A stretch of 64,000 nucleotides of DNA from Zoogloea sp. (lineage in GTDB: Bacteria; Pseudomonadota; Gammaproteobacteria; Burkholderiales; Rhodocyclaceae). Where the stretch lies: contig NZ_JAFLDT010000012.1 in assembly GCF_017302315.1 (NCBI RefSeq), positions 1 to 64,000 of the forward strand, in the 5' to 3' direction. The notes beneath the pieces are model-generated. The model had not been told where the DNA came from and searched no databases. It saw only the letters and a program-made list of their open reading frames with translations. Within the stretch, counting starts at the first letter, position 1. The number at the start of each line of letters is the position of its first letter. Both the position numbers and the translations under genes were made by a program. This document shows, in pieces, positions 1-64,000 of this stretch.

Positions 1-788
1 CACTCTATTTGGATGCCATGTTCGATGTCACACTCACCTCGGGTGGCTTCGACCCCGGTGTGCGCTGGAATATCACACCCAGACGCGGCATTCGCTGGAC
101 CTATCAACTCGAGGGGCCGAATGGAATCATGCCGGGCAAAGTGGCCTTCCATCCCGGCACGCCCGCCGCCGATTCCGACGGCGCATATGTCATCGGCGAA
201 TTCCGGCCGGAGCAAGGCCTGCCGGTTCCAATCGCCGTGCGGCTGGAGACATCAATCCCGTTGGAAACGGTCGGCGGAGGCGAAAAGACTCTCAATTCCT
301 CCGATTTGGACCATCCGAAGGAACCAGCGAGGACATTCGCGCAGTCTTACGCGGTTGATTTTGTCTTCACAGGCTCTCAGAACAACTCTGACTGGCTGGA
401 TGGTTTCCGCGCCGTGATCGAACATGCCCTGCGGAAGGCGTTTCCTGGAACAACCCGCCTGCCGGAGTTCACACTGAATTCAGCATCGAAACTGCTGATC
501 ATCAAAGCGACCCTGGAGGAGCACATGATCATAGCCAGGATGATCGCGGCCATGAAAGGGTATGCCGGGGCATCTCCCGCCAGGAACGAAACCTCCGTCC
601 GCAGTTACTCGCTGGACTTCACCAACAGCGGAACCGCAACCACGCTCAAATATGCCGATCTGCGCGATCTGCTGGAACAAGTCAGGAAACTGGGCGGCGA
701 TTCGGACATCTCCCTGCATGTGGGAGAACGCGCGCTCATCGTCAACGCCACTCCGGAGCAACTGAAGCAGGTCGATGAACTCGTCGAA
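1..788 (+). CDS. Partial secretin-like/unknown protein, cut by window edge and by a chimeric junction
   Basis: The reading frame is open at the window edge and stays coherent to about position 788, where it runs into sequence that codes on the other strand. I do not recognise the family. Two stretches resemble the short N domains of secretins: LLIIKATLEEHMIIARMI near residue 165 and RALIVNATPEQLKQVDELVE near residue 250. Base use looks less GC-biased than the neighbouring genes. The frame stays open for another 2 kb only because it is antisense to glutamate dehydrogenase and to the fragments beside it, so that extension is not part of the protein. Both ends are missing. The source organism of this piece may differ from the rest of the window. 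Confidence 0.4.
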
Positions 789-1265
789 ACCGAGTCGAGG
801 CAAGACCCTGTGACGAGAATAGAAGCTTGCCACGTACGGATGCACGCAAATCGTACGGTAGCCCAGCTGCTTGAGGAAGCTCGCAAGCGTTGCCACTCCC
901 TGACGCCCCAGCCGACGATAAGGGTTGAAGCGATGCACCCCGAGAGAGTCCGCGCTCAGCCCGGAAAGGAAGGCAAACTCGGTACGAACCGTGTTCGCGC
1001 CCCACGCGGCCACGGCAAGCGGCCCGTGACAGATCGCGCGCGCGCGCAGCGCGTCGTATTCAGAAAGCAGATCGTCGCGGATACCGGAAAAAAGCCGCCG
1101 GGGATCGAAGAACGATTCGCTCTGGACGACGACCAGCGTCGGCCGCGCCGGAACCTCCAGAGCCGGAGAGACGGCGGCGGCAAAGGGCATCGGCGGACGA
1201 CACGGTCGATGCTCCTCTTCACCGTATCGCCACAAAGCTGGCAGCAACCCCAGATTTCGGAGGTC
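771..1265 (-). pseudogene. Internal fragment of a sulfatase/LTA-synthase-like phosphatidyl transferase
   Basis: About 160 residues resemble the alkaline-phosphatase-fold sulfatase/LtaS family. VVVQSESFFDP is the strand carrying the metal-binding region. WGANTVRTEFAFLSG and FNPYRRLGRQGVATLASFLKQ are further family-like blocks, and the fragment ends at LGFDEFID. The N-terminal membrane part and the C-terminal half are absent. The frame is fused at its N-terminal side (near 1265) to a PxpB start. At its C-terminal side it breaks off inside 771-788, where the opposite strand continues as an unrelated protein. It is unlikely to be a working gene; assembly joining or a real rearrangement could both explain it. 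Confidence 0.6.
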
Positions 1266-1595
1266 GCTGGCGGCATCGAAGCAGACCGGGATGTGCCAGT
1301 GGCAGCCGGCCGCCGACAGGATGCCGCTCTTGGTGGCCAGTTCGCCCAGCAGATCGTGCAAGGCCATGGCGTCGGCCTGCTCCGGGTTGAAGTGGACCGT
1401 CACCGAGCGGAAGGTAGGCACCCATTCGACGACACCGTCCAGGCGGCCATCGCCGGACAAGGTATCGAGCAGGCTGCAGAAGCCGAGCACCCGGCCGTGT
1501 ATCGCCGGATCGATGCCCGCCCCGAACTCGACGGTCCAGGCGGTATCTCCGACGCTGAGCAGACGGACAGGCAAAGCGGAGGAATCAGCGGTCAT
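1266..1595 (-). pseudogene. pxpB: N-terminal part of 5-oxoprolinase subunit PxpB (KipI family), truncated
   Basis: The ATG at 1595 lies 16 bp after the gdhA stop on the same strand. About 110 residues match the allophanate-hydrolase-subunit-1 family: VRLLSVGDTAWTVEFG, then VVEWVPTFRSVTVHFNPE and CHWHIPVCFDA. In the family this subunit pairs with PxpC, and with PxpA it opens 5-oxoproline to glutamate with ATP. Family members are about 210-240 aa, so roughly half is missing. The frame instead continues into a sulfatase-like fragment. The start, spacing and operon position look genuine; the truncation coincides with a likely chimeric junction. Partner genes pxpC and pxpA would be expected downstream and are not in the window. 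Confidence 0.65.
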
Positions 1596-1610
1596 GGCCG
1601 TAAGGTTCGC

Positions 1611-2897
1611 TCAGGGGTAAAGGCCGCGCAGCTTGCGGGCCTGAAGGACCCGCTCGCAACCCAGCACGAAGGCGGCAGTCCGCATCAGGATATTCTTGCT
1701 TTGCGCCGCTTCCCAGACTGCGGCGAAGGCATCGCGCATGATCTTGTCGAGACGCACGTTGATCTCGTCTTCGGACCAGAAGAAGGCGCTGATGTCCTGC
1801 ACCCATTCGAAGTAGCTGACAGTGACTCCGCCTGCGTTGGCCAGCACATCGGGGATGACCAGGATATTGCGTTCCTGCAGGATCAGGTCGGCGGCCGGGG
1901 TGGTCGGCCCGTTGGCGCCTTCGGCGATGATCCTGGCGCGGATCAGCGGCGCATTCTTCTCGGTAATCTGGTTTTCCAGCGCTGCTGCCACCAGGATATC
2001 GACCTCGCAGGACCAGAACTGGTCGCTGGCGATCGTTTCGGAATCCGGCGCGCCGGCCAGACTGCCTGTCGCCAGGCGATGCTGGCGGACCTGGCGCACA
2101 TCGAGACCATGCTGGTTATGGATGGAACCCGTTTCGTCCTGAATCGCTACCACTTTCGCACCCGCATCGGCGAACAGCCGGGCGGCGGCTTCACCGACAT
2201 TGCCGAAGCCCTGGATGGAAACCCGCGCCCCGGCAATGGCCATGTCCAGATGCCGGGCCGCTTCGACGGTACAGATGAAGACACCCCGCCCCGTCGCATC
2301 GTGACGCCCGAGGCTACCACCGAGCGAAACCGGCTTGCCGGTCACCACGCCGGTCGTTGTCTTGCCCTGGTTGACAGAGTAGGTGTCCATGAACCAGGCC
2401 ATGACCTGCTCGTTGGTGTTGATGTCCGGTGCCGGGATGTCCTTGTCCGGCCCGATCAGGATGTTGATCTCGCTGGCGTAGCGCCGGGTCAGACGCTCCA
2501 GCTCCTCAATCGACAGCTTTTTCGGATCGACCCGGATGCCGCCCTTGGCGCCGCCATAAGGCACATTGACCACGGCATTCTTGATCGTCATCCAGGCCGA
2601 CAGCGCCATCACCTCGGTCAGCGTGACTTCCGGGTGGAAGCGGATGCCGCCCTTGCCCGGACCGCGCGACAGGTTGTGCTGGACACGGTAACCCTCGTAG
2701 TGGGCGATGACGCCGTTATCGAGACGGATCGGGATATCGACGATCAGGGAGCGCTTCGGCCGGGTCAGGGTTTCGACCCAGGGCAGCAGGGCTTTGTCGA
2801 GGTAAGGTTCGACGCGGTCGATCTGGACCAGATAGGTTTCCCACGGCCCTAGGGACTCCCGGGACAGGTAGGATGAGATTTTGGATGTGTTGTCCAT
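1611..2897 (-). CDS. gdhA: Glu/Leu/Phe/Val-type glutamate dehydrogenase
   Basis: The 428-aa protein has the usual length for a hexameric bacterial glutamate dehydrogenase, which interconverts glutamate and 2-oxoglutarate plus ammonium in the cytoplasm. The substrate-binding domain carries GKGGIRFHP (K82) and the catalytic-lysine motif PYGGAKGGI (K118). The Rossmann domain begins at [14 protein letters not shown] (GFGNVG at 230-235). It lies between an MFS transporter upstream and pxpB downstream, all on the same strand. In that context a catabolic role is likely: draining glutamate released from D-glutamate or 5-oxoproline into the TCA cycle. Cofactor preference cannot be read with confidence. 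Confidence 0.95.
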
Positions 2898-2977
2898 TAA
2901 TTTCTTTCGTGCAGAGCCCCGCCGGCATCACCGCACGGTGCGCCGGAAGGCCTGTTCTTGACTGGCTGGGAGGGGGT

Positions 2978-4210
2978 TTAGTGTTGCTCGGCCAGGTCGC
3001 GGCCCTGCGTCTCAGGCAAGGGCAGACAGGCCAGGATGACCAGCAGGTAGCCGCCGGCGGCGAGAATGCCGATTACTTCGCCAAGCGGCATGGAGGTGCT
3101 GAGATAGCCGACCAGGGCGGGCGACAAGGCGCCGGCTGCACGGCCGAAGTTGTAGCAGAAGCCCTGGCCAGAGCCGCGCAGTTCGTTGGGAAACAGTTCG
3201 GCCAGATAAGCACCCATGCCAGAGAAGATGCCTGACAGGAAGAAGCCAAGCGGGAAACCGAGGAAAAGCATCAGCTCATCGGTAATCGGGATGCGGGTGT
3301 AGATGTAGACCAGCGTTCCGGCACAGGTGGCGAAGAGCATAAAGCAATGACGGCGGCCCAGTTTGTCGGATAGGTAGGCGCTGGTCAGATAACCGATGAA
3401 GGAGCCGAGGATGAGCACCAGAAGGTAGCCGCTGGTGCCGAGCACCGAGAGCTTGCGCTCAACCTTGAGGAAGGTTGGCAGCCACGTGGTCACTGCGTAG
3501 TACGCCCCCATCATCCCCGTGGACAACAGACTGGCCAGGATGGTGGTTTTAAGTAGGCGCGGCGAAAAGATCTCCCAGAAATTGCCCCCGCCGTCAGCCT
3601 TCTTCTTGGCCTGGGTCGCGTGAAACACGTCAGGATCCTTGATGTTGCGACGGATATAGAAAATCAGGAGAGCCGGAAGGATGCCCATCCAGAACAGCAC
3701 CCGCCACGCCTGCTCGGGTGGCAGGACGGCATAGACCGCCCAAAACGCAATTGCGGCAGCACCCCAGCCGACCGCCCAGCTGCTCTGGACAAGGCCTACC
3801 GCCTTACCGCGATGCTTGGCCTGGATCATTTCGGCAATCAACACGGCGCCGACTGACCATTCCCCACCGAAGCCAAAGCCCTGCATGGCACGGGTGAAGA
3901 ATAGCTGCCCGAAGGAGTTGGTGAAACCTGACAGGAAGGTGAACAGCGTGAACCACATGACGGTCCATTGCAGCACGCGGACCCGGCCGTATTTGTCGGC
4001 CAGGATGCCCGCCGCCCAGCCACCGATGGCTGAGGTCACGAGAGCACCAGTGGCGATGTAGCCGGCCTCGACCTTGCTCATCATCCAGGCCGCCATCAGC
4101 GTCGGTATGAGAAAGGTGTAGATCATGTAATCGAAGGCATCAACCCCGTAGCCCGCGAAAGCGGCGACGAGCGTCTTCCTTTCGTTCTCATTTGTTTCGG
4201 ATATCCACAC
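2978..4210 (-). CDS. MFS transporter, acid:H+ symporter type
   Basis: This 410-aa, 12-helix major facilitator protein has the typical inter-helix motif ADKYGRVRVL after helix 2 and the mirrored SDKLGRRH in the second half. Helix 4 carries RAMQGFGFGGEWSVGAVLIAE, a pattern of the metabolite/aromatic acid:H+ symporter group. The gene lies between a DUF1445 gene (upstream) and gdhA (downstream) on the same strand, so uptake of an amino acid or 5-oxoproline-like substrate is the simplest reading. In Bacillus the comparable ycsI-kipI operon uses an unrelated NRAMP-like carrier, YcsG. The substrate itself is not determined by sequence. Confidence 0.85.
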   Translation of the reverse strand: MWISETNENERKTLVAAFAGYGVDAFDYMIYTFLIPTLMAAWMMSKVEAGYIATGALVTSAIGGWAAGILADKYGRVRVLQWTVMWFTLFTFLSGFTNSFGQLFFTRAMQGFGFGGEWSVGAVLIAEMIQAKHRGKAVGLVQSSWAVGWGAAAIAFWAVYAVLPPEQAWRVLFWMGILPALLIFYIRRNIKDPDVFHATQAKKKADGGGNFWEIFSPRLLKTTILASLLSTGMMGAYYAVTTWLPTFLKVERKLSVLGTSGYLLVLILGSFIGYLTSAYLSDKLGRRHCFMLFATCAGTLVYIYTRIPITDELMLFLGFPLGFFLSGIFSGMGAYLAELFPNELRGSGQGFCYNFGRAAGALSPALVGYLSTSMPLGEVIGILAAGGYLLVILACLPLPETQGRDLAEQH

Positions 4211-4286
4211 GGTTCTCTCCTTGGTGGGTGGATTGAAGAGTGCCGCCTTCGCTCCTTGGCGAAATCCGGCTAAGAAAAGCGCGCTC

Positions 4287-5099
4287 TTAAAAAGCCAGTT
4301 CGCTGTCCAACAGGTCGGTCACCAACATGGCACCAGGCGCATGGGTAATGCAGAAATCGGGTTTGGCCTGCATGACCACCGCCTGCGGCGTTACGCCACA
4401 AGCCCAATAGACGGGAATTTCGCCAGGCAGGATGTCGACGGCATCGCCAAAGTCGGGCCTTGCCAGGTCGGCGATGCCGATCAAGGCGGGGTCGCCGAGG
4501 TGAACCGGTGCACCGTGCACAGCCGGAACGCGGGCCGTCACCTGGACGGCGCGGATGGCATGAGCCGGGGTCATCGGCCGCATCGAAACCACCATTGGCC
4601 CATGGAAAGGTCCGGCGGGAGCGGTCTGGATATTGGTCCGGTACATCGCCACATTCCTGCCCTGCTCGATGTGACGCAAGGGAATGCCGGCATCGATCAG
4701 CGGCTGTTCGAAGGAAAATGAGCAGCCGATGACAAAGGTCACCAGACCGTCACACCACAGGGCGCGGATGTCAGTGACCTCCTCGACCAGCTCGCCCTTT
4801 CGCCAGACCCGGTAGCGCGGGATATCGGAGCGGATGTCGAGATCGTCGCCCAGGCGAGGCAGACGCGGATCGCCCGACTCGGAAACGGCGAGCAGAGGGC
4901 ACGGCTTGGGATTGCGCTGACAAAAGCGGAGGAAGTCGTTCGCCAGGTCAGTCGGCAGAATTACAACATTGCCCTGAACGAAATGTGGTGCGGTACCGCT
5001 GGTATGTCCCGACCAGCGGCCGGAACGAATGGCCATACGGGCCTCTAGGCCGGTCTTGGCTATCAGGTGCGTAGGCGCAGCAGATGTCTCTGTCGTCAT
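4287..5099 (-). CDS. DUF1445 / YcsI-type putative hydro-lyase (D-glutamate cyclase family)
   Basis: I chose the ATG at 5099 because GGAG lies about 7 bp upstream; an in-frame extension to 5243 has no family similarity. The 270-aa product matches the UPF0317/DUF1445 family: [32 protein letters not shown] and the conserved stretch [11 protein letters not shown] with RNVAMYRTN. The related mitochondrial protein DGLUCY is a D-glutamate cyclase making 5-oxo-D-proline. In Bacillus, ycsI sits with the kipI/kipA (pxpBC) genes. Here it is the first gene of an operon with an MFS carrier, gdhA and pxpB, which fits D-glutamate or 5-oxoproline use. The catalytic role in bacteria is inferred. Confidence 0.85.
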
Positions 5100-5156
5100 G
5101 GTTGTCTCCGGTTGTTTTGTGATTTGTGCCGAGTATGCGTTGACGTTTTGGCGGCC

Positions 5157-5179
5157 CACAAACGAAAAATTTCTTTGTG
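5157..5179. promoter_or_regulatory. Dyad between divergent DUF1445 and lysR genes (candidate LysR box)
   Basis: CACAAA (5157-5162) and TTTGTG (5174-5179) form perfect 6-bp arms around an 11-bp AT-rich spacer. This is the T-N11-A layout typical of LysR-type regulator sites. It lies between the divergent starts at 5099 and 5287. Function is inferred from position and symmetry only. Confidence 0.5.
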
Positions 5180-5286
5180 AATCAATCGATTTTTTTGGAG
5201 TTGAACGGCGGTTCCTGCTCCCGTTCCGCGCTAAGCTAGGCAACGGGGCCGACCCACTTACCCCTGCTCACGTGTCGGGAGGCAAC

Positions 5287-6201
5287 ATGAATCTGCGTTT
5301 TGTCGAAGCCTTTGTCTGGGTGGCTCGCCTGCAGAGCATCACGCGTACGGCGGAAAAACTGTTTCTGACACAATCCGCCGTGTCGAGTCGCATCAATGCA
5401 CTGGAGGAAGAGTTGGGCGTGCCTTTGATCGACCGCCGCGACCGCGTCTTCCGCCTGACCAATGCAGGTAACCGTTTCCTCGACTATGCCGAACGCTTCC
5501 TCGCGCTGCAGCTCGACCTCAAGCGCGAACTGGGTTCCCCGGAACAACTCCCGCTCTCGCTCCGTGTCGGGGGCATCGAGACTGTCTTACACACCTGGAT
5601 GATTCCGCTCATGGAGTCGCTCAAGGGCGACTACCCAAAGATCGAATTCGAACTCAACGTCGAAATGACCCATGTGCTAAACGAGCAGGTCCGGCGGGGT
5701 GGCCTCGATCTTGTTTTCTCGGCGTCTCCAGCTATTGGCCAGGGCATCACGAATGTTCCTTTGGCGCCGATGGAAATGATCTTCGTCGGCCCATCCGAAA
5801 TGGATGGCTCGCGACCGTTAAGCATCCATGCCCTGTTGGAAACGGAACTCCTGACTTTTCAACGCGGCTCCCAGCCGCACGTCGCCTTGTTGGAGTCACT
5901 CGCCAGCGTTAACGTCCGCGACAAACGCGTACACACAATCTCGTCCATATCCGCATTGGTCAAGCTGGTGGAAAGTGAATTCGGACTTGCGACGTTGCCA
6001 CGATCCGCCGCGATTGAATTGCAGAAACGCCATCGCATCGTGCCACTAGAGTGCGAGCTATTGCTCCAGTCGTTGCCGCTGTATGCCAATTACTGGAGTT
6101 ACTCCGGAGCCCCCGAGCTAAATGAAGCGATTAGCAAAGCATTAGCGTTCGCTCGCAGCCCAAAAATGGATGAAAGAGCACTCCCGTTAAAGCCTAATTG
6201 A
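5287..6201 (+). CDS. LysR-type transcriptional regulator
   Basis: The start at 5287 (MNLRFVEAF) gives a 304-aa protein of normal LTTR length; an in-frame upstream extension has no family similarity. The N-terminal winged helix-turn-helix is clear: RTAEKLFLTQSAVSSRINALEEELGVPLIDRR. The remainder is a periplasmic-binding-protein-like effector domain, with LRVGGIETVLHTWMIPLM marking its start. The gene is divergent from the DUF1445-MFS-gdhA-pxpB operon across a 187-bp AT-rich spacer that contains a LysR-type dyad. It probably controls that operon in response to D-glutamate, 5-oxoproline or a related compound, and may repress itself. Confidence 0.93.
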   Translation: MNLRFVEAFVWVARLQSITRTAEKLFLTQSAVSSRINALEEELGVPLIDRRDRVFRLTNAGNRFLDYAERFLALQLDLKRELGSPEQLPLSLRVGGIETVLHTWMIPLMESLKGDYPKIEFELNVEMTHVLNEQVRRGGLDLVFSASPAIGQGITNVPLAPMEMIFVGPSEMDGSRPLSIHALLETELLTFQRGSQPHVALLESLASVNVRDKRVHTISSISALVKLVESEFGLATLPRSAAIELQKRHRIVPLECELLLQSLPLYANYWSYSGAPELNEAISKALAFARSPKMDERALPLKPN

Positions 6202-6287
6202 CAAGCGCTTACAGGATCCATGTATCGTTACGCACACTTCCTCCACCCGCGAAACAAGACTTGTGCCCCTGGGCCCCCGATACCTTT

Positions 6288-6812
6288 GTGAGTCATCCGA
6301 AACAACCCTTTCTGGTTCTTGCTGAACTGTTCCGCCACCACGCTACGGAGTTGACCGGATTTCTCCGCGCGCGCAAAGGGGCTCACGATGCCGAGGATCT
6401 TGTTCAGGACGGCTTTGTCCGCCTGATTCAGGCGAGTGCTGTCGAGGCGCCGGTAAATCCCCGTGCATGGCTCTACCGTACCGTGTCCAACCTCGCCGCC
6501 GACGCCTACGACCATCGTCAGGTGCGCGAGCGTCTTCATGTGGACTTGCCTTGCGTGGCCGATGAGTTTCCCGAACAACCTGTTGACCCGGCCCGTCATA
6601 TCGAAGCCAGGCAGCAGTTACGCCACGTCTGGACGGCCCTTCAGCGCCTGCCCGAACCCTGTCGGCATGCCTTTCTGATGAATCGCCTCGACGGCATGAG
6701 CCAGCGTGCCATTGCGTCCCAGCTCGGCATTGCCGAGAAAACCGTCGAGCGCCATATCCTGCGTGCGATGCAAGCCTGCCGACAGGCTCTGCACTCGCCA
6801 CGAAACAGATGA
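6288..6812 (+). CDS. FecI-family ECF sigma factor
   Basis: A GTG at 6288 gives a start (VSHPKQPFLVLAELFRHH) that fits the family; a TTG at 6198 overlaps the lysR stop and seems too early. Region 2 reads ELTGFLRARKGAHDAEDLVQDGFVRL and region 4 reads GMSQRAIASQLGIAEKTVERHILRAMQACRQAL. Proteins of this group carry RNA polymerase to promoters of ferric-siderophore receptor genes when released by FecR. The stop overlaps the fecR start (ATGA, 6809-6812), so the two are translationally coupled. A TonB receptor with an STN domain follows, completing the surface-signalling trio. Confidence 0.93.
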   Translation: MSHPKQPFLVLAELFRHHATELTGFLRARKGAHDAEDLVQDGFVRLIQASAVEAPVNPRAWLYRTVSNLAADAYDHRQVRERLHVDLPCVADEFPEQPVDPARHIEARQQLRHVWTALQRLPEPCRHAFLMNRLDGMSQRAIASQLGIAEKTVERHILRAMQACRQALHSPRNR

Positions 6813-7843
6813 AGGCGCCAGGCGGCGCCAGCCGTCTTCAGGACGATAAATCAGATATCGACATCATGGCCGCACCCACCCCTGACGACCCTGTGGAGCA
6901 AGCCGCCCTTGACTGGCTGGCTCGCCTTCATTCGGGACGCTGGAGTGCGGACGACGCTGCGGCCCATGCGGCCTGGCTCACTGCCGACCCGTCCCACCAA
7001 GCGGCGTGGCAGCGGGCAGAAAGCCTGTGGCAAGCGCTCGGCGGCTTGCGCCCGTTCGCGGCAGCCGAGCTGAGTGTCCTGCATGCCCGGTCTGCGCCGC
7101 CCATCCATCGTCGCAACCGGGTCGCGGGTCTGGTCTTGGCAAGTATCGCCGTGATGGGGCTCGGCGTCGCCCTGCTGTTGCCTGGCAGCTTCACTTCCGT
7201 GCAGACCAAGCAGACCGTTAGAGGGGAGCATGGGGCTGTCAGCCTGGCCGACGGCTCGCGCATCGAACTCAACACCGATTCGCGCATCGAGATTGATTTC
7301 CGTCTCGATTGCCGTTGCGTGCGCCTTTCCGAAGGGGAGGCGGTCTTCAATGTCGCCCATGGTGACCCGCGTCCCTTCAAGGTGCTGGTCAGTCAGGGCA
7401 CCCTCCGTGACATCGGCACGGCCTTCTGGGTACGTGAGCAGGCCCGGCGGCTTGATGTCGCGGTACTCGAGGGTGAGGTCGAGTTCACGCCGCACGACGG
7501 TGACACCTCCCGTCTTCTCGTTGCTGGCGACCGTCTGTCCTGGGATCAGGCTGGCGAGGCACCTCCGACCCGTTCCCGACCGCTCGATGACCTGCTGGCC
7601 TGGCGCAAGGGGTCGCTGGTTTTTCGGGATGCTCCGCTGTCGGAGGTCATTAACGAATTTGCGCGTTATCACGCTGTCAGCATCGAACTTGATCCCCGCC
7701 TTGCCGACTATCGTTTCTCCGGTCGCCTGCGGAGCGCGGATCTCGAAGGGCTGCTCACGTTGATCCGTTCCGCCTATTCCGTAGAGGTACGCCGCCCCGC
7801 CCCTGGCCGCATCAGCATCGTGCTCAAGTCGGCACGCGGTTAG
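6809..7843 (+). CDS. FecR-type anti-sigma/sigma regulator
   Basis: This is a 344-aa inner-membrane protein. A cytoplasmic N-terminal FecR domain (residues about 28-75, including AALDWLARLHSGRW and WLTADPSHQAAWQRAESLW) binds the sigma factor. One transmembrane helix spans roughly 105-124. The periplasmic FecR domain includes ADGSRIELNTDSRIEIDF and the GTAFWVREQARRLDVAVLEGEV block. An STN-like C-terminal segment is near PLSEVINEFARYHAVSIELD. It relays the state of the downstream TonB receptor to the sigma factor encoded just upstream. The start codon overlaps the sigma stop by 4 bp. Confidence 0.93.
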   Translation: MKAPGGASRLQDDKSDIDIMAAPTPDDPVEQAALDWLARLHSGRWSADDAAAHAAWLTADPSHQAAWQRAESLWQALGGLRPFAAAELSVLHARSAPPIHRRNRVAGLVLASIAVMGLGVALLLPGSFTSVQTKQTVRGEHGAVSLADGSRIELNTDSRIEIDFRLDCRCVRLSEGEAVFNVAHGDPRPFKVLVSQGTLRDIGTAFWVREQARRLDVAVLEGEVEFTPHDGDTSRLLVAGDRLSWDQAGEAPPTRSRPLDDLLAWRKGSLVFRDAPLSEVINEFARYHAVSIELDPRLADYRFSGRLRSADLEGLLTLIRSAYSVEVRRPAPGRISIVLKSARG

Positions 7844-8035
7844 CCGGCCGACTGCAGGGCCCGCATCTTCAAGGCACCTGCATGAACGGGCCATTTCCAA
7901 TGGGGCCGTCTGACTCGCTGAGCTCCAGGGGCTGAGTTCCCGCTGGCTGTTGCGGCACAGTGTCGCACCGTGACGGCAAACGACCCGCTCAACCGTCTTC
8001 CCCGTGAATCGACTGACTACACCGGGAGGAAGACC

Positions 8036-10549
8036 ATGCCAGTACCCCATCGCCACACGCCACTTCGGGCCCTTCGGCGCACCCTGATTGCCAGCCTGGT
8101 GTCCGCCTGCCTGGGCAGCGCCTACGCTGCCGAGCCTGTAAGCATCGACATTGCCCCCCAGCCGCTTGCCGCTGCCGCGGCCAAGTTGGCTGAGCAAAGC
8201 GGCCTCAAGCTGCTCTATGCCGCCGACCTCCTCTCCGGCAAGACCGCACCGCGCATCGCCGGGAAGCTGACGCCACAGCAGGCGCTGGAAAGGCTCCTCG
8301 CCGGCAGCGGGCTGCGTTATCAGTTTGTTACGCCGGATGCGGTGAAGATCGAGATGGCGCCGGCAGACAAGGCCGCTGAACTGTCGCCCGTCGAGGTTCG
8401 CAGCACGGTAGCGCGCGAATCGGACTACCACCGCCCCTACACCAGCATCGCCACCAAGACCGATACCCCCATCCTGCAGACCGCCACCAAGGTTGAAGTG
8501 CTTACCGAGCAGGCCATCCGGGATATGGGCCTGCAAAGCCAGGGTATGAGCCAGGCGATGGCCGCGCTGGGCATTGCGGGCTTGGGCATGGGAGATCTGG
8601 GGGACGTCTATTTCTACCGTGGCTTTCAGACGTCGACCACGCTTTGGAATGGCTTTCGTACCGAGGATATGGGAAGCAACGGCTCCAATGGCGTCAATGG
8701 CCCCGTTTGGATGAACAACGTCGAGCGGATCGAACTGATGCGCGGTGCGTCGAGCATTCTTTATGGCCGGGCGGAGCCTGGAGGCGCTGTCAATATCACC
8801 ACCAAGAAGCCGCGTGATGAATTCGGTGGCTATGCGGACCTGGGTATTGGCACCCATGACAGACGCTGGGCTTCCTTCGATGTCACCGGACCGCTCAACG
8901 CCGACAAGACCCTGCTTTTCCGTCTGAATGCGGGACATGAGGAGTCGGACTCCTGGTACACCTACGGGCCCCGATACCGCTCCGACGGCTTCGCCCCTGC
9001 GCTGGAGTACCGCCTCTCGCCGCAGACCAAGCTCTATTTCGAAGGTCAGTTCCGGAATGTGGAGGGCGGTTCCGATCAGCCCTACATGCCGGTCAGTCCT
9101 GGCACAAACCAGATGATTAACGTCAGTCCCAAAGACACGCTAATGCCCGGCACTTACTCCAAGTTCGAGCAGCGGCGTGCTATGGTGGGCGTGGACCACA
9201 AGTTCAATGACAATTGGTCGCTGACCTGGAAATACATGTACAACAACGTTGATAGTCCGTTGACCCTCGTCAATTGGGCGGTCGGCATGTATTACCCGCC
9301 TGGCACACCCAGTGGCGGTATCGAATGGACGCGCGGACTCACGATCAACAAGAGCGGCCAGAAGACCAATGCAACCCTGCTTGAACTGACCGGAAAAGTC
9401 GAGACGGGATCGTTCAAGCACACCTTGCTATTTGGTATGGACTATTACAATACCAAGACTTTCCAGCATGCAGGCGGTGACTGCTGGTGCAACAATTTTC
9501 CCTATTTCAACCCGCCGCCGTACAGCTACAACCCGTCGGATTTCACGAGCGTCTATCCCAGCGGAAGTCTTTACTACCAGTTCTGGAATCTCGACGAGAA
9601 GGAGTTTGGTCTCTACGCACAGGATCAGATCCAGCTTCCGCATGATGTCCACGTGCTTGTGGGCGGTCGCTATCAGCGCCAGAAGGAATTGAGCAAGGTC
9701 ATCTATCCTGATTTCCCCGATTCCAATCAGGATCTTCCGTACAAGCGCAATCTCTTCCTGCCGCGCTTCTCCGTGCTGTGGCAACCGGTTTCCACTGTCA
9801 GTCTCTACTACAGCTACACCGAGAACCAAGGTGCCAGTTCGGGGCTGCAGTATCCCGGAACACCGATCAAACCCGAGTTTTCCAGGCAGCATGAGCTTGG
9901 TGCCAAGTTCAGTCTTCTGGAGAGTCGACTGATCGCATCGGCAGCCCTGTTCAGTCTGACCAAGGAGAACATCGCAACCGCCGATGTCTTTCATCCCGGC
10001 TACAACCTTGGTGTGGGCCGGGTCAAGAGCACCGGTTACGAGTTGAGCCTGCAAGGGGCCCTCACCGAGAAATGGAATGTGCTGAGCACTTACAACTATG
10101 CTCGTCCGTATGTCGAGGAGGGGACTGACGGAGGGGCCAATTCGTCGCAACCCGTGGCCATCACGGCGGGCTCGTTGCTGCCCTATTTTTCGCAACACTC
10201 GTTGAGCTTGTTGACCAGCTACCGCCTGCCTGCGGGCTGGAAGATCGGTGGTGGCTACAACTGGTTCTCGGCGCCCATCATGGATGAGAACTCCACCGTG
10301 AAGACTCGCGATTACCAGATTGCTTCTGCATTTGTTGCCTACGAAACCAAGATCGCAGGCAAGAAGGCAAGCTTTCAAATGAATGTCGATAATCTCTTCA
10401 ACGAGAAATATCTCCTGTTCCAGGGCGACTTCGGCGTGGCGTACGCCAATGATCCGACGCTTGGCGGGGGCTACACCGGCGGCAACTACGTTGGCGGCAA
10501 TTGGGGGCAGCCACGTACCGCCAAACTTGGCATGCGCGTCGAGTTCTGA
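8036..10549 (+). CDS. TonB-dependent siderophore receptor with N-terminal STN signalling domain
   Basis: The ATG at 8036 is preceded by a strong GGGAGGA site. The 837-aa precursor has a signal peptide ending near residue 31 (GSAYA). An STN domain follows at about 36-90 (SIDIAPQPLAAAAAKLAEQSGLKLLY), then a plug beginning near TILQTATKVEVLTEQAIRD with VERIELMRGASSILYGRAEPGGAVN. The beta-barrel ends in the aromatic C terminus TAKLGMRVEF. The STN domain marks it as a transducer that contacts FecR when its ligand is bound. The architecture resembles the FhuE/FpvA ferric-siderophore group; the ligand cannot be read. It is 2 bp upstream of a DJ-1/YHS gene. Confidence 0.93.
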   Translation: MPVPHRHTPLRALRRTLIASLVSACLGSAYAAEPVSIDIAPQPLAAAAAKLAEQSGLKLLYAADLLSGKTAPRIAGKLTPQQALERLLAGSGLRYQFVTPDAVKIEMAPADKAAELSPVEVRSTVARESDYHRPYTSIATKTDTPILQTATKVEVLTEQAIRDMGLQSQGMSQAMAALGIAGLGMGDLGDVYFYRGFQTSTTLWNGFRTEDMGSNGSNGVNGPVWMNNVERIELMRGASSILYGRAEPGGAVNITTKKPRDEFGGYADLGIGTHDRRWASFDVTGPLNADKTLLFRLNAGHEESDSWYTYGPRYRSDGFAPALEYRLSPQTKLYFEGQFRNVEGGSDQPYMPVSPGTNQMINVSPKDTLMPGTYSKFEQRRAMVGVDHKFNDNWSLTWKYMYNNVDSPLTLVNWAVGMYYPPGTPSGGIEWTRGLTINKSGQKTNATLLELTGKVETGSFKHTLLFGMDYYNTKTFQHAGGDCWCNNFPYFNPPPYSYNPSDFTSVYPSGSLYYQFWNLDEKEFGLYAQDQIQLPHDVHVLVGGRYQRQKELSKVIYPDFPDSNQDLPYKRNLFLPRFSVLWQPVSTVSLYYSYTENQGASSGLQYPGTPIKPEFSRQHELGAKFSLLESRLIASAALFSLTKENIATADVFHPGYNLGVGRVKSTGYELSLQGALTEKWNVLSTYNYARPYVEEGTDGGANSSQPVAITAGSLLPYFSQHSLSLLTSYRLPAGWKIGGGYNWFSAPIMDENSTVKTRDYQIASAFVAYETKIAGKKASFQMNVDNLFNEKYLLFQGDFGVAYANDPTLGGGYTGGNYVGGNWGQPRTAKLGMRVEF

Positions 10550-10551
10550 CC

Positions 10552-11469
10552 ATGAAACGCCGCGATCTTGTCAAACGCCTGGCGGTTGCAGCGTCAGCAC
10601 TTCTGCCCGGTCTCGGCCGGGCAGAGGGGAAGAGCATCCCAAAACGACAGAAGCGGGGCGCCACCAAACCGGTGGCACCCATCCCCTACGCCAAGGGAGA
10701 GCGTATTACCGTTGCCTTCGTCCTCGGCCCTGGCGCGGAGGTGGTGGATTTCGCCGGGCCCTGGGGGGTGTTCGAGTATGTCTTCCTGCCGGATCAGGAG
10801 ACTCCGCCTTTCGAGCTCTATACCGTTGCCGAAAGTACCGTTCCGCTCAGGGTGTCGGGCGGCATGACCATCGTGCCTGACTACCGCTTCGATGACGCTC
10901 CGCAACCCAGACTCATCGTCGTACCCGCCATGGAAGAGCCCTCCACGGCGATGCTGACGTGGATACGGCAGGCATCCAGGGGGACCGACCTCACGCTCTC
11001 GGTCTGCAACGGTGTGTTCGTATTGGCCAAGGCCGGTCTGCTGTCGGGCAAGGAAGCCACGTCGCACCACGGTGCCTATGCGCTCCTCCAGGCCGACTTT
11101 CCGGACATCAAGGTCAAGCGTGGCGCACGTTTCGTCGACGCCGGAGCGGTATCGACGGCGGGCGGGCTCACCTCCGGTATCGATCTGGCATTGCATGTGG
11201 TCGAACGCTATTTCGGTAGACGGGTTGCCGAGCAAACCGCCACCTCCCTCGAATATCAGGGGCAAGGCTGGAAAAATCCCGACGCCAATGTCGCTTTCGC
11301 AAGGAAGCCCGTCTCAACCGATGCGCATCCCCTCTGCCCCGTGTGCGAGATGGAAGTGGACAAGCAGACCGCGCTTTCCGAGATCTACCGCGGTCGCAAG
11401 GTCTACTTCTGCTCGGAGGAGCACAAGCAGCGTTTCGACCAGACGCCGGAGCGTTTCATGCCACGCTGA
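10552..11469 (+). CDS. Exported DJ-1/PfpI-family protein fused to a C-terminal YHS domain
   Basis: The start lies 2 bp after the receptor stop, so the gene belongs to the FecI/FecR/receptor operon. The 305-aa product begins with a twin-arginine-like leader (MKRRDLVKRLAVAASALLPG). A DJ-1/PfpI domain spans about 50-235. Its nucleophile elbow is SVCNGVFVLAKAGLL (C152) followed by ATSHHG, resembling isonitrile hydratase/AraC-coupled members rather than proteases. Residues 260-305 form a YHS domain (LCPVCEMEV with C262 and C265, then VYFCSEEHKQRF with C287, and PERF), a small metal-associated module. Acting on a metal-chelating small molecule brought in by the receptor is a reasonable but untested idea. 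Confidence 0.8.
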   Translation: MKRRDLVKRLAVAASALLPGLGRAEGKSIPKRQKRGATKPVAPIPYAKGERITVAFVLGPGAEVVDFAGPWGVFEYVFLPDQETPPFELYTVAESTVPLRVSGGMTIVPDYRFDDAPQPRLIVVPAMEEPSTAMLTWIRQASRGTDLTLSVCNGVFVLAKAGLLSGKEATSHHGAYALLQADFPDIKVKRGARFVDAGAVSTAGGLTSGIDLALHVVERYFGRRVAEQTATSLEYQGQGWKNPDANVAFARKPVSTDAHPLCPVCEMEVDKQTALSEIYRGRKVYFCSEEHKQRFDQTPERFMPR

Positions 11470-11622
11470 TCTGAGTGCGGGTGTCCGCCTTTGATTTTTC
11501 TCCACCGAGTATCAGCGAGCCAAGTAGATTCGGACTCCGCCATCTTGCGATGGGTCAATGGGCAGGGCATTGCACTTACCCGTCATGCGCCAGCCTGATC
11601 CCCGGCATCGCCCCCCCGGTTG

Positions 11623-11880
11623 ACGCGTCGTCTGACGGTCGATACGGTCTCTCCTGTGGGGGCGACTTCAGTCGCCCATCCGCGCGTTGATCACCGACAT
11701 ACCCTTGATCTCAGCCCGCGGGCGACTGAAGTCGCCCCTACAGTCCCTCCAGCCGCCGTCTGAGCCTCCCACGAACCCCTTCAGCTTCACCCATCGGGTG
11801 ATACCGCCGGTGGAAGGCAAACCCGCGTCAGCAATGGGCTTGCGTCTGGTTCGGGGAGGGCAACAGAGGAAAATAGGTTC
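11623..11880. repeat. Dispersed ~250-bp repeat with palindromic GGCGACTTCAGTCGCC arms, copy 1
   Basis: This fills the 413-bp gap after the DJ-1/YHS gene. The core (11657-11743) consists of two inverted palindromic arms, GGCGACTTCAGTCGCC at the left and GGCGACTGAAGTCGCC at the right, separated by about 40 bp containing CGCGTTGATCACC. The flanking ~135 bp to the right (CCCCTTCAGCTTCACC, GGGTGAT and onward) and ~35 bp to the left are also shared with copy 3 near 30.8 kb. The core alone recurs at 26099-26183. No coding potential is seen. It looks like a non-autonomous mobile or REP-type element. Confidence 0.75.
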
Positions 11881-11882
11881 AC

Positions 11883-12575
11883 TCAGGGTTGCGTGTTGCC
11901 GTCCGTCTTGTACTTCGGAGAGCGAGGGCCGTAGAGCATGCCGTTGGGCATCCCGGCCGCGAGCAGCCGATAGCTGGCAACCCCTGCAATGGGGTGTGAG
12001 CGGTTGGTCGAACTCTCCACGATCTGGCTGACGACCGCTTGCACCAGCAAGCCGACCAGGCCTCCGCCGGAATTGCGGCCTTCCGCACTCGACGCCGTGG
12101 CGGAGCCCTTCCACAGCACCTGTTCGGTACGCAGATCCACCAGGGTGGCATCGGCCGTTACCCGGCTTTCGCTGGAGAGTACGACGTAGGTCGTACCATA
12201 ATGCTTGATGCTGATGTAGAGCGCGGCGTCGGCACCGAAGATCTCGCGTAGCTTCTGCAGCTTGACCTCGTTCATCTCGGCCGGGTTGACCAGCCCGTTC
12301 TGGCGGAAGGTCTCGTCCACCAGGCTCACCGGAAACACGTAGTAGCCGGCTTCGGCCAGCGGTAGCGTGACCTGGGACAGCATGCTGTAGGTGGCCGCCA
12401 CGTCGGGAGAATTATTGAGGGGCGGGATCACCAGGATCGAGGCCGGGCGGCTCTGCTTGAAGGCCGTGTAGTCGTAGGGCTGCCTGTTGTTGGCGCAGCC
12501 CGTGACGGTGGCAGCAAGCACGGCGGCGCTGACGGCTGCCCGTGAAAAACGCAGATTGAATACCTTGAGTGGCAT
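11883..12575 (-). CDS. DUF799 / GNA1162-family lipoprotein
   Basis: The ATG at 12575 gives a 230-aa precursor with a lipoprotein signal (AATVTGC, lipidated C27). The mature part matches the DUF799 family: KQSRPASILVIPPLNNSPDVAATYSMLSQ, PVSLVDETFRQNG and GADAALYISIKHYGTTY. It is third in a same-strand operon after a CsgG-family lipoprotein and a DUF4810 lipoprotein. This trio is widely conserved in proteobacteria and is thought to act at the inner face of the outer membrane. The biochemical role is unknown; GNA1162 of Neisseria is a vaccine-candidate surface lipoprotein. Confidence 0.88.
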   Translation of the reverse strand: MPLKVFNLRFSRAAVSAAVLAATVTGCANNRQPYDYTAFKQSRPASILVIPPLNNSPDVAATYSMLSQVTLPLAEAGYYVFPVSLVDETFRQNGLVNPAEMNEVKLQKLREIFGADAALYISIKHYGTTYVVLSSESRVTADATLVDLRTEQVLWKGSATASSAEGRNSGGGLVGLLVQAVVSQIVESSTNRSHPIAGVASYRLLAAGMPNGMLYGPRSPKYKTDGNTQP

Positions 12576-12597
12576 CTCTGGACCTTGAATGGGTTGG

Positions 12598-12957
12598 TTA
12601 CCTGAATTTCCGCAGCAGGAAGTCGATGTAGGCTGCGCTTTCGGGGTACTGATTTTTCTCGGCCTCGAAGTACTTGCGCATCTGCTCGGGGCGCTCGCTT
12701 TGCGCGTGCAGGATGCCCAGATGGGCCAGATAACCGGGCGGAACGGGCTTTCCGCTGGCGCGCGCGGCTTCGAGCCCCGCTTCAAGGCCGGCGATCTGCT
12801 CCTGGGGGGATTTGTCTTTGGTGAAGTGGCCGTAAACGTGGGGCTGATAGTCGCCCCAGTGGTAAAGCGGCTGGGGTCGGGTGACGCAGCCTGTGAGGAG
12901 CAGGCCGCCGATGAGGGCGGCGTGGGCAGGCAGTCGGGCAAAACGGAGGGCTGGCAT
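12598..12957 (-). CDS. DUF4810-family small lipoprotein
   Basis: This 119-aa precursor has a lipobox at LLLTGC (C24). The mature segment, with YHWGDYQPHVYGHFT, PPGYLAHLGILHAQSERPEQMRKYFEAEK and YPESAAYIDFLLRKF, is a TPR-like helical pair typical of DUF4810. It lies 21 bp after the CsgG-family gene and 22 bp before the DUF799 gene, so the three are very likely co-transcribed. No enzymatic motif is present; a structural or assembly role with its neighbours is inferred. Confidence 0.85.
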   Translation of the reverse strand: MPALRFARLPAHAALIGGLLLTGCVTRPQPLYHWGDYQPHVYGHFTKDKSPQEQIAGLEAGLEAARASGKPVPPGYLAHLGILHAQSERPEQMRKYFEAEKNQYPESAAYIDFLLRKFR

Positions 12958-12978
12958 GGCGGGTCTGTCCTTGAAACC

Positions 12979-13665
12979 TTACTGGCCGGGTTTCCAGGCG
13001 CCCGACTCAATGCCGCTCACCAGGTTGTTGATGGCCTCACGCATCGCCAGGTCAAGCACCTTGCCGTTGAGCGTCGAGTCATAACCTGAGGTGCCACCAA
13101 AGCCGATGATCTCCCGGCTGTCGAGGCTGTATTCGCCGGCGCCCTGGCTCGAGAACACCACTTCGGAGGTCGTCACATTGACGACGTTGAGGGCCACCTT
13201 GGCATATGCAACCTGCGACTTGCCACGCCCCAGCAGGCCAAACAGCTGCTTGTCGCCGGTTTCCTTGCGTCCAAACTCGGTGATGTCGCCGGTGATCACG
13301 TAGCTTGCCCCCCTGATGTTCTGGGTGGCCTTGGCGTAGCCGGCCTCCTGCTTGATCTCGTCCATGTTGGCCCGATCCAGGACGTTGAAGCGGCCGGTCT
13401 GCTGGAGGTGCGTGATCAGGATGGTCTTGGCCTGACTGCCCAGGCGGTCAACGCCATCGGTGAAGATGCCGCGCATGAAGTTGGAGCGGTTGTCGAACTT
13501 GCCGACGGAGATGGGGCTGCGTGTGCCGTTGTAAGCGGTGCCGGCGGAGGCCACTTTGGCGACCTCAAGGGTGCGGGATTGTTCGGTGGCGCAGCCGGTG
13601 AGGAGCATCACGCCACTGAGGGCGAAACAGGTGGCGGTCAGTTTTTTGAGTATGAGGATATGCAT
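12979..13665 (-). CDS. CsgG-family outer-membrane-associated lipoprotein
   Basis: The 228-aa precursor has a lipoprotein signal ending LLTGC (C25). The CsgG domain is clear: GKFDNRSNFMRGIFTDGVDRLGSQ, RFNVLDRANMDEIKQEAGY, GASYVITGDITEFGRK and the C-terminal LDLAMREAINNLVSGIESGAW. True CsgG forms the curli secretion pore, but no curli subunit or CsgE/F gene lies nearby. This belongs to the separate CsgG-DUF4810-DUF799 trio of unknown function. It is first in the operon and divergent from the degraded ATPase gene on the other side. Confidence 0.88.
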   Translation of the reverse strand: MHILILKKLTATCFALSGVMLLTGCATEQSRTLEVAKVASAGTAYNGTRSPISVGKFDNRSNFMRGIFTDGVDRLGSQAKTILITHLQQTGRFNVLDRANMDEIKQEAGYAKATQNIRGASYVITGDITEFGRKETGDKQLFGLLGRGKSQVAYAKVALNVVNVTTSEVVFSSQGAGEYSLDSREIIGFGGTSGYDSTLNGKVLDLAMREAINNLVSGIESGAWKPGQ

Positions 13666-13834
13666 ATGGAGTTATGTCAATGTTGTGAGCCCCGGATTGT
13701 ATGGCCTTTTGCCCGTGTCTATGCAAGAAGAATTGTTGCCGGCGAGGTCGGGCGCCTGCGCCTCGTCTTGTCCCTCGACCCCCTGCAGGCCGGCGCCGGC
13801 GTCACAGAGGTCGCCATGGTCCACGGTTACGAGT

Positions 13835-14422
13835 TCCCCTTCGGCCTTCATCGCGGCATTTCGCGGGCTGTTCGGGGTCACGTCGGGAGCGCTGATTGCC
13901 GAAGCCATCGCCCGGGCCCTTGAGCCGCAGCGGGGGCTGGTTGCGCGCACCGCCCGTAAGGCTGGCCTGGACAAGGTCAAGCTTGCAGGTCTGGAGGTCG
14001 ACACCAGCAGGATCGGCAAGATCGATGGCCTGACCCTCACCGATGCCCTGCGCTTGCTGCACGAGAGCGCTGAAAAGCCCGTGGCGCTGATCATCGACGA
14101 AGCCCAGATGGAGTCGGATTACCTGGGGCTCAAACCCACCGAGCAAGCCGTGTTGTGGCGCATGCTGGAACAGGGGCCGCGCTTCCGCGCCTATGACGCC
14201 GAAGCGCTCCGGTTCTACCGCGCCAAGACCGGCCATCCCGTGACCGCCGCACAGGCCCAGCGAGCCCTGCGCCAGCGCATGCCGGCCTTGGTGTGGAAAT
14301 CAGCCCGGGGCGAATATGCCGTTGAGGGCGCTGCCATGCATCGCTGGTGCGAAAAGCGCAGCCAGGCCGGCCAGTGGCCTCCGGTTCCGCCACAGGGGTT
14401 GTTGCCGCTGGAGGATGACTGA
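13835..14422 (+). pseudogene. Remnant of an AAA-type ATPase gene
   Basis: In this frame a recognisable ATPase core appears without a proper start: AFIAAFRGLFGVTSGALIAEAIARALE, LTLTDALRLLHESAEKPVALIIDEAQ (Walker B-like). It jumps directly to a C-terminal region (RMLEQGPRFRAYDAEALRFYRAKTGHPVTAAQAQ). The Walker A loop is absent, the upstream sequence in this frame is low-complexity and unlike any protein, and the segment between the Walker B strand and the C terminus appears deleted. I read it as a decayed gene between the CsgG operon and hipBA. Confidence 0.55.
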
Positions 14423-14449
14423 GGGGGAGGGGAGGAGGAGCGGTTGTTG

Positions 14450-15787
14450 TTAGCGCGTGGCTTCGAGAGCCGCCGCCGCCTGCACCAGTCCCCCAAATAC
14501 CGAGTCTGCGACATGTGTGGAGAAGCCCGGCGGCAACCCGGCCTGCACCGCTGAAATTACGGCAGGCGTGCGCGCGAGGATGTCCTCAATGATTGGCTCG
14601 GCAGAGACGTCATAGCCGACCTTCTGCGCAGTGCTGTTGAAGTGGCGGCGCTGGATGCCGAACATCTCGTAGTGCTTATTCTGCCCGTGCAGGGCCATGG
14701 CCAGCTTGATTTCGTGTGGCGACCATTGGTTCGGGCCGTCGCCGAGCACCGGGTAGGCGGACATCACGTCGTAGAGCGGGGTCAGCTGGAAGCGCCCGCG
14801 CGGGAGTATCCGCAGGCTGAAGTTCTTGGCATGCCCGTCCGGTGCCCGCAGGAGCCAGAACAGGATTTGTGCGGCCATCAGCGTGCGCATGTCGCCCTCG
14901 GCGTTCACCGAGTGGCGCAATGTAGAGAACAAGGCTTTCAGGCCCGGGCCGCCTTCGTTCTCGTACTTGCGCAGCGGTGAGCAGCCCTCCACCTGGCAGA
15001 AATCCTCCTGAGGCAAACGCATCAGCCACTTTCCATTCGGCGCGATGCGCCGGTCGAAGCGTTGCACCACGAGCACGCGTTGTTCGCCGAAGGTCGCAAT
15101 GTCGGCGTCGGCGACGTCCAGGCCGTACGCCTTCAGCAACTTGAGGCACAGCCACTCGTTGTCCACCGAGGTGCGGAAATCGGCCCGCCGGCCCCCCATC
15201 AGGCCGAGGGGGAGCTTGACGATGTGCGTGGTCGGCGTCGCCCCCCGGGGCTTCTGCCATCGGCCATCCCACCACAGAAAGGCGGTCTTCTCCTGGGCGC
15301 CTGCGAGCGAGATACGGAAGTCGTCGTCGGGATCCTGGCTGGATCCGAAGCTTCGAGGCGATACCGTCTCGATGAGGTGCCGTTCGATGTCTTCATCGGA
15401 GAGTGGCGTCCCTTCGATGCGATCAAAGCTGCTTGGCGCCTCGTCCTCACCCAGGATCTGTACGGCCCCCACGCAATCGCGGCCGATGGCCTTCAACAGA
15501 TCGAAGGCATCAGTCGAGCCCGTCCGGAAGCGCTCGGCGACGCGCTTGCGGATGGCATCGCTGTCGGGCAGCAGGTTATCGAAGTAGTTGTAGACCTTTT
15601 CGCCCTTGAGCGGCAGCTTGTCCAGGGTAAAGGGCAGCGAGATGGACAGTGGCCGGCCGACATCGGCTTTGATCCAGTCGTCGTCGTACTGCAGCTGCAT
15701 GTCTCCGCGCGCCGGGAGGGTCCAGCGGCCGACACGCATGCCGTTGGTCCAGATCGACAGGGAGCGGCTGTGTGATTTGCGGCCCAT
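14450..15787 (-). CDS. hipA: HipA-family serine/threonine kinase toxin
   Basis: The ATG at 15787 gives a 445-aa protein of normal HipA length. The N-subdomain motif is followed by the ATP-contact loop ISLAGAQEKTA. The catalytic loop reads APDGHAKNFSLR, with TPLYDVMSAYP carrying the metal-binding aspartate. HipA kinases phosphorylate aminoacyl-tRNA synthetases and stall growth; the partner HipB neutralises them and represses the operon. hipB is immediately upstream with a single base between its stop and this start. The last ~20 residues (VQAAAALEATR) are ordinary. No truncation is seen. Confidence 0.93.
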   Translation of the reverse strand: MGRKSHSRSLSIWTNGMRVGRWTLPARGDMQLQYDDDWIKADVGRPLSISLPFTLDKLPLKGEKVYNYFDNLLPDSDAIRKRVAERFRTGSTDAFDLLKAIGRDCVGAVQILGEDEAPSSFDRIEGTPLSDEDIERHLIETVSPRSFGSSQDPDDDFRISLAGAQEKTAFLWWDGRWQKPRGATPTTHIVKLPLGLMGGRRADFRTSVDNEWLCLKLLKAYGLDVADADIATFGEQRVLVVQRFDRRIAPNGKWLMRLPQEDFCQVEGCSPLRKYENEGGPGLKALFSTLRHSVNAEGDMRTLMAAQILFWLLRAPDGHAKNFSLRILPRGRFQLTPLYDVMSAYPVLGDGPNQWSPHEIKLAMALHGQNKHYEMFGIQRRHFNSTAQKVGYDVSAEPIIEDILARTPAVISAVQAGLPPGFSTHVADSVFGGLVQAAAALEATR

Positions 15788-15788
15788 G

Positions 15789-16049
15789 TCACCAGTCCGT
15801 CTCGGGCGCAGCCGGCGCCATGCCCTTGCGTGACGCGAGCGTGAGCTCAAGCTCGAGCGCCGAGCACCAGGCCAGCAATTGCGCGACGCTCAGATCCTGG
15901 GCGTTCAGCTCCAGATGCGATACCCGGGACTGACTTAGACCGATGCGACTGGCCAGGGCCGACTGGGACATCTTTCGTCCTTTGCGCGCCTGTTGCAACA
16001 CATGGCCCAGTTGCGAAGCGGTCACCAGCACCTGATGGGGAGAGGGCAT
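15789..16049 (-). CDS. hipB: HipB-family antitoxin, XRE-type DNA-binding protein
   Basis: This 86-aa protein is a single helix-turn-helix domain: LGHVLQQARKGRKMSQSALASRIGLSQSRVSHLE. A short C-terminal tail ends APETDW, which resembles the HipB tail that docks in HipA. It is first in the hipBA operon. Upstream (16055-16123) lie repeated TTAYCTGA/TCAGRTAA inverted repeats, which are the expected autoregulatory operators. Confidence 0.92.
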   Translation of the reverse strand: MPSPHQVLVTASQLGHVLQQARKGRKMSQSALASRIGLSQSRVSHLELNAQDLSVAQLLAWCSALELELTLASRKGMAPAAPETDW

Positions 16050-16054
16050 GAGAA

Positions 16055-16123
16055 TTACCTGATATTCAGATAAATTGATCTTAGTTGAAATTCAGGTAAG
16101 TGCAAATTATCTGTAAATCAGGT
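16055..16123. promoter_or_regulatory. Candidate HipB operators: repeated TTAYCTGA inverted repeats
   Basis: TTACCTGA (16055-16062) and TCAGATAA (16066-16073) form an inverted pair with a 3-bp spacer. A second pair is TTATCTG (16107-16113) with TCAGGT (16118-16123), and a lone half-site TTCAGGTAA is at 16091-16099. They sit directly upstream of hipB, at 6 to 74 bp from its start, as expected for cooperative autorepression. Confidence 0.6.
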
Positions 16124-16174
16124 GGCGCGGTGGCCCGAAGGGTGCGCGCCCGGCAATCCCGTCTTGACCTAGCC

Positions 16175-16372
16175 TCAAGCTGAATCCGGCCTACACCGAT
16201 GCGGCAGCAACGCCCCGATCCGACTCTGGGGCTGAGTCGGCAAGCGGGCGAGAACATCCTTCAAGTAGGCGTGGGGCTCATGCCCGTTGAGGTGCGCCGA
16301 CCGGATCAGACTTATGATCGCCGCCGCCTGCTTGCCGGCGTGCAGCGAGCTGCTCGACCCGCGGCGCCCCAC
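16175..16372 (-). mobile_element. Remnant of an IS66-family transposase C terminus
   Basis: The frame encodes the characteristic C-terminal end of IS66 TnpC: SLHAGKQAAAIISLIRSAHLNGHEPHAYLKDVLARLPTQ followed by GALLPHRC. Only about 60 residues remain and no intact tnpA/B/C or terminal repeats are visible nearby. It lies between hipBA and the ubiquitin-like gene cluster and is evidence of past insertion at the edge of that cluster. Confidence 0.75.
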
Positions 16373-16672
16373 CCGGTCGGCTGTGCATGATCACTGCGCC
16401 TGCAGGAACTTCAACAGGACATCGATCGGCTACAACCGGTCCGTGACCATGACAGGCTCACGGTCATTCGAAGGGCTGTTGGATTCCGAAACCAGCGGAA
16501 TGGCCAATTCGTGCTTCTCGGCCGGAGCTGACAGTGGGATTCTCTTGCGCGAGCGGCTGCTACGAACCTAGTGCTGTCCTTCGTGGGTCCCAGAAAGCGG
16601 TCACTGGTATAGCCGCTCTACAGCTGATACCTGCCTAAAGCCGTACTCATCCTCCTTAGCTAAAGCGAACAC
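16373..16672. other. Non-coding gap with degraded sequence
   Basis: No convincing gene is present. A short + strand stretch near 16396-16480 could encode RLQELQQDIDRLQPVRD, possibly a remnant of a helical protein, but it has no start and ends soon after. I see no repeat copies, promoter or terminator that I can support. Confidence 0.4.
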
Positions 16673-17056
16673 TCATCGAATTGATTTCATATCCTGGTGA
16701 CCACTGTCAGGACACCATGAAACAACCCCATTGTGTATCCAGAAATGGCAGCCACAGCTGTTGGTCATACGTATCGAAGGCGAGACGGTGGGGCAGTCAA
16801 GATAGTCCAGCTTCACCTTCCATCTTGGGCTGCGCTGAGCGCTGAGTGATAGCTGCACTTTCTGGCCACAGCCGCCGGGGCAGCGAAAGCATGCCCACTT
16901 GTCGTGTGTCGCGTCCTTAACCAGGACCAAGACGCCCTCGGCAAGCTCTTGGGAAGACGGATGTCGGGGCATGACCTCGCACACAAATGCCGGTCCTTTG
17001 ATCCATCCTAGGGCGACAAAGGCGGTTCGAAGCCAGGTCTTCAGCATCATTTTCAC
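16673..17056 (-). CDS. Small cysteine-rich DUF6527-like protein of the ubiquitin-like cluster
   Basis: The frame starts with GTG at 17056, overlapping the E1-JAB stop by 4 bp (ATG alternatives at 17050 and 17047). The 127-aa product has a central zinc-ribbon-like pattern, CFRCPGGCG (C56, C59, C63), then C88 and C101-C103 with C115 (CGCHFWIHNGVVSWC). This matches the small family (DUF6527) that computational studies place beside bacterial E1/E2/ubiquitin genes. Its job is unknown; metal binding and a protein-protein or substrate-adaptor role are inferences. It is the last gene of the leftward operon. Confidence 0.65.
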   Translation of the reverse strand: MKMMLKTWLRTAFVALGWIKGPAFVCEVMPRHPSSQELAEGVLVLVKDATHDKWACFRCPGGCGQKVQLSLSAQRSPRWKVKLDYLDCPTVSPSIRMTNSCGCHFWIHNGVVSWCPDSGHQDMKSIR

Positions 17057-18456
17057 CCCACCCTATCCAGGAATGGATCGACATCTGCCCGACCCCAATA
17101 CATGTGGTCAATGCAGATTGGGCAGTCCGGGCTCTGATGGGTGCCGGGACGGTGATCCAAAAATCGGTCGAACCGGCGGGTCTGATTCCAGAGCCATCCC
17201 TCCGTGCCCCGATAGCCGATCAGGCCTTGAATGAGTTCATTGACCGCCATGCAGGCTGTTTCGGTCGTGAATGTCACGACCCCCGGTGCGGGGTTGCCGC
17301 TGCCCCGTACATAGGCTTCGCGCTTCTGGCGCTCGTATTGTTCCGGCTGAGCCCGTTTCAGGGCCTCCTCCCGTGCAGTGACCGGATTAACGACACCCCT
17401 GCAAATTAGGCATGGGGCACCGGCCGACAACACGGTGACCCGGCCTGACAGTTCGCGGAAACCACTCTCCATAGCCGGGTCGATGGCCAGACCTACGTCG
17501 ATGACCGGGGTGAGATAGAAATAGGCGAACCGATTGAGAAAAAGACGGCCGTCATGGTCATCAGTACATCCAAATAGGACATCGCATGACTTGAGCGCGT
17601 CCCGGCAAAGTAGATCACCTGCCCACGCTTGCATGGGGACAACCCGAGTGCCGATGGACCAGCCGGTTATTTCCGCCGCTAGGACATCGACCTTGGGCCG
17701 CATGGCATCCGCGTCCGAACGACGGGCACCGTGCAACCGGTTCAGGTTGGTCGCCTCAGCCCTGTCATCGTCGATCAGCACTAGATTTCCAACCCCCAGC
17801 CTGGCAAGAAGTGTCGCCACGGCGCTTCCCGTGCCACCGCAGCCAACTACCCCAACTTTGAGATGGCGGAGTTGGTGGTTGAGGGCGTCACCGAAAGCAA
17901 GGGCCTGGCGCGAGAAGACCTCGGACGCCACCTTAGTCACTTCACGATGTATGACCAGATGCCTCCCCACAACACGCAGGGAGTGATGGGGCAAAGCCGT
18001 AGCGGAGTCCACCCATAGTCTGGCCCGGATGGAACTGTCACTGGCCAACAGGATGCTTAGCAGCTGCGTGCCGGTTCCATTTCTGTTCTGGGCCAGGCGG
18101 TGGAGTTCACGCTCGTTCCGATCATCCTGGTCCGAGAACTGCTCCGGGCCCCTGGGGTGGGTATGCACTATACCGACGACTAGACCTTCCGCCTGTGCGC
18201 GTTTCAATAGTTTCACGTAGGTTTTGGTCGACCAGGTCACATGGTTCCCACTGGCAGAAACGCGGTCCTCCGGAGGTACGGCCAAGACCTCGTGGGTAGT
18301 CAGCCTTTGGCGGCACGTGCGGTCCCAGGGATCGCTATGTATCCTGGCGCTGCCGCATAGGACATAGGCAGAGGCCTCCGTTCCGTCGTCCCGCCCCAGT
18401 AATTCGCGTAGATGAGCGAGATGACTTTCTTGAAGGGTCAGGTCGAACTGGGTCAT
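17053..18456 (-). CDS. Fusion of JAB/JAMM deubiquitinase-like domain and ThiF/E1 activating domain
   Basis: This 467-aa protein has two domains. The N-terminal JAB/MPN+ domain has the metalloprotease signature HTHPRGPEQFSDQD (H98, H100, S108, D111) with E27 as probable catalytic acid. It could process or remove a ubiquitin-like tail. Residues about 198-450 are an E1/ThiF adenylation domain: VGVVGCGGTGSAVATLLARLG (205-210 loop), LIDDD (228-231), NLNR (237-240), K255 and D299. Two CxxC pairs (C349/C352 and C445/C448) should hold a structural zinc. Which cysteine, if any, carries the thioester (C402 is a candidate) is unclear. Both ends overlap neighbours by 4 bp, indicating tight coupling to the E2 and DUF6527 genes. 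Confidence 0.88.
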   Translation of the reverse strand: MTQFDLTLQESHLAHLRELLGRDDGTEASAYVLCGSARIHSDPWDRTCRQRLTTHEVLAVPPEDRVSASGNHVTWSTKTYVKLLKRAQAEGLVVGIVHTHPRGPEQFSDQDDRNERELHRLAQNRNGTGTQLLSILLASDSSIRARLWVDSATALPHHSLRVVGRHLVIHREVTKVASEVFSRQALAFGDALNHQLRHLKVGVVGCGGTGSAVATLLARLGVGNLVLIDDDRAEATNLNRLHGARRSDADAMRPKVDVLAAEITGWSIGTRVVPMQAWAGDLLCRDALKSCDVLFGCTDDHDGRLFLNRFAYFYLTPVIDVGLAIDPAMESGFRELSGRVTVLSAGAPCLICRGVVNPVTAREEALKRAQPEQYERQKREAYVRGSGNPAPGVVTFTTETACMAVNELIQGLIGYRGTEGWLWNQTRRFDRFLDHRPGTHQSPDCPICIDHMYWGRADVDPFLDRVG

Positions 18457-18833
18457 GCCGCCTCCGCCAAAGCCATCTCAATCCGCTTCAACATGGTCCA
18501 GATGCCGTCTACGCCCGGTCGCCAGTCATTGTTGTGTCGCGACCACCGCTGCCAGCTCCGGCCCGCGAAACTGACGGCCTGGTCGGCTGCGCGGGGATAG
18601 CGGTTGTTACAAGCCAGATGCAGCCACGGTATGGCGTAGAACATATCGGGCGCCACATCCGGGTATGCACCCGGCAGCAAGATCATAATGTCCGCGTGTG
18701 GCGCATCGAAACGACCAGCCGGCAGGGCGAATTGCTTGAACACGACTGCCTTCTGGCCGTTTTCTTGATGTTCCTCGAAGGCCAATCCACGGTCTTGCAG
18801 ATAGCGGCTGCACTTCATAGGGAGAATGGCCAT
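18453..18833 (-). CDS. E2-like ubiquitin-conjugating fold protein (Prok-E2_E type)
   Basis: The 126-aa protein fits the short bacterial E2 families found beside E1-JAB fusions. It shows the UBC core pattern ADIMILLPGAYPDVAPDMFYAIPWL, then LACNNRYPRAA and the conserved block RSWQRWSRHNNDWRPGVDG. Only two cysteines exist, C8 and C75, so C75 (LAC) is the natural candidate for the active site; the canonical HPN motif is missing. H100 in the WSRH motif may assist. It starts 3 bp after the multi-ubiquitin stop and its own stop overlaps the E1-JAB start by 4 bp. A role in transferring the ubiquitin-like protein to targets is inferred. Confidence 0.8.
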   Translation of the reverse strand: MAILPMKCSRYLQDRGLAFEEHQENGQKAVVFKQFALPAGRFDAPHADIMILLPGAYPDVAPDMFYAIPWLHLACNNRYPRAADQAVSFAGRSWQRWSRHNNDWRPGVDGIWTMLKRIEMALAEAA

Positions 18834-18836
18834 GGC

Positions 18837-19397
18837 TCAGCCTTCCGTCGTCTGCATGAGGCCGGTGAAGAACCATTCCACCCCTGGGGCGGCAAGATCG
18901 ACCAGTACATCATTTGCAATCAGACGGTCTTCAGCTCCAGGCTGTCGGACTTCCTGCCACACGCCGTATGTCGCCAAGTCAACTCTGGCCAGTTTCTTCA
19001 GGGAGGCCCCCGAGATCAGGGGGCCGCCCCATTCCTGGCGCGTACCGTCTAGCTCGAAGCGGAAAGACTTGTCACTACGGAAGACAAGGAATTTTTCGAC
19101 GCCAGCCGACCGGAGATCGGTGGTTTCATCGAGCCGCAGCTCCTCAAGCTCGCCATTCCGGAGCATCTGGAAGACCAGATGCTCTTCCACCGGCTTGAAA
19201 CCGCCCTCCAGCAGTACTTGCCGACCACTAGGGATCGGGTCATGGATTACGGTTTGGACGAACTCCAGACGGTCGTTGCCGATGGCGATCCGGTAAGGAC
19301 CATGTGGGCGCACGGGGCTCCCCCCCCTCACGCAGGCCTGCACATCCACAGCATCGTCCTCGAGCCGGCCATGATCTTCGTTCACCTGTACACTCAT
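18837..19397 (-). CDS. Multi-ubiquitin domain protein (two tandem beta-grasp domains)
   Basis: The ATG at 19397 is preceded by AAGGAG. The 186-aa product has a short acidic leader and two tandem ubiquitin-like domains, about 34-108 (YRIAIGNDRLEFVQTVI... ending KFLVFRSD) and 109-181 (SFRFELDGTRQEWGG... ending VEWFFTGL). It stops at MQTTEG, so a glycine (G186) is already the last residue. A ready-made C-terminal glycine means no tail trimming would be needed before E1 adenylation. The domain pair and the E2, E1-JAB and DUF6527 genes downstream define a bacterial ubiquitin-like conjugation operon. This gene is first, facing the divergent sigma-factor operon. Confidence 0.85.
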   Translation of the reverse strand: MSVQVNEDHGRLEDDAVDVQACVRGGSPVRPHGPYRIAIGNDRLEFVQTVIHDPIPSGRQVLLEGGFKPVEEHLVFQMLRNGELEELRLDETTDLRSAGVEKFLVFRSDKSFRFELDGTRQEWGGPLISGASLKKLARVDLATYGVWQEVRQPGAEDRLIANDVLVDLAAPGVEWFFTGLMQTTEG

Positions 19398-19555
19398 GTC
19401 ATACTCCTTCAGAAGTGTCCCAGGGTTAGTCCCCGGGGCTTTCAGGAGGTAGGACTCTCCAGCAAGCGGTTCTGGACGCTGGAAAAAAAATATTTCTGGC
19501 CGCGTCCACGAAAGCGGTCTGGGGAGTCCAACAACAAAGGAGGATTTGCTTACAT
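19398..19555. promoter_or_regulatory. Divergent promoter region between ubiquitin-like operon and sigma-factor operon
   Basis: This 158-bp spacer separates the two divergent operons. It contains strong ribosome-binding sites on both sides (AAGGAG for the ubiquitin gene, AAAGGAGG near 19536 for the sigma gene). Its centre is GC-rich with dyads around CCAGGGTTAGTCCCCGGGG, followed by an A-tract near 19481-19490. No clear sigma70 hexamers are evident. Recognition by the encoded sigma factor is plausible but unproven. Confidence 0.45.
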
Positions 19556-20146
19556 ATGGCTGTTGACGAGGAAGACCCCGACCGCCTGGCCCCCCATGAG
19601 GTAGAGACTGCGCTTAGTCAGATGGATGGAGCAGACTGGGCTCGTGCTGAGCGCATGGCACGGGCCTTGGTCTGCGGTGTGCACGAAATCACATCAGAAG
19701 ATTTGTTGCAGGAGGCGCTGACCAAGCTCCTGTCGGGAGAGCGACGTTTCCCCCGGAGTAGCCATCCACTGGTGGTCCTGAAAACTGCTATGCATAGCGA
19801 GGCGAGCAATTTACGTAGACGAGCTATCAAGGGCCCCATTGATGGACATGTGACCGTGACGGCTGACTATGATGACGAGTTGGACGAGCCTTTCGGCCCC
19901 CAGGTCGAGGCCGTGGACTCCAGAACTCCCGAAGATGCCGTAGTGGCCAAGGACCAGCTTGAATACATCTACAAATGCCTTGAAGGCGATGAAGAGCTGG
20001 AGCTGGTGGCCATGGCTTGGGCCGATGGACTCAGAGGTCAGGACGCGGCGGATGCCGCAGGCCTCGATATGAAGGCGTATGACGCTGCGAGAAAACGGCT
20101 GGACCGGAAACTCAGCAGTCCTGCGCTGGGCCGGAGGGAAGCATGA
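19556..20146 (+). CDS. Sigma-70-family (ECF-like) sigma factor beside the ubiquitin-like operon
   Basis: The 196-aa protein has a region-2-like segment, WARAERMARALVCGVHEITSEDLLQEALTKLLSGERRF followed by HSEASNLRRRAIKGP. After an acidic linker comes a region-4-like helix set with ELELVAMAWADGLRGQDAADAAGLDMKAYDAARKRL. It is a divergent member, lacking the usual FecI or RpoE signatures. An AAAGGAGG site precedes the ATG. Its stop overlaps the next start (ATGA at 20143-20146). Position suggests that it activates the divergent ubiquitin-like operon and perhaps its own operon. It may be held in check by the following small protein or released by the metallopeptidase; this is inference. Confidence 0.7.
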   Translation: MAVDEEDPDRLAPHEVETALSQMDGADWARAERMARALVCGVHEITSEDLLQEALTKLLSGERRFPRSSHPLVVLKTAMHSEASNLRRRAIKGPIDGHVTVTADYDDELDEPFGPQVEAVDSRTPEDAVVAKDQLEYIYKCLEGDEELELVAMAWADGLRGQDAADAAGLDMKAYDAARKRLDRKLSSPALGRREA

Positions 20147-20535
20147 GCAAACATACAACCGACCTGAATAATTTCTTCGAAAGTTACTTTCATGAGCTTC
20201 GCACAATGTTGGACGAAGATGTGCTTGACGCCGAGGCTGCACAGACGGTTAAGGCACGTGCGCTGGAGCGACTCAAGGCGGCCAAGGCCGAAGCCGGGCG
20301 TCGTCGTCTGGCAATAGCCAGGGCAAACATGCGGGACACCGCACCGTATCGAGCGGAAGGTGGTGAAGACGTTTCTCCTGCGGCCGCCAGGTCTTATGTG
20401 GCCCGGGCGGCGAATGATGCGCGCTACACCATGGCTGCCCGGAAGCTGGACGAAATGACGGATGAAGATGTCCTGCGTCTGTACCGGCAGCTCCGAATGC
20501 TTGAGTCTGACAGCGAGGCTGATGACGAAACATGA
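20143..20535 (+). CDS. Small charged helical protein, candidate sigma partner
   Basis: This 130-aa protein is of unrecognised family. It is predicted almost entirely helical, with an Ala/Lys/Arg/Glu-rich coiled-coil-like stretch (QTVKARALERLKAAKAEAGRRRLAIARANMR). The C-terminal half holds SYVARAANDARYTMAARKLDEMTDEDVLRLYRQLRMLE and an acidic tail. It overlaps the sigma gene upstream and the metallopeptidase gene downstream by 4 bp each, so equal translation of the three is likely. Being sandwiched between a sigma factor and an ImmA/IrrE protease makes an anti-sigma or protease-substrate role attractive. No signal peptide or membrane helix is present, so it should be cytoplasmic. Confidence 0.6.
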   Translation: MSKHTTDLNNFFESYFHELRTMLDEDVLDAEAAQTVKARALERLKAAKAEAGRRRLAIARANMRDTAPYRAEGGEDVSPAAARSYVARAANDARYTMAARKLDEMTDEDVLRLYRQLRMLESDSEADDET

Positions 20536-21332
20536 CGCCAGGACAGAAGGCGGAAGCCCGCATAGCGGAGCTGGGCATTGTCGACCCCAGGGATATCGAC
20601 ATTGAGGCGATAGCTTTCGATGCGGGGATCCGGGTTGAGTATGAACAGCTGAGAGGCTGCGCGGCGACGCTGGTCGGTCTGGGTAACAGGGCAATCGCAA
20701 CCATCAGGCCCTCTGGCAGTTCCGGCCGAGATCGCTTCTCCATCGGGCATGAGCTTGGGCACTGGGAGCTGCACCGTGGTCAATCGTTCCAATGTAGGGC
20801 GGACAATCCATCCGACAACCTGGTCTCCAGTACAAAGCTTGAGATTGAGGCTGATGAATACTCCACCCATATCTTGATGCCATCAGCACTGTTCCATCCG
20901 GCTGTCAAGTCCTTCAATTGGCCCAGCATCAAGGAAATCGATGAGGTGGCTGGTCTTTTCAGCACCAGCCTCCTGGCGACTACCCTACGGTTGGCAAAGA
21001 TCGACGCTCTACCTGTGCTGGTGACTTGCTACACATCGCAAGGACGACGCTGGCATGTGGCCGCGCCGCATGTGCCCACGCGCTGGTGGCTCAAGGAGCA
21101 ACTCGATGAAGACAGCTTTGCCTATGATCTGCTGTCGGCCGGAAGGCCCTGCGACTCCCCCAGAAAACAATCCGCGGATGCCTGGTTTGCAAATGATGAT
21201 GCTGAGGAGTTTGAGATCCTGGAGCAGTGCTATTCCCCGATACCTGGCCAAGCCATCGTGGTCTTGTACCTCAGTGATGCGGAGATGTTTGAGCGAGGAT
21301 ACGATCCTGCGGTAAGGAAGCGACGGAAGTAA
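20532..21332 (+). CDS. ImmA/IrrE-family metallo-endopeptidase
   Basis: The 266-aa protein carries the zinc-protease motif HELGHWELH (H73, E74, H77) and the downstream acidic ligand region EIEADEYSTHILMP (about 104-117), the standard ImmA/IrrE layout. The N-terminal part and a C-terminal ~100-residue extension (from about 165, including PTRWWLKEQLDEDSFAYDLL) are less conserved. ImmA cleaves the ICEBs1 repressor and IrrE cleaves DdrO, both to switch on genes under stress. As third gene with a sigma factor and a small helical protein, it is a good candidate to cut an inhibitor and turn on the adjacent ubiquitin-like operon. Confidence 0.88.
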   Translation: MTPGQKAEARIAELGIVDPRDIDIEAIAFDAGIRVEYEQLRGCAATLVGLGNRAIATIRPSGSSGRDRFSIGHELGHWELHRGQSFQCRADNPSDNLVSSTKLEIEADEYSTHILMPSALFHPAVKSFNWPSIKEIDEVAGLFSTSLLATTLRLAKIDALPVLVTCYTSQGRRWHVAAPHVPTRWWLKEQLDEDSFAYDLLSAGRPCDSPRKQSADAWFANDDAEEFEILEQCYSPIPGQAIVVLYLSDAEMFERGYDPAVRKRRK

Positions 21333-21636
21333 CGACGCAGGATTTCCTGAGCTACCAACATTTACGACTGTTTAGGCCGAGGGCCTGCCCCACGACTATG
21401 AGGATGAACAGCAGCATCACCCCGGTCAGCAGACGTTGCCCTTGCTGAGGAACGAACGCCCGGTCTGAGGCAGTAGCGGTCACCTATCAAATTCGCGCTG
21501 ACAGGCCGCTCCGGCCGACAACCCGACCCTCCCACCCCCCGCCGACACCCTCATCCGTATTGCCCTCCTTCTCCGTGCCTCACAGGCACAGGGCAGGCCC
21601 CCGCGTGCGGCACACTCCATCGCCAACACGCGCCAA
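21333..21636. other. Gap with possible truncated membrane-protein remnant
   Basis: This is the right flank of the ubiquitin-like cluster. On the - strand, about 21350-21470 can be read as RLLTGVMLLFILIVVGQALGLNSRKCW before a stop, a single hydrophobic helix that may be the tail of a lost membrane protein. The family is not recognised. The remainder is C-rich with no gene. No attachment-site repeat matching the left flank was found by eye. Confidence 0.35.
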
Positions 21637-22551
21637 TCACCGCCCGCCGCCCCGCCCCGGCATTGCCCCGATCACCGCGCCCACCGACACCACAACAATC
21701 CCCAGCATCACCGTCCAGGTCAGTTGCTCATCCAGGATGAAGTAGGCCCCGATTGCCGACACAGCCGGAACCAGCGACAGCATCATCGAGGCCTGGCAGG
21801 CGCCGATTTTCTGGTTGGCGTAGCTGTAGAGGCCGGCGGCCAGCATGGCGGCGATGAAGCCCTGGTAGACGCATTGCAGTGCGATGTCGCCCCAGCCGGC
21901 GGTGGGCAGGTTTTTGGGCAGGTAGAGCAGGTAGACGGGTTCGTAGAGCAGCAGGGCGAAGAAGGCGATGCCGCAGACGCCCAGCGCGGGCCGGATCTGC
22001 CAGCGGCGCATCAGGAGGCCGAAGACCGACCAGGACATGGCGGCGGCGAGAAAGAGCAGGTCTCCGGTCAGTTCGTCCTGGCCGTGATGGGACAGGAGGC
22101 TGTCGATGCCGATCAGCAGCAGCCCACAGGCCGACAGGCCGAGGGCGATCAGCGTCTGCCGTGCCAGGTGAAGGCCCGTGGTGAGCGCCACGAGGATGGC
22201 GGTGCAGAAGGGGATGCCGCCATTCACGAAGATCCCGGCGTGGGCGCTGGGGGCGAACGAGAAGCCGGAATAGACGAACAGCCCGTAACCCAGGCCGCCA
22301 AAGACGCTGAGCGCAAGGTAGCGCGGCCAGTCGGCGAAGGGGGCGTTGCGCAGAAAATAGAGCCCGCCGAGCAGGCCGGAAACGCCGTAGCGCATGGCGG
22401 CCAGGTCAAAGGGCGTGAACAGCCCCTTGGTGCCAAAGCGCGAGACGATGTTGAACCCGGACCAGCAGGCCACGACCAGCAGGCCGGCGATGAGGCCCTT
22501 CGTGGTGTCCGACAGGCCTTGCGTGGGGTGGGGCGGGGAGGGCGGGTGCAT
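21637..22551 (-). CDS. EamA/DMT-family transporter
   Basis: I chose the ATG at 22551 (MHPPSPPHP), which gives a 304-aa protein of usual length; upstream in-frame sequence is not family-like. Ten hydrophobic helices form two EamA repeats: GLIAGLLVVACWSGFNIVSRFG opens the first and LLFLAAAMSWSVFGLLMRRW opens the second. NQKIGACQASMMLSLVPAVSAIGAYFILDEQLTW is the conserved end of the second repeat. It ends in a glycine/arginine tail. Substrate is unknown; members export amino acids or metabolites. It is divergent from the patatin gene. Confidence 0.9.
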   Translation of the reverse strand: MHPPSPPHPTQGLSDTTKGLIAGLLVVACWSGFNIVSRFGTKGLFTPFDLAAMRYGVSGLLGGLYFLRNAPFADWPRYLALSVFGGLGYGLFVYSGFSFAPSAHAGIFVNGGIPFCTAILVALTTGLHLARQTLIALGLSACGLLLIGIDSLLSHHGQDELTGDLLFLAAAMSWSVFGLLMRRWQIRPALGVCGIAFFALLLYEPVYLLYLPKNLPTAGWGDIALQCVYQGFIAAMLAAGLYSYANQKIGACQASMMLSLVPAVSAIGAYFILDEQLTWTVMLGIVVVSVGAVIGAMPGRGGGR

Positions 22552-22827
22552 GGGGGCTGACGGGATTCCTGAAGAAATTTCTGAACGATGGGAGTAGAGC
22601 ACGGGGCGGTGGCTCTGCACAGATTCAGGGCTTGGTGCTCTTGATGGCAACAGATTCCGTCCGCGGGTGGGGCGGAGCGCGCTGGTTGGAGGTCAAGACG
22701 CTGGCCGCAGCGTCCTGGAGGGCGAGCTCCCGTGGCTGCCCACCCGTTTCGAACTTCTGAAACCCTTCTCCGTCCCTCCTTCATGTATTGTGCGGTGCAA
22801 CATGTGCCGTCTTGAAGGAGTAGCGCG

Positions 22828-23880
22828 ATGTCAGTCAGTCGATGGTGGAAGAAGAAGGACACTGCGGTTTCGTCAGCCCTGAGCCTGGCCCTGCAGGGGG
22901 GCGGTGCCCATGGGGCCTATACCTGGGGGGTGCTGGATCGTCTGCTGGAGGAGGGGGTGGCGCTGGAGGGGATCAGCGGGACGAGCGCCGGGGCGATGAA
23001 TGCCGTGGCCCTGGCCCAGGGCTGGACGACGGGCGGCGCGGAGGGGGCGAGGGAGAGCCTGAGCGCCTTCTGGGAGGCCGTGGCCGATACCACGCCCTTC
23101 GAGCTGGACCTGCTGCACAGCCTCAACCCGGCGGGGGATGGTTCGCTGCCGGCGGCGGTGAACATGATGCTGGGCATCACCCGGCTGTTCTCGCCATACC
23201 AGCTCAACCCTTTCGAGCTGAACCCCCTGCGCGATGTGGTGCGGGCCCAGTTCGATTTTGAGCGCATCCGGCGTGAGTGCCCCCTCAAGCTCTTCATTGC
23301 CGCCACCCAGGTGCGCACGGGCAAGGTGCGCCTGTTCCATACCGCCGAGCTGAGCGAGGATGCGCTGCTGGCCTCGGCCTGTCTGCCCACCCTGCACCAT
23401 GCGGTGGAGATTGATGGTGAGGCTTACTGGGACGGGGGCTTCACCGCCAACCCGGCGATCTACCCGTTGATGTACGAGTGCACCACGCCGGACATCCTGC
23501 TGATCCTGCTCAATCCGTTGGTGCGGCCGACGGCGCCGCGTAGCGCCGAGGATATTGCAGCGCGCAGCGTGGAGCTGGGGTTTTCGACCACCTTTCTGCG
23601 GGAGATGCGCATGATTGCCCACGCCCGCAGGCAGATCGGCGAGGGCCGGGGGTGGCTGCCCCTGGGCCATTTCGAGCGCAAGCTGACGGGGCTGCGCTTC
23701 CATCTGATCGAAGCGGAAGAGCTGCTCGCGGCCGGCAGGGCGAGCAAGCTCAACGCCACCCGGGCCTTTCTGCACACCTTGCGCGATCTGGGGCGGGCGA
23801 GGGCAGCACGCTGGGTGGCTGAAGGCCTGCCCCGGGTGGGGCGCGAGGCTTCGGTGGATCTGGAGGCGTTGTTCGAGTAA
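22828..23880 (+). CDS. Patatin-like phospholipase
   Basis: An AAGGAG site precedes the ATG. The 350-aa protein has the patatin oxyanion motif GGGAHG (24-29), the serine nucleophile motif GTSAG (S53) and the catalytic-aspartate motif DGGFTANP in the central part, the complete Ser-Asp dyad of this acyl hydrolase fold. No signal peptide is evident, so it should be cytoplasmic or peripheral. Similar proteins are often encoded near PHB genes in betaproteobacteria; here an intracellular PHB depolymerase gene lies 0.9 kb downstream. Lipid hydrolysis at the granule or membrane is a possible role. Confidence 0.92.
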   Translation: MSVSRWWKKKDTAVSSALSLALQGGGAHGAYTWGVLDRLLEEGVALEGISGTSAGAMNAVALAQGWTTGGAEGARESLSAFWEAVADTTPFELDLLHSLNPAGDGSLPAAVNMMLGITRLFSPYQLNPFELNPLRDVVRAQFDFERIRRECPLKLFIAATQVRTGKVRLFHTAELSEDALLASACLPTLHHAVEIDGEAYWDGGFTANPAIYPLMYECTTPDILLILLNPLVRPTAPRSAEDIAARSVELGFSTTFLREMRMIAHARRQIGEGRGWLPLGHFERKLTGLRFHLIEAEELLAAGRASKLNATRAFLHTLRDLGRARAARWVAEGLPRVGREASVDLEALFE

Positions 23881-23955
23881 CGGGGCCGGCGGACACGCAC
23901 CGCTTGCGGGCGCGTGCCTCGACATGGTGCGGGACCGTCTGGGGGAGCGCGGCCC

Positions 23956-24609
23956 TCAGAACTCCACTTCCAGCTCTTCGATATCGTCCGGTTCGAGCTT
24001 GGCCGCGGCGATCCATTTGCCCATTTCGGGCATGGCCATGAGGGTCTGGCAATAGGCCGCACAGGCTTCGTCGAGGGGCACATCGTAGGTCAGGAAGCGG
24101 GTGGCGACGGGGGCGTACATGGCGTCGGCCAGGGTGCGACGGGTGCCGAACAGGTAGGGGCCGCCATAGCGCGTCAGGCAGTCGCGCCAGATCTCGACAA
24201 CCCGTTCGATGTCGCCCTTGGCCCGCGACCACACGGTGAAGTTGGGAAAATGGGCCTTCAGATTCATGGGTAGCGCCGCGCGCAGGGCGCTGAATCCCGA
24301 GTGCATTTCGCCGCAGATGGAGCGGCAGTGGGCGCGGGCGGCTGCATCGGCGGGCAGCAGCCCGGCCTTGGGCTTGATCTCGTTGAGGTATTCGCCGATG
24401 GCCAGGGTGTCCCAGACGGAGATGTCGCCGTGGGTGAGGCGCGGGACGCGCACAGAGGGCGCCAGCAGCAGGAGCTCGGCGCGTGCATTGGCATCGTCCT
24501 GTTCGACCATCTCTTCCTTGAAGGTGAGGCCGGCGAAGCGCGCCATCAACCAGCCGCGCAGGGACCAGGACGAGTAGTTCTTGCTGCTCAGGGTGAGGGT
24601 GATGGCCAT
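23956..24609 (-). CDS. Glutathione S-transferase family protein
   Basis: The start at 24609 (MAITLTLSSKNYSSWSLRGWL) gives 217 aa, normal for a GST. The N-terminal thioredoxin-like half has SSKNYSSWSLR, placing serines at the glutathione-activating position, then SVRVPRLTHGDISVWDTLAIGEYLNE, the cis-proline and glutathione-contacting block. The helical C-terminal half includes RTLADAMYAPVATRF. It is divergent from phaZ across 147 bp. The substrate is not predictable; members detoxify electrophiles or isomerise metabolites. Confidence 0.9.
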   Translation of the reverse strand: MAITLTLSSKNYSSWSLRGWLMARFAGLTFKEEMVEQDDANARAELLLLAPSVRVPRLTHGDISVWDTLAIGEYLNEIKPKAGLLPADAAARAHCRSICGEMHSGFSALRAALPMNLKAHFPNFTVWSRAKGDIERVVEIWRDCLTRYGGPYLFGTRRTLADAMYAPVATRFLTYDVPLDEACAAYCQTLMAMPEMGKWIAAAKLEPDDIEELEVEF

Positions 24610-24755
24610 GGTGGGAGTCTCCGGCAAGGCGTTCGGGGCAGGTGGTGGTGCCTGGTGTGTCAAGGATAAGAGCAAACCACGTGCCTGCAAGGGTGTCCGT
24701 GACGGCATGGCTATTGCTAGTATCCGGAACCCAACAGCAGCATCACAAAAACATC

Positions 24756-26000
24756 ATGCTCCCCAATAGTCCTGCCCTGCATTACCAGGCCTATCAGGCC
24801 GTGGCCGACCTGACTACGCCGATGCGCAGTGCGGCGCGTTTCCTGGCGCCCTGGCTGCACCACAGCCTGTTCTGGCTGCCCCATAGCCGCGCATTGCGCA
24901 AGGCGGCGGCAGCGTGTGAGGTGCTGGCCCTGTCCGGGCTCACCCATCATCGCCCGCCGTTCAATATCGACACTGTCGACACGCCATCGGGCACCTGTGC
25001 CGTCACCGAGGAGACCGTCTTCCGGACCCCGTTCTGCTCCCTGCTGCGTTTCCGCAAGACGCCGGCCTGTGGTACCGAGCCCAAGGTGTTGCTGGTGGCA
25101 CCTGTCTCAGGGCATTTTGCGACCCTGTTGCGCGGCACCGTCCAGACCCTGCTGCAAGACCACGACGTGTACGTGACCGACTGGCACAACGTGCGCGACA
25201 TCCCCCTGTCCGAAGGGGCTTTTGATCTGGACACCTTCATCGAGCACATCATCCGCTTCGTGGATTGGCTCGGCCCCCATACCCACCTGGTGGCGGTGTG
25301 CCAGCCCACGGTGCCGACCCTGGCCGCGGTGGCAATCATGGCGGAGGACCAGCACCCCCACCAGCCCCGCAGCATGACGCTGATGGCGGGGCCCATCGAC
25401 TGCCGCATCAACCCCACCGAGGTGAACAACCTGGCCACCGCCAAGCCCATGGAGTGGTTCGAAAGCAAGCTGATCGGGGTGGTGCCCCTACGTTACAAGG
25501 GCGGCATGCGGCGGGTGTATCCGGGTTTCCTGCAGATCTCGGCCTTCATGAGCATGAACCTGGACCGGCACAAGGAATCCTTCCGCAAGATGTATGGCCA
25601 CTATGTGGAGGGCGATACGGTGAAGGCCCATGGCATCAAGGAGTTCTACGACGAATACCTGGCCATGATGGATCTGCCCGCCGAGTTCTACCTCCAGACG
25701 GTACGCAAGGTCTTCCAGGAATACCAACTGCCGCGGGGTGTGCTGGAATACCGCGGCCGTCGGGTGAAGCCCGAGGCGATCCGCCGCACGGCGCTGTTCA
25801 CGGTGGAAGGTGAGCGGGACGACATCTGCTCCATCGGTCAGACCCTGGCCGCCCACGACCTGTGCAGCAAGCTGGCGCCCTATCGCAAGCAGCATCACCT
25901 GCAGGCCTCCGTCGGCCACTACGGGGTGTTCAACGGCAAGCGCTGGGAGCACCAGATCTATCCCCGTATCCGCGATTTCATCCACGCCTTCGACGAATAG
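24756..26000 (+). CDS. phaZ: Intracellular polyhydroxybutyrate depolymerase
   Basis: The ATG at 24756 gives 414 aa, matching PhaZa1-type enzymes that act on native PHB granules. The nucleophile is a cysteine in VAVCQPTVPTLA (C182) in place of the usual lipase serine, typical of this family. The catalytic Asp/His lie in EGERDDICSIGQT and VGHYGVFNGKRW. The N-terminal helical lid region (YQAYQAVADLTTPMRSAARFL) is complete. No signal peptide is present, as expected. It supplies 3-hydroxybutyrate when carbon runs out. The neighbouring patatin gene may belong to the same process. Confidence 0.95.
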   Translation: MLPNSPALHYQAYQAVADLTTPMRSAARFLAPWLHHSLFWLPHSRALRKAAAACEVLALSGLTHHRPPFNIDTVDTPSGTCAVTEETVFRTPFCSLLRFRKTPACGTEPKVLLVAPVSGHFATLLRGTVQTLLQDHDVYVTDWHNVRDIPLSEGAFDLDTFIEHIIRFVDWLGPHTHLVAVCQPTVPTLAAVAIMAEDQHPHQPRSMTLMAGPIDCRINPTEVNNLATAKPMEWFESKLIGVVPLRYKGGMRRVYPGFLQISAFMSMNLDRHKESFRKMYGHYVEGDTVKAHGIKEFYDEYLAMMDLPAEFYLQTVRKVFQEYQLPRGVLEYRGRRVKPEAIRRTALFTVEGERDDICSIGQTLAAHDLCSKLAPYRKQHHLQASVGHYGVFNGKRWEHQIYPRIRDFIHAFDE

Positions 26001-26098
26001 GGCTCCATTGGGGGCGCTCATCCCGGAAGCCGCGGTTTGCGCGACCTCTGCAAGTCCGTGCTGCCTCACCTGCAGGGGCGACTCGTAGGGGCGGCTCG

Positions 26099-26183
26099 TA
26101 GGGGCGACTTCAGTCGCCCATCCGCGCGTTGATCACCGGCAAACCTTTAATCGAAGCCCGCGGGCGACTGAAGTCGCCCCTAC
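26099..26183. repeat. Dispersed repeat with palindromic GGCGACTTCAGTCGCC arms, copy 2 (core only)
   Basis: Core copy of the element at 11.7 and 30.8 kb: left arm GGGGCGACTTCAGTCGCCC, CGCGTTGATCACCGGC in the middle, right arm GGGCGACTGAAGTCGCCCC. The right flank shared by the other copies is absent. A lone arm (GGTGACTTCAGTCGCCCA) follows at about 26229-26246. The whole gap from 26001 to 26358 between convergent genes holds no coding sequence; the arms may also act as a bidirectional terminator. Confidence 0.75.
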
Positions 26184-26358
26184 GCAAACCTATCCCACAC
26201 CTCGCCAGAACGGCACGTGCGTCTCATGGGGTGACTTCAGTCGCCCACGTGGCCCTGTTGCGACGCACGATGGGCACCTACAAGGCGCCTCTACGGTTCC
26301 TCCCGCCGCTGCCGGTGCAAACCCGGAGCACCCTGTTCGCGTGACCGGGCGTTCTTCT

Positions 26359-27462
26359 TCAACGGACGAGACCGGCGGGGATGGCTTGCAGGGTCGGGCA
26401 GCCGCTGAGGGCCATGGCGATTTCCAGTTCGTCGCGGAGCAGGCGGATCACGTGGGCGACGCCCAGGGCGCCGGCATTGGCGAGGCCATAGATGTAGGGG
26501 CGGCCGATGAGGACTGCGCTGGCGCCAAGGGCCATGGCCTTGAGCACGTCGGTACCGCGGCGGATGCCGCCATCCACCAGCACCGGCAGGCTGCCGTCCA
26601 GGGCCTCGACGATCTCCGGCAGCACTTCGGCGGTGGGGGGCAGGGTGTCGAGGGTGCGCCCGCCGTGGTTGGAGACGATGAGGCCGCCCACCTGCAGCCG
26701 GGCGGCCTCGCGGGCGTCGTCAGGATGCAGCACGCCCTTGAGGATGAGGGGCAGGCGTGTGCTGGCCTGCAACCAGGCGATGTCGTCCCAGGTGGGGGCT
26801 TGCTGCAGCAGGCCGTCGAACAGCGCGCTCTGGTGAGGGTGCCGCGCGGGGTCTGGGCGCGGCGAAAGCTGGGACAGATTGACGGCGCTGATGCCGGGGG
26901 GCAGGCGGAATCCGGCCTGGCGCTCCCGGTCGCGGGCGCCGTTGCAGGGGGCGTCCACGGTGAGCACCAGGGCTTCATAGCCGGCGGCTTCGGCGCGACG
27001 GATCAGTTCGAGGTTGAAGCCCCGGTCGTGCTGCAGGTAGAGCTGGAACCACAGGGGGCCGCGGTCGGGGTCGTTGCGGATGGCGTCGGCCACGGCTTCG
27101 AGGGGAGTGCTGGCCTGGGTGCTGAGCACCAGGCCGGCTTCCTGGGCCGAGGCGGCGACGGCAGTGCCGATCTCCCCATCCGGGTGGGCCATGCGCTGGT
27201 AGGCCACCGGTGCGAGCAGGATGGGGTGGGCCAGGCTGCGTCCCAGGAGGCTGACCCGAGTGTGCCCGCCCGCCAGCGGGCGCAGGACGCGCGGGTGCAG
27301 GCGCAGGGCCTCCCAGGCCGCGGGGTTGGCGCGCAGGGTGTGTTCGTCAGCCGCACCGCCGGCAAAGTAGGCCCAGGCGTTGGCGTCGAGGACGCCCCGG
27401 GCATGGGCTTCGTGGCCGGGCAGGGAGATGACGCCCTCGGGCAGGGTGGTCCGGGTGTTCAT
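26359..27462 (-). CDS. FMN-dependent alpha-hydroxy-acid oxidase/dehydrogenase
   Basis: The 367-aa protein is a complete member of the LldD/glycolate oxidase family. It has APVAYQRMAHPDGEIGTAVAA (FMN contact), LWFQLYLQHDR, LTVDAPCNGARDRERQ and LILKGVLHPDDAREA with the FMN lysine. The active-site stretch is SNHGGRTLDTLPP (catalytic His then substrate Arg), and the phosphate site is VLVDGGIRRGTDVLKAMALGASAVLIGRPY. It should be soluble. It follows piuC by 4 bp on the same strand, so it may be co-transcribed with the iron-uptake genes. Substrate could be lactate, mandelate or another 2-hydroxy acid. Confidence 0.92.
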   Translation of the reverse strand: MNTRTTLPEGVISLPGHEAHARGVLDANAWAYFAGGAADEHTLRANPAAWEALRLHPRVLRPLAGGHTRVSLLGRSLAHPILLAPVAYQRMAHPDGEIGTAVAASAQEAGLVLSTQASTPLEAVADAIRNDPDRGPLWFQLYLQHDRGFNLELIRRAEAAGYEALVLTVDAPCNGARDRERQAGFRLPPGISAVNLSQLSPRPDPARHPHQSALFDGLLQQAPTWDDIAWLQASTRLPLILKGVLHPDDAREAARLQVGGLIVSNHGGRTLDTLPPTAEVLPEIVEALDGSLPVLVDGGIRRGTDVLKAMALGASAVLIGRPYIYGLANAGALGVAHVIRLLRDELEIAMALSGCPTLQAIPAGLVR

Positions 27463-27466
27463 GGTC

Positions 27467-28150
27467 TCAGGTGTCCGCCCACATGCGCAGCAGGTTGTGA
27501 TACGTGCCGGTCAGGTCCACGGCCTCGGCGGTTTCGCCGTGTTTTTGGCGCAGGCGCATGATGGCCATGTCCAGGTCGAAGAGCAGGCGGCGCTGTTCGT
27601 CGCTGCGCACCATGCTTTCAATCCAGAAGAAGCAGGCGAGGCGGTGACCGCGGGTGACCGGGGTGACCTCGTGGATGCTGGTGCCGGGGTAGAGCACGGC
27701 GTGGCCGGCGGGCAGCTTGACGCCGCGGGCGCCATAGGTGTCCTGCACCAGCAGCTCGCCGCCGTCGTACTCGTCCGGGTCGGCCAGGAAGACGGTGCAC
27801 GACACGTCGGTGCGCACCCGCTCGCCGGTGTCGGCGCGGAAGCGGATGGCGTTGTCCACATGGCCGCCGTAGTAGGGGGTGTCTCCGCCGTAGCGATTCA
27901 CCCGGGGGGTGAAGATCTTCTTGGGCAGGGCGGCGGTGAGGAAGAGGGGATGCCGGTCGAGGGCGCGCAGCACCAGCTGACGGATCAGGGTGGCGGGGGC
28001 GCAGTCGTGGGGTAGCTGCTCGTTGTTCTTGACCGTGGCGGCCTGGGGGCCGGCGCTGTCGCGGCCATCGGCCCAGGGGGCGTCGATGAGGGCCTGACGG
28101 GCCTGGCGCACTTCGTCGGCGGTGAGCAGTTCGGGGATCTGGAGGAGCAT
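27467..28150 (-). CDS. piuC: PiuC-type Fe(II)/2-oxoglutarate dioxygenase (PKHD hydroxylase)
   Basis: This 227-aa protein has the prolyl-4-hydroxylase fold signatures: iron ligands in GGHVDNAIR (HxD) and [13 protein letters not shown] (His plus the 2-oxoglutarate-binding Arg). The family opening is [21 protein letters not shown]. PiuC proteins are typically encoded beside a catecholate-type TonB receptor and are iron-repressed; the reaction in vivo is unknown. Here the receptor gene lies directly upstream on the same strand with a hairpin between them, and a Fur-like box precedes the receptor. Confidence 0.92.
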
Positions 28151-28185
28151 GGCTGGGTGTGGAGTGGCTAGCTGGAAAGGACGAA

Positions 28186-28221
28186 AAAGAGGGGATGCGC
28201 CGACTGGTGCATCCCCTCTTT
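28186..28221 (-). terminator. Hairpin between TonB receptor and piuC
   Basis: Perfect 13-bp arms AAAGAGGGGATGC (28186-28198) and GCATCCCCTCTTT (28209-28221) enclose a 10-nt loop, followed in the leftward direction by a short T-run. It lies between the receptor stop and the piuC start, so it may attenuate transcription into piuC and the oxidase gene. Confidence 0.7.
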
Positions 28222-28246
28222 CGTGCTGCTTATCCCGCGCGCTTCA

Positions 28247-30529
28247 TCAGAACTTCACGCTGGCGGTGAGGTAGTAGGTTCGGCCGAAACCCGGGATGTA
28301 GTGCCCGGAATACAGGGAGTCGGCGTAGAGCTTGTTGCTCAGGTTGATCACGTTGGCCTTGAGGGTCAGGCGCTCGGGAATGGCTTCGTATTCTGCCATG
28401 GCGTCATAGGTCACGTAGCCGTCGGAGTACCAGCCCGGGTTGCGGTTGGGGGTCATCTTGGTGCGCCCGTTGGCGCCTGCGCCGACGCGCAGCTTTTCGG
28501 TGACCTGGTAGGTGCTCCACAGGGTGCCCTGGTGTTTCGGGATCAGGGACGGACGACGGCCCTGGCCTTCGGCGCCTTCCGCGCCCTTGTCGATCTCGGC
28601 ATCCCAGATCCAGGTGTAGGAGCCATAGATCTCCCAGCGCGGGGTGAGCTTGCCGATCACGTCGGTTTCGAAGCCGGTGGCGTGGCGCTTGCCCGACAGC
28701 ACGGCAATATTGATCAGGGGATCGGTGTTGCGCTCGTTGAGCTTGACGCCGCGGAACAGGGCGAAGCGGGTGGACATGCGTCGGTCAGCCGAGTCGATCT
28801 TGGCGCCCAGTTCAAGGTTCATGCTCTTCTCGGGCGGGGTATCCACGGTGGCGGCACTGTAGGAGTAAGTGTCGCCCGAGGTGTTGAACGAGGTGGCATA
28901 GGACAGGTGGAAGGAGTGGCGGTCAGAGGGCTGATACAACACGCCGTAACGCTGGCTCCACTTGTAGATGGCCTGTTCGTAATTGCTGAAGGAGGCGACG
29001 TTGGTGTTGCTCAAGCCGAAGACATCGTACTTGCCGGACATGGCGTCGTAGCGGAGCCCGCCGAGCAGCTTCCAGTGGTCGGCGATCTTGATCAGATCCT
29101 GAGCGTAGATACCGCCCGAAATGGCCTCGAACTCGCTGGTCTTGCGCAGCTTGCGCAGGCTTTCGTCGACCCATGCGCCGTCGTCGGGATTGCCGAAGGT
29201 CGTGGTGGGCTTGGTGATGGTCGCCCCACCCTGGGCCGCACTGAGGGCTCCACGGACGATTTTCTTTTCCCAGGCGAAATCGACGCCGGTGAGCACTTCA
29301 TGTTTGAAGCCCAGTGCCTCGAACTTGGACGACAGATCGCTCTGGGCGAACAGGTTTTCCATGTTCTGGATCTTTAGCTGGGTACCGCGGTTGATAACGG
29401 TATTGGGCCCCAGGGTGGCGATGGACACTGCCTGACGGCCGGGCTGCAGCGCAGCCCCGGCGAAGCGCACGGTGCCGGCGCGTTGATCGCGCTCGAAGTC
29501 GCCCTTGCGGATCTTGGTCACCAGTTCGGTGTCGGCCGAGAAGCGGTGGGTGTGGGCGAAGGTGGCGTAGCCTGCCGTGCCGGCGTTGTAGTCGCTGCCC
29601 ATGCCGTAGTAGTTTTTGGGGTCGGCCGGCACCATTGTGGTGGCGCTGACCGGCGAGCTGGCATTGGGACGGATCCACGGCATTCCGTAGTTCATGCCGT
29701 TGCTGTTGTTGAGGTAGAAGTAGCCCACCTCGAACTCGTCGCGGGTGCCGATGCCCCAGCGGTAATCAACGGCAAAGCCGTACTTGTCGAGGCTGGAGCC
29801 CGCGCCATTGTTGTCGGCCAGCGTGCGCATGGCGTTGATGCGAATGGCGGCGTCTTCGCCAGTCTTGACGTTGATGTCGGCCACCGCGCGGCGGTATTGG
29901 TGGCTGCCCAGGGTCAGGTCGATCTGGGTTTCGTCGAGCAGGCGGGCCTGCTTGTTCACCTGGTTGACCGCGCCGCCGGTGGAGCCACGCCCGAAGAGCA
30001 TGGAGGCGGAGCCGCGCAGCACTTCGATGCGATCCATGTTGAAGGTGTCGCGGTCGTAGAAGGCCGGGTCGCGCATGCCGTCGATGAACAGGTCACCCGT
30101 GGAGTTCAGTGGGAAGCCGCGCAGGCGGATGTCTTCCTCGCCGCCTTCGGCCGCCAGGAAGGTGATGCCCGAGGTCATCTTGAGGGCTTCCTTGACGGTG
30201 TCGATCTTGCGGTCGTCCATCAGCTTCTCGGTGACAACGGTGACCGACTGGGGAATGTCGCGGAGCTCCTGCTTGCCCTTGCCGATGCGGGTGGTGGTGG
30301 TGCGCAGGGTGTTCTTGCCTTCCTGCTCACGCTCGGCGTCGGCCTTGACGATCACCGGCTTGAGGGTCTTCTCGTCGCTCTGGGCGGCGGGGGTCTGGGC
30401 GAAGGCGCCCATGGAGGCGGCGAACATCATGGCGCCCAGGGGCAGCACGATCTTCTCGGGCGCGGGTGTCGCAACGGAAGCGGGGGTTCGGTGACGGTCC
30501 GCGGGGCGGCGGGATTTCTTGTTAGCCAT
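28247..30529 (-). CDS. Catecholate-type TonB-dependent siderophore receptor
   Basis: The 760-aa precursor has an extended signal region ending near FAQ (residue 45). The plug domain includes KQELRDIPQSVTVVTEKLMDD, MDRIEVLRGSASMLFGRGSTGGAVNQVNK and RLRGFPLNSTGDLFIDGMRDP. The barrel ends with GFGRTYYLTASVKF, the aromatic C-terminal sorting signal. It has no STN domain, so unlike the receptor at 8-10.5 kb it is not a transducer. The pairing with piuC is the PiuA/Fiu arrangement of monomeric catecholate uptake. A Fur-like box lies about 105 bp upstream. The ligand is inferred. Confidence 0.93.
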   Translation of the reverse strand: MANKKSRRPADRHRTPASVATPAPEKIVLPLGAMMFAASMGAFAQTPAAQSDEKTLKPVIVKADAEREQEGKNTLRTTTTRIGKGKQELRDIPQSVTVVTEKLMDDRKIDTVKEALKMTSGITFLAAEGGEEDIRLRGFPLNSTGDLFIDGMRDPAFYDRDTFNMDRIEVLRGSASMLFGRGSTGGAVNQVNKQARLLDETQIDLTLGSHQYRRAVADINVKTGEDAAIRINAMRTLADNNGAGSSLDKYGFAVDYRWGIGTRDEFEVGYFYLNNSNGMNYGMPWIRPNASSPVSATTMVPADPKNYYGMGSDYNAGTAGYATFAHTHRFSADTELVTKIRKGDFERDQRAGTVRFAGAALQPGRQAVSIATLGPNTVINRGTQLKIQNMENLFAQSDLSSKFEALGFKHEVLTGVDFAWEKKIVRGALSAAQGGATITKPTTTFGNPDDGAWVDESLRKLRKTSEFEAISGGIYAQDLIKIADHWKLLGGLRYDAMSGKYDVFGLSNTNVASFSNYEQAIYKWSQRYGVLYQPSDRHSFHLSYATSFNTSGDTYSYSAATVDTPPEKSMNLELGAKIDSADRRMSTRFALFRGVKLNERNTDPLINIAVLSGKRHATGFETDVIGKLTPRWEIYGSYTWIWDAEIDKGAEGAEGQGRRPSLIPKHQGTLWSTYQVTEKLRVGAGANGRTKMTPNRNPGWYSDGYVTYDAMAEYEAIPERLTLKANVINLSNKLYADSLYSGHYIPGFGRTYYLTASVKF

Positions 30530-30634
30530 GGCAAAGCCTCTCGTAATGAAATCGTTGGAGTTTCACGATCTGAGGCTGGCTGGCTTGGCTAGCAGATGGC
30601 TGGCTTGCCCGTAGGATCTTGTTTCAATTGTAAT

Positions 30635-30653
30635 GTTAATGAGAATGATTGGC
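30635..30653 (-). promoter_or_regulatory. Fur box upstream of the catecholate receptor
   Basis: The 19-bp GTTAATGAGAATGATTGGC matches 14 of 19 positions of the classical Fur consensus. It lies about 105 bp upstream of the receptor start, in an AT-rich promoter region. Iron repression of the receptor-piuC unit is expected. Confidence 0.7.
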
Positions 30654-30682
30654 AATAATATGATGCGTTGCGACAAAAAAGG

Positions 30683-30709
30683 TAAAGGCCGGGAACTTCC
30701 CGGCCTTTA
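30683..30709. terminator. Strong perfect palindrome/terminator-like hairpin
   Basis: TAAAGGCCGGGAA (30683-30695) and TTCCCGGCCTTTA (30697-30709) are perfect 13-bp arms around one base. An A-run at 30675-30680 gives a T-run for leftward transcripts. It probably stops read-through from the right (fbpA-like gene side) before the receptor promoter. Confidence 0.6.
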
Positions 30710-30770
30710 GCTGAACGTGTCGCGAAGGGCTTCGAATCAGCGGGTGTGAATCAACCAAATTTCCTCCGTT

Positions 30771-31195
30771 TGAGCGTCGTATGACGCGCGATGCAGTCTC
30801 TCCGTAGGGGCGACTTCAGTCGCCCATCGTGCGTTGATCGCCGGCATGCCCTTGATCGAGGTCCGCGGGCGACTGAAGAGGGTGTTGTAAAACCATTTTG
30901 CACAGCCGAGACACTCGCGTTATGAGATCAAAAACTGCATTTAGCTCGCAAAAACATGGCGTTTTCGGGTGACTGAACCGCGTTTGGTGCCGAGTCCATC
31001 GTGAATGCCTGGTTGGCGACGAGTTTTGCGACACCCTCTGAAGTCGCCCCTACAGTCCCTCCGGCCGCCCTCAGTGCGTCCCATAAACCCCTTCAGCTTC
31101 ACCTATCGGGTGATCCGGACAAGGGAGCCCAACCCCCCGTCAGCATTGGGTTTGCGGCTGGTTCAAGGAGGACAAAGGAGGAAAGCAGGATCAAT
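30771..31195. repeat. Dispersed ~250-bp repeat, copy 3, split by an inserted element
   Basis: The left part (30771-30878) and right part (31038-31195) together equal the repeat at 11623-11880. They carry the same arms (GGCGACTTCAGTCGCC), GCGTTGATCG centre and right-flank block with CCCCTTCAGCTTCACC, TATCGGGTGAT and GCGGCTGGTTC. The right palindromic arm is interrupted after GGGCGACTGAAG by a 159-bp insertion, then resumes as CTGAAGTCGCCCC. No coding potential. Confidence 0.75.
30879..31037. mobile_element. MITE-like element (159 bp) with imperfect terminal inverted repeats and 6-bp target duplication
   Basis: The left end reads AGGGTGTTGTAAAACC and the right end, reverse-complemented, AGGGTGTCGCAAAACT; 13 of the first 15 bases agree. 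The element is flanked on both sides by CTGAAG (30873-30878 and 31038-31043), which occurs once in the uninterrupted repeat copies, so it is a true target-site duplication. It has no open frame that could be a transposase. It must have been mobilised in trans by an unidentified transposase. Confidence 0.75.
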
Positions 31196-31300
31196 CTGCT
31201 GCGCGATCCGATTTCGCCCCTGCGATGCTCACCGTACCCTTGTACGGCTGTGCTTCTCGGGGCGAACTCGAACCGCTCGCGACGATTTCTTCACACCCGC
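31196..31300. other. Short spacer with hairpin 3' of the ferric binding-protein gene
   Basis: Contains CCGTAC-CCTT-GTACGG at about 31229-31244, a small perfect stem-loop, and no coding sequence. Located just after the stop of the leftward fbpA-like gene; it may protect or end that transcript, though no T-run follows. Confidence 0.35.
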
Positions 31301-32323
31301 TCAGCGGAACCCGGCGCGATCGTAGATCTTCTGGGCTTCAATCACCGTATCGGCCAGCTTGCCCACGGGCAGGGTGTCTGCCTTGAACTTGCCCATTGCA
31401 TCGAGGCCCCGGTTGGCGATCTTGACGCCCGCCACCACCGGCCACTCGTTGTTGCCGTTGGCGAAATAATCCTGGGCTTCCGGGGAGGCCAGGTATTCCA
31501 GGAACTTGACCGCGGCTTCCTTGTGGGGGGCCGTCTTCAGCATGCCGCCGCCGGAGATGTTGATGTGGGCGCCAAAACTGGACTGGTTGGGCCACACGAT
31601 GCCAATGCGATCAACGGTCTTCTGATCCTCGGGTTTGGTGGACTTGAGCATGCGGGCCAGGTAGTAGGAGTTGACCAGGGCGACGCCGCATTCACCGGCA
31701 CCCACGGCCTTGATCTGGTCGGTGTCGCCACCCTTGGGCGCGCGGGCAAAGTTGGCCACCAGACCGCGGGCCCATTCTTCCGTCTTTGCGGCGCCGATGT
31801 GCTGGATCAGGGCGGAGCCCAGGGACATGTTGTAGGCGTGGCTGCCGGAGCGGGTGCACACCTTGCCCTTCAGTTCGGGCTTGGCCAGGTCTTCATAATT
31901 GCGCACCTGATCGGCTTTCACGTCGAGCTTGTTGTAGACGATGACCCGGGCGCGGGTGGAGAAGGCGAACCAGCGGTCGGTGCGCAGGTGGGCCGGGATG
32001 GCCGACTTGAGGGTCGGCGAGTCCACGGTGGCGAAGAGGCCGTACTGATCGGCAGCGGCCAGGCGGGCGGCGTCCACGGTGATGAACACATCGGCCGGGC
32101 TGTTCGCCCCTTCGTTGCGGATGCGCTCGAGGAGCTCTTCTTCCTTGCCTTCGATGCGGTTGATCTTGATGCCGGTGCGGGTGGTGAAGTTGGAATACAG
32201 GGCTTCGTCGGTCTGGTAGTGACGGGCGGTGTAGAGGTTGAGTTCGGTGTCGGCGGCGAAAGCGGTATTGCCCAGGGCGGCGCTGGCGGCCAGCAGGGCG
32301 GCGAGGGTTTTCAGCTTGGTCAT
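31301..32323 (-). CDS. Ferric-iron ABC transporter substrate-binding protein (FbpA/FutA type)
   Basis: The ATG at 32323 gives a 340-aa precursor with a classic signal peptide (MTKLKTLAALLAASAALGNTAFA). The mature protein shows LNLYTARHYQTDEALYSNFTTRTGIKINRIEGKEEELLERI. Iron-coordinating tyrosines of the FbpA family are likely in SYYLARM (NSYYLA) and related positions, with ISGGGMLKTAPHKEAAVKFLEYLASPEAQ near the C-terminal hinge. No permease or ATPase gene is adjacent, so it must work with components encoded elsewhere. A symmetric Fur-like box lies about 62 bp upstream. Confidence 0.9.
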   Translation of the reverse strand: MTKLKTLAALLAASAALGNTAFAADTELNLYTARHYQTDEALYSNFTTRTGIKINRIEGKEEELLERIRNEGANSPADVFITVDAARLAAADQYGLFATVDSPTLKSAIPAHLRTDRWFAFSTRARVIVYNKLDVKADQVRNYEDLAKPELKGKVCTRSGSHAYNMSLGSALIQHIGAAKTEEWARGLVANFARAPKGGDTDQIKAVGAGECGVALVNSYYLARMLKSTKPEDQKTVDRIGIVWPNQSSFGAHINISGGGMLKTAPHKEAAVKFLEYLASPEAQDYFANGNNEWPVVAGVKIANRGLDAMGKFKADTLPVGKLADTVIEAQKIYDRAGFR

Positions 32324-32384
32324 GGTCGGGTCGGTGCAGATAAGGGCGGAAGACCCGAAGGATGTTATCGAGACTTGTTGTTGT

Positions 32385-32409
32385 TTGCAAATGCAAGTCA
32401 TTCGCAAAT
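32385..32409. promoter_or_regulatory. Palindromic Fur-like box upstream of the ferric binding protein
   Basis: TTGCAAATG and CATTCGCAA arms flank CAAGT; the 19-bp core 32387-32405 matches 13 of 19 positions of the Fur consensus. It overlaps the last codons and stop (32398-32400) of the ykgJ-like gene, which reads in the same direction as the binding-protein gene. Confidence 0.6.
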
Positions 32410-32718
32410 CAACGCTGGCAGGCCGTGGCGGGCCCTGGCCTTGGCGCATTGGCTGTCGCCGGCCTCTACCTCCCGGCACGGGGAGGGGCGCTGGACATAG
32501 ACCCGGCAGCTCACTGCCTCGCCGACAGCGCCTTCCAGGGCGACGCAGTGGGGCCGGGCCTGGTTGGTGCCGCCCATGCAGCTGAACCAGGCATTGACCT
32601 GTTCGGTGAGCTCGGCCGGCAGGCCGCGGGCTTCGGCTTCAGACCAATAGAAGGACACGCGGAAAGTGGCGCAGCAGGCGCCGCAATCGAGGCAGGGATT
32701 GCTGTCGGCAAGGCTCAT
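32398..32718 (-). CDS. YkgJ-family cysteine cluster protein
   Basis: This 106-aa protein carries the conserved cysteine pattern CLDCGACC near the N terminus. Further cysteines are in FSCMGG, RPHCVALEG, VSCRVYVQRPSPCREV and SQCAKAR. Family members bind a metal or iron-sulfur cluster, but function is unknown. The start overlaps the yafY-type gene stop by 4 bp, so the two form an operon. A Fur-like box overlaps its 3' end and belongs to the next gene. Confidence 0.85.
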   Translation of the reverse strand: MSLADSNPCLDCGACCATFRVSFYWSEAEARGLPAELTEQVNAWFSCMGGTNQARPHCVALEGAVGEAVSCRVYVQRPSPCREVEAGDSQCAKARARHGLPALICE

Positions 32719-33503
32719 GGGGACGCAGGGTGTGGGGTGTGGGGCGGGGATTCTTGCATGCTCGCGGCGGCCCTGTCTTCCCCGGGGGAGGAGGGCGGGC
32801 GGAAGGGTGTTTCGATCCGGCAGGCATCCCGTTCGGTCTGGGCGGCCTGCAGGTAGCGGGCCAGCATGCCGGTACCGTCGAAGTGCTCGTCAAGGGGAGC
32901 GAGGCTGGCAATCCGGTCCAGCCTGAAGCTGCGAAAGTCGCCGCGCAGTTCGCACCAGGCACCGAGGGTCCAGGTTTCGCCCCAGAACACCAGCCCCACG
33001 GGCTGGATCGTCCGTTCGCTGGCGACCCCGTCGGCGCGGGTGTAGGCAAGGCGCAGCCTGCGCTGACGGGAGATGCACTCGCGCAGTGTGCTCATGGGAG
33101 CACGCATGGCGTCGGGCACATGGAAGCCGGGCACCAGCAGCGCGTCCCTGGCGGGGTCGTGGCGAAGGCGCCTGGGCAGGACGGACTCGATGCGCAGCAA
33201 GGCACGTTCGGCGGCGCGTCCGAGGGCCGGGTCGGCCCAGCTACGTACCATCCGGCTGCCCAGGGCCAGCGCTGCCAGCTCCTCGGCATCGAACATCAGG
33301 GGAGGCAGGCGATAGCCCGGACGCATCAGGTAGCCCACCCCGGCCTCGCCGCTGATCGGCACGCCCGAGCGGGACAGATCGGCCACGTCGCGGTACACGG
33401 TGCGTTCGGATACCTGCAGGGCGTCGGCCAGCTCGCGGGCGGTGACGGCCCGCCCCCGGTCAAGGAGAAGGACGATCTGGAACAGGCGGTCGGCTCGGCG
33501 CAT
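32715..33503 (-). CDS. YafY-type transcriptional regulator (HTH + WYL domain)
   Basis: The start at 33503 (MRRADRLFQIVLLLDRGRAVTARELADALQVSERTVYRDV) gives 262 aa with an HTH_11 DNA-binding domain. A WYL effector domain follows, marked by RRLRLAYTRADGVASERTIQPVGLVFWGETWTLGAWCELRGDFRSFRLDRI. WYL domains sense ligands, often nucleic-acid related. Between this start and the divergent VOC gene lie two copies of a 22-bp palindrome, the natural operators. The 3' end overlaps the ykgJ-like gene by 4 bp. Confidence 0.92.
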   Translation of the reverse strand: MRRADRLFQIVLLLDRGRAVTARELADALQVSERTVYRDVADLSRSGVPISGEAGVGYLMRPGYRLPPLMFDAEELAALALGSRMVRSWADPALGRAAERALLRIESVLPRRLRHDPARDALLVPGFHVPDAMRAPMSTLRECISRQRRLRLAYTRADGVASERTIQPVGLVFWGETWTLGAWCELRGDFRSFRLDRIASLAPLDEHFDGTGMLARYLQAAQTERDACRIETPFRPPSSPGEDRAAASMQESPPHTPHPASP

Positions 33504-33510
33504 GGGGGGC

Positions 33511-33585
33511 TCCTGACACAAGGCTGTCAGGATAGCGCTGCCGGGGCGACCTGAGGCCGGGCCTCCTGACGGGAGGCTGTCAGGA
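33511..33585. promoter_or_regulatory. Two copies of a palindromic operator between yafY-type and VOC genes
   Basis: TCCTGACA (33511-33518) pairs with TGTCAGGA (33525-33532); the second copy spans 33564-33585 with TCCTGAC and TGTCAGGA and the same AGGC spacer end. The copies are 53 bp apart (five helical turns). They are expected to be bound by the adjacent YafY-type regulator, controlling itself and the VOC gene. Confidence 0.65.
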
Positions 33586-33633
33586 GGAAGGGGGCAGACT
33601 GGTTGCTCCATCCATTATCTGAAGGAGTCGGCC

Positions 33634-34011
33634 ATGCAGCGCTTGATCAACTGGTTTGAAATTCCCGTCCGCGATCTGGATCGCGCCCGTCGCTTTTACG
33701 AAGCCACGTTTGCCGTCGAGCTCAAGCCCGAGGTGATGGAAGGCATGCACATGGCGGTCTTCCCCTGTGCTGCGCCCGCCACCGGTGGTGCGTTGCTGGC
33801 CTGCCCGGAAGGCAAGCCCGGTGACCACGGCGTGGTGATCTACCTCCATGGTGGCGACGATCTGTCCGTTCCCCTGGCCCGTGCCGTGGCTGCCGGTGCG
33901 ACCGTGCTCATGCCCAGGACCGAGTTGTCACCGGAGATCGGTTGCATCGCCATGTTCGCCGACAGCGAGGGCAATCGCATCGGGCTGCATTCGCCGGGGC
34001 GCGAGGCGTGA
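33634..34011 (+). CDS. VOC-family (glyoxalase/bleomycin-resistance fold) protein
   Basis: This 125-aa protein has two beta-alpha-beta-beta-beta modules: INWFEIPVRDLDRARRFYEATFAVEL opens the first and YLHGGDDLSVPLARAVAAGATVLMP with CIAMFADSEGNRIGLHSP closes the second. An AAGGAG site precedes the ATG. Such proteins bind a metal or small molecule and may be lyases, dioxygenases or binding proteins; the family alone does not decide which. It is divergent from the YafY-type regulator with shared palindromic operators, so it is the likely regulated target. Confidence 0.9.
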   Translation: MQRLINWFEIPVRDLDRARRFYEATFAVELKPEVMEGMHMAVFPCAAPATGGALLACPEGKPGDHGVVIYLHGGDDLSVPLARAVAAGATVLMPRTELSPEIGCIAMFADSEGNRIGLHSPGREA

Positions 34012-34111
34012 TCGCTCACAGATGAGCCGGCCGGGCGGATCCGTCCGCAATTGCGTGTTCGCCCGTGGCGAGGCCCGCCGCGCGGGCTGGCCTGTCCCGC
34101 AGGGGCCAGGC

Positions 34112-35038
34112 CTACATGAGCACGAAGTCCACCGGCTTCAAGGGCTCGGGCACGTTGTCCAGGCCCCGGTATTCGGCCAGATCGATCTCGATGTTGCGGG
34201 TCATGGCGTCCAGGGGCAGGTCGTTCTGGGCGGTGCCGAAGGGCTCTTCCAGTTCGTCGCCGAGGGCATCAAGGCCGAAGAAGGTGTAGGCCACCAGGGC
34301 GGTCAGCAGGGGGGTGGCATAGCCCAGGGAGTGGACCACGCCGAAAGGCAGCAATATGCAGAAGAGGTGCGCGGTGCGGTGCAGCAGCAGGGTGTAGGCG
34401 AAGGGCAGGGCGGTGTGGCGAATGCGTTCGCAGGCGCCCTGGATGGCGGTGAGCTGGTTGATGTGCTCGGCCAGGCTGGCGTAGGTGACGGAATCGAGGC
34501 GGCCGGGGCGGCGTGCATCAAGCAGCAGCCTGGTGATGTGTTGCAGCAGGTGGTCGGGTGGATTGCGGGCGGCGGAGCAGGCCGCGAGTTCGGTGGCGCT
34601 CAGTTCGGTGGTGACGGCATCGGCGACGGGGCGGTCGCGCAGGCGGGCGGTGAGTGCCTTGGTGAAGGCTGTGGCGAGGCGCAGGATCTCCCGGCGCTGG
34701 TGGCGGCCTTCCGCGTCACCATCGAGGATCTGGCTGTCGCGGGCGAGACAGCGCATCACCACCAGCAGGTTGCCGTAGTGCTTGCGGGCTTCCCACCAGC
34801 GGTCGTAGCAGGCGTTGTTGCGAAAGCCCAGAAAGAGCGACAGGGAAATGCCCAGGAAGGTGAAGGGGCCGCTGGCGAAGTCGGGGAAGCGCGGACCGGC
34901 CAGTGCCGCTGCCAGGGTGACCAGGGCGGCGACCACGGTGACAAACAGGACCTGGGGGAAGATCAGGGGAATGATGGAGCCCTTCCAGATGAAGAAGAGC
35001 TGCCGCATGGTGGGGCGGGGGCGGACGATCATGGGCAA
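34112..35038 (-). CDS. Bestrophin-family (UPF0187) membrane channel
   Basis: This 308-aa protein (an ATG six bases downstream at 35032 is equally possible) matches bacterial bestrophin homologues. MRQLFFIWKGSIIPLIFPQVLFVTVVAAL is the first helix. FTFLGISLSLFLGFRNNACYDRWWEARKHYGNLL is the signature segment. PFGVVHSLGYATPLLTALVAYTFFGLDALGDELEEPFG forms the last helix with the family motif. Bacterial members form pentameric ion channels. It stands alone, convergent with the VOC gene. Confidence 0.9.
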   Translation of the reverse strand: MPMIVRPRPTMRQLFFIWKGSIIPLIFPQVLFVTVVAALVTLAAALAGPRFPDFASGPFTFLGISLSLFLGFRNNACYDRWWEARKHYGNLLVVMRCLARDSQILDGDAEGRHQRREILRLATAFTKALTARLRDRPVADAVTTELSATELAACSAARNPPDHLLQHITRLLLDARRPGRLDSVTYASLAEHINQLTAIQGACERIRHTALPFAYTLLLHRTAHLFCILLPFGVVHSLGYATPLLTALVAYTFFGLDALGDELEEPFGTAQNDLPLDAMTRNIEIDLAEYRGLDNVPEPLKPVDFVLM

Positions 35039-35342
35039 GGGCGCGCGCGGGCGATGCTGCGGATGAAGGGCCTTACCTTAGCCTGATTATGCTGCGCTGC
35101 ACAAATTTCTTGATTCGATATCGCGATAAGACGCGCTTCTGATGGCGGCTCGGGACGCTTGTCCGGGGGGCGGGGCTGGTGCGTCTGCCGAATTCGTGAA
35201 TTCCGTCACGCTTGCTGAAACCTTCCAGGTCCTTCAGGACGTGGCAGGCGCTCATGATGACGGTGGCGTGCCCGCGAAAACGGCCGTTTGTCGTGCGCGG
35301 GTCCATACCTGGTCCGATTGTCCATCAAGGAGAGTGCCCCCC
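35039..35342. other. Intergenic region between bestrophin and secreted-protein genes
   Basis: This 304-bp divergent spacer has no credible gene. A short AT-rich segment (35087-35125) may hold the bestrophin promoter. A GGAG site near 35330 precedes the secreted-protein start. No further structure was seen. Confidence 0.4.
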
Positions 35343-35912
35343 ATGAATACCCGTGTTGTTTCCCGAGTCCTTGCCCCCGTTGTCCTGGCCCTGGTTTCCG
35401 GCGTTGCCGGCGCTGCCTGTGTGCCTGTGCTGGGTTCCGTTCGGCTGCTTCCCGATGCATCCTGCCAGATCAATGCACTGGGTAGCCAGGTTCCGGCTTA
35501 CCAGAACCAGTGTTTCAGCGTTGCCTTGAACCTGGTCGGCTTTCCGGCGGCAACAGGTTTTGCCGGCGTGACCGCCGAGCCGCTGGTGGGTCTGAGCGGC
35601 CCCACCGCAACCCCGGCCGCGGTGATCGATGCGGCCACGTCCCTGCCACGGCAGAGCATCCAGACCGCCCGCAGCGTGGTGTATATCGGTTCCGGAAAGC
35701 TTCGCACGGCCCTCTACAGCAATGATGTGATCGTCGCCCAGGTCAAGCTGGCGGCCGATGGCTCCATGAGCACTGGTGCGGTGACGGAGCAGATCCTGAT
35801 CTCGGGTTCGGACGGCAAGGGGGCTTACGCCAATGTCACCGGCCATCTCAATGTGCTGGGCAACAGCATCGGCACTTCGGCGCCGGTGACGGGCAAGCTC
35901 TGCCTGCCCTGA
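35343..35912 (+). CDS. Secreted protein of unknown function (possible dirigent/AOC-like barrel)
   Basis: The ATG at 35343 (MNTRVVSRVLAPVVLALVSGVAGAAC) gives a clean signal peptide; earlier in-frame codons are not protein-like. The mature part of about 165 aa is rich in Gly, Ser, Thr and Val, with cysteines in AACVPVL, ASCQINAL, NQCFSV and the C-terminal KLCLP. The segment GKGAYANVTGHLNVLGNSIGT resembles the closing strand of allene-oxide-cyclase/dirigent-like barrels. That resemblance is weak and the function is unknown. A strong terminator hairpin follows 35 bp after the stop. Confidence 0.7.
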   Translation: MNTRVVSRVLAPVVLALVSGVAGAACVPVLGSVRLLPDASCQINALGSQVPAYQNQCFSVALNLVGFPAATGFAGVTAEPLVGLSGPTATPAAVIDAATSLPRQSIQTARSVVYIGSGKLRTALYSNDVIVAQVKLAADGSMSTGAVTEQILISGSDGKGAYANVTGHLNVLGNSIGTSAPVTGKLCLP

Positions 35913-35946
35913 TGGGGTGCACGGCCTGATCCCGCTTGTCTCCGGC

Positions 35947-35969
35947 GGGGGCAGCCAGTGGCTGCCCCC
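35947..35969. terminator. Hairpin between secreted-protein gene and cti
   Basis: GGGGGCAGCC (35947-35956) and GGCTGCCCCC (35960-35969) form a perfect 10-bp stem with a 3-nt loop, followed by GTGCTTTCTG. It lies between the convergent secreted-protein and cti genes. Confidence 0.65.
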
Positions 35970-36005
35970 GTGCTTTCTGCTGCTGTGCTCGGGCCGGGAT
36001 CGGGG

Positions 36006-38360
36006 TCAGCGGTTCTCCAGGCGGCTGTAGTCCAGGATGGCGGCTTGCCGGGGTTCGACGGACTGCCAGTAGTCGTGGACGGCGTCGCTGATGCGCCAGA
36101 AGCGGGCATCGGTGCGACGCACGGCGAAGCGCTGGTGAAGGCGCTGTACGTCGTCATCGCCGGCAAGGGTCTCCACGGCGCGGACGAAGCGGGGCAGCTC
36201 GTTGGCATCCAGGTGAAAGAGCGCATTGGGATAGGCGCCGACGATGCCGTCGAGGACGATCAGGCTGTCTTCATCGGGCAGGCGTCGGGCGTCCTCGTCG
36301 AACAGTCCGGCCACATTGCTGTGGGCGCTGTTGCGCAACAGTGACAGGACGCGGACCGGGCTCTTGCCGTTGTGCACGATCAGCAGGCTGTGCTCGGGCA
36401 TCCGCGAGGCGCTTCTGCCGGTGATGCGGTTGAGGGCGCGTAGCTGGCCGACCTGTTCAACTCTCAAGCCGTTGGGGGTGAGATCCAGGGGGAGCGGACG
36501 CACCGGGCGCAGGTAGCGGTGAATGCCCGCGTAGAGCTCGCCCAGCGGGTCGGCCGTGCGGTAGCGCATGCCGGTCTCGCCCGGAAAGTAGCTGGGGGCG
36601 TCGGCAAATTCGCGGATGCGCGGGTCGGGGCGGCCCCGGTACCAGCCATCCAGCACCTTCTGGCGGTTCTTGAGGGGCAGCAAAGTGAGGAAGTTCTCTT
36701 CGCCCTCCATGCGCAGGAAGTCCATGTAAAGACGGGTGGCAAGCTGGTGCCCGGTGTTGCCGTACACGTCGAACCCGGCCACCAGCAGGTAGTGCATGCG
36801 TTCGAGCAGGGGGTAGCCCAGGAGCAGTGTGGTCTGGGGTTGTTCGCCCGCCAGACCGCGGATGACCGAGGCGCTGTCGAAGTGACGGAAGACAGTCAGG
36901 CCGGCATTGGGGTTGCGTCCATCGCCGTTCCATAGATCGGTCAGTTGCGGCTTGAGCCGGGGCAGCCCGGCCATGAAGGCACGCTTGGTTGCCAGGTAGC
37001 GGCGCTCCGCCTTGGCGTACTTGTTCCAGGCGAGGATGCCGGTGGTGCTGTCGTCCTCGGCGGGCATGCGCAGGTTGGGGCGGGTGCTGTCGAGCAGGCC
37101 CTGGGTGTTGCGCGCAACTTCGCTTTCGGGCGAATAGAACAGCACCCAGAAGTGGTCATTGATGACGTTGAGGGCCACCTGCCCGCGGCACACGGGCCCT
37201 TTCATGAAGCCCATCACGGTGAAGCCGGCATCGTCCAGCATGAAACGGTAGCGGGCGTCGACGGGCAGTGCCTTGAAGGCAGCGAAAGGGTTGGAGGCGG
37301 TCTTCGGGTCGTAGCCGGGCAGGCTGCTGACCGTGAAGGGGGCGTCGAAGAACCATCTCTTCAGGCGCGTCCGGCGGCCTTCGTCGAGTGCCAGGGGCAT
37401 GTGGGTTTTGGCCACCAGGGTTTCGTCCGTCGGGCGCAGGCGGTAGTACACGCGGGCCACGCCGGGGTCATCGTAGGGGCGCCGGGTGGCGATGACGTCA
37501 ATGGGCTGGCCGGGCGCGCTGCGGCTGCGCACCAGCTCGAAGCGCTGCGTGTGCTCGTCGTCGAGATAGAGCTGGCCGATATACCAGTGTTCGTAGATGT
37601 AGCGGGCCGCCAGCTGGTCGCGCAGGCTGTCGCCGTTGAGAAGTGTCTCCCATTCCTCGACCCGGGTGCGAAGGGCGGCGGGCAGGGGCGGGCGGGGGGA
37701 GAAGGGGGCGCCGGCCTCGATCCAGCGGCTCAGGATGTCATGCTCCGCGGTGCTGAGGGCCGGCAGGCCGAAGGGCATGCCCCAGTCCGGATGCTCCTTC
37801 TCGAAGTCGGGCATGCCTTCGATGCGGGTGCAGGTTTGCGGGCGGTCGATGGAGAAGTCGAAACGCCCGGCCGGCAGGGGGCCGCTGTCGGGCCCGGGGT
37901 TGCGTTGCTTGAGGGCGAGAATCCGGTACAGGACGCTGGCGTCCCGGTTGGCCTGGGGCGTGGAGGCGCGTTCGTTGAGCACCGGGTGGAAGCCTTTGCC
38001 ACGCCAGGCGGCGTTGCTGTGGGCATCGAAGCCAAGGCGGTTGGGGCTGGCCGCCAGCAGGCGGGTGCCTGCATACACCGACTCGGGATTGGCGCCGCGG
38101 GTGATGCCGTCGTGGCGGGTCAGCTTGAGCTGGCAGGGTGCGTCGTAGCAGGCATGGCAGGCCACGCAGCGGCGTTCGAGGATGGGACGCACGCGGGTCT
38201 GGTAGTCCGGCGCCTCGGCCGGCGGTGCCGCCGGGCGATCAAAGCGGCCCGGATCGGGGCGACCGAGTTCCCGGTCGAGCTGGACCCGGTTTACTACCGT
38301 GGTGCAGCCGGTGACGAGGATAAGGAGAATCAGGTGGATCAGGTGACGAGGCGCGCGCAT
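36006..38360 (-). CDS. cti: Fatty-acid cis/trans isomerase
   Basis: The ATG at 38360 gives a 784-aa precursor with a lipoprotein signal (LILVTGC, C19). The mature protein carries the c-type haem motif RRCVACHAC (C65, C68, H69) characteristic of Cti, the periplasmic enzyme that converts cis to trans unsaturated acyl chains of membrane phospholipids during solvent or heat stress. Further family blocks are GMPFGLPALSTAEHDILSRWIEAGAP, GFMKGPVCRGQVALNVINDHFWVLFY and MHYLLVAGFDVYGNTGHQLATRLYMDFLRMEGE. Pseudomonas Cti is about 760 aa. The lipid anchor predicted here is worth noting. Confidence 0.93.
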   Translation of the reverse strand: MRAPRHLIHLILLILVTGCTTVVNRVQLDRELGRPDPGRFDRPAAPPAEAPDYQTRVRPILERRCVACHACYDAPCQLKLTRHDGITRGANPESVYAGTRLLAASPNRLGFDAHSNAAWRGKGFHPVLNERASTPQANRDASVLYRILALKQRNPGPDSGPLPAGRFDFSIDRPQTCTRIEGMPDFEKEHPDWGMPFGLPALSTAEHDILSRWIEAGAPFSPRPPLPAALRTRVEEWETLLNGDSLRDQLAARYIYEHWYIGQLYLDDEHTQRFELVRSRSAPGQPIDVIATRRPYDDPGVARVYYRLRPTDETLVAKTHMPLALDEGRRTRLKRWFFDAPFTVSSLPGYDPKTASNPFAAFKALPVDARYRFMLDDAGFTVMGFMKGPVCRGQVALNVINDHFWVLFYSPESEVARNTQGLLDSTRPNLRMPAEDDSTTGILAWNKYAKAERRYLATKRAFMAGLPRLKPQLTDLWNGDGRNPNAGLTVFRHFDSASVIRGLAGEQPQTTLLLGYPLLERMHYLLVAGFDVYGNTGHQLATRLYMDFLRMEGEENFLTLLPLKNRQKVLDGWYRGRPDPRIREFADAPSYFPGETGMRYRTADPLGELYAGIHRYLRPVRPLPLDLTPNGLRVEQVGQLRALNRITGRSASRMPEHSLLIVHNGKSPVRVLSLLRNSAHSNVAGLFDEDARRLPDEDSLIVLDGIVGAYPNALFHLDANELPRFVRAVETLAGDDDVQRLHQRFAVRRTDARFWRISDAVHDYWQSVEPRQAAILDYSRLENR

Positions 38361-38448
38361 CGGTTCAAGGGGGGCTGGCGGGTGCGCGGATTGTGCCGGA
38401 TTCCGCCCATCTTTGCCGACGGGGGCAGGCCGGCCGGGCTCTCTCCAC

Positions 38449-39636
38449 TTACATTGCCAGCCGCATGGCATCGCGCCGTTCGACCACTTTCAGCACCAGC
38501 AATAGTACGGTGCCGATCGCCATGACTGCCGCCGCAAAATACAAGCCGGCGTTGTAGCTGCCAAAGTAGGTCGCCAGCGTGCCGGTGACTGCGGGGCCGA
38601 GAATCTGCGCCGCACCGTAGGAAAGCGTCATCTTGCCCATCATCTTGGCCGGCCGGGTGGGGTAATAGCGGCCAGCCATCGTCAGCACCAGGCTGACCAT
38701 GCCGATGAAGGTGCCGCCGAAGAGCAGTGCGCCGAACAAGGCGGCGGTCAGCCCGCCCATGAGTACAGGCAGCAGGATGCCCACGATCTGCAGTATGGCG
38801 GCGAGAATCAGCGCGTTGAGGTCGCCGGTGCGGCGGGCGATGAAATCCCAGTTGATGCACGCGGGCGCCGCGCCGAGGCCGATTGCGAGAAAGACCAGGT
38901 TGCCCTGCCCGGCGAGGCCCGGCAGCTTGTTGACGATGGCAACGATGAAAGTGGCGCTGACCACGTAGCCGATTCCGGCGCAGAAGTAGGCGGCCATGAA
39001 GATCCGCAGGTAGAGCGGGCTCGGCGGGCGGTCCTGCATTTTCTGTCCGGTGCTGGTCAGCCCGCTGGTATCGGGCGGCGGCAGCCAGGCGAGGGCGGGG
39101 ATCAGGAACAGGCAGCCGAGGGCCGTGAAGGCGAACCACTGCTCGCGCCAATCCAGCCACTGACTGAGCACGGCGACGAAGGTGGCGCAGCCGGCTATGC
39201 CCAGACCGATGCCGGCGAAGTGGATGCCGAGTTCGCTGCGGTGGTTGTGGCGGATCAGCCAGTGGAGGATCAGCCCGGTGCCAAGGAGCATGCCGGCCGC
39301 GCTGCTGAGGCCGGCAAGGAAACGCGATATCGCCCACACCGTCACGTCGGTGCTGAGTCCCATCATCAGCGTGCTGAGAATCGCCACCACCATGCCGATC
39401 CGGAACAGCCGATCCTTCAGCACCAGATCGCTGATCAGCGATGCGATCAGCGCGCCGCTCAGGTAGCCGGCGTAGTTGATCGCCGCCAGCCAGCCCGCCG
39501 CGGCGACGCCCAGCCCGGCCTGTTCCTGCATCAGGGGCAGGAGCGGCGTATACGAGAAGCGGGCCACGCCGAGGACCAGCAGCAAGCTGAAAATGCCGGC
39601 GCCGAGCACCTTGAGGCGTTGGATCTGGTTGTTCAT
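38449..39636 (-). CDS. YbfB/YjiJ-family MFS transporter
   Basis: This 395-aa, 12-helix protein opens with FSLLLVLGVARFSYTPLLPLMQEQAGLGVAAAGWLAAINYAGYLSGAL, the hallmark of the YbfB/YjiJ family. RFLAGLSSAAGMLLGTGLILHWL follows in helix 5 and PAKMMGKMTLSYGAAQILGPAVTG near helix 10. Substrates of the family are not established. It lies downstream of acuR and acuI on the same strand, 132 bp after acuI, and could belong to the same regulon. Confidence 0.88.
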   Translation of the reverse strand: MNNQIQRLKVLGAGIFSLLLVLGVARFSYTPLLPLMQEQAGLGVAAAGWLAAINYAGYLSGALIASLISDLVLKDRLFRIGMVVAILSTLMMGLSTDVTVWAISRFLAGLSSAAGMLLGTGLILHWLIRHNHRSELGIHFAGIGLGIAGCATFVAVLSQWLDWREQWFAFTALGCLFLIPALAWLPPPDTSGLTSTGQKMQDRPPSPLYLRIFMAAYFCAGIGYVVSATFIVAIVNKLPGLAGQGNLVFLAIGLGAAPACINWDFIARRTGDLNALILAAILQIVGILLPVLMGGLTAALFGALLFGGTFIGMVSLVLTMAGRYYPTRPAKMMGKMTLSYGAAQILGPAVTGTLATYFGSYNAGLYFAAAVMAIGTVLLLVLKVVERRDAMRLAM

Positions 39637-39768
39637 GTCGTCATTGGCCCATGGGGTAAATGGAAGGGGCGGCAGCCGGGCGGCTCGCCGCCTCGGGCAG
39701 GGAGGCCTCAGTGCCTGTGCCGGGATCGATCATACGGCGCGGGTTCGCTACGATTTCCTCACCCGCTC

Positions 39769-40758
39769 TCAGTTCTCGCCAGTCAGCCTGACCACCAGCC
39801 GGCCGCGTACCTGCCCGGCGAGGAGCTGTTCGGCCAGGGCGGGCGCCTCGGCGAGCGCGACTTCGCGGGTCATTGCGTCGAGCTTGGCGAGGTCGAGGTC
39901 GCGCGCCAGCCGGCTCCACGCCGCCTGCCGCACCGCCAGCGGCGCCATCACGCTGTCGACGCCGCAGAGGGTGATGCCGCGCAGGATGAAGGGCGCCACC
40001 GACGACGGAAAATCCATCCCTCCGGCCAGCCCGCAGGCCGCCACCACGCCACCGTAGCGGGTCGTCGCACAGGCATTGGCCAGTGTGTGGCTGCCGACCG
40101 TATCGATCACTCCAGCCCAGCGTTCCTTGCCCAGCGGTTTTCCCGGCGCCGACAGTTCGCTGCGGTCGATCACCGTGGTCGCGCCGAGTCCGGTCAGGTA
40201 AGCCGATTCGCCCATGCGACCGGTGGACGCCACCACCGCATACCCGAGCCGTGACAGGAGTGCGATCGCCACGCTGCCAACGCCGCCGTTGGCGCCGGTT
40301 ACCAGCACTTCGCCGTCGCCCGGCTTGACGCCGTGCTTTTCGAGCGCCATCACACACAGCATCGCGGTGTAGCCAGCGGTGCCGATCGCCATCGCTTGCC
40401 GTGCCGAGAATTCCGCGGGCAGCGCAATCAGCCAGTCGCCCTTGACCCGCGCCATCTCGGCCAGCCCGCCGCAATGGGTCTCGCCAACGCCCCAGCCGTT
40501 CAGCAGCACGCGGTCACCGACTTTCCAGGCCGCGTGGCGGCTGTCCGCCACCGTGCCCGCTAAGTCGATGCCGGGGATCATCGGGAAGCGGCGCACCACG
40601 GGAGCGCGGCCGGTGATCGCCAGCCCGTCCTTGTAGTTCAGCGTCGACCATCCGACGCGGACGGTGACATCGCCATCCGGCAATACCTCCTCGCCGATCG
40701 CCTGCACTGTGGCGCGGTAAGCTGCGTCGTCCTTGCTGATCAGAATGCCCTGAAACAT
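39769..40758 (-). CDS. acuI: Acrylyl-CoA reductase / YhdH-type quinone oxidoreductase
   Basis: The ATG at 40758 gives 329 aa, the usual length. It is a medium-chain dehydrogenase: [14 protein letters not shown] and [13 protein letters not shown] at the N terminus and [31 protein letters not shown] as the NADPH-binding motif. [25 protein letters not shown] is specific to the AcuI/YhdH group. AcuI reduces toxic acrylyl-CoA to propionyl-CoA. The gene follows a TetR regulator of AcuR type by 50 bp and shares its operator sequence, supporting the acu assignment. Confidence 0.9.
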
Positions 40759-40777
40759 GAAGACCTCCGTGAATAAA

Positions 40778-40797
40778 TAGACTGAGTGACTATAAAT
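40778..40797. promoter_or_regulatory. AcuR-like operator upstream of acuI
   Basis: TAGACTGAGTGACTATAAAT matches the element upstream of acuR (41467-41486) at 17 of 20 positions. It lies in the 50-bp gap between acuR and acuI, so acuI may also be expressed from its own repressed promoter. Confidence 0.55.
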
Positions 40798-40808
40798 CGG
40801 CGAAACAA

Positions 40809-41456
40809 TCAGCCGAGGGCCTTGCGAAACAACTGGAAAAAGGCACGCATCGGCGCTGTCGAGCGCATCAGCCGGGCGCGCAGGATGGCGCCCTCCCAGC
40901 CGATCCAGAAGGCATGGGCAAGCGCCGCACAATCCGTGTCACGGCGGACAGCCCCGTCGGCGGCAGCGAGCTGCAGGCAGGCCGCCAGCTGCCCTTCCCA
41001 GCGCCGGAAAATGTCTTCCAGCCTCTGCTGGATCGCCGCGTCGAGACAACCCACCTCCTGCCCCAGATTGCCGACGAGGCAGCCGCGACTGAAGTCATAG
41101 CGCTCGACACCCTGACAGGCGTCATCGACAAAGGCCTGCAGGCGGGCAAGCGGGGTCAGCGCCGGATTGGCGAAATGGCGGTCGAGCTTGCGTGACAGGT
41201 AGTCGGCGTAAGCGTCCAGCGTGGCCAGCACAAATGCGTCCTTGCTCGGAAAGTAGTGATAGAACGAACCCTTGGGCACACCCACCGACTTCAGCACCTC
41301 GTCCAGACTGGTCGCGCTCACGCCGCGTTGGGACAACAGCTCGGTACCGCGCCGGATAAGGAGCGCGCGGGTGTCGGAGTAGCTCTGCCCGTGCCGCGAC
41401 GGCCGGCCGCGGGGGCGACGGGGTAGGGCAGCGTTGTTTGGGGCGGAAGCGGTCAT
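40809..41456 (-). CDS. acuR: TetR-family repressor, AcuR-like
   Basis: This 215-aa protein has the TetR helix-turn-helix [53 protein letters not shown]. The ligand domain includes [14 protein letters not shown], the pattern of the AcuR/YxaF-type C-terminal domain. AcuR represses acuI and is released by acrylate in Rhodobacter. Here it precedes acuI on the same strand and a TAGAC-N5-GTCTA palindrome lies in its own promoter, so autoregulation is likely. Confidence 0.85.
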
Positions 41457-41466
41457 CGCATTATAT

Positions 41467-41486
41467 TAGACTGGCTGTCTATAAAT
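41467..41486. promoter_or_regulatory. AcuR-like operator upstream of acuR
   Basis: TAGAC (41467-41471) and GTCTA (41477-41481) form a perfect dyad with 5-bp spacer, followed by TAAAT. The same 20-bp sequence with three changes precedes acuI. Binding by AcuR is inferred. Confidence 0.6.
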
Positions 41487-41502
41487 AACCAGCGTCAGGC
41501 GA

Positions 41503-41940
41503 TCACCATCGTTTCCACCATGGCTTCCGGGTCAGTTCTTTGCTCTTGAGGCGCCCGTTCAGAAGCGACGAGAAGGCCGCGAAATCATGGGCGCTCTCGG
41601 GAGATGAATACTCGTGATGACCAAAGTGCTCGCTGTAGTCCTGCAGATACAAGCCTTGGTCGCCGTAGTACTTCTCGGCGAAAGCGTTGCCCGCCGCGTT
41701 GAGGGATTCGTTCGTCAGCTTGCCGTCGCAGTATGTCAGGAGGAATTCTGTGCCTGACAGGCGCCCCGCGATCACGGCGTGAACCGCGTCGGGCTCCTCA
41801 CGCAGGTGCAGGGCACCGGCCCACCCCTGGATAAAGCACCATTTCAAGAACAGGCCAATGTGAGTGGCGCCATATTCCTCCGGCTGATCCTCCGGGAAGT
41901 TGTCACTCCCGCAGTGCCAGTTTGCGTCGTCGTACTTCAT
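41503..41940 (-). CDS. DUF7832-like uncharacterised protein
   Basis: The 145-aa protein begins MKYDDANWHCGSDNFPEDQPEEYGATHIGLFLKWCFIQGW. It continues LSGTEFLLTYCDGKLTNESLNAAGNAFAEKYY, a pattern I recognise from the DUF7832 family of small soluble proteins. It has no signal peptide and no catalytic motif. Members occur near toxin-immunity or contact-dependent genes in some genomes, but no toxin gene is adjacent here, so the role stays open. Confidence 0.6.
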   Translation of the reverse strand: MKYDDANWHCGSDNFPEDQPEEYGATHIGLFLKWCFIQGWAGALHLREEPDAVHAVIAGRLSGTEFLLTYCDGKLTNESLNAAGNAFAEKYYGDQGLYLQDYSEHFGHHEYSSPESAHDFAAFSSLLNGRLKSKELTRKPWWKRW

Positions 41941-41979
41941 GGTGTACCCCCACGTCAGGCTTGAGCCATTGCGTCCGTC

Positions 41980-42501
41980 TCACGGGCCGGGAGTGGCCGC
42001 CGGGCGCAACATGTAGGTAGCATCCTTGCCGTAGCCGGCGAGGCGTTCGCGCAAGGGGGCGGCAACGGGTACCGGCACGAAGCCGTGGCGGGACCACCAA
42101 GGGGCGGAGTGCTGGATGGCAATCAGGCTGGCCCGGGGCAGGGAAAGTGCGCTCAGGGCTGTCAGGAAGGCGCCCACCAGCATGTCCGCGATGCCGCTGC
42201 CGCGGGCCTCCGGATCGACGGCGAGGTCGTGCAGGTAAAGGGTGTCGGGCCTTGCGGGGAGCCGGCATTCGGCGGCGTCTAGACCGGGTGGGTCGTCGAA
42301 GCGCCACGGCAGGGCCAGCAGATAGGCGACGATGTGCTCGCCCTGGCAGGCGACAAAGCAGGTGTCGGGTGCTGCGGCCACCTTTGCCCCCATCGAAGTG
42401 GCGGACTCGGGAACAATGGCGGTGTAGCAGCGGGCCTGGATCCGCAGGATGGGCGGGAGGTCAGCGGGGCGTGCGAATCGGATGAAGGGTGGGGCGGACA
42501 T
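41980..42501 (-). CDS. GNAT-family N-acetyltransferase
   Basis: This 173-aa protein has the GNAT fold. IRFARPADLPPILRIQARCY is the first strand-helix. LYLHDLAVDPEARGSGIADMLVGAFLTAL holds the acetyl-CoA pyrophosphate loop (R/Q-x-x-G-x-G/A, here ARGSGIA). WWSRHGFVPVP lies near the C-terminal strand. The acceptor substrate is unknown. It stands between the DUF7832-like gene and the PedF cytochrome gene on the same strand. Confidence 0.9.
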   Translation of the reverse strand: MSAPPFIRFARPADLPPILRIQARCYTAIVPESATSMGAKVAAAPDTCFVACQGEHIVAYLLALPWRFDDPPGLDAAECRLPARPDTLYLHDLAVDPEARGSGIADMLVGAFLTALSALSLPRASLIAIQHSAPWWSRHGFVPVPVAAPLRERLAGYGKDATYMLRPAATPGP

Positions 42502-42555
42502 GGACGGAGGCGGTGGTGGGACGAGCCCGGATTATCCTCCGTCCGGCCCGGGATT

Positions 42556-43017
42556 TCAGCGGCTGCGACTCTCCAGGAAGGTTCGTATCGTCCAGATGGC
42601 GGCGGGGGGCAGCACCTCCTTCCAGGCCGGCATGTGTACCACGCCGACACGGGTCTTGCCTTCCTGAACGGACTTCAGGAAGAAGTCGTCCTGGTCCAGG
42701 ATGCACATCTGGCGGATCGCCGGATCGGCGATGCGCGGGCAGGAGCGGTCCATCTTGAGCAGATCGGGGCCGACTTGTCCTTTGTTGACCGCGTCAACGC
42801 CATGGCAACGGGAGCAGGCCTGGTTGAAGGCCGTGCGACCGATTTCGGCTGCCTGGGCATTGCCTCGGTAGGGGTTGCCCTCGGGCGCGTTGGCGGCAAT
42901 GGGAGGGAGGCTGGAGGTGTCGACCACGACGTTCGGATCGGCAATTTCGCCGGCAAGGACGGATCCGCTCAGGATCAGCAGTGCGGCGGTCAGGCGGAGG
43001 AGGAAGCGGGGAGCCAT
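42556..43017 (-). CDS. pedF: Cytochrome c-550, PedF family (first copy)
   Basis: I prefer the ATG at 43017 (MAPRFLLRLTAALLILSGSVLA, a good signal peptide); a GTG at 43026 would overlap the pentapeptide gene stop. The mature protein has one c-type haem site, CSRCH (C68, C71, H72). It has the PedF-like start DTSSLPPIAANAPEGNPYRGN and a C-terminal WTIRTFLESR. PedF accepts electrons from quinoprotein alcohol dehydrogenases in the periplasm. It lies downstream of exaA and a pentapeptide-repeat gene in the same direction. A second PedF is encoded at 53412-53849. Confidence 0.88.
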   Translation of the reverse strand: MAPRFLLRLTAALLILSGSVLAGEIADPNVVVDTSSLPPIAANAPEGNPYRGNAQAAEIGRTAFNQACSRCHGVDAVNKGQVGPDLLKMDRSCPRIADPAIRQMCILDQDDFFLKSVQEGKTRVGVVHMPAWKEVLPPAAIWTIRTFLESRSR

Positions 43018-43022
43018 GGGGG

Positions 43023-43604
43023 TCACCAGTCGGTGGGGCAGCCGGTGCAGCCCTCGAAGGACGAGTCGGGGAAGATGGTGTAGCGCAGCAAGGCACCTTC
43101 CAGATTGGCGTTACGCAAGTTGGTGGCGTTGAACTTGGTTTCCTGCAGGTTGGCGTTGGTCAGGCGGGCACCGACGAACCATGCAAAGGGCGTGCGCGCA
43201 GCCTCCAGGTTGGCCACCGTGAGGTCGGCACCGGTGAAGTCCGTCCGCATCAGTTTGGCGAACTCCAAGTCGGTGCCGATCAGTTTGGCGTTGCGGAAGG
43301 AGGCGCCGGGTGCGTTGACCTTTGCCATGCGGGCACCACTCAGGTCTGCACCGTCGAAGATGGCTCCCGCCAGATTGGCGGCACGCAGGTCAGCCCGGGC
43401 CAGATTGGCGCCGGTGAAGTCTACGCCGGCCAGGTCAAGGGCAGAGAGATCCTTGTGGCGCAGGTCGGCGCCCCGGCAGCGGGCGTGGGGCCACATGCCG
43501 CAGGTGCCGTAGACCTGGGGCTCGGCAGGGTTGCCGGCAGCGGACACGGGCAGGTTTACGATGCTCAGCCCCGCAAGCAGGGCTGACAGCATTGGACGAA
43601 GCAT
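43023..43604 (-). CDS. Exported pentapeptide-repeat protein
   Basis: This 193-aa protein has a signal peptide (MLRPMLSALLAGLSIVNLPVSA). More than 15 tandem A(D/N)LXX repeats follow: DLSALDLAGVDFTGANLARADL and onward to NLRNANLEGALL, forming a right-handed quadrilateral beta-helix. Cysteines occur at YGTCGMWPHARCRGAD and near the end (EGCTGCPTD), probably capping disulfides. It overlaps the PedF gene region and follows exaA. Periplasmic pentapeptide proteins near quinoprotein dehydrogenases are seen elsewhere, but no role is known. Confidence 0.9.
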   Translation of the reverse strand: MLRPMLSALLAGLSIVNLPVSAAGNPAEPQVYGTCGMWPHARCRGADLRHKDLSALDLAGVDFTGANLARADLRAANLAGAIFDGADLSGARMAKVNAPGASFRNAKLIGTDLEFAKLMRTDFTGADLTVANLEAARTPFAWFVGARLTNANLQETKFNATNLRNANLEGALLRYTIFPDSSFEGCTGCPTDW

Positions 43605-43693
43605 GGGAAGCTCCCTGTTGGGGTCGATTCAACCGCCCGTTGTGTTCGGCGGTCGAACGGATTCGACCCCCCGGGTGGCATTGGTGCAAGGAG

Positions 43694-43731
43694 AAAAAAG
43701 CCCGGGCCGGCCGGAGGCGTTCCGGCCCGGG
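43694..43731 (-). terminator. Terminator after exaA
   Basis: CCCGGGCCGG (43701-43710) and CCGGCCCGGG (43722-43731) form a perfect 10-bp stem. A-run 43694-43699 gives six Ts for leftward transcripts. It lies 10 bp after the exaA stop, separating exaA from the pentapeptide-pedF genes. Confidence 0.8.
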
Positions 43732-43740
43732 TTGCCCTGA

Positions 43741-45612
43741 TCAGCGCGCGATCTTGGGCAGCTTGAAGGCCCAGAAGGACGAGCCCTGGGTGACCTGCTT
43801 GGTCAGGTCGGCCATGTCGCCGCCCCACAGGGGCACCGCACCACCGTAGCCCGAGGACATGCCGATGTACTGCTCGCCATCCATTTCCCAGGTGATGGGC
43901 ACCGACACCACGCCGGAGCCGGTCTGGAACTTCCACAGTTCCTTGCCGGTCTTCGCGTCGAGGGCCTTCACGTAGCCATCAGACGTACCGGTGAACAGCA
44001 GCCCGCCAGCGGTGGTGAGGGTGCCAGCCCACAGGGGGAACTTCTCTTTCTGCTCCCACACGATCTTGCCGGTCTTCGGATCGATGGCGCGGATGGTGCC
44101 CACGTGGTCATCAAACAGGCGCTTGATACGGAAGCCCTGGCCCAGATAGGCGGAGCCCGCCTTGTAGGTCAGATTCTCGGTCCAGTAGTCCATGGCCCAG
44201 TGGTTGGCCGGGATGTAGAACAGGCCGGTGTCCGGGCTGTAGGACATGGGCATCCAGTTGGTGCCGCCCAGGAACGGGGGGGACACGAAGATGCTCTCGC
44301 CCTTGTCGGCGCCTTCCTTGACCTTGGGTGGGTGCTGGCCTTCCACGATGATGGGCTTGCCGGTATTCAGATCAAAACCCTTGGCCCAGGTGATGCCATC
44401 GACGAACGGGTAGGCACCGATCAGCGCGGTCGGTTTGTTGGGGTAACCGGCACCGTTGGTCAGCTTTTCCCGGTCGGTCACGAAGAAGAAGCCGTTGCGG
44501 TCGGCGTGGGCCGAGGCCTTCACCATCTTGCCGGTCTTCGGATCCTTGTACTCAAACAGCACCACGGAGTTGTTGCCGGAGAAGTCCCAGGCATCGTTGG
44601 GGGTGTGCTGGAAGAAGCCCTTCAGTTCGCCGGTGCTGGCGTCCACATAGGCCTGACCGGAAGTGAACAGGCTGTCCCAGTTGCGCGGATCGTCGCCTTC
44701 CTTGGTCCGCTTCCAGGTGTTCCACGGGGCCGGGTTGCCGGTGCCGATGACCACCATGTTCTTCTCGAGGTCGAAGCTGGCGGTCTGCCAGGGGGCGCCG
44801 CCGCCGTGGCTCCATGCTTCCACCTTCTTGCCGTCCGGACCTTCCGGCCAGCTGGGGGCCTTGGCGTCGCCGGTGTAGGTGCTGTCCTTGCCGTTCAGGC
44901 GGCCCATGTGGCCCTCCACCATCGGGCGGGCCCACACTTCCTCGCCGGTCTCGGTGTCGCGGGCAAACAGCCAGCCCACCACGCCGAATTCGTCACCCGA
45001 GGAGCCGTGCACCAGCAGAACCTTGCCGCTCTTTTGGTCCTGGATCACGAAGGGAGCGCCGGTCATGGTGTAGCCGACCTTGTGGTCGCCCCACTTCTTC
45101 TTCCACACGACCTTGCCGGTGTCCTTGTTGAGGGCCACGATGCCGGCGTCCAGGGTGCCGAAGTAGACCTTGTCACCGTAGATGGCGGCGCCACGGTTCA
45201 CCACGTCACAGCAGGGGCGGATGTCCTCGGGCAGGCGGGCTTCGTACTCCCACAGTCGCTTGCCGGTGCGAGCATCGATGGCATAGATGCGGGAGTAGGA
45301 GGCGGTCACATAGATCACACCGTCGTGCACCAGCGCCTGGCTTTCCTGGCCGCGCTGCTTCTCGCCGCCGAAGGAGAAGCTCCATGCGGGTACCAGACCA
45401 GCGACGTTCTTGGTGTTGACCGTCTTCAGGGTGCTGTGACGCTGGGCCTTCAGACCGAGGCCGTAGGTGAGCACGTCACCGGGGGTCTTGTCGTCGTTCC
45501 GGATGTCGTCCCACGTGACTTTGGCGCCCACCGCGTGGGCGGAAGTGCCGAATGCTGCCGCGAGGGCGAAGGCCAGGAGGCCGGGCTTGAGATTGACACG
45601 TCTGTTTTTCAT
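43741..45612 (-). CDS. exaA: Calcium-type PQQ-dependent alcohol (ethanol) dehydrogenase
   Basis: The ATG at 45612 gives a 623-aa precursor with signal peptide (to about residue 27, SAHA). It is an eight-bladed quinoprotein. The vicinal disulfide is at RPCCDVV (C134-C135), tryptophan-docking repeats occur such as [12 protein letters not shown], and the catalytic aspartate is in [12 protein letters not shown] (D343). Position 345, two residues on, is Ser and not Asp; the second Asp marks lanthanide-dependent enzymes, so this one should use calcium. It oxidises primary alcohols in the periplasm and passes electrons to a PedF/ExaB-type cytochrome. A terminator follows; the divergent two-component genes are 215 bp away. 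Confidence 0.93.
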
Positions 45613-45775
45613 GGTGAGTCCTTGTCTCCGGAATGTTGTCGTTCGTCGCTTCCGGACCTGCCCCCCTTGTGGTGCCACGGCCCGGAACGAGGCGCAGTAT
45701 GGAAGCGCCTTCCACGTGTTGTCGTGGGAAGGGCTCCCACCGGGGGCGGGAAGTTTTCCCGCCGGTTCCGGGATC

Positions 45776-45790
45776 TGGCACATGCCTTGC
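45776..45790 (+). promoter_or_regulatory. Sigma54 promoter upstream of the histidine kinase gene
   Basis: TGGCACATGCCTTGC, followed by T, fits the -24/-12 consensus TGGCACG-N4-TTGCW with a single change and correct spacing. Transcription would start near 45802, 26 bp before the kinase GTG. It suggests control of the two-component genes by one of the AcoR-type activators. Confidence 0.75.
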
Positions 45791-45827
45791 TGATCCACTG
45801 CCATAAATCAAGAACAAGGAGGCGGGC

Positions 45828-47123
45828 GTGGATCTGCGCTGGAGACTGTTTGGCTACGTGCTTGGCTTTGCCATGGGCTTGCTGGTGATGGCGGTGGCCT
45901 GGGTGGGGCTGGCCCTGCGGGATGATGTGGCCGAGGAGATGGAGGCCTCGACCCACCTCGTGAACACCATCCTCGCCTTGCGCGCATCGGATGGGCAAGG
46001 GAGTGGCGAACTGGAGGCCCTGCTGGCAGGTGGTCAGTTGCGACACGTTGCGCTGTCCGTGGAGCGCTCCAATATGGAGCAGGGTGTTGCGCCACAGGCC
46101 GATGGCATCCTCCCGGCCCTGGTGGATCACCTGATGGACGGGCGCAAGATCCACGAGCGGCGCATTGCCCTGGGTGATCGCGTTTTGGTGATCCGCGCCG
46201 ATGCCCGGGCGGAGATCCAAGAGGTGTTGCGCGATGGCGTGCGCATCATCGCCACGCTGGTCGTCTTCTCCCTGGGGATGGCCGTCGTGGCCTGGCTTGC
46301 TGCCCACCGGGCCTTGAAACCGGTGCGGGAGCTGGAGCAGGGGCTCGCCCGCATCGGGCGCAGTGAAGAGAAGATCACGCTGCCACCATTCCGTCTGCGG
46401 GAATTCGCCAGCATCGCCAGTGCCATGGAGCGTCTTTCCGTCGAGCTTGCGGAGACGCGGGCGGCCCGTCAGCAGCTTGCCCGGCAGTTGCTGGAGCTGC
46501 AGGAAACCGAACGGCGGGAGCTGGCACGGGAGTTGCACGATGAGTTCGGTCAGGCCTTGACGGCCGTCAGTATTTCCGCCGCTTACATTGAGCGCCATGC
46601 CGGCCGGGCATCTCCGGACGACTTGGCGGAAAGTGCCCGTGACATACGCAATGAATCCACACGAATGATCGGTCAGGTTCGGACTCTCCTCTCCCAGCTG
46701 CGCCCCCATGGTCTGGAGGGCTTGCAGATGGTGGATGCGCTAAATGATCTGGTGAGCGGCTGGCGTGGCCGGGCGCCGGACATTGGTATCGAGACAGCGT
46801 TTCCATCCACCTTGCCGGCTTTGCCGCCGGCGGCAGGGCTGGCGCTCTACCGGACCCTGCAGGAATCCCTGACCAATGTGCTACGTCACAGCGTGGCAAG
46901 TCGGGTCTGCCTGTCGCTGCAGCAGGTGGGCAAGGCGGTGGAGCTCACGGTGTGTGACAACGGCGTTGGTCAGGTGGCGGACGTCGTGCGCAAGGCCCGC
47001 GGCGGGCTGCTCGGCATGCGGGAGCGGGCCGAGATGGCGGGCGGGCGGTGCTGGCTGGACGAGGCGCCAGGTGGCGGTCTGCGTGTGCATTTGAGCCTGC
47101 CCCTGAGCCAGGGACAGGCCTGA
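45828..47123 (+). CDS. NarL-type sensor histidine kinase beside exaA
   Basis: The start is GTG at 45828 with AGGAGG just upstream. The 431-aa protein has a transmembrane helix at about 8-30, a periplasmic loop of ~110 residues and a second helix at about 140-160. A HAMP linker follows, then a HisKA_3 dimerisation domain (ETERRELARELHDEFGQALTAVSIS, phospho-acceptor H237). The ATPase domain has LYRTLQESLTNVLRHS and VCDNGVG with GGLLGMRERAEMAGG. The response regulator gene follows 10 bp later. Position beside exaA and cytochromes points to control of alcohol oxidation, as with ExaDE/PedS-type systems. A sigma54 promoter precedes it. Confidence 0.93.
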   Translation: MDLRWRLFGYVLGFAMGLLVMAVAWVGLALRDDVAEEMEASTHLVNTILALRASDGQGSGELEALLAGGQLRHVALSVERSNMEQGVAPQADGILPALVDHLMDGRKIHERRIALGDRVLVIRADARAEIQEVLRDGVRIIATLVVFSLGMAVVAWLAAHRALKPVRELEQGLARIGRSEEKITLPPFRLREFASIASAMERLSVELAETRAARQQLARQLLELQETERRELARELHDEFGQALTAVSISAAYIERHAGRASPDDLAESARDIRNESTRMIGQVRTLLSQLRPHGLEGLQMVDALNDLVSGWRGRAPDIGIETAFPSTLPALPPAAGLALYRTLQESLTNVLRHSVASRVCLSLQQVGKAVELTVCDNGVGQVADVVRKARGGLLGMRERAEMAGGRCWLDEAPGGGLRVHLSLPLSQGQA

Positions 47124-47133
47124 GGAGGGCTCG

Positions 47134-47781
47134 ATGACGATCCGGATCCTGTTGGTGGAAGATCACGCGGTGGTTCGTAATGGCTATCGGCGCCTGTTTG
47201 ATGCGGAAGACGACATGAGCGTTGTCGGAGAGGCCGCGTCCGCCGACGAGGCCTATGCCCGTCTGGTGGAACACGGTGCCGACCTCGCCATCGTCGACCT
47301 GAACCTGCGCGGCAGCAGCGGAATTGATGCCATCCGGCGCATGCTGGCGCGGGAGCCCGGCCTGAGAGTGCTGGTGGTCTCCATGCATGACAACCCCAGT
47401 TATGTCACCCAGGCCATGCGCGTTGGCGCCTTGGGTTACCTCACCAAGAACAGTGAGCCGGCCGAGTTGCTCGATGCGATCCACGACGTGGCAGCTGGCC
47501 GGCGGGTGCTTTCCCCCGATGTGGCCCAGGCCCTGGCGGGGGCTGCCCTCGATGGAGAGGCGCTGTTGTCCCGCCTTACCCCGCGGGAATTCGACGTGCT
47601 GCGCCTGGCGGCCAGTGGCGAGTCGCCCTGTGCCATCGCCAGCACGATGCATCTGAGTCAGAAGACCATACACAACCACATGTCCGCCATCCGCCAGAAG
47701 CTGGACGCGGACAACGATTTCAAGCTGCTGCGGCTTGCCGCGCGCTACGGACTGATCGACTGGTCGGCGAGCCCGGCGTGA
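47134..47781 (+). CDS. NarL/LuxR-family response regulator
   Basis: The 215-aa protein has a receiver domain (ILLVEDHAVVRNGYRRLF, phospho-acceptor D55 in LAIVDLNLRG, conserved Lys in GYLTKNSEP). It has a C-terminal LuxR helix-turn-helix (LTPREFDVLRLAASGESPCAIASTMHLSQKTIHNHMSAIRQKL). It is encoded 10 bp after the cognate kinase. Likely targets are exaA, the following cytochrome gene and neighbouring quinoprotein genes. Confidence 0.95.
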   Translation: MTIRILLVEDHAVVRNGYRRLFDAEDDMSVVGEAASADEAYARLVEHGADLAIVDLNLRGSSGIDAIRRMLAREPGLRVLVVSMHDNPSYVTQAMRVGALGYLTKNSEPAELLDAIHDVAAGRRVLSPDVAQALAGAALDGEALLSRLTPREFDVLRLAASGESPCAIASTMHLSQKTIHNHMSAIRQKLDADNDFKLLRLAARYGLIDWSASPA

Positions 47782-47826
47782 CGATGGAGCCCGGATGAAC
47801 GCCTTTTTTAGTCAAGGAGAAGAAAG

Positions 47827-48207
47827 ATGAACGCCTTACACAAGATCGCCCTGCTGGCCGGTCTGGGCATGGCCGCAACGTCTGCCTGTGCGGCCGTGGA
47901 CGACGATATGAAGGCTCTGGCTGCTAAGAGCGGTTGCCTGACCTGTCACGCCATCGAGCATGGCGCGCCTGGCCCCAATGGCATGGCTCCCATCGGCCCC
48001 GCCTGGCAGGACGTGGCCAAGATGTACAAGGGCAAGCCGGGTGCCGACGCGTTCCTGACCCGTGTGGTGCTGGAAGGCTCCAACCCCTATGGCAGCCACT
48101 GGAAGGACCAGGTCAGCGGCCTGGCCATGCCCCCCAACAAGGTGGCCATCAAGGAAGCCGATGCCAAGAAGCTGGTGAAGTGGATCCTCACGCTGGCCCC
48201 CAAGTAA
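47827..48207 (+). CDS. Periplasmic monohaem cytochrome c
   Basis: The 126-aa precursor has a signal peptide ending at SACAA and one haem site CLTCH (C37, C40, H41). SHWKDQVSGLAMPPNKVAI provides the likely methionine ligand, and LVKWILTLAPK is the C-terminal class I helix. It is 45 bp after the response regulator and ends with a terminator. It probably takes electrons from the quinoprotein dehydrogenases encoded in this region. Confidence 0.9.
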   Translation: MNALHKIALLAGLGMAATSACAAVDDDMKALAAKSGCLTCHAIEHGAPGPNGMAPIGPAWQDVAKMYKGKPGADAFLTRVVLEGSNPYGSHWKDQVSGLAMPPNKVAIKEADAKKLVKWILTLAPK

Positions 48208-48255
48208 GGGTGTGAAGCGCGCGGCGCTGGCCGCGAAGGATTGCATGTTGTGAAG

Positions 48256-48287
48256 AACCCCGTTCGTCCCCCCGTCGGGGTTTTTCC
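48256..48287 (+). terminator. Terminator after cytochrome c gene
   Basis: AACCCCG (48256-48262) and CGGGGTT (48276-48282) form a stem followed by TTTTTCC. It closes the kinase-regulator-cytochrome unit. Confidence 0.8.
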
Positions 48288-48298
48288 TTTTTTGGCGC

Positions 48299-48670
48299 CT
48301 ACATCAGGCTGCCGATCTCCTCGAAGTGGGCATCCGCCAGGGTGTTGTCGGCGGAGAACACGATCTGCAGGATGAGGTCTGTGTGGCCGCCGAACCAGGT
48401 TTTCGACAGGGGGATCTTGCCGAAGACGCAAGGCCCGCCCCGGGGACGGAGCTGGGAGATGTTGGGGCTGCGCTCGACCAGCGCCTGGCATTCCGCTTCG
48501 GTCTTTACCGAGAAGGTAGTGCCGCGGGCGGTGAGCCGTCTGCTGGCGTCTTCGAGTGTCATTCCCGGCCGGAATTCGGCCTGCATCTCGGCAGGCAGGG
48601 GGCTGGGCGCCGGGGCGCAGGCCGACACGGTGAGAAGGATGGCGCTGGTGAAAAGGGCGCGTGGTTTCAA
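48299..48670 (-). CDS. Small lipoprotein of unknown function
   Basis: I place the start at a TTG (48670), giving LKPRALFTSAILLTVSACAPAP, a good lipoprotein signal with lipidated C18; further upstream in-frame sequence is not signal-like. The mature ~105 aa contain FRPGMTLEDASRRLTARGTTFSVKTEAECQAL and GGPCVFGKIPLSKTWFGGHTDLILQIVFSADNTL. The family is not recognised; the region looks like a single alpha/beta domain of outer-membrane small lipoproteins. It is convergent with the cytochrome gene across a terminator. Confidence 0.65.
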   Translation of the reverse strand: MKPRALFTSAILLTVSACAPAPSPLPAEMQAEFRPGMTLEDASRRLTARGTTFSVKTEAECQALVERSPNISQLRPRGGPCVFGKIPLSKTWFGGHTDLILQIVFSADNTLADAHFEEIGSLM

Positions 48671-48902
48671 AGCATGCTTTCGTGAAGGGCGATCTGGAGG
48701 CGAGTATCCCACAGGGGACGGTGTCCGGCATCCGGGGAGCGTCACCGGATCCGAATCCCCCTAACGGGCTCGGGTGGCGTGACAGCGCATATATATATGG
48801 CAGGTGTTTCGAAGGGCAATCCGACTACCCTGCCCGCAGCCATCGAAGGGGCGACCAATGCGTGTAAATGAACCTGCCGCGCGACCCGATTTCGTCACGC
48901 GC

Positions 48903-50768
48903 TCAGGGGGCGGCGTGCTGGCGCAGTTTGCGGTAGAGGGTCGTGCGGGTGATGCCCAGCTCGCGGGCGGCGGCAGAGATGTTCCCCTTGTGCCTGGCTA
49001 CCGTGTCGCCCACCAGACGACCTTCGGCCGCCCGCAGGCTTTGGGCGGCCGGTGCGGGTGAGGTGAGCTCGGGGTCGTCCGTGAGCTCCTGGGGCAGATG
49101 CTCCGGCGTCAGGGTGTCTTCGTCGGGGGCCAGCATGGCGGCGGCGAGGCGCAGGGCGTTGCGTAGCTGGCGGATGTTGCCCGGCCACGGGTGGCGGCGG
49201 ATCAGGTCGAGGGATGAGGCCGAGAGACGGATCGGCCGTCCCGGCGATTCGTCGTGGAGCAGGCGCCGAGCCAGTGCTTCGATGTCACTGCGCTCACGCA
49301 GGGCCGGCAGTGACAGGCTCATCGCCGAGAGGCGGAAATACAGGTCAGGACGGAATTCGCCACGTTCGCACAGTGCTTTCAGGGATCGATGGCTGGCACA
49401 TACGAGGGACAGGTCAATGGTTTCCTCCGAGCCGCCCCCCAGCGGTGTAACCCGGCGGCTTTCAAGGACGCGGAGTAGCACGGCCTGCAGCTTCAGGGGC
49501 ATGTCGCCGATTTCATCCAGGAAGAGGGTTCCACCGTGGGCCTCCCGCAGCTTGCCCTTGGCGCCTTCGCTGCGGGCGCTGGTATAGGCTCCCGGGGTGT
49601 AGCCGAACAGCTCGGCCTCGATCAGGTTGGCCGGGATGGCGGCGCAGTTGATGGCCACAAAGGGGCCGTTGCGGCGTGGGCCGCTCTGGTGGAAGGCCTG
49701 GGCGAACACCTCCTTGCCTGTCCCTGTCTCACCCTGAACGAGGAGGGGAATGTCGCGGCCGAGAATACGCCGGGCGCGCCGGATGGCATGTGTCAGTGAC
49801 TTGTCACCCAGATCCAGGTCGTCCAGAGTGGGCAGGGGCCGGGTCGGGTGTGCCGGACGATTCTCTCGCGATCCGGCGATGTTCCTCACGCGCTGCAGAT
49901 TGCTGACCAGCACGCAGGCGACAAATTCCCGACCGAGGTGACTGCGCAGGGTCGTGGGGTGCGCGCTGCTCTGGAGGGCATGTTCGAGCAAGGCATTCCA
50001 GCGTGTCTCGAAGATCTCCCAGAAGGGCGGGCGCAGAACGCGCGTGTCGGTCAGGCCCAGAAGGCGTTCGGCGCGCCGGTTGCACGCCAGGAAGGCGCCT
50101 CCTTCGTCGAAGACGGCAAGGCCTTCGAGGGGAGAGGCAAGGGCCTCGGGCTGGTGGTGGAAGCGGATCACGACGGCGGCGTCGGCCACGGTCTCGATCA
50201 GGCGATTCTCGATGATCTCCGCGGTGGTCTGCAGCAGCGCCTGGGCATGCACCTGGGTGAGGCGGGCACTGGTGGACACGTCCAGGATGCCCAGAACCCC
50301 CCCCGTCGGCGCATGGATGGGGGTGGCCACACAGGTCAGGAACTTGTTGCGGTCCAGGTAGTGCTCTTCGCCGATCACCGCGACGGGGCGCTGCTCTGCC
50401 AGAGCCGTGCCGATGGCGTTGGTTCCCATGGCCGCCTCGGACCACGAGTAACCCGGTTTGAGGGCAATGCGGGCCGCACGCTCCAGGAAGTCAGCGTCGC
50501 CCACCGAGCGCAGGATGGTGCCCGAGTCGTCGGCCAATAGGATGGTGGACGAGCTACGGGCGATCTGCTGGTGCAAATGCTCCATGATGGGTTGGGCGTA
50601 AGTGACCAGACGGGCATTGGCCTCAAGGCGGTCGGACAGGGCTGCGGTGCGGCTGCGCTCGTCGGGCTGGCGCTCGTCGGGCCGCAGCCCGCTGGCGGCG
50701 CAGCGCTCCCAGGAGCGCCGGATGGCTTCCGCGGTTTGATGGATGGTCTTGGGGTCCGTGTCTTTCAC
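48903..50768 (-). CDS. AcoR-type sigma54-dependent regulator with altered GAFTGA loop
   Basis: The GTG at 50768 (VKDTDPKTIHQTAEAIRRSWERC) fits family starts; an ATG at 50861 seems too early. The ~621-aa protein has a GAF-type sensor (GTNAIGTALAEQRPVAVIGEEHYLDRNKFLTCVATPI), a PAS-like segment (LAVFDEGGAFLACNRRAERLLGL) and an AAA+ domain (GETGTGKEVFAQAFH, GGTLFLDEIGDMPLKLQ). A Fis-type helix-turn-helix closes it (GNISAAARELGITRTTLYRKLRQH). The sigma54-contact loop reads GAYTSA in place of GAFTGA. It is divergent from a cytochrome c gene and probably regulates alcohol or amine oxidation genes. Confidence 0.9.
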   Translation of the reverse strand: MKDTDPKTIHQTAEAIRRSWERCAASGLRPDERQPDERSRTAALSDRLEANARLVTYAQPIMEHLHQQIARSSSTILLADDSGTILRSVGDADFLERAARIALKPGYSWSEAAMGTNAIGTALAEQRPVAVIGEEHYLDRNKFLTCVATPIHAPTGGVLGILDVSTSARLTQVHAQALLQTTAEIIENRLIETVADAAVVIRFHHQPEALASPLEGLAVFDEGGAFLACNRRAERLLGLTDTRVLRPPFWEIFETRWNALLEHALQSSAHPTTLRSHLGREFVACVLVSNLQRVRNIAGSRENRPAHPTRPLPTLDDLDLGDKSLTHAIRRARRILGRDIPLLVQGETGTGKEVFAQAFHQSGPRRNGPFVAINCAAIPANLIEAELFGYTPGAYTSARSEGAKGKLREAHGGTLFLDEIGDMPLKLQAVLLRVLESRRVTPLGGGSEETIDLSLVCASHRSLKALCERGEFRPDLYFRLSAMSLSLPALRERSDIEALARRLLHDESPGRPIRLSASSLDLIRRHPWPGNIRQLRNALRLAAAMLAPDEDTLTPEHLPQELTDDPELTSPAPAAQSLRAAEGRLVGDTVARHKGNISAAARELGITRTTLYRKLRQHAAP

Positions 50769-51183
50769 GAGACTCAAGCAGCACGAAACATGCCCGTGGC
50801 GTGGATGGCTCTTGGGCCGCTGCGCGAAACGCCGCGTGGAGTCTGGATCTCGCGCTGCCAAAGGGTTTCCGCCCGAATGGATGCGCTTTCACTGCCGCGC
50901 CGGACGCCGCCGTGTGGCTTGCCGGGTGATCAGTTGTTCAATGTTGGCGTAACGCTATGGAGCAGGTGTTCAGGCTCTGAGCACGGGTTGCCCGCGCGGA
51001 TATTCGCGCATTCAGCGCAAGTTATTGTTCGGTATGTTGTTTTTTTAGGTTACGGGGGTTCCGCACACTTTTTGCTGATAGCCCGGGCAAGGCGGTTTTC
51101 GGGCGGCGTCACGCCGTCCGGTTTTTTTCATCCGGCCTCGCCTTGCCGACCAAAATCAACTCAGAACAAGGAGGAGCACATTC
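50769..51183. promoter_or_regulatory. Divergent regulatory region between AcoR-type gene and cytochrome c gene
   Basis: This 415-bp spacer has no gene. A weak sigma54-like element CCGCACACTTTTTGC (51061-51075) lies 109 bp before the cytochrome start. It has the -12 TTGC and the GCAC of -24 but lacks one of the paired Gs. An AT-rich tract is at about 51025-51055 and AAGGAGG precedes the cytochrome ATG. Confidence 0.4.
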
Positions 51184-51498
51184 ATGAACGTTGTCCAGCT
51201 GGTTTGCGCTGTCGCGCTGGGTCTTGCCGCCGTATCGCCGGCCGTGGCGTCGGAAGAGATCATCAAGAAGGCACGCTGCGTGGCCTGTCACGCGGTTGAC
51301 CAGAAACGCGTCGGCCCCGCCTACAAGGACGTGGCGGCCAAGTACAAGGGGCAGGGCGATGCTGTGGCAGTGCTGAGTGCAAAGATCCGCAACGGTGGCA
51401 CCGGCAACTGGGGGCAGATCCCGATGCCTGCCCATCCGGCCGACAAGATCAGCGATGCCGACCTGAAGGCGGCGGTGGAGTGGATCCTCAAGTTGTGA
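51184..51498 (+). CDS. Cytochrome c-551/552-type protein
   Basis: The 104-aa precursor has a signal peptide ending at AVA and a single haem site CVACH (C32, C35, H36). It then has RVGPAYKDVAAKYKG and NWGQIPMPAHP, which supplies the axial methionine, and ends in AVEWILKL. This is the compact class I cytochrome c551 fold of ~82 mature residues, an electron carrier to terminal oxidases or to nitrite reductase. A terminator follows 17 bp after the stop. Confidence 0.93.
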   Translation: MNVVQLVCAVALGLAAVSPAVASEEIIKKARCVACHAVDQKRVGPAYKDVAAKYKGQGDAVAVLSAKIRNGGTGNWGQIPMPAHPADKISDADLKAAVEWILKL

Positions 51499-51514
51499 TC
51501 CGTATTCGGCGATG

Positions 51515-51540
51515 AAAAAAGGCCCGTGAGGGCCTTTTTT
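51515..51540. terminator. Bidirectional terminator after cytochrome c551 gene
   Basis: AAAAAAGGCCC-GTGA-GGGCCTTTTTT is a perfect 11-bp stem with A- and T-runs on both sides, able to stop both the cytochrome transcript and leftward transcripts of the beta-propeller operon. Confidence 0.85.
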
Positions 51541-51544
51541 GGGT

Positions 51545-51580
51545 TGCTCCAGGGTGGAGCAGATGCTCCATTTTGGAGCA
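51545..51580. promoter_or_regulatory. Tandem 17-bp palindromes (TGCTCCA-N3-TGGAGCA)
   Basis: TGCTCCAGGGTGGAGCA (51545-51561) and TGCTCCATTTTGGAGCA (51564-51580) are perfect dyads with 7-bp arms, 19 bp apart centre to centre. A one-base variant lies upstream of the AcoR-type gene at 54077-54093. Fis-type activator binding sites (UAS) are the likely reading, although this copy sits between two convergent genes. Confidence 0.65.
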
Positions 51581-51621
51581 GATGTGTTCAATACTCGGTC
51601 TACTGCTCCCGCTCGGCGACG

Positions 51622-52572
51622 CTAGCGGATGGTGACGCCCCAGGGCAATTCGCCGACCTGGATTTCCGAAATGGCCTCGAGTCGCTGGGTGTCGATCACC
51701 GTCACGCTGTTGGAGCGGCCGTTGGCCACGTAGAGCTTGCGACCGTCGGGGGTCACCGCCATGTTCCACGGGCGCTTGCCAACGGGAATGGTGGCCTCGA
51801 CCTGATGGTCGCTGGTGCGGATCACGCTGACGGTGGCGTCTTTCCCATTGGATACATAGGCCCGGCTGCCGTCCGGCGCCATGGCCACACCGTTGGTGTA
51901 GGTGCCGGCCTTGATTTCGGCGATCACCTGGCGACTGTCCATGTCGATGGCGTAAACCATGCTGGCCAGCTCGCAGGCCACATACGCACGCTTGCCATCC
52001 GGTGTGAAGCCGATGCCACGGGGGCGTTTTCCCACGGGAATGCTGCCCACCTGGCGACGCGCCCTGACATCAAGCACATCCACCTGCTCAGCGTTCTCGG
52101 CGCTGACCAACAGCCAGCGGCCGTCGGGGCTGAATACGGCGTGCTCGGGGTTGTCCCCCTCGACCTTGATCTCGGCGATCTGCCGACGTTTGCGCGCATC
52201 CAGCAGTACTACGCTGTTGGATTCCTCCACCGCGGCCGCGATCAGGCGATTGTCGGCGGAGACGCTCACGCCTTCGGGTGACTCTCCCAGCTTGATGCTC
52301 TTGATCTGCCGTGCCGTCTCGATATTCACCACCACCAGACTGCTGCTGGGCGCTTCACTGATATAGAGATGGGTGCCGTCGGTGGCAATGCCGCGTGGGC
52401 GCTTGCCGCCGGGCAGGGTGCGTACCACCGTGTCGGTGGCCGTGTCGATGACGGACACGGACCCGGATTTCTCGTTGGGCACGTAGGCAAACGGGGCGGC
52501 CAGCCCGCTGGCCGGCAGGATCAGTCCGGCCAGCAGGGCGCCCAGCAGGCGGGCGTGGGGGAAGGGGTTCAT
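51622..52572 (-). CDS. PQQ-catabolism-associated YVTN beta-propeller protein
   Basis: The start at 52572 gives a 316-aa precursor with a signal peptide ending near GLAA. Seven YVTN-type repeats follow, for example AYVPNEKSGSVSVIDTATDTVVRTLPGGKRPRGIA, LYVANGRSNSVTVIDTQ and VAVTPDG-like hairpins. Such propellers are regularly encoded beside quinoprotein alcohol dehydrogenases and are thought to assist them in the periplasm, though the activity is unknown. It is last in the operon pedF, substrate-binding protein, propeller, starting 4 bp after the previous stop. Confidence 0.9.
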   Translation of the reverse strand: MNPFPHARLLGALLAGLILPASGLAAPFAYVPNEKSGSVSVIDTATDTVVRTLPGGKRPRGIATDGTHLYISEAPSSSLVVVNIETARQIKSIKLGESPEGVSVSADNRLIAAAVEESNSVVLLDARKRRQIAEIKVEGDNPEHAVFSPDGRWLLVSAENAEQVDVLDVRARRQVGSIPVGKRPRGIGFTPDGKRAYVACELASMVYAIDMDSRQVIAEIKAGTYTNGVAMAPDGSRAYVSNGKDATVSVIRTSDHQVEATIPVGKRPWNMAVTPDGRKLYVANGRSNSVTVIDTQRLEAISEIQVGELPWGVTIR

Positions 52573-52576
52573 GGTC

Positions 52577-53422
52577 TCAGAGGGTTGGGGGCTGGTAGGT
52601 GATGCCGTGACGGGCGAACAGGGCTGCGACCGTCCCATCCTTCTGCAGTTCCTTGAGCGCGGCGGAGAGTGCGTCGGCAAGGGCTGCTTCGTCGGCCTTT
52701 ACCGCCATGCCCAGTGGCCAGTGATTGAACTTGAGTTCGGGCATCTGCACGGCCTCGACCACGAAGCGCGCATCCTTGCCCAGGGCCGCTTCGATCTCCG
52801 AACGGGTGCCCATCACAGCAGCCAGTTCACCCGCCTTGAGCTTGTCGATGGCTGCGGCCACGCTGGCAAAGTGCACCACGTTCTCGCGCAGCCGGCCATT
52901 CAGCGCGCCGAGCAGGAAGCCATCTGCCAGGGTCCGGCCTTCCACGCCGATCTTCTCCCGGGTGAAAATTTCAAGGGCGGCGGCTGCCGAGCCGCGGATC
53001 GGGTTGATGCGTTGCACCCGGGCCACCGCAATGGATTCCAGGTGATAGGGCCCGAAAATCTGGACCTTGTCGTTCTTGCCCTGCAGGTAAGAATCCACGG
53101 GCACGTGCATCATCACGTCGGATGGTTGGGCGCCCAGGTAGTGCCCCTTCCAGACCATGTTGCGCAGGTCGTCGTCCATGTCTTCGTCGGCGTTGTAGCC
53201 GACCACCTGCACGGCCAGCCCGAGCTGCTTGCCAAGGGCTTCCGCGAGATCCACGTCGATTCCCTTGCCCTGATTTGAATAGGGGGGGAAGCTATTGTAA
53301 ACGGCCACCCGCAAGCTGCCGCGCTTGCGGATGTCGGCCAGGCTGTCGGCCCTTGCCGGCAGGCTGGCCGCCAGTGCGGCGGCCCCGGCGGCAAAGAGGA
53401 AGCTGCGACGATCAGTCGGCAC
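52577..53422 (-). CDS. Quinoprotein-associated periplasmic substrate-binding protein (XoxJ-like)
   Basis: The 281-aa precursor has a twin-arginine-like leader (MPTDRRSFLFAAGAAALAASLPARA). The family-3 solute-binding fold follows: GSLRVAVYNSFPPYSNQGKGIDVDLAEALGKQLGL, MVWKGHYLGAQPSDVMMHVPVD and FNHWPLGMAVKADEAALADALSAAL. This group occurs with PQQ dehydrogenases (XoxJ/MxaJ-like) and not with ABC permeases, and none is encoded here; help in dehydrogenase maturation is suspected. Its start overlaps the PedF stop by 11 bp. Confidence 0.9.
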   Translation of the reverse strand: MPTDRRSFLFAAGAAALAASLPARADSLADIRKRGSLRVAVYNSFPPYSNQGKGIDVDLAEALGKQLGLAVQVVGYNADEDMDDDLRNMVWKGHYLGAQPSDVMMHVPVDSYLQGKNDKVQIFGPYHLESIAVARVQRINPIRGSAAAALEIFTREKIGVEGRTLADGFLLGALNGRLRENVVHFASVAAAIDKLKAGELAAVMGTRSEIEAALGKDARFVVEAVQMPELKFNHWPLGMAVKADEAALADALSAALKELQKDGTVAALFARHGITYQPPTL

Positions 53423-53849
53423 GCACGGTCTCCAGCCAGGCGCGGATGGTCCACATGGCTTCCTGGCTCAGGATGCCCTCGAACGGGGGCATGTAGACGC
53501 GGCCGTCGCGGGTGGCACCCTTGCGGATGCGCTGCATGAAGATTTCGTCACCCTCTTCACCGGCAGGCAGGTAGCGCAGGTCGGGGGCAATGCCGCCGGA
53601 CACGGCGCCCAGGCCGTGGCAGCGGGCGCAGTTCTGGTTGAAGGCCGAGTCGCCGATGCGGATCGCCTCCTTGTTGCCAAGGTAGGGGTTCTTGGGCAGC
53701 CAGTCCTTGCCAAGCTGCTTCAGGGACGAGGTGTCGACGGCCTGGGGAACGACGTCACCGTGAGCCATGGCGAGGCTGGCGGCGAGGGTCAGGGCGGCGG
53801 CGGAGAGGATGCGAAGAACGGAAGCGTTGCGGAAAATCACCTGGATCAC
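53412..53849 (-). CDS. pedF: Cytochrome c-550, PedF family (second copy)
   Basis: The 145-aa precursor has a signal peptide ending AMA and opens with the PedF signature HGDVVPQAVDTSSLKQLGKDWLPKNPYLGN. A single haem site CARCH (C74, C77, H78) follows, with RVYMPPFEGILSQEAMWTIRAWLETV giving the axial methionine. It is the electron acceptor of a PQQ alcohol dehydrogenase. It is first gene of the operon with the XoxJ-like and propeller genes. A consensus sigma54 promoter lies about 70 bp upstream and a palindromic activator site about 230 bp upstream. Confidence 0.93.
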   Translation of the reverse strand: MIQVIFRNASVLRILSAAALTLAASLAMAHGDVVPQAVDTSSLKQLGKDWLPKNPYLGNKEAIRIGDSAFNQNCARCHGLGAVSGGIAPDLRYLPAGEEGDEIFMQRIRKGATRDGRVYMPPFEGILSQEAMWTIRAWLETVRAD

Positions 53850-53917
53850 CTTTGGTCATGATTGGAATTCATCGAGTGGACCGCGGGTTGGCAGGCCACC
53901 GTGTGCCAGTCGAATCA

Positions 53918-53932
53918 GCAAGGGGCGTGCCA
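53918..53932 (-). promoter_or_regulatory. Consensus sigma54 promoter of the second pedF operon
   Basis: On the - strand TGGCACGCCCCTTGC, followed by T, is a perfect match to TGGCACG-N4-TTGCW. The predicted start lies about 55-60 bp before the pedF ATG. With an AcoR-type gene divergent at 54148 and a palindrome at 54077-54093, this is a classic activator-dependent layout. Confidence 0.85.
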
Positions 53933-54076
53933 ATTTCGGGTGACGCTTCCTGGGGGTGCCGGGGTGCTTGGTGGCACAGCCGGTTTCGAGTTTTTCTTAT
54001 GAGCCGATAAGGTGGCCCAACACTTGCTGTAAGGGAATCGTAGTGGAGCAGTCGCGTTGTTGAAATGTGACCCACC

Positions 54077-54093
54077 TGCTACATTTTGGAGCA
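54077..54093. promoter_or_regulatory. 17-bp palindrome upstream of pedF and the AcoR-type gene
   Basis: TGCTACATTTTGGAGCA differs by one base from the perfect palindrome at 51564-51580. A further half-site TGGAGCA lies at 54044-54050. It is about 150 bp upstream of the pedF sigma54 promoter, typical for an activator site, and 55 bp before the regulator start. Confidence 0.65.
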
Positions 54094-54147
54094 GGTTCAG
54101 AAAATCGGCCCATGTGCCGAAGATAATCCGCATAAGCGGAGGAGGAG

Positions 54148-56208
54148 ATGATGCAGGTTCCATTCAGTGTGGAGGCCCGTTCGGTGAGCCTTCAGGAAGC
54201 GCGGTCTCTGTATTTCGGTCGGGGCGAACTCCCGGAAGCCCTGCTCGACCAGAATGTACTGCGCTCCTGGGAGCGTTGCCGCCAGGCGGGCCTGGACCCG
54301 TCCCGGGTCGAATGTGGTGAGCCCAATGTGCGCGGCGTCACTGAAGCCAGGGAGCGCAATCGCACCCTGATTTCCCACGCCCAGCCCGTGCTTGAACACC
54401 TCTTCGAGCAGATCCGAAATTCTCACAGCATGGTCATTCTGGCTGACGCCCGGGGCATGGTGCTGCAAAGCTACGGCGATGCGGACTTCCTGAGTCGTGC
54501 CGAACAGGTGGCACTGCATCCCGGTGCCAGCTGGCACGAATTCGAGCGTGGCACCAATGCCATCGGTACCGCGCTGGCCGAACGGGGTGCAGTCAACGTG
54601 TTCGGCTCCGAGCACTTTTTCGAAGGCAACGCCTTCCTCACCTGCAGCGCTTCACCCATCCAGGACGCCCAGGGCCGTCTGATGGGGGTTCTGGACATTT
54701 CCAGTGACTACCGCGCCTTCCAGCGACATTCCCTCGGCCTCGTAAAGATGTCTTCCCGAATCATCGAAAAACGCCTCTTCGAATCCGAATTCGCCCACCA
54801 GGGCTTGCTCAGTTTCCATTCCCGCCCCGATCACGTGGGCAGCCTGTGTGAAGCCCTGCTGGCCATCAGCCCCGAGGGCGACCTGCTGGGCGCCGATCAG
54901 GCCGCCCTTGAACTGCTGGGCATGCGCCGCGAGGATCTGCCCCGGCGGCACTACAACATGCTCTTTGATGTGCCCCTGGGCACCCTGATCGACCGGGCGC
55001 GCCGCGACCCTTCCTCGTTGATTGCCATTTCAGGTCGTAACGGCGAACGTTTTTATGCCCGCCTGCGGGGCAATTTCGGTTCCATGGTGTCCGGTGCCCA
55101 GGCACTGTTGGACGCCAAGGGCGAACGCCTGACCGGCCGTTCCCGTCAGGACGCTATTGCGCCCGTGCCGGCACCGGCGGGTGCGGTACCCCCCACCGGC
55201 GCCAAGCAGCGGCTCACGCTGAAATCCCTGTCCACCGGTGACGAACGTCTGCAGGCCGCCATCGACAAGGGCACCCGCATTCTTGGCCGCGATATCCCGA
55301 TTCTCATCCAGGGTGAGTCCGGCGCAGGCAAGGAAATGTTTGCCAAGGCCTTTCACAACAGCGGCCCGCGGGCAGCCGGCCCCTTCGTAGCCCTCAACTG
55401 CGCGGCCATTCCCGAAACCCTCATCGAGTCCGAGCTCTTCGGCTATTCCGGCGGGGCCTTCACCGGGGCGCGCAAGGAAGGCGCGGTCGGCAAGATCCAG
55501 CAGGCCCATGGGGGCACCCTGTTCCTCGACGAGATCGGCGACATGCCCCTGTCCCTGCAGGCGCGCCTGCTGCGGGTGCTGCAGGAGCGTTGCGTCACGC
55601 CCCTGGGGACCAACAAGAGCATTCCGGTGGACATCACCCTGGTCTGCGCCACCCACCGGCGCCTGAAGGAAGAGGTGGCACGCGGGGGCTTCCGCGAAGA
55701 CTTGTACTATCGTCTCAACGGCTTGTGCATCAATCTGCCGTCCCTGCGTGAGCGCAGCGACATCGACAGCCTGATCGAGAAGCTGTTGCTTGAAGAGGCC
55801 GGGCCCGACCGCAAGGTCCGGGTCTCGCGCAAGGTCATGGATGCCTTCGTCAGTTATCGGTGGCCGGGTAACATCCGGCAGCTCAACAACGTGATCAAGG
55901 TGGCCATTGCGCTGCTCGACGATGACGAGGAAATCATCGAGACATGGCATCTTCCGGATGACATCTTCGAGGAGATCAGTGAGATCACCCATCAGGTCGC
56001 TGCGCCGTCGCTGATGAACGGATCCGCCCGCGCCTGCGTTGCAGCACCGGTCGGCGCATCGGCGGCGGGGGGCATGGGAAGTCTGGAAGAGATCGAGCGC
56101 GAGATGATCCAGCGCACCCTTGAAGCCGAGAACGGCAACATCTCCTCGGCGGCCCGGCGCCTCGGCATCAGCCGCAACACCCTGTACCGCAAGCTGGGGC
56201 GTTTCTGA
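54148..56208 (+). CDS. AcoR-type sigma54-dependent transcriptional activator
   Basis: This 686-aa protein starts MMQVPF with GGAGGAG just upstream. It has a GAF-type sensor (HPGASWHEFERGTNAIGTALAERGAVNVFGSEHF) and a PAS-like segment (LLAISPEGDLLGADQAALELLGM). A complete AAA+ domain follows with GESGAGKEMFAKAFH (Walker A), the intact GAFTGA loop in GYSGGAFTGARKEG, and GGTLFLDEIGDMPLSLQ (Walker B). The C-terminal Fis-type helix-turn-helix is GNISSAARRLGISRNTLYRKLGRF. It is divergent from the pedF operon, whose sigma54 promoter and palindromic site suggest direct activation, perhaps by an alcohol or aldehyde. Confidence 0.93.
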   Translation: MMQVPFSVEARSVSLQEARSLYFGRGELPEALLDQNVLRSWERCRQAGLDPSRVECGEPNVRGVTEARERNRTLISHAQPVLEHLFEQIRNSHSMVILADARGMVLQSYGDADFLSRAEQVALHPGASWHEFERGTNAIGTALAERGAVNVFGSEHFFEGNAFLTCSASPIQDAQGRLMGVLDISSDYRAFQRHSLGLVKMSSRIIEKRLFESEFAHQGLLSFHSRPDHVGSLCEALLAISPEGDLLGADQAALELLGMRREDLPRRHYNMLFDVPLGTLIDRARRDPSSLIAISGRNGERFYARLRGNFGSMVSGAQALLDAKGERLTGRSRQDAIAPVPAPAGAVPPTGAKQRLTLKSLSTGDERLQAAIDKGTRILGRDIPILIQGESGAGKEMFAKAFHNSGPRAAGPFVALNCAAIPETLIESELFGYSGGAFTGARKEGAVGKIQQAHGGTLFLDEIGDMPLSLQARLLRVLQERCVTPLGTNKSIPVDITLVCATHRRLKEEVARGGFREDLYYRLNGLCINLPSLRERSDIDSLIEKLLLEEAGPDRKVRVSRKVMDAFVSYRWPGNIRQLNNVIKVAIALLDDDEEIIETWHLPDDIFEEISEITHQVAAPSLMNGSARACVAAPVGASAAGGMGSLEEIEREMIQRTLEAENGNISSAARRLGISRNTLYRKLGRF

Positions 56209-56232
56209 GGTCGGCGCCTCACCTCTACTTCT

Positions 56233-56257
56233 CACAGCCCTCCCCGTGAGGGCTGTG
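56233..56257. terminator. Hairpin between convergent AcoR-type and AraC-type genes
   Basis: CACAGCCCTC (56233-56242) and GAGGGCTGTG (56248-56257) form a perfect 10-bp stem with a 5-nt loop, followed by TCAATTT. It lies between two convergent genes, so it probably ends at least the rightward transcript. Confidence 0.65.
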
Positions 56258-56279
56258 TCAATTTCAGGCTGCGTCTTTG

Positions 56280-57305
56280 TCAGCCACCGTTGCTTGGCGC
56301 GGCGAGGCGGCGCAGGCCGCCATTGCGCAGGGTTTCCGAGGGCAGTTCGCCAAACATGGCCTTGTAGTCGGCAGCAAAGTGGGACAGGTGCCAGAAGCCC
56401 CAGCGGGCGGCAACGTCGGCCACCGACTCCTTGGCGCCATCCGACTTGCGCAGGGCTCGCCGCACACCGTTGAGGCGCATTGCACGCAGGAAACTCACCG
56501 GGTTGAGCTCAAGTACGTCCTGGAAGCTGTATTGCAGGGTGCGTCGGGAAACATCCAGTTCCGCACACAGATCGGCGACGGTGATGGGTTCGTCGATATG
56601 GCTGCGCATGTATTCCCTGGCCCTGTCCACGATCTGACGGCGGGCATGACTTGTCTGCGGGGGTCTGCTGATTTCGCTCCCGTTGCCGATTGCGGCTATC
56701 AGGCTTCCATACACCGCCTGCTCCAGCGCCTTGCGCATGGCCGCATGTTCAAGAACGTGCGGCGTGGTCTTGACGGTGTTGAGCACCGTCAGCAGGAATG
56801 AGCGCAGTTCATCGGCCTTCTCGGGGCGGCCGTGGATGATCCGCTGCTTGCCGATTTCGGCTTCGATGTCGCGCCCCTCGATACGCTTTGCGTAGTCATT
56901 GAGGGTTGCGGTGTCTGCCGTCACGGCGATGATGTCGAGGAGGCGCGGCGTGCGGAAATCCAGATCCTCGCCACCCTTGAGCGTCAGCATTGAATTGCGG
57001 TCGAAGGTCTCGCCGCAGTACCACCCCTCGCCGTCGGCTTCAAGGGGAATACCGAAGGTTCGCGAGCCTTCCCAGGGAAATCCGGCTTCGTGGACGATCT
57101 GATTGGTACGCTCACGGAATATCTGGATATTGCCGAACCACACCTCTTCAATATGCCCACTGAATCGTCCGGGCGAGAGCTGTTCGTAGTCCTGTTTCCA
57201 GTGCTGCAGGCTGCGCGCATGGTCGTGGGCGTCGTCACTTGCAGCGGCGGCGAATGAGAAATGCTCGCTGTTCATCGAGCCTTCCTGCAGGGCTGAAAAG
57301 GTCAT
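56280..57305 (-). CDS. AraC-family regulator divergent from the aau operon
   Basis: The start at 57305 (MTFSALQEGSMNSEHF) gives 341 aa; MNSEHF at 57275 is an alternative. The N-terminal ~220 residues form an effector domain of the EutR/AraC-binding-like type (GFPWEGSRTFGIPLEADGEGWYCGETFDRNSMLTL). The C-terminal double helix-turn-helix is standard: ITVADLCAELDVSRRTLQYSFQDVLELNPVSFLRAMRL and ESVADVAARWGFWHLSHFAADYKAMFGELPSETLR. It is divergent from aauB across 356 bp and is the natural candidate for amine-responsive control of the aau genes. Confidence 0.9.
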   Translation of the reverse strand: MTFSALQEGSMNSEHFSFAAAASDDAHDHARSLQHWKQDYEQLSPGRFSGHIEEVWFGNIQIFRERTNQIVHEAGFPWEGSRTFGIPLEADGEGWYCGETFDRNSMLTLKGGEDLDFRTPRLLDIIAVTADTATLNDYAKRIEGRDIEAEIGKQRIIHGRPEKADELRSFLLTVLNTVKTTPHVLEHAAMRKALEQAVYGSLIAAIGNGSEISRPPQTSHARRQIVDRAREYMRSHIDEPITVADLCAELDVSRRTLQYSFQDVLELNPVSFLRAMRLNGVRRALRKSDGAKESVADVAARWGFWHLSHFAADYKAMFGELPSETLRNGGLRRLAAPSNGG

Positions 57306-57421
57306 GGTGTGCGTTCTCTCTAGGGGTGTTGACGCGCCTGTAGGTCGACGCTCCATCTTCAAAGTAATACCAATGCCCCGAATTGCGCAAGGGTCTTGTA
57401 CCGCTTCTTGTTGCACGCCCG

Positions 57422-57488
57422 AAAATGGTGCGCTGCACACAAAAATCCCTTTTTTGGACAGGTACTTGCACCATTTTGGCATTGCCAA
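57422..57488. promoter_or_regulatory. Inverted repeats and sigma54-like element in the aauB promoter region
   Basis: AAAATGGTGC (57422-57431) is matched by inverted GCACCATTTT (57468-57477), and TTGGCA-T-TGCCAA (57476-57488) follows directly. Within the same stretch TGGACAGGTACTTGC (57455-57469) keeps the GG and TTGC of a sigma54 promoter with correct spacing but a poor -24 half. Binding by the AraC regulator or an activator is likely; which sigma factor is used is open. Confidence 0.5.
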
Positions 57489-57661
57489 TCTCGGATAACG
57501 CCGCGGGGCCTGTCGCCCTCAACATCTGCTCGACCGCAGACCGGAGACCCCCTCCGGCCTGAGGCAGATCCCGGTATCCGAATGGTTCCGGGAGACAGAT
57601 GAACAGGTGCCCTGGCAGAGAGAAGAAACGTACCGGGCACCGCGGCAACCAGGAGGAAAAC

Positions 57662-58816
57662 GTGCTGCGAAAAGCCCTTGCGGGAAGCCTGCTGACCACG
57701 GCGCTGGCATTGGGAGCCAGTGCCGGCGCCATGGCGGAGCTGCCCACGGAATCGATCACCACCGGCAAGCTGCCGCCCCCCAACCCCTACCGGATTTACC
57801 TGCACGACGTGGCCATCGGACACATCGTGGATGGACGCCTCCATGTCATCGATGGCGACAACCTGCGCTACCAGGGCGTGATCGCCACCGGCCTGGCCGG
57901 CCAGGCCGCCCTGTCGGCGGACCGCAAGGAGATCTTCGTTGCCACCACCTACTACTCGCGCCTCAGCCACGGTGTGCGTACCGACGTGGTGGATGTGCAT
58001 GACGCCCAGACTCTGGCACTCACCGGCGAGATCGAGATCCCGCCGCGCCATGCCCAGTCCCTCCACTACAAGGGCACCATCCGGCCCTCCGCCGACGGGC
58101 GCTGGCTGTTCGTGCAGTACGCCACCCCGGCCACCTCGGTCGGCATCATCGACCTGAAGACCCGCAAGGCAGTGAATGAAGTGGCCACCCCCGGCTGCTG
58201 GGCCATCCTGCCGGCGGCCAGCGTGGGTGGGCGGTTCTCCACCGTGTGCGGTGACGGCACCCTGCTGACGGTCAGTCTGGACGAGGCCGGGCAGGTGCGC
58301 ACCCAGAAGCGCAGCGCCCGCTTCTTCGACCCGGACAAGGATCCGATCTTCATCCACGGCGAGCAGGACGGCGACACCTACCGCTTCGTGTCCTTCCACG
58401 GCGAGATCCACACCGCCCACGTGGGTGGCGAAGTGGCCAGCTATGACGCACCGTGGTCCGTGCTCGGCGCCGCCGACCGCAAGCAGGGCTGGCGCCCGGG
58501 CGGCTACCAGGTGTTCGCCCAGCACAACGCCAGCGGGCGCCTCTACGTCGGCATGCACGACAAGGGCAAGGAGGGCAGCCACAAGACGCCGGCCAAGGAG
58601 ATCTGGACTGTCGATCTGGCCAGCAAGAAGCGCATCGCCCGCAGCCCCGGCAACGATGCCATCGCGCTGGCCGTCAGCCAGGGCGAGCGCCCGCGGCTGT
58701 TTGCCTACGACGGGGTCAAGGCCGCCATCGCCGTGTTCGACGCCAGCCGCAAGCTGACGCTGAGCAAGCGCATGGAAGGCGTTGGCGAGACGCCCACCCA
58801 GATGGAGCTGCACTGA
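57662..58816 (+). CDS. aauB: Aromatic amine dehydrogenase heavy (beta-propeller) subunit
   Basis: GTG at 57662 with AGGAGG upstream gives a 384-aa precursor with signal peptide (LRKALAGSLLTTALALGASAGAMA). The mature part is the seven-bladed propeller of the methylamine/aromatic amine dehydrogenase heavy chain: VDVHDAQTLALTGEIEIPPRHAQSLHYKG, TPGCWAILPAASVGGRFSTVCGDGTLL and DPIFIHGEQDGDTYRFVSFHGEIHTAHV. It forms a heterotetramer with the TTQ-bearing light chain in the periplasm. It starts the operon aauBEDA; its stop overlaps the aauE start (TGATG). Confidence 0.93.
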   Translation: MLRKALAGSLLTTALALGASAGAMAELPTESITTGKLPPPNPYRIYLHDVAIGHIVDGRLHVIDGDNLRYQGVIATGLAGQAALSADRKEIFVATTYYSRLSHGVRTDVVDVHDAQTLALTGEIEIPPRHAQSLHYKGTIRPSADGRWLFVQYATPATSVGIIDLKTRKAVNEVATPGCWAILPAASVGGRFSTVCGDGTLLTVSLDEAGQVRTQKRSARFFDPDKDPIFIHGEQDGDTYRFVSFHGEIHTAHVGGEVASYDAPWSVLGAADRKQGWRPGGYQVFAQHNASGRLYVGMHDKGKEGSHKTPAKEIWTVDLASKKRIARSPGNDAIALAVSQGERPRLFAYDGVKAAIAVFDASRKLTLSKRMEGVGETPTQMELH

Positions 58817-59361
58817 TGGACACCCTCGCCCTTGACCCCGTGCTGGCGCGGGCCTGTGGCGCGGCGCTGGCCGTGGTGCTGCTCACCGGCGCCTGGCAGA
58901 AGCTGCGCGACCTGGCGGTGTTCGAAGCCTCGGTGGACATCTACCGCCTGCTGCCGGAGGCCCTCGTCCCCCTGTTTGCCCGGGCCTTTCCCGCACTGGA
59001 GGCGCTGGCCGGTGTCGCCCTGCTGTTCGACACCACCCGCAGCGCCGGCCTGCTGATGGCCCTGGCCGTGCTGGGCGTGGCCACCGCCGGTGTCATCGCC
59101 AACCTGCTGCGCGGCCACACCGAGATCGACTGTGGCTGCGGCGGGGCAGAGGGCCACACCACCCTCACCTGGGCCCTGCCGGTACGCAACACCCTGCTCC
59201 TGATCGTCGCCGTGCTGGGCGGGCAGGACGGCAGCGGGCGCGACCTGCTGTGGATCGACTACCTCTCCGTGGCCGGCGGCACCCTCGCCCTGCTGGGCAT
59301 CTACGCCGCCGCCAACCAGCTGATGGCCAATCACCCCCGACTGATTCAACTGAGGAACTGA
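58816..59361 (+). CDS. aauE: MauE/AauE-type membrane protein for TTQ-subunit maturation
   Basis: This 181-aa integral membrane protein has about five hydrophobic helices (ALAVVLLTGAWQKLRDLAVFEASV, GLLMALAVLGVATAGVIANLLRG). A conserved cysteine pair lies in EIDCGCGG (C106, C108), typical of the MauE/DoxX-like family. With MauD it is thought to form or proofread the six or seven disulfides of the light chain. The start overlaps the aauB stop; aauD begins 2 bp after its stop. Confidence 0.92.
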   Translation: MDTLALDPVLARACGAALAVVLLTGAWQKLRDLAVFEASVDIYRLLPEALVPLFARAFPALEALAGVALLFDTTRSAGLLMALAVLGVATAGVIANLLRGHTEIDCGCGGAEGHTTLTWALPVRNTLLLIVAVLGGQDGSGRDLLWIDYLSVAGGTLALLGIYAAANQLMANHPRLIQLRN

Positions 59362-59363
59362 TC

Positions 59364-59960
59364 ATGAACGAAGCCCTGATGATTTCGAACGTCCTGCTGT
59401 GGGTCGCGGTCCTGGCCGCCCTCGTGGGCCTCTTTGCCCTGGCCCGCCAGATCGGCGTGCTCTATGAACGCGTTGCCCCCATGGGCGCCCTGATGATGGA
59501 CACCGGCCCCAAGGTTGGCGAGGCCTCGCCGGTCTTCGACCTGCCGGCCCTGGTGGGCAACACCCGCGTCACCATCGGCCGCCCCGGCGACAAGAGCACC
59601 CTGCTGTTCTTCCTGTCGCCCACCTGCCCGGTGTGCAAGAAGCTGCTGCCCATCCTGCGCTCGGTGAACAACACCGAGAAGGACTGGCTGCGGGTGATCC
59701 TCACCTCCGACGGCGAACAGCCCGAGCACCTGGCCTTCTACGAGAAGGCCGACCTGAAGGAATTCCCCTACGTCCTGTCCAGCGAGCCGGGCATCGCCTA
59801 CCGCGTCGCCAAGCTGCCCTACGCCGTGCTGCTCAACGAGCACGGCCGGGTGGTGGCCAAGGGGCTGGTGAACTCCCGCGAGCAACTGGAAAGCCTGTTC
59901 ACCGCCAAGGAGATGGGCGTGGCCTCGGTGCAGGAGTTCATCGACCACCAACACGCCTGA
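59364..59960 (+). CDS. aauD: MauD/AauD-type membrane-anchored thiol-disulfide protein
   Basis: The 198-aa protein has one N-terminal membrane helix (MISNVLLWVAVLAALVGLFALA) and a periplasmic thioredoxin-like domain with active site SPTCPVCKKLL (C88, C91). The domain also has LLFFLSPT and YAVLLNEHGRVVAKGLVNSREQLESL. MauD-type proteins are needed for correct disulfide formation in the cysteine-rich light chain. It is third gene of the aau operon, 27 bp before the light-chain gene. Confidence 0.93.
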   Translation: MNEALMISNVLLWVAVLAALVGLFALARQIGVLYERVAPMGALMMDTGPKVGEASPVFDLPALVGNTRVTIGRPGDKSTLLFFLSPTCPVCKKLLPILRSVNNTEKDWLRVILTSDGEQPEHLAFYEKADLKEFPYVLSSEPGIAYRVAKLPYAVLLNEHGRVVAKGLVNSREQLESLFTAKEMGVASVQEFIDHQHA

Positions 59961-59987
59961 GCGCCCCCGAACCCAAGGAGAGAAGAC

Positions 59988-60521
59988 ATGAAATGGCTGG
60001 ATGATCTATTTGAGCGGAAGACCCGCAAGGTGGCGCAGCAGAGCTCCCGGCGCGGCGCCCTGATCCGCATCGGCAAGCTGATGGTGGGCACCGCCTTCGT
60101 GCTTCCGGTGCTGCCCTTCGACCGCAGCGCCCAGGCCGCCGCCGGCGCCGCCCGCAAGGCCGCCAACGCCAAGCCCGGCGAGACCGACTGCGAATACTGG
60201 CGCTACTGTGCACAGGACGGCTACCTGTGCTCCTGCTGTGGCGGCAGCGCCAACACCTGCCCGCCGGGTACCGAGGCCTCCAAGGTGGCGTGGATCGGCA
60301 CCTGTCGCAACCCGGACGACGGCAAGGACTACCTCATCAGCTACAACGACTGCTGCGGCAAGACCGCCTGCGGACGCTGCCTGTGCAACACCAACGAGCG
60401 GGAACGGCCGGCCTACCGGATGGGCGTGCATAACGACATCAACTGGTGCATGTCCAACGACTCGTCCATGTTCCATTGCACGCTGGCCGCCGTCGTCGGC
60501 GTGGCGGACGGGCAGGGCTGA
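59988..60521 (+). CDS. aauA: Aromatic amine dehydrogenase light subunit (tryptophan tryptophylquinone)
   Basis: The 177-aa precursor has a long twin-arginine-type leader (SSRRGALIRIGKLMVGTAFVLP). The mature part has 14 cysteines. The TTQ-forming tryptophans are W102 (AWIGTCRNP) and W153 (INWCMSND), 51 residues apart as in Alcaligenes faecalis AADH. The catalytic base D121 (NDCCGKTACGRCLCN), D77 (AQDGY) and T165 (FHCT) are all in matching positions. The extended match to AADH, more than to methylamine dehydrogenase, supports use of phenylethylamine, tyramine and similar amines. No azurin or amicyanin gene is next to it; two cytochrome genes follow instead. Confidence 0.95.
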   Translation: MKWLDDLFERKTRKVAQQSSRRGALIRIGKLMVGTAFVLPVLPFDRSAQAAAGAARKAANAKPGETDCEYWRYCAQDGYLCSCCGGSANTCPPGTEASKVAWIGTCRNPDDGKDYLISYNDCCGKTACGRCLCNTNERERPAYRMGVHNDINWCMSNDSSMFHCTLAAVVGVADGQG

Positions 60522-60528
60522 GGCGGTC

Positions 60529-60990
60529 ATGCGCAGCCTGCTTGCCTTCTTCCTGAGCGCTGCCGCCCTCCCGGTGGTGGCTGCCGACGGTGCCGCGGTG
60601 TTTGCCGCCCACTGCGCGGTATGCCATCAGCCGGGCGGGGTCGGCCTGCCCGGCCTGGCGCCCCCGCTGGCCGGCACCCTCGGCGAACGCCTGCAGGTGG
60701 CGGGCCGGGGCTACCTGCCGCGGGTCGTCACCCACGGCATGGTCGGCCCCATCACCGTCCAGGGGCAGCGCTACACCGGGGCCATGCCGCCCTTTGCCGC
60801 CCAGCTGCCCGACGATGCCCTGGCGGCCGTCCTCAACCATGTGCTCGACGGCTTCAACGCCGGCGCCCTGCCCGAGGGGCATCAGCCCTACACGGCAGCG
60901 GAGCTGGCCGAGGCGCGGGCCGAACGCCTGGGGCCCAACGACGTGCGCAAGCTGCGTGACGGGGCCGTGCGCAAGGGGAGCGGATCATGA
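60529..60990 (+). CDS. Cytochrome c of the aau operon (first)
   Basis: The ATG at 60529 gives a 153-aa precursor with signal peptide (MRSLLAFFLSAAALPVVA) and one haem site HCAVCH (C29, C32, H33). A methionine ligand is likely in YTGAMPPFAAQ, within the pattern TVQGQRYTGAMPPF of monohaem class I cytochromes associated with dehydrogenases. The C terminus is Arg-rich. It starts 7 bp after aauA and overlaps the next cytochrome gene by 4 bp, so it is a candidate electron acceptor for the amine dehydrogenase. Confidence 0.9.
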   Translation: MRSLLAFFLSAAALPVVAADGAAVFAAHCAVCHQPGGVGLPGLAPPLAGTLGERLQVAGRGYLPRVVTHGMVGPITVQGQRYTGAMPPFAAQLPDDALAAVLNHVLDGFNAGALPEGHQPYTAAELAEARAERLGPNDVRKLRDGAVRKGSGS

Positions 60991-61436
60991 AGCCCACCCC
61001 GGTACTCTCCCGCCTGGCCCTGCTGGCCGCGGCCTTGCTGCTGTCGGGCAGCGCCCTGGCCGATGCCAACCTGGCGGCACGCCGCCAGTACATCCTCCAC
61101 TGCACCGGCTGTCACCAGGCCGATGGCAGCGGGGTGCCGTCGGGCGGCGTGCCCGACATGCGCTCGCAGCTCGGCCACTTTCTCAAGGTGCCCGAGGGGC
61201 GGGCCTTCCTGGTGAAGGTGCCCGGCACCTCCAACGCTGCGCTCTCCAATGCCGACATTGCCCGCCTCCTCAACTGGATGCTGCGCAGCTTCTCCGCCTC
61301 CACCCTGCCGGCCGACTTTGCGCCGTACACCGAAAGCGAGGTGACCGCCCTGCGCGGCGCACCGCTGGACGACGTGGCGGCAGCCCGGGCGACCGTGGTG
61401 AGCCGGCTGGCGGAGCAGGGCATCGTCATCCGCTAG
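60987..61436 (+). CDS. Cytochrome c of the aau operon (second)
   Basis: The 149-aa precursor has a signal peptide (MKPTPVLSRLALLAAALLLSGSALA) and one haem motif HCTGCH (C39, C42, H43) in QYILHCTGCHQADGSGVPSGGVPDMRSQLGHFL. Its likely methionine ligand lies further on (NWMLRSF or PDM). It resembles the small cytochromes encoded after light-chain genes in aau clusters. The 4-bp overlap with the preceding gene indicates coupled translation, perhaps for a two-cytochrome relay. Confidence 0.88.
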   Translation: MKPTPVLSRLALLAAALLLSGSALADANLAARRQYILHCTGCHQADGSGVPSGGVPDMRSQLGHFLKVPEGRAFLVKVPGTSNAALSNADIARLLNWMLRSFSASTLPADFAPYTESEVTALRGAPLDDVAAARATVVSRLAEQGIVIR

Positions 61437-61470
61437 CCACCGATTCAATTCTTCGACAGGGAGTCACATC

Positions 61471-62847
61471 ATGAAAAGAAACGCCTACCTCTCCTTCCGG
61501 CCCCGGGCCCTGGGCTGTGCCCTGGCCCTGGCCTTCTCCATGTCGGCCCAGGCCGCGGTGAGCGAGCAGGACGCTGCCCGCCTCGGCAAGGACCTCACCC
61601 CCGTCGGCGCCGAAAAGGCGGCCAGCAAGGACGGCAGCATCCCCGCCTGGGACGGTGGCCTCAGCAAGGTGCCGGCAGGCTGGAAGCCCGGCCGCCTCGA
61701 CCCCTACGCCGCCGACAAGCCCCTCTATTCGGTGGATGCCAGCAATCTGGACAAGTATGCCGACCGGCTGCCCCCGGGCCAGGCCGCGCTGATCAAGGCC
61801 TACAAGGGTTACAAGCTCGACGTCTATCCGACCCGCCGCAGCTGCCCGGCCACCGACCTGGTGGCCGAGCGCAGCAAGAAGAACGCGACCTTCGCCAAGA
61901 TCGGCGATGACGGATGGCGCCTGGAGCAGGCCCACACCGCCGGCGTGCCCTTCCCGATCCCGAAGAGCGGCGTCGAAGTGCTGTGGAACTACAAGACCCG
62001 CTACACCGGCCTGGGCCGCCGCGCCCAGATCGCCGCCCTGATGCCCGAGAAGGACGGCAGCATCGTCGAGCTACGCCAGTGGGCCTTTGAGCTCTACCCC
62101 TTCAATGATCCCAAGACCAACACCCTGAAGGATCTGGAGGGCATCGACTCCAAGCTGCTGTTCGACGTGCTCAGCCCCCCGTCCCGGGCCGGCGAGGGCT
62201 ATCTGATCCACGCCTACCTGGACAAGCCCCAGGACGCCTGGATCTACTTTCCGGGCCAGCGCCGGGTGCGCCGCTCGCCCACCTTCGCCTATGACAACCC
62301 CATCGCCGGCTTCGACAACCTGTACTTCGTGGACCAGATCAACATGTTCACCGGCGCCCCCGACCGCTACGACCTGAAGCTGGTCGGCAAGAAGGAGATG
62401 CTGGTTCCGTACAACAGCTACAAGCTGATCGACAAGAAGAACAAGTTCAAGGACATGCTCGGACCCGAGTACGTGAAGCGTGACTTCATGCGCTATGAGA
62501 ACCATCGGGTGTGGGTGGTGGAGGCCACCGTCAAGGGCGACAAGCGCCACAGCTTTGCCAAGCGCGTGTTCTACATCGACGAGGACTCCTGGGCCCTGCT
62601 GCACGTGGATATGTATGACGCCAAGGGCAACCTGTGGCGCGTGCAGGAAGGCAGCCTGTGGGCTGCGCCGGATGTGGGAGCGTGCATGTCCTACGAGTAC
62701 CAGATGTACGACCTGGTGGCCCGCCGCTACGTGACCGACAACTGGACCGCCGAGGGCGAAGTGCTGGATCTCACCGCCGGCAAGGAAGGCCGCGTCAACG
62801 CCGGTACCTTCAGCCAGGACGAGCTGCGCCGCCGCGGCGAGCGCTGA
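61471..62847 (+). CDS. DUF1329-family outer-membrane-associated protein
   Basis: The 458-aa precursor has a signal peptide ending AQA and the conserved DUF1329 features: LGKDLTPVGAEKAASKDGSIPAWDGGL and YPTRRSCPATD. Later blocks are FYIDEDSWALLHVDMYDAKGNLWRVQEG and DLTAGKEGRVNAGTFSQDELRRRGER. The fold is LolA/LolB-like, suggesting handling of a hydrophobic molecule. It is almost always paired with DUF1302, as here (44 bp to the next start). In aromatic and amine degraders the pair is often co-regulated with the catabolic genes; transport of the hydrophobic substrate across the outer membrane is a guess. Confidence 0.92.
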   Translation: MKRNAYLSFRPRALGCALALAFSMSAQAAVSEQDAARLGKDLTPVGAEKAASKDGSIPAWDGGLSKVPAGWKPGRLDPYAADKPLYSVDASNLDKYADRLPPGQAALIKAYKGYKLDVYPTRRSCPATDLVAERSKKNATFAKIGDDGWRLEQAHTAGVPFPIPKSGVEVLWNYKTRYTGLGRRAQIAALMPEKDGSIVELRQWAFELYPFNDPKTNTLKDLEGIDSKLLFDVLSPPSRAGEGYLIHAYLDKPQDAWIYFPGQRRVRRSPTFAYDNPIAGFDNLYFVDQINMFTGAPDRYDLKLVGKKEMLVPYNSYKLIDKKNKFKDMLGPEYVKRDFMRYENHRVWVVEATVKGDKRHSFAKRVFYIDEDSWALLHVDMYDAKGNLWRVQEGSLWAAPDVGACMSYEYQMYDLVARRYVTDNWTAEGEVLDLTAGKEGRVNAGTFSQDELRRRGER

Positions 62848-62890
62848 TCCCGCCCCCCAGCCAACGATCCTTACCCAGGAGTTTTCCATC

Positions 62891-64000
62891 ATGAAGACAA
62901 AGGCGATTTCCCGTCGCCGGGCCGGCTTCGGCCTGGCTCCGGCCACCCTGGCCGTGGCGGCGGCCCTGTCGGCCTGGTCCGACCCCTCCCAGGCCTTCCG
63001 TTTCGGCAGCGAGGAGGGCCTCTCGGGCAGCTTCGACTCGATCGTGTCCTTCGGCGCCATCCGGCGCATGTCGTCGCCGGATTCCCGCATCATCGGCAAC
63101 GACAGCGGCGGCACCAACCGGGGTTCCAACACCCAGTTACAGGCGCGCCAGGGCAGCAATGGCTACGCCAACGCCGATTTCAACTACACCAATTTCGACG
63201 ACGGCACCCTCAACTACAAGAAGGGCGACATCGTCTCCATGGCCCTCAAGGGCACCCACGACCTGGCCCTGAAGGCACCGGAGGGCTGGAGTGCCCTGGC
63301 GCGGGTCTACTGGGTGCATGATTTCAAGGCCGATCAGACCCGCCGCACCGATGTCACCGAATCATCGGCCACCTCCCGGGCCAACCTGCTGGATGCGTGG
63401 GTGGCCAAGGAGATCCGCTACGGCGAGCAGCGCGGCAAGCTCAAGCTGGGCAACCAGGTGATCTCCTGGGGTGAGGACATCTTCATCCTCGGCGGGGTGA
63501 ACCAGATCAACGCCATCGACCTGCAGAAGTTCCACGTGCCCGGCACCCAGATCAAGGAGGTCTTCATTCCGGCGCCGATGGCCTCCTGGTCGGGCAGCCT
63601 GACCGAGCACTTGGGCATGGAGGCCTACTACCAGTTCGCCTGGAACAGCTTCAAGTTCGATCCGGTGGGCACCTTCTTCTCGGGCGCCGACGTGATCGGC
63701 CAGGGCAACCGGGTGGCCTACTATCCGACCTCCATCTGCAACGACTTCGCCCTGCCGACGCCCTGTGGCGACCGCTCCGGCCTGACCGACCGGCAGATGC
63801 TCCTCAACGGCACGGCCGTGCCCTACCTGGGCCAGGCCAAGCCCAAGCAGGGCGGTCAGTACGGGGTCAACTTCCGTTACAACGCCGAATCCATCGACAC
63901 CGAATTCGCCTTCACCTACCAGCGCTATCACGACAAGCTGCCCTTCCTGGGCTTCACCGGCAGCGACGCGGGGGCGGTCACCGGCTACTTCCTGGCCTAC
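62891..64000 (+). CDS. DUF1302-family outer-membrane protein, cut by window end
   Basis: The start ATG at 62891 follows an AGGAG site. The visible 370 residues include a signal sequence (SRRRAGFGLAPATLAVAAALSAWSDPSQA) and the DUF1302 pattern FRFGSEEGLSGSFDSIVSFGAIRRM. The characteristic GNQVISWGEDIFILGGVNQINAIDLQKFHVPGTQIKEVF follows, with alternating beta strands typical of an outer-membrane barrel. Family members are about 550-650 aa, so the C-terminal third lies outside the window. It is paired with DUF1329 upstream and is the last visible gene of the aau region. Confidence 0.9.
   Translation, partial: MKTKAISRRRAGFGLAPATLAVAAALSAWSDPSQAFRFGSEEGLSGSFDSIVSFGAIRRMSSPDSRIIGNDSGGTNRGSNTQLQARQGSNGYANADFNYTNFDDGTLNYKKGDIVSMALKGTHDLALKAPEGWSALARVYWVHDFKADQTRRTDVTESSATSRANLLDAWVAKEIRYGEQRGKLKLGNQVISWGEDIFILGGVNQINAIDLQKFHVPGTQIKEVFIPAPMASWSGSLTEHLGMEAYYQFAWNSFKFDPVGTFFSGADVIGQGNRVAYYPTSICNDFALPTPCGDRSGLTDRQMLLNGTAVPYLGQAKPKQGGQYGVNFRYNAESIDTEFAFTYQRYHDKLPFLGFTGSDAGAVTGYFLAY

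Follow-up and report, generated by a model that had tools for sequence, protein, structure and literature searches.

A candidate sigma factor-protease switch next to a ubiquitin-like conjugation operon of Zoogloea sp. and other immune operons

We analyzed a 64,000-nt stretch of DNA from Zoogloea sp. (Rhodocyclaceae; assembly GCF_017302315.1, contig NZ_JAFLDT010000012.1, positions 1 to 64,000 of the forward strand), hereafter called the window. It harbors a Bub-type operon for ubiquitin-like (Ubl) conjugation and, transcribed divergently from it, a trio of genes coding for an ECF-like sigma-70 factor, a helical protein of approximately 140 residues and a CapP-type ImmA/IrrE peptidase. In our main reading, to which we assign a probability of about 0.7, the trio is a self-contained, swappable switch in which CapP cuts the small protein, an anti-sigma factor, and the freed sigma factor fires both operons. 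This reading builds on the conservation of the trio, the sigma-70 relationship, the metal ligands of the peptidase, a paired promoter-like element and the exchange of the neighboring cargo genes, all of which were computed.

The divergent locus and its ubiquitin-like operon

The original prediction of a seven-gene divergent layout was borne out for every open reading frame and its coordinates (Table 1). The leftward arm codes for Multi_ubiq, Prok-E2_E, JAB-ThiF E1 and DUF6527 proteins; the DUF6527 and JAB-E1 genes overlap by 4 bp, as do the JAB-E1 and E2 genes, and a 3-bp gap separates the E2 gene from the multi-ubiquitin gene. Across 158 bp from the latter lies the sigma gene, which overlaps the small-protein gene by 4 bp, the same overlap being found between the small-protein and peptidase genes. 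The IS66 remnant that had been proposed as a flank is present as an IS66 C-terminal element (8.1e-16) at 16178-16372 on the reverse strand. At the site of the window's trio copy, a congener has other genes.

Table 1. Features of the divergent locus (positions in the window)
Feature	Coordinates	Strand	Evidence
DUF6527 zinc-ribbon-like protein, 127 aa, GTG start	16673..17056	-	PF20137 2.4e-21; conserved Cys/His
JAB-E1 fusion, 467 aa	17053..18456	-	ThiF 6.1e-38, Prok-JAB 1.7e-9 (Pfam)
E2-like protein, Prok-E2_E, 126 aa	18453..18833	-	PF14462 6.9e-48; RWSRH
Multi-ubiquitin-like protein, 2 Ubl domains, 186 aa, C-terminus QTTEG	18837..19397	-	PF14452 7.2e-28, two stretches
Rightward two-box promoter-like element GGACTC-N15-TGGACGC, toward sigma gene	19452..19479	+	Exact genome match
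Leftward two-box copy GGACTC-N15-TGGACGC, toward multi-ubiquitin gene	19502..19529	-	Exact genome match
ECF-like sigma-70 factor, 196 aa	19556..20146	+	AlphaFold2 model, Foldseek, family profile vs SigH
Small helical protein, 130 aa, candidate anti-sigma factor and putative CapP target	20143..20535	+	AlphaFold2, conserved loop motif
CapP-type ImmA/IrrE metallopeptidase, 266 aa	20532..21332	+	PADLOC capP, 7t5t match, metal ligands

Pfam matches place a Ubl, an E2, an E1 and a JAB-type protease in one operon, i.e., the composition of Bub operons, and this gene content predicts that the operon conjugates the Ubl to target proteins. A Bub operon of the same kind recurs in L042, whose multi-ubiquitin protein likewise ends in QTTEG, and in other loci; in some loci the Ubl and the E2 form a single protein. 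The expectation that these enzymes would keep their active-site residues held in part. DUF6527 C59, C63, C101 and H104 are kept in 19/19 rows from Bub loci, and so are G205, G208, G210, R240, K255, D299 and S108 of JAB-E1, those for nucleotide binding included, in an alignment that excludes the short protein of L115 (<330 aa); H100 is found in 16/19. It failed for the E2, as no column among the 11 aligned Prok-E2_E rows conserves a catalytic cysteine (the commonest Cys column reaches 4/11) and C75 of the window's E2 is not common to its aligned relatives. A canonical thioester E2 with a conserved cysteine was rejected on this basis. The motif RWSRH (at 96) is present in 11/11 rows; the divergent E2-like protein of L115, which lies outside that alignment, is without it.

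The sigma factor, the small protein and the peptidase

The window's sigma protein is distant from known sigma factors: it had no Pfam match of its own and gave weak NCBIfam sigma-70 matches (1.1e-4 and 1.8e-4). Its family profile matched Mycobacterium tuberculosis SigH across both sigma domains (2.1e-7), and its AlphaFold2 model (mean pLDDT 87.6) consists of two helical domains (helices 13-92 and 125-187), corresponding to sigma2 and sigma4 and joined by a linker that is modeled with low confidence. A Foldseek search with this model returned mostly sigma factors, one of them at E<=0.001, with low TM-scores (<=0.36 by query length). Within the family, Pfam recognized Sigma70_r2 in 15/72 members and r4_2 in 3/72, and a loose region-2.2 motif was present in 33/80. 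The family is rare, with one strong match (9.6e-36) beyond the window's own genome among 369 genomes of the class, where the weaker matches are probably ordinary ECF factors; tblastn of the sigma factor against phages yielded no match. As a sigma factor, the protein would bind the RNA polymerase core and start transcription.

The small protein was modeled by AlphaFold2 with a mean pLDDT of 85.2. Its most conserved part is A98-[AF]99-R100 in a predicted loop (91-106) of the C-terminal part: A-[AF]-R occupies the aligned columns in 73/77 rows, and R100 is present in 76/77. The family is acidic, with a median net charge of -6. PADLOC labels the window's protein capH (4e-6), as well as 47 of the 77 family members altogether (best 1.9e-8), but its capH profile is unfit for counting controllers because it matches 218/249 genomes and 14/14 controls. 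No HTH_3-type Pfam match, as for XRE helix-turn-helix (HTH) proteins, was obtained at E 0.01 for any of the 77 small proteins, and MCM_C, a winged HTH, matched three of them weakly. A canonical CapH profile built here found none at E 0.01, and hhalign of the two families gave a single 24-column C-terminal match (E 0.46), on which we claim no homology. Matches of small-protein profiles to the PDB were judged spurious, leaving no detectable tie to a known anti-sigma factor there; Foldseek with the model returned six rows, all at E >4, and tblastn against plasmids found no match.

The peptidase was identified by Pfam as Peptidase_M78 (1.2e-9) and by PADLOC as capP (3.7e-55), neither of which listed a SAVED or Lon match. 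Its family profile matched the solved CapP 7t5t (1.2e-14), and the zinc ligands H73, E74, H77 and E104 are present in all 80 CapP rows, the best 80 of 203 relatives.

Paired two-box elements and exchange of cargo

Two copies of a two-box element face each other on opposite strands of the divergent intergenic region, an arrangement that is new here. Upstream of the sigma gene, the element supplies -35- and -10-like boxes at a nearly fixed spacing, as for ECF factors acting on their own gene. The exact element occurs twice in the 4.5 Mb genome, both times in this gap and once per strand, and a single one-mismatch copy lies elsewhere. Motif tests covered 81 of 82 loci, the remaining one being too short. 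A leave-one-out matrix detected a face-to-face pair in 53/81 loci, compared with 0/875 control windows elsewhere and 0/405 shuffles. A de novo search found perfect face-to-face pairs in 30/81 loci versus 0/486 shuffles, and the second box contains GGAC in 27 of these 30; as this search seeks agreement between arms, the agreement is by design and the shuffles serve as the control. Spacing within an arm deviated from the mode by no more than one base in 81/103 scoring arms (of 188 cores) versus 7/39 in shuffled flanks, with seeds picked at the expected place, which favors that offset. The distance between arms varied from 0 to 54. Two boxes at sigma-like spacing, with a nearly constant distance inside each arm and a variable one between the arms, are better explained by a pair of promoters than by a palindromic operator.

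The matrix pair was below threshold or absent in 28/81 loci, including the near neighbor L042, in which both strands nonetheless carry exact copies of the window's variant. Among the 81 loci scanned, that variant is exact in the window, L042, L043 and L044 alone; with <=2 mismatches it occurs on either strand in 28/81, near the background of 0.26 per region. In L163, fetched after the discovery of the element, a similar pair is seen by eye, one arm being one base longer.

A CapP-only search, restricted to the best 80 of 203 relatives and thus favoring close kin, recovered the whole trio in 71/80 loci and the sigma gene in 73 of the 76 uncut by a contig end. L004 kept the sigma factor and the small protein with no CapP match, and L050, L075 and L098 have CapP without either. 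Eighty-two loci, kin by descent so that counts are not independent events, were labeled by cargo: 20 Bub, 19 CBASS (five of which, L086, L087, L088, L097 and L119, rest on CD-NTase matches weaker than 1e-15), 7 6A-MBL, 1 Pycsar, 18 DUF3892/DUF2188 only, 2 another E1 and 15 other genes, the DUF-only and other loci being retained in the counts. The profiles used for labeling were derived from these loci themselves, and representatives were checked against Pfam and NCBIfam. On the CapP tree there are at least 37 changes of label, and the trio is found in several bacterial phyla beside varied anti-phage operons.

The co-occurrence of both arms thus extends beyond this genome, as the ubiquitin-like arm stands beside the trio in 20/82 labeled loci, and a single-genome accident was rejected. 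None of the five other genomes found above the cut-off through a Prok-E2_E gene uses the trio. The rightward operon had been proposed as a dedicated switch for conjugation. It does look dedicated, exact copies of the element occurring nowhere else in the window's genome than in this gap, but it is not conjugation-specific: the same trio faces CBASS, 6A-MBL, Pycsar and DUF3892/DUF2188 genes, and a switch specific to ubiquitin-like cargo was rejected.

Proposed switch, rival explanations and known systems

At rest, the small helical protein would hold the sigma factor as its anti-sigma factor. A stress signal, by analogy probably single-stranded DNA (ssDNA) from phage attack or DNA damage, would be sensed by the CapP-type peptidase, which would then cut the small protein in the loop bearing A-[AF]-R. 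Once free, the sigma factor would guide RNA polymerase to the two promoters that face each other in the gap, and a single event would thereby turn on both the sigma factor's own operon, as positive feedback, and the conjugation operon, with a presumed role in defense. More broadly, we hold with moderate confidence that the trio represents a portable immune sigma system: a mobile activator cassette of an ECF-like sigma factor, a cleavable anti-sigma factor, a damage-sensing zinc protease and its own bidirectional promoter. In several phyla this cassette would have been combined repeatedly with unrelated immune operons (Bub, CBASS, 6A-MBL, Pycsar), serving them as a positive-feedback on-switch, in contrast to the known CapP systems, which relieve repression. 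This bears on how toxic immune operons stay off and get switched on. If true, a sigma activator cassette constitutes a second control logic beside repression and explains how one signal may start a defense operon and amplify itself. Sigma factor, small protein, CapP and paired boxes together provide a sequence tag to find unrecognized immune operons, e.g., among DUF3892/DUF2188 and unnamed cargo.

A repressor logic is the rival that we weighed most seriously, although we consider it unlikely. The sigma-like protein would have ceased to work with RNA polymerase and, by itself or together with the small protein, would use the two-box elements to repress both operons; CapP cleavage would then derepress them, as reported for the CapP relatives in CapH+CapP (PMC13373217) and PprI-DdrO (PMC10904395); the capH label of many small proteins agrees with this. 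However, the box spacing fits two promoters better, the model predicts both sigma domains, and the small proteins neither contain the XRE HTH of canonical CapH nor are found by its profile. It is less probable still that CapP cuts the sigma factor itself, or that the small protein assists or stabilizes sigma instead of inhibiting it. A small acidic helical protein would suit a substrate or a partner alike, but its conserved loop is similar to the DdrO cleavage loop (E-L-R-G) in both position and arginine, and the sigma linker has no site as conserved as that loop, since E108 is the single column to reach 60% in residues 84-125.

It appears quite improbable that the trio forms a mobile or selfish unit on its own and that its neighbors are incidental defense-island genes. 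The frequent cargo change, the unrecognized neighbors in 15/82 loci and the different genes in the congener would be expected of such a unit, whereas, of the window's two elements, the leftward one is directed into the cargo operon and elements are paired on both strands in most loci. Finally, ordinary CapH+CapP regulation, already reported for Bub operons, would reduce the sigma annotation to an artifact of weak similarity, and capH and capP are indeed the PADLOC names for the genes that follow the sigma gene. This explanation is strongly contradicted, and we give it the lowest probability: the best capH-model matches elsewhere are XRE HTH proteins, 19/20 of them with a CapP relative scoring far lower against our CapP profile (1e-13 to 1e-25), the sigma family matches SigH with a model resembling sigma factors, and the sigma gene is near-constant in the uncut loci. 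A canonical CapH+CapP identity was rejected.

Among the known systems closest to the proposed anti-sigma switch, CapH+CapP also pairs a CapP-type ImmA/IrrE peptidase with a small protein next to immune operons including Bub and CBASS, and all zinc ligands are present here; CapW or CapH+CapP reportedly accompany 219/544 Bub operons (PMC13373217). Canonical CapH is an XRE HTH repressor, whereas here a sigma factor, nearly always present in the best 80 of 203 CapP loci, and a helical protein without a recognized HTH take its place; the switch should therefore activate rather than de-repress. In type III CRISPR, CalpL is reported to cleave the anti-sigma factor CalpT, freeing CalpS (PMC12751052), the same set of protease, anti-sigma and sigma factor for immune transcription that we propose. 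CalpL, however, combines a Lon protease with a SAVED domain that binds cA4, unlike the zinc peptidase described here, and the present trio adjoins many kinds of cargo. The IrrE-type peptidase PprI of Deinococcus, stimulated by ssDNA, is reported to cut DdrO within a C-terminal-domain loop whose arginine is needed and was modeled adjacent to ssDNA (PMC10904395); DdrO is a DNA-binding repressor, and the substrate proposed here is an anti-sigma factor. PMC13373217 describes the known controllers next to Bub and CBASS operons (CapW, CapH+CapP and CapK+CapS) as repressor systems. CapK+CapS is likewise a controller next to Bub operons, a DNA damage-responsive gene pair resembling anti-sigma kinases and their antagonists, but is presented in that description as a kinase and a STAS-wHTH repressor, with neither sigma factor nor protease. 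The Bub operons themselves share the gene set of the window's leftward arm, and the controller alone differs.

The trio as a conserved unit

Open reading frame analysis recovered all seven genes of the two divergent arms with the positions, overlaps and 158-bp gap that the original prediction had assigned to them, and domain searches with Pfam, PADLOC and NCBIfam concurred with the gene names. The peptidase and the small protein were also named correctly, with a correction of detail: PADLOC identified the former as CapP (3.7e-55), an already known regulator of immune operons, and gave the latter a weak capH label. That the right arm, i.e., sigma factor, small protein and CapP (the trio), forms a unit was borne out, as the unit is real and conserved. 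Its scope had been drawn too narrowly, the unit being more general and facing several kinds of cargo, as we call the operon divergent to it.

A tblastn search of plasmids with the sigma protein of the window matched 14 records, all alphaproteobacterial, and nine of their surroundings were examined. The small gene follows the sigma gene in all eight annotated surroundings, and the ImmA/IrrE gene comes next except in L004; the copy in L007 is annotated as two pieces. In the unannotated L003, the identical gene order was recovered from open reading frames. Divergent to the plasmid trios are CBASS genes, multiubiquitin and ThiF genes, or DUF3892 or DUF2188 genes. A scan with a profile of CapP only, using one genome per species, yielded 80 loci from the best 80 of 203 relatives, and sigma factor, small protein and CapP lie in a row in 71 of these. 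Among the other nine, a contig end cuts four (L055, L074, L093 and L116), two (L110 and L119) have the sigma gene and lack a recognised small protein, and three (L050, L075 and L098) have neither beside CapP. The commonest junction in these 80 loci is a 4-bp overlap (sigma/small protein, 60/80; small protein/CapP, 39/80), counts that are biased toward this value by the choice of start codons near the junction.

The trio loci belong to what we take to be Pseudomonadota, Desulfobacterota, Acidobacteriota, Verrucomicrobiota and Planctomycetota, plus a Fimbriimonadaceae bacterium. The sigma family is uncommon: in the class to which the window belongs (369 genomes), a single further genome gave a strong match, and the 41 with weak matches probably contain ordinary ECF factors. 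One of 46 CapP relatives from viral contigs is accompanied by the whole trio.

Cargo of the trio and controllers of Bub operons

Cargo was labelled at 82 loci with profiles built from the loci themselves. The labels comprise bacterial ubiquitination-like (Bub) operons (20), CBASS (19), 6A-MBL (7), Pycsar (1), DUF3892/DUF2188 genes only (18), another E1 (2) and other genes (15). Domains confirmed in representatives include SMODS, SAVED, Prok-E2_A, Multi_ubiq with Prok-E2_E, DUF6527, patatin, guanylate cyclase, an AAA domain whose TRIP13-like lid is weak, CAP12/Pycsar TIR and E2; both 6A-MBL proteins exceed the NCBI cut-offs. When mapped onto a quickly built tree of 79 CapP proteins, the cargo labels require at least 37 changes, the minimum possible being 6, and the mean for shuffled labels is 47.7, with none of 200 shuffles as low as 37. 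This indicates that cargo has been swapped often, yet non-randomly. The four large named cargo kinds alone (62 rows) require 23 changes. The small DUF2188/DUF3892 genes, which are the sole recognised divergent cargo at 18 of the 82 loci (L009, L010, L013, L045-L047, L065, L091, L092, L102, L108, L114, L120 and others), sometimes lie beside Bub or CBASS cargo elsewhere.

The trio had also been proposed to be a switch dedicated to the conjugation arm. A search starting from Prok-E2_E found matches in 9 of 398 genomes of the phylum, 6 of them above the cut-off, and the trio is present in none of the five above-cut-off genomes besides the window's. L154 carries CapH+CapP. At L151 and L152, a three-gene set that may be an additional Bub controller or sensor sits upstream of multi-ubiquitin-E2, JAB-E1 and DUF6527 genes, and its 1137-aa protein in L151 combines an IrrE-like domain, a UvrD helicase and a PD-(D/E)XK nuclease. 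No controller was identified at the Bub loci L153 and L155. Thus, Bub arms use several controllers. In the available text of a survey of 544 Bub operons, CapW or CapH+CapP accompanies 219 and CapK+CapS 59, the sigma trio is not named among the controllers, and phage protection by Bub is described as so far undemonstrated (PMC13373217).

In the ubiquitin arm, the nucleotide-binding residues of E1 and residues C59, C63, C101 and H104 of DUF6527 are kept in 19/19 rows each. The E2 alignment contains no conserved cysteine: the commonest Cys column is occupied in 4 of 11 aligned rows, and C75 of the window's protein is unshared. The motif RWSRH is present in all 11 and absent from the divergent L115 protein. 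Bub intermediates are reportedly oxyesters rather than thioesters, and our guess is that the Ser of RWSRH would fit such chemistry. A QTTEG ending is shared by the ubiquitin-like proteins of the window and L042, and fusion of the ubiquitin-like protein to E2 in some loci implies processing.

A promoter-like element and a putative sigma switch

The window, L042 and L043 each have exact copies of GRCTC-N15-TGGACG on the two strands in a face-to-face arrangement, with one exact arm in L044. When the 81 regions that precede sigma genes were searched de novo for any face-to-face pair, with no letters fixed, 30 held a perfect 13-of-13 pair, compared with 0/486 dinucleotide shuffles; the second box contains GGAC in 27 of these 30 (exceptions, L058, L063 and L115). 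The family form is approximately TATGCG, 16-17 nt, TCGGACA(T). With each locus omitted from its own training, a face-to-face pair was found at 53/81 loci, compared with 0/875 windows from other parts of these loci and 0/405 shuffles. The first box scores in 103 of 188 cores and lies within one base of the modal distance in 81 of the 103, versus 7/39 in shuffled flanks, seeds having been taken at the expected place, which favours the mode. Distances between the arms range from 0 to 54. Nearly constant spacing inside the arms and variable spacing between them is the opposite of the pattern expected for a rigid palindromic operator. In the 4.5-Mb genome of the window, the exact element occurs twice, both copies inside the gap, with one single-mismatch copy on another contig; matches with up to two mismatches number 64 genome-wide versus 150 for a reversed control. 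L163, from another family within the same taxonomic order and fetched once the element was known, couples the trio to E1 and DUF6527 cargo and has a similar pair, read by eye, with one arm one base longer.

The sigma family profile matched SigH (PDB) at 2.1e-7 across both sigma domains. The structure model, built with 62 sequences (mean pLDDT 87.6), shows two helical domains and a low-confidence linker. Most of its Foldseek matches are sigma factors; the TM-scores are low, and a single E-value is <0.001. Individual members are weak in Pfam (Sigma70_r2, 15/72; region 4, 3/72). The CapP family profile matched the solved CapP 7t5t at 1.2e-14, and residues H73, E74, H77 and E104 are kept in 80/80 rows.

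The small protein bears on the rival reading, repressor logic as in CapH+CapP. The PADLOC capH model matches 47 of 77 small proteins; none of the 77 has an HTH_3-type Pfam match, three have weak MCM_C winged-HTH matches, and a canonical CapH profile built from 19 proteins found no small protein at E 0.01. The capH model, PDLC04142, matches 218/249 genomes and all 14 controls, its best matches being XRE proteins, and it may mix two protein families. The small protein is modelled as all helical (mean pLDDT 85.2) with a loop at 91-106, whose motif A-[AF]-R is present in 73/77 rows and its Arg in 76/77.

The best reading of the trio is a sigma-based variant of CapP controllers. On a stress signal, CapP would cleave the small protein, a putative anti-sigma factor, and the freed sigma factor would transcribe trio and cargo. 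We infer this switch from the available text of the Bub-controller survey and of two further reports: the anti-sigma factor CalpT is cut by CalpL, releasing CalpS (PMC12751052), and PprI, stimulated by ssDNA, cleaves DdrO in the loop E116-L117-R118-G119, with R118 being needed (PMC10904395). The listings of an open-access literature library showed no publication that links CapP or ImmA/IrrE to a sigma factor in an immune context.

Genomic setting

A close CapP is absent from all 22 congeners, some of which are incomplete; the best identity is 25-28%, and one such congener (G762) has canonical CapH+CapP with a CD-NTase. In another (G757), both flanks match the window at 91-95% and other genes occupy the slot. 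These observations indicate that the locus is sporadic, which, together with the IS66 remnant, fits horizontal gain. Further gene sets and repeats of the window are included in the table.

Locations of the trio, of related loci and of neighbouring features
Feature	Location	Strand	Description
Sigma factor	window 19556-20146	+	trio
Small protein	window 20143-20535	+	trio
CapP	window 20532-21332	+	trio
Three-gene set	L151 7691-12432; L152 862-5666		261/267, 182/200 and 1137 aa
Plasmid locus	L004 6947-9453		sigma factor and small protein adjoin a Bub operon; 478-aa protein without Pfam match at the expected CapP place
Trio locus	L043 3-6866		trio faces 312-, 117- and 1718-aa proteins; the 312-aa one has no Pfam match
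HipB-HipA-like toxin-antitoxin pair	window 14450-16049	-	adjoins IS66 remnant and Bub arm
Second ECF-like sigma set	window 6198-10549		sigma (6369-6749; sigma profile, 5.2e-6), further gene, TonB receptor with STN domain; looks like FecI/FecR-type signalling
Repeats	window 11655-11743, 26084-26183, 30804-30878		~75-100 bp each; a single set of repeat copies in congeners G750 and G752 is matched by all three
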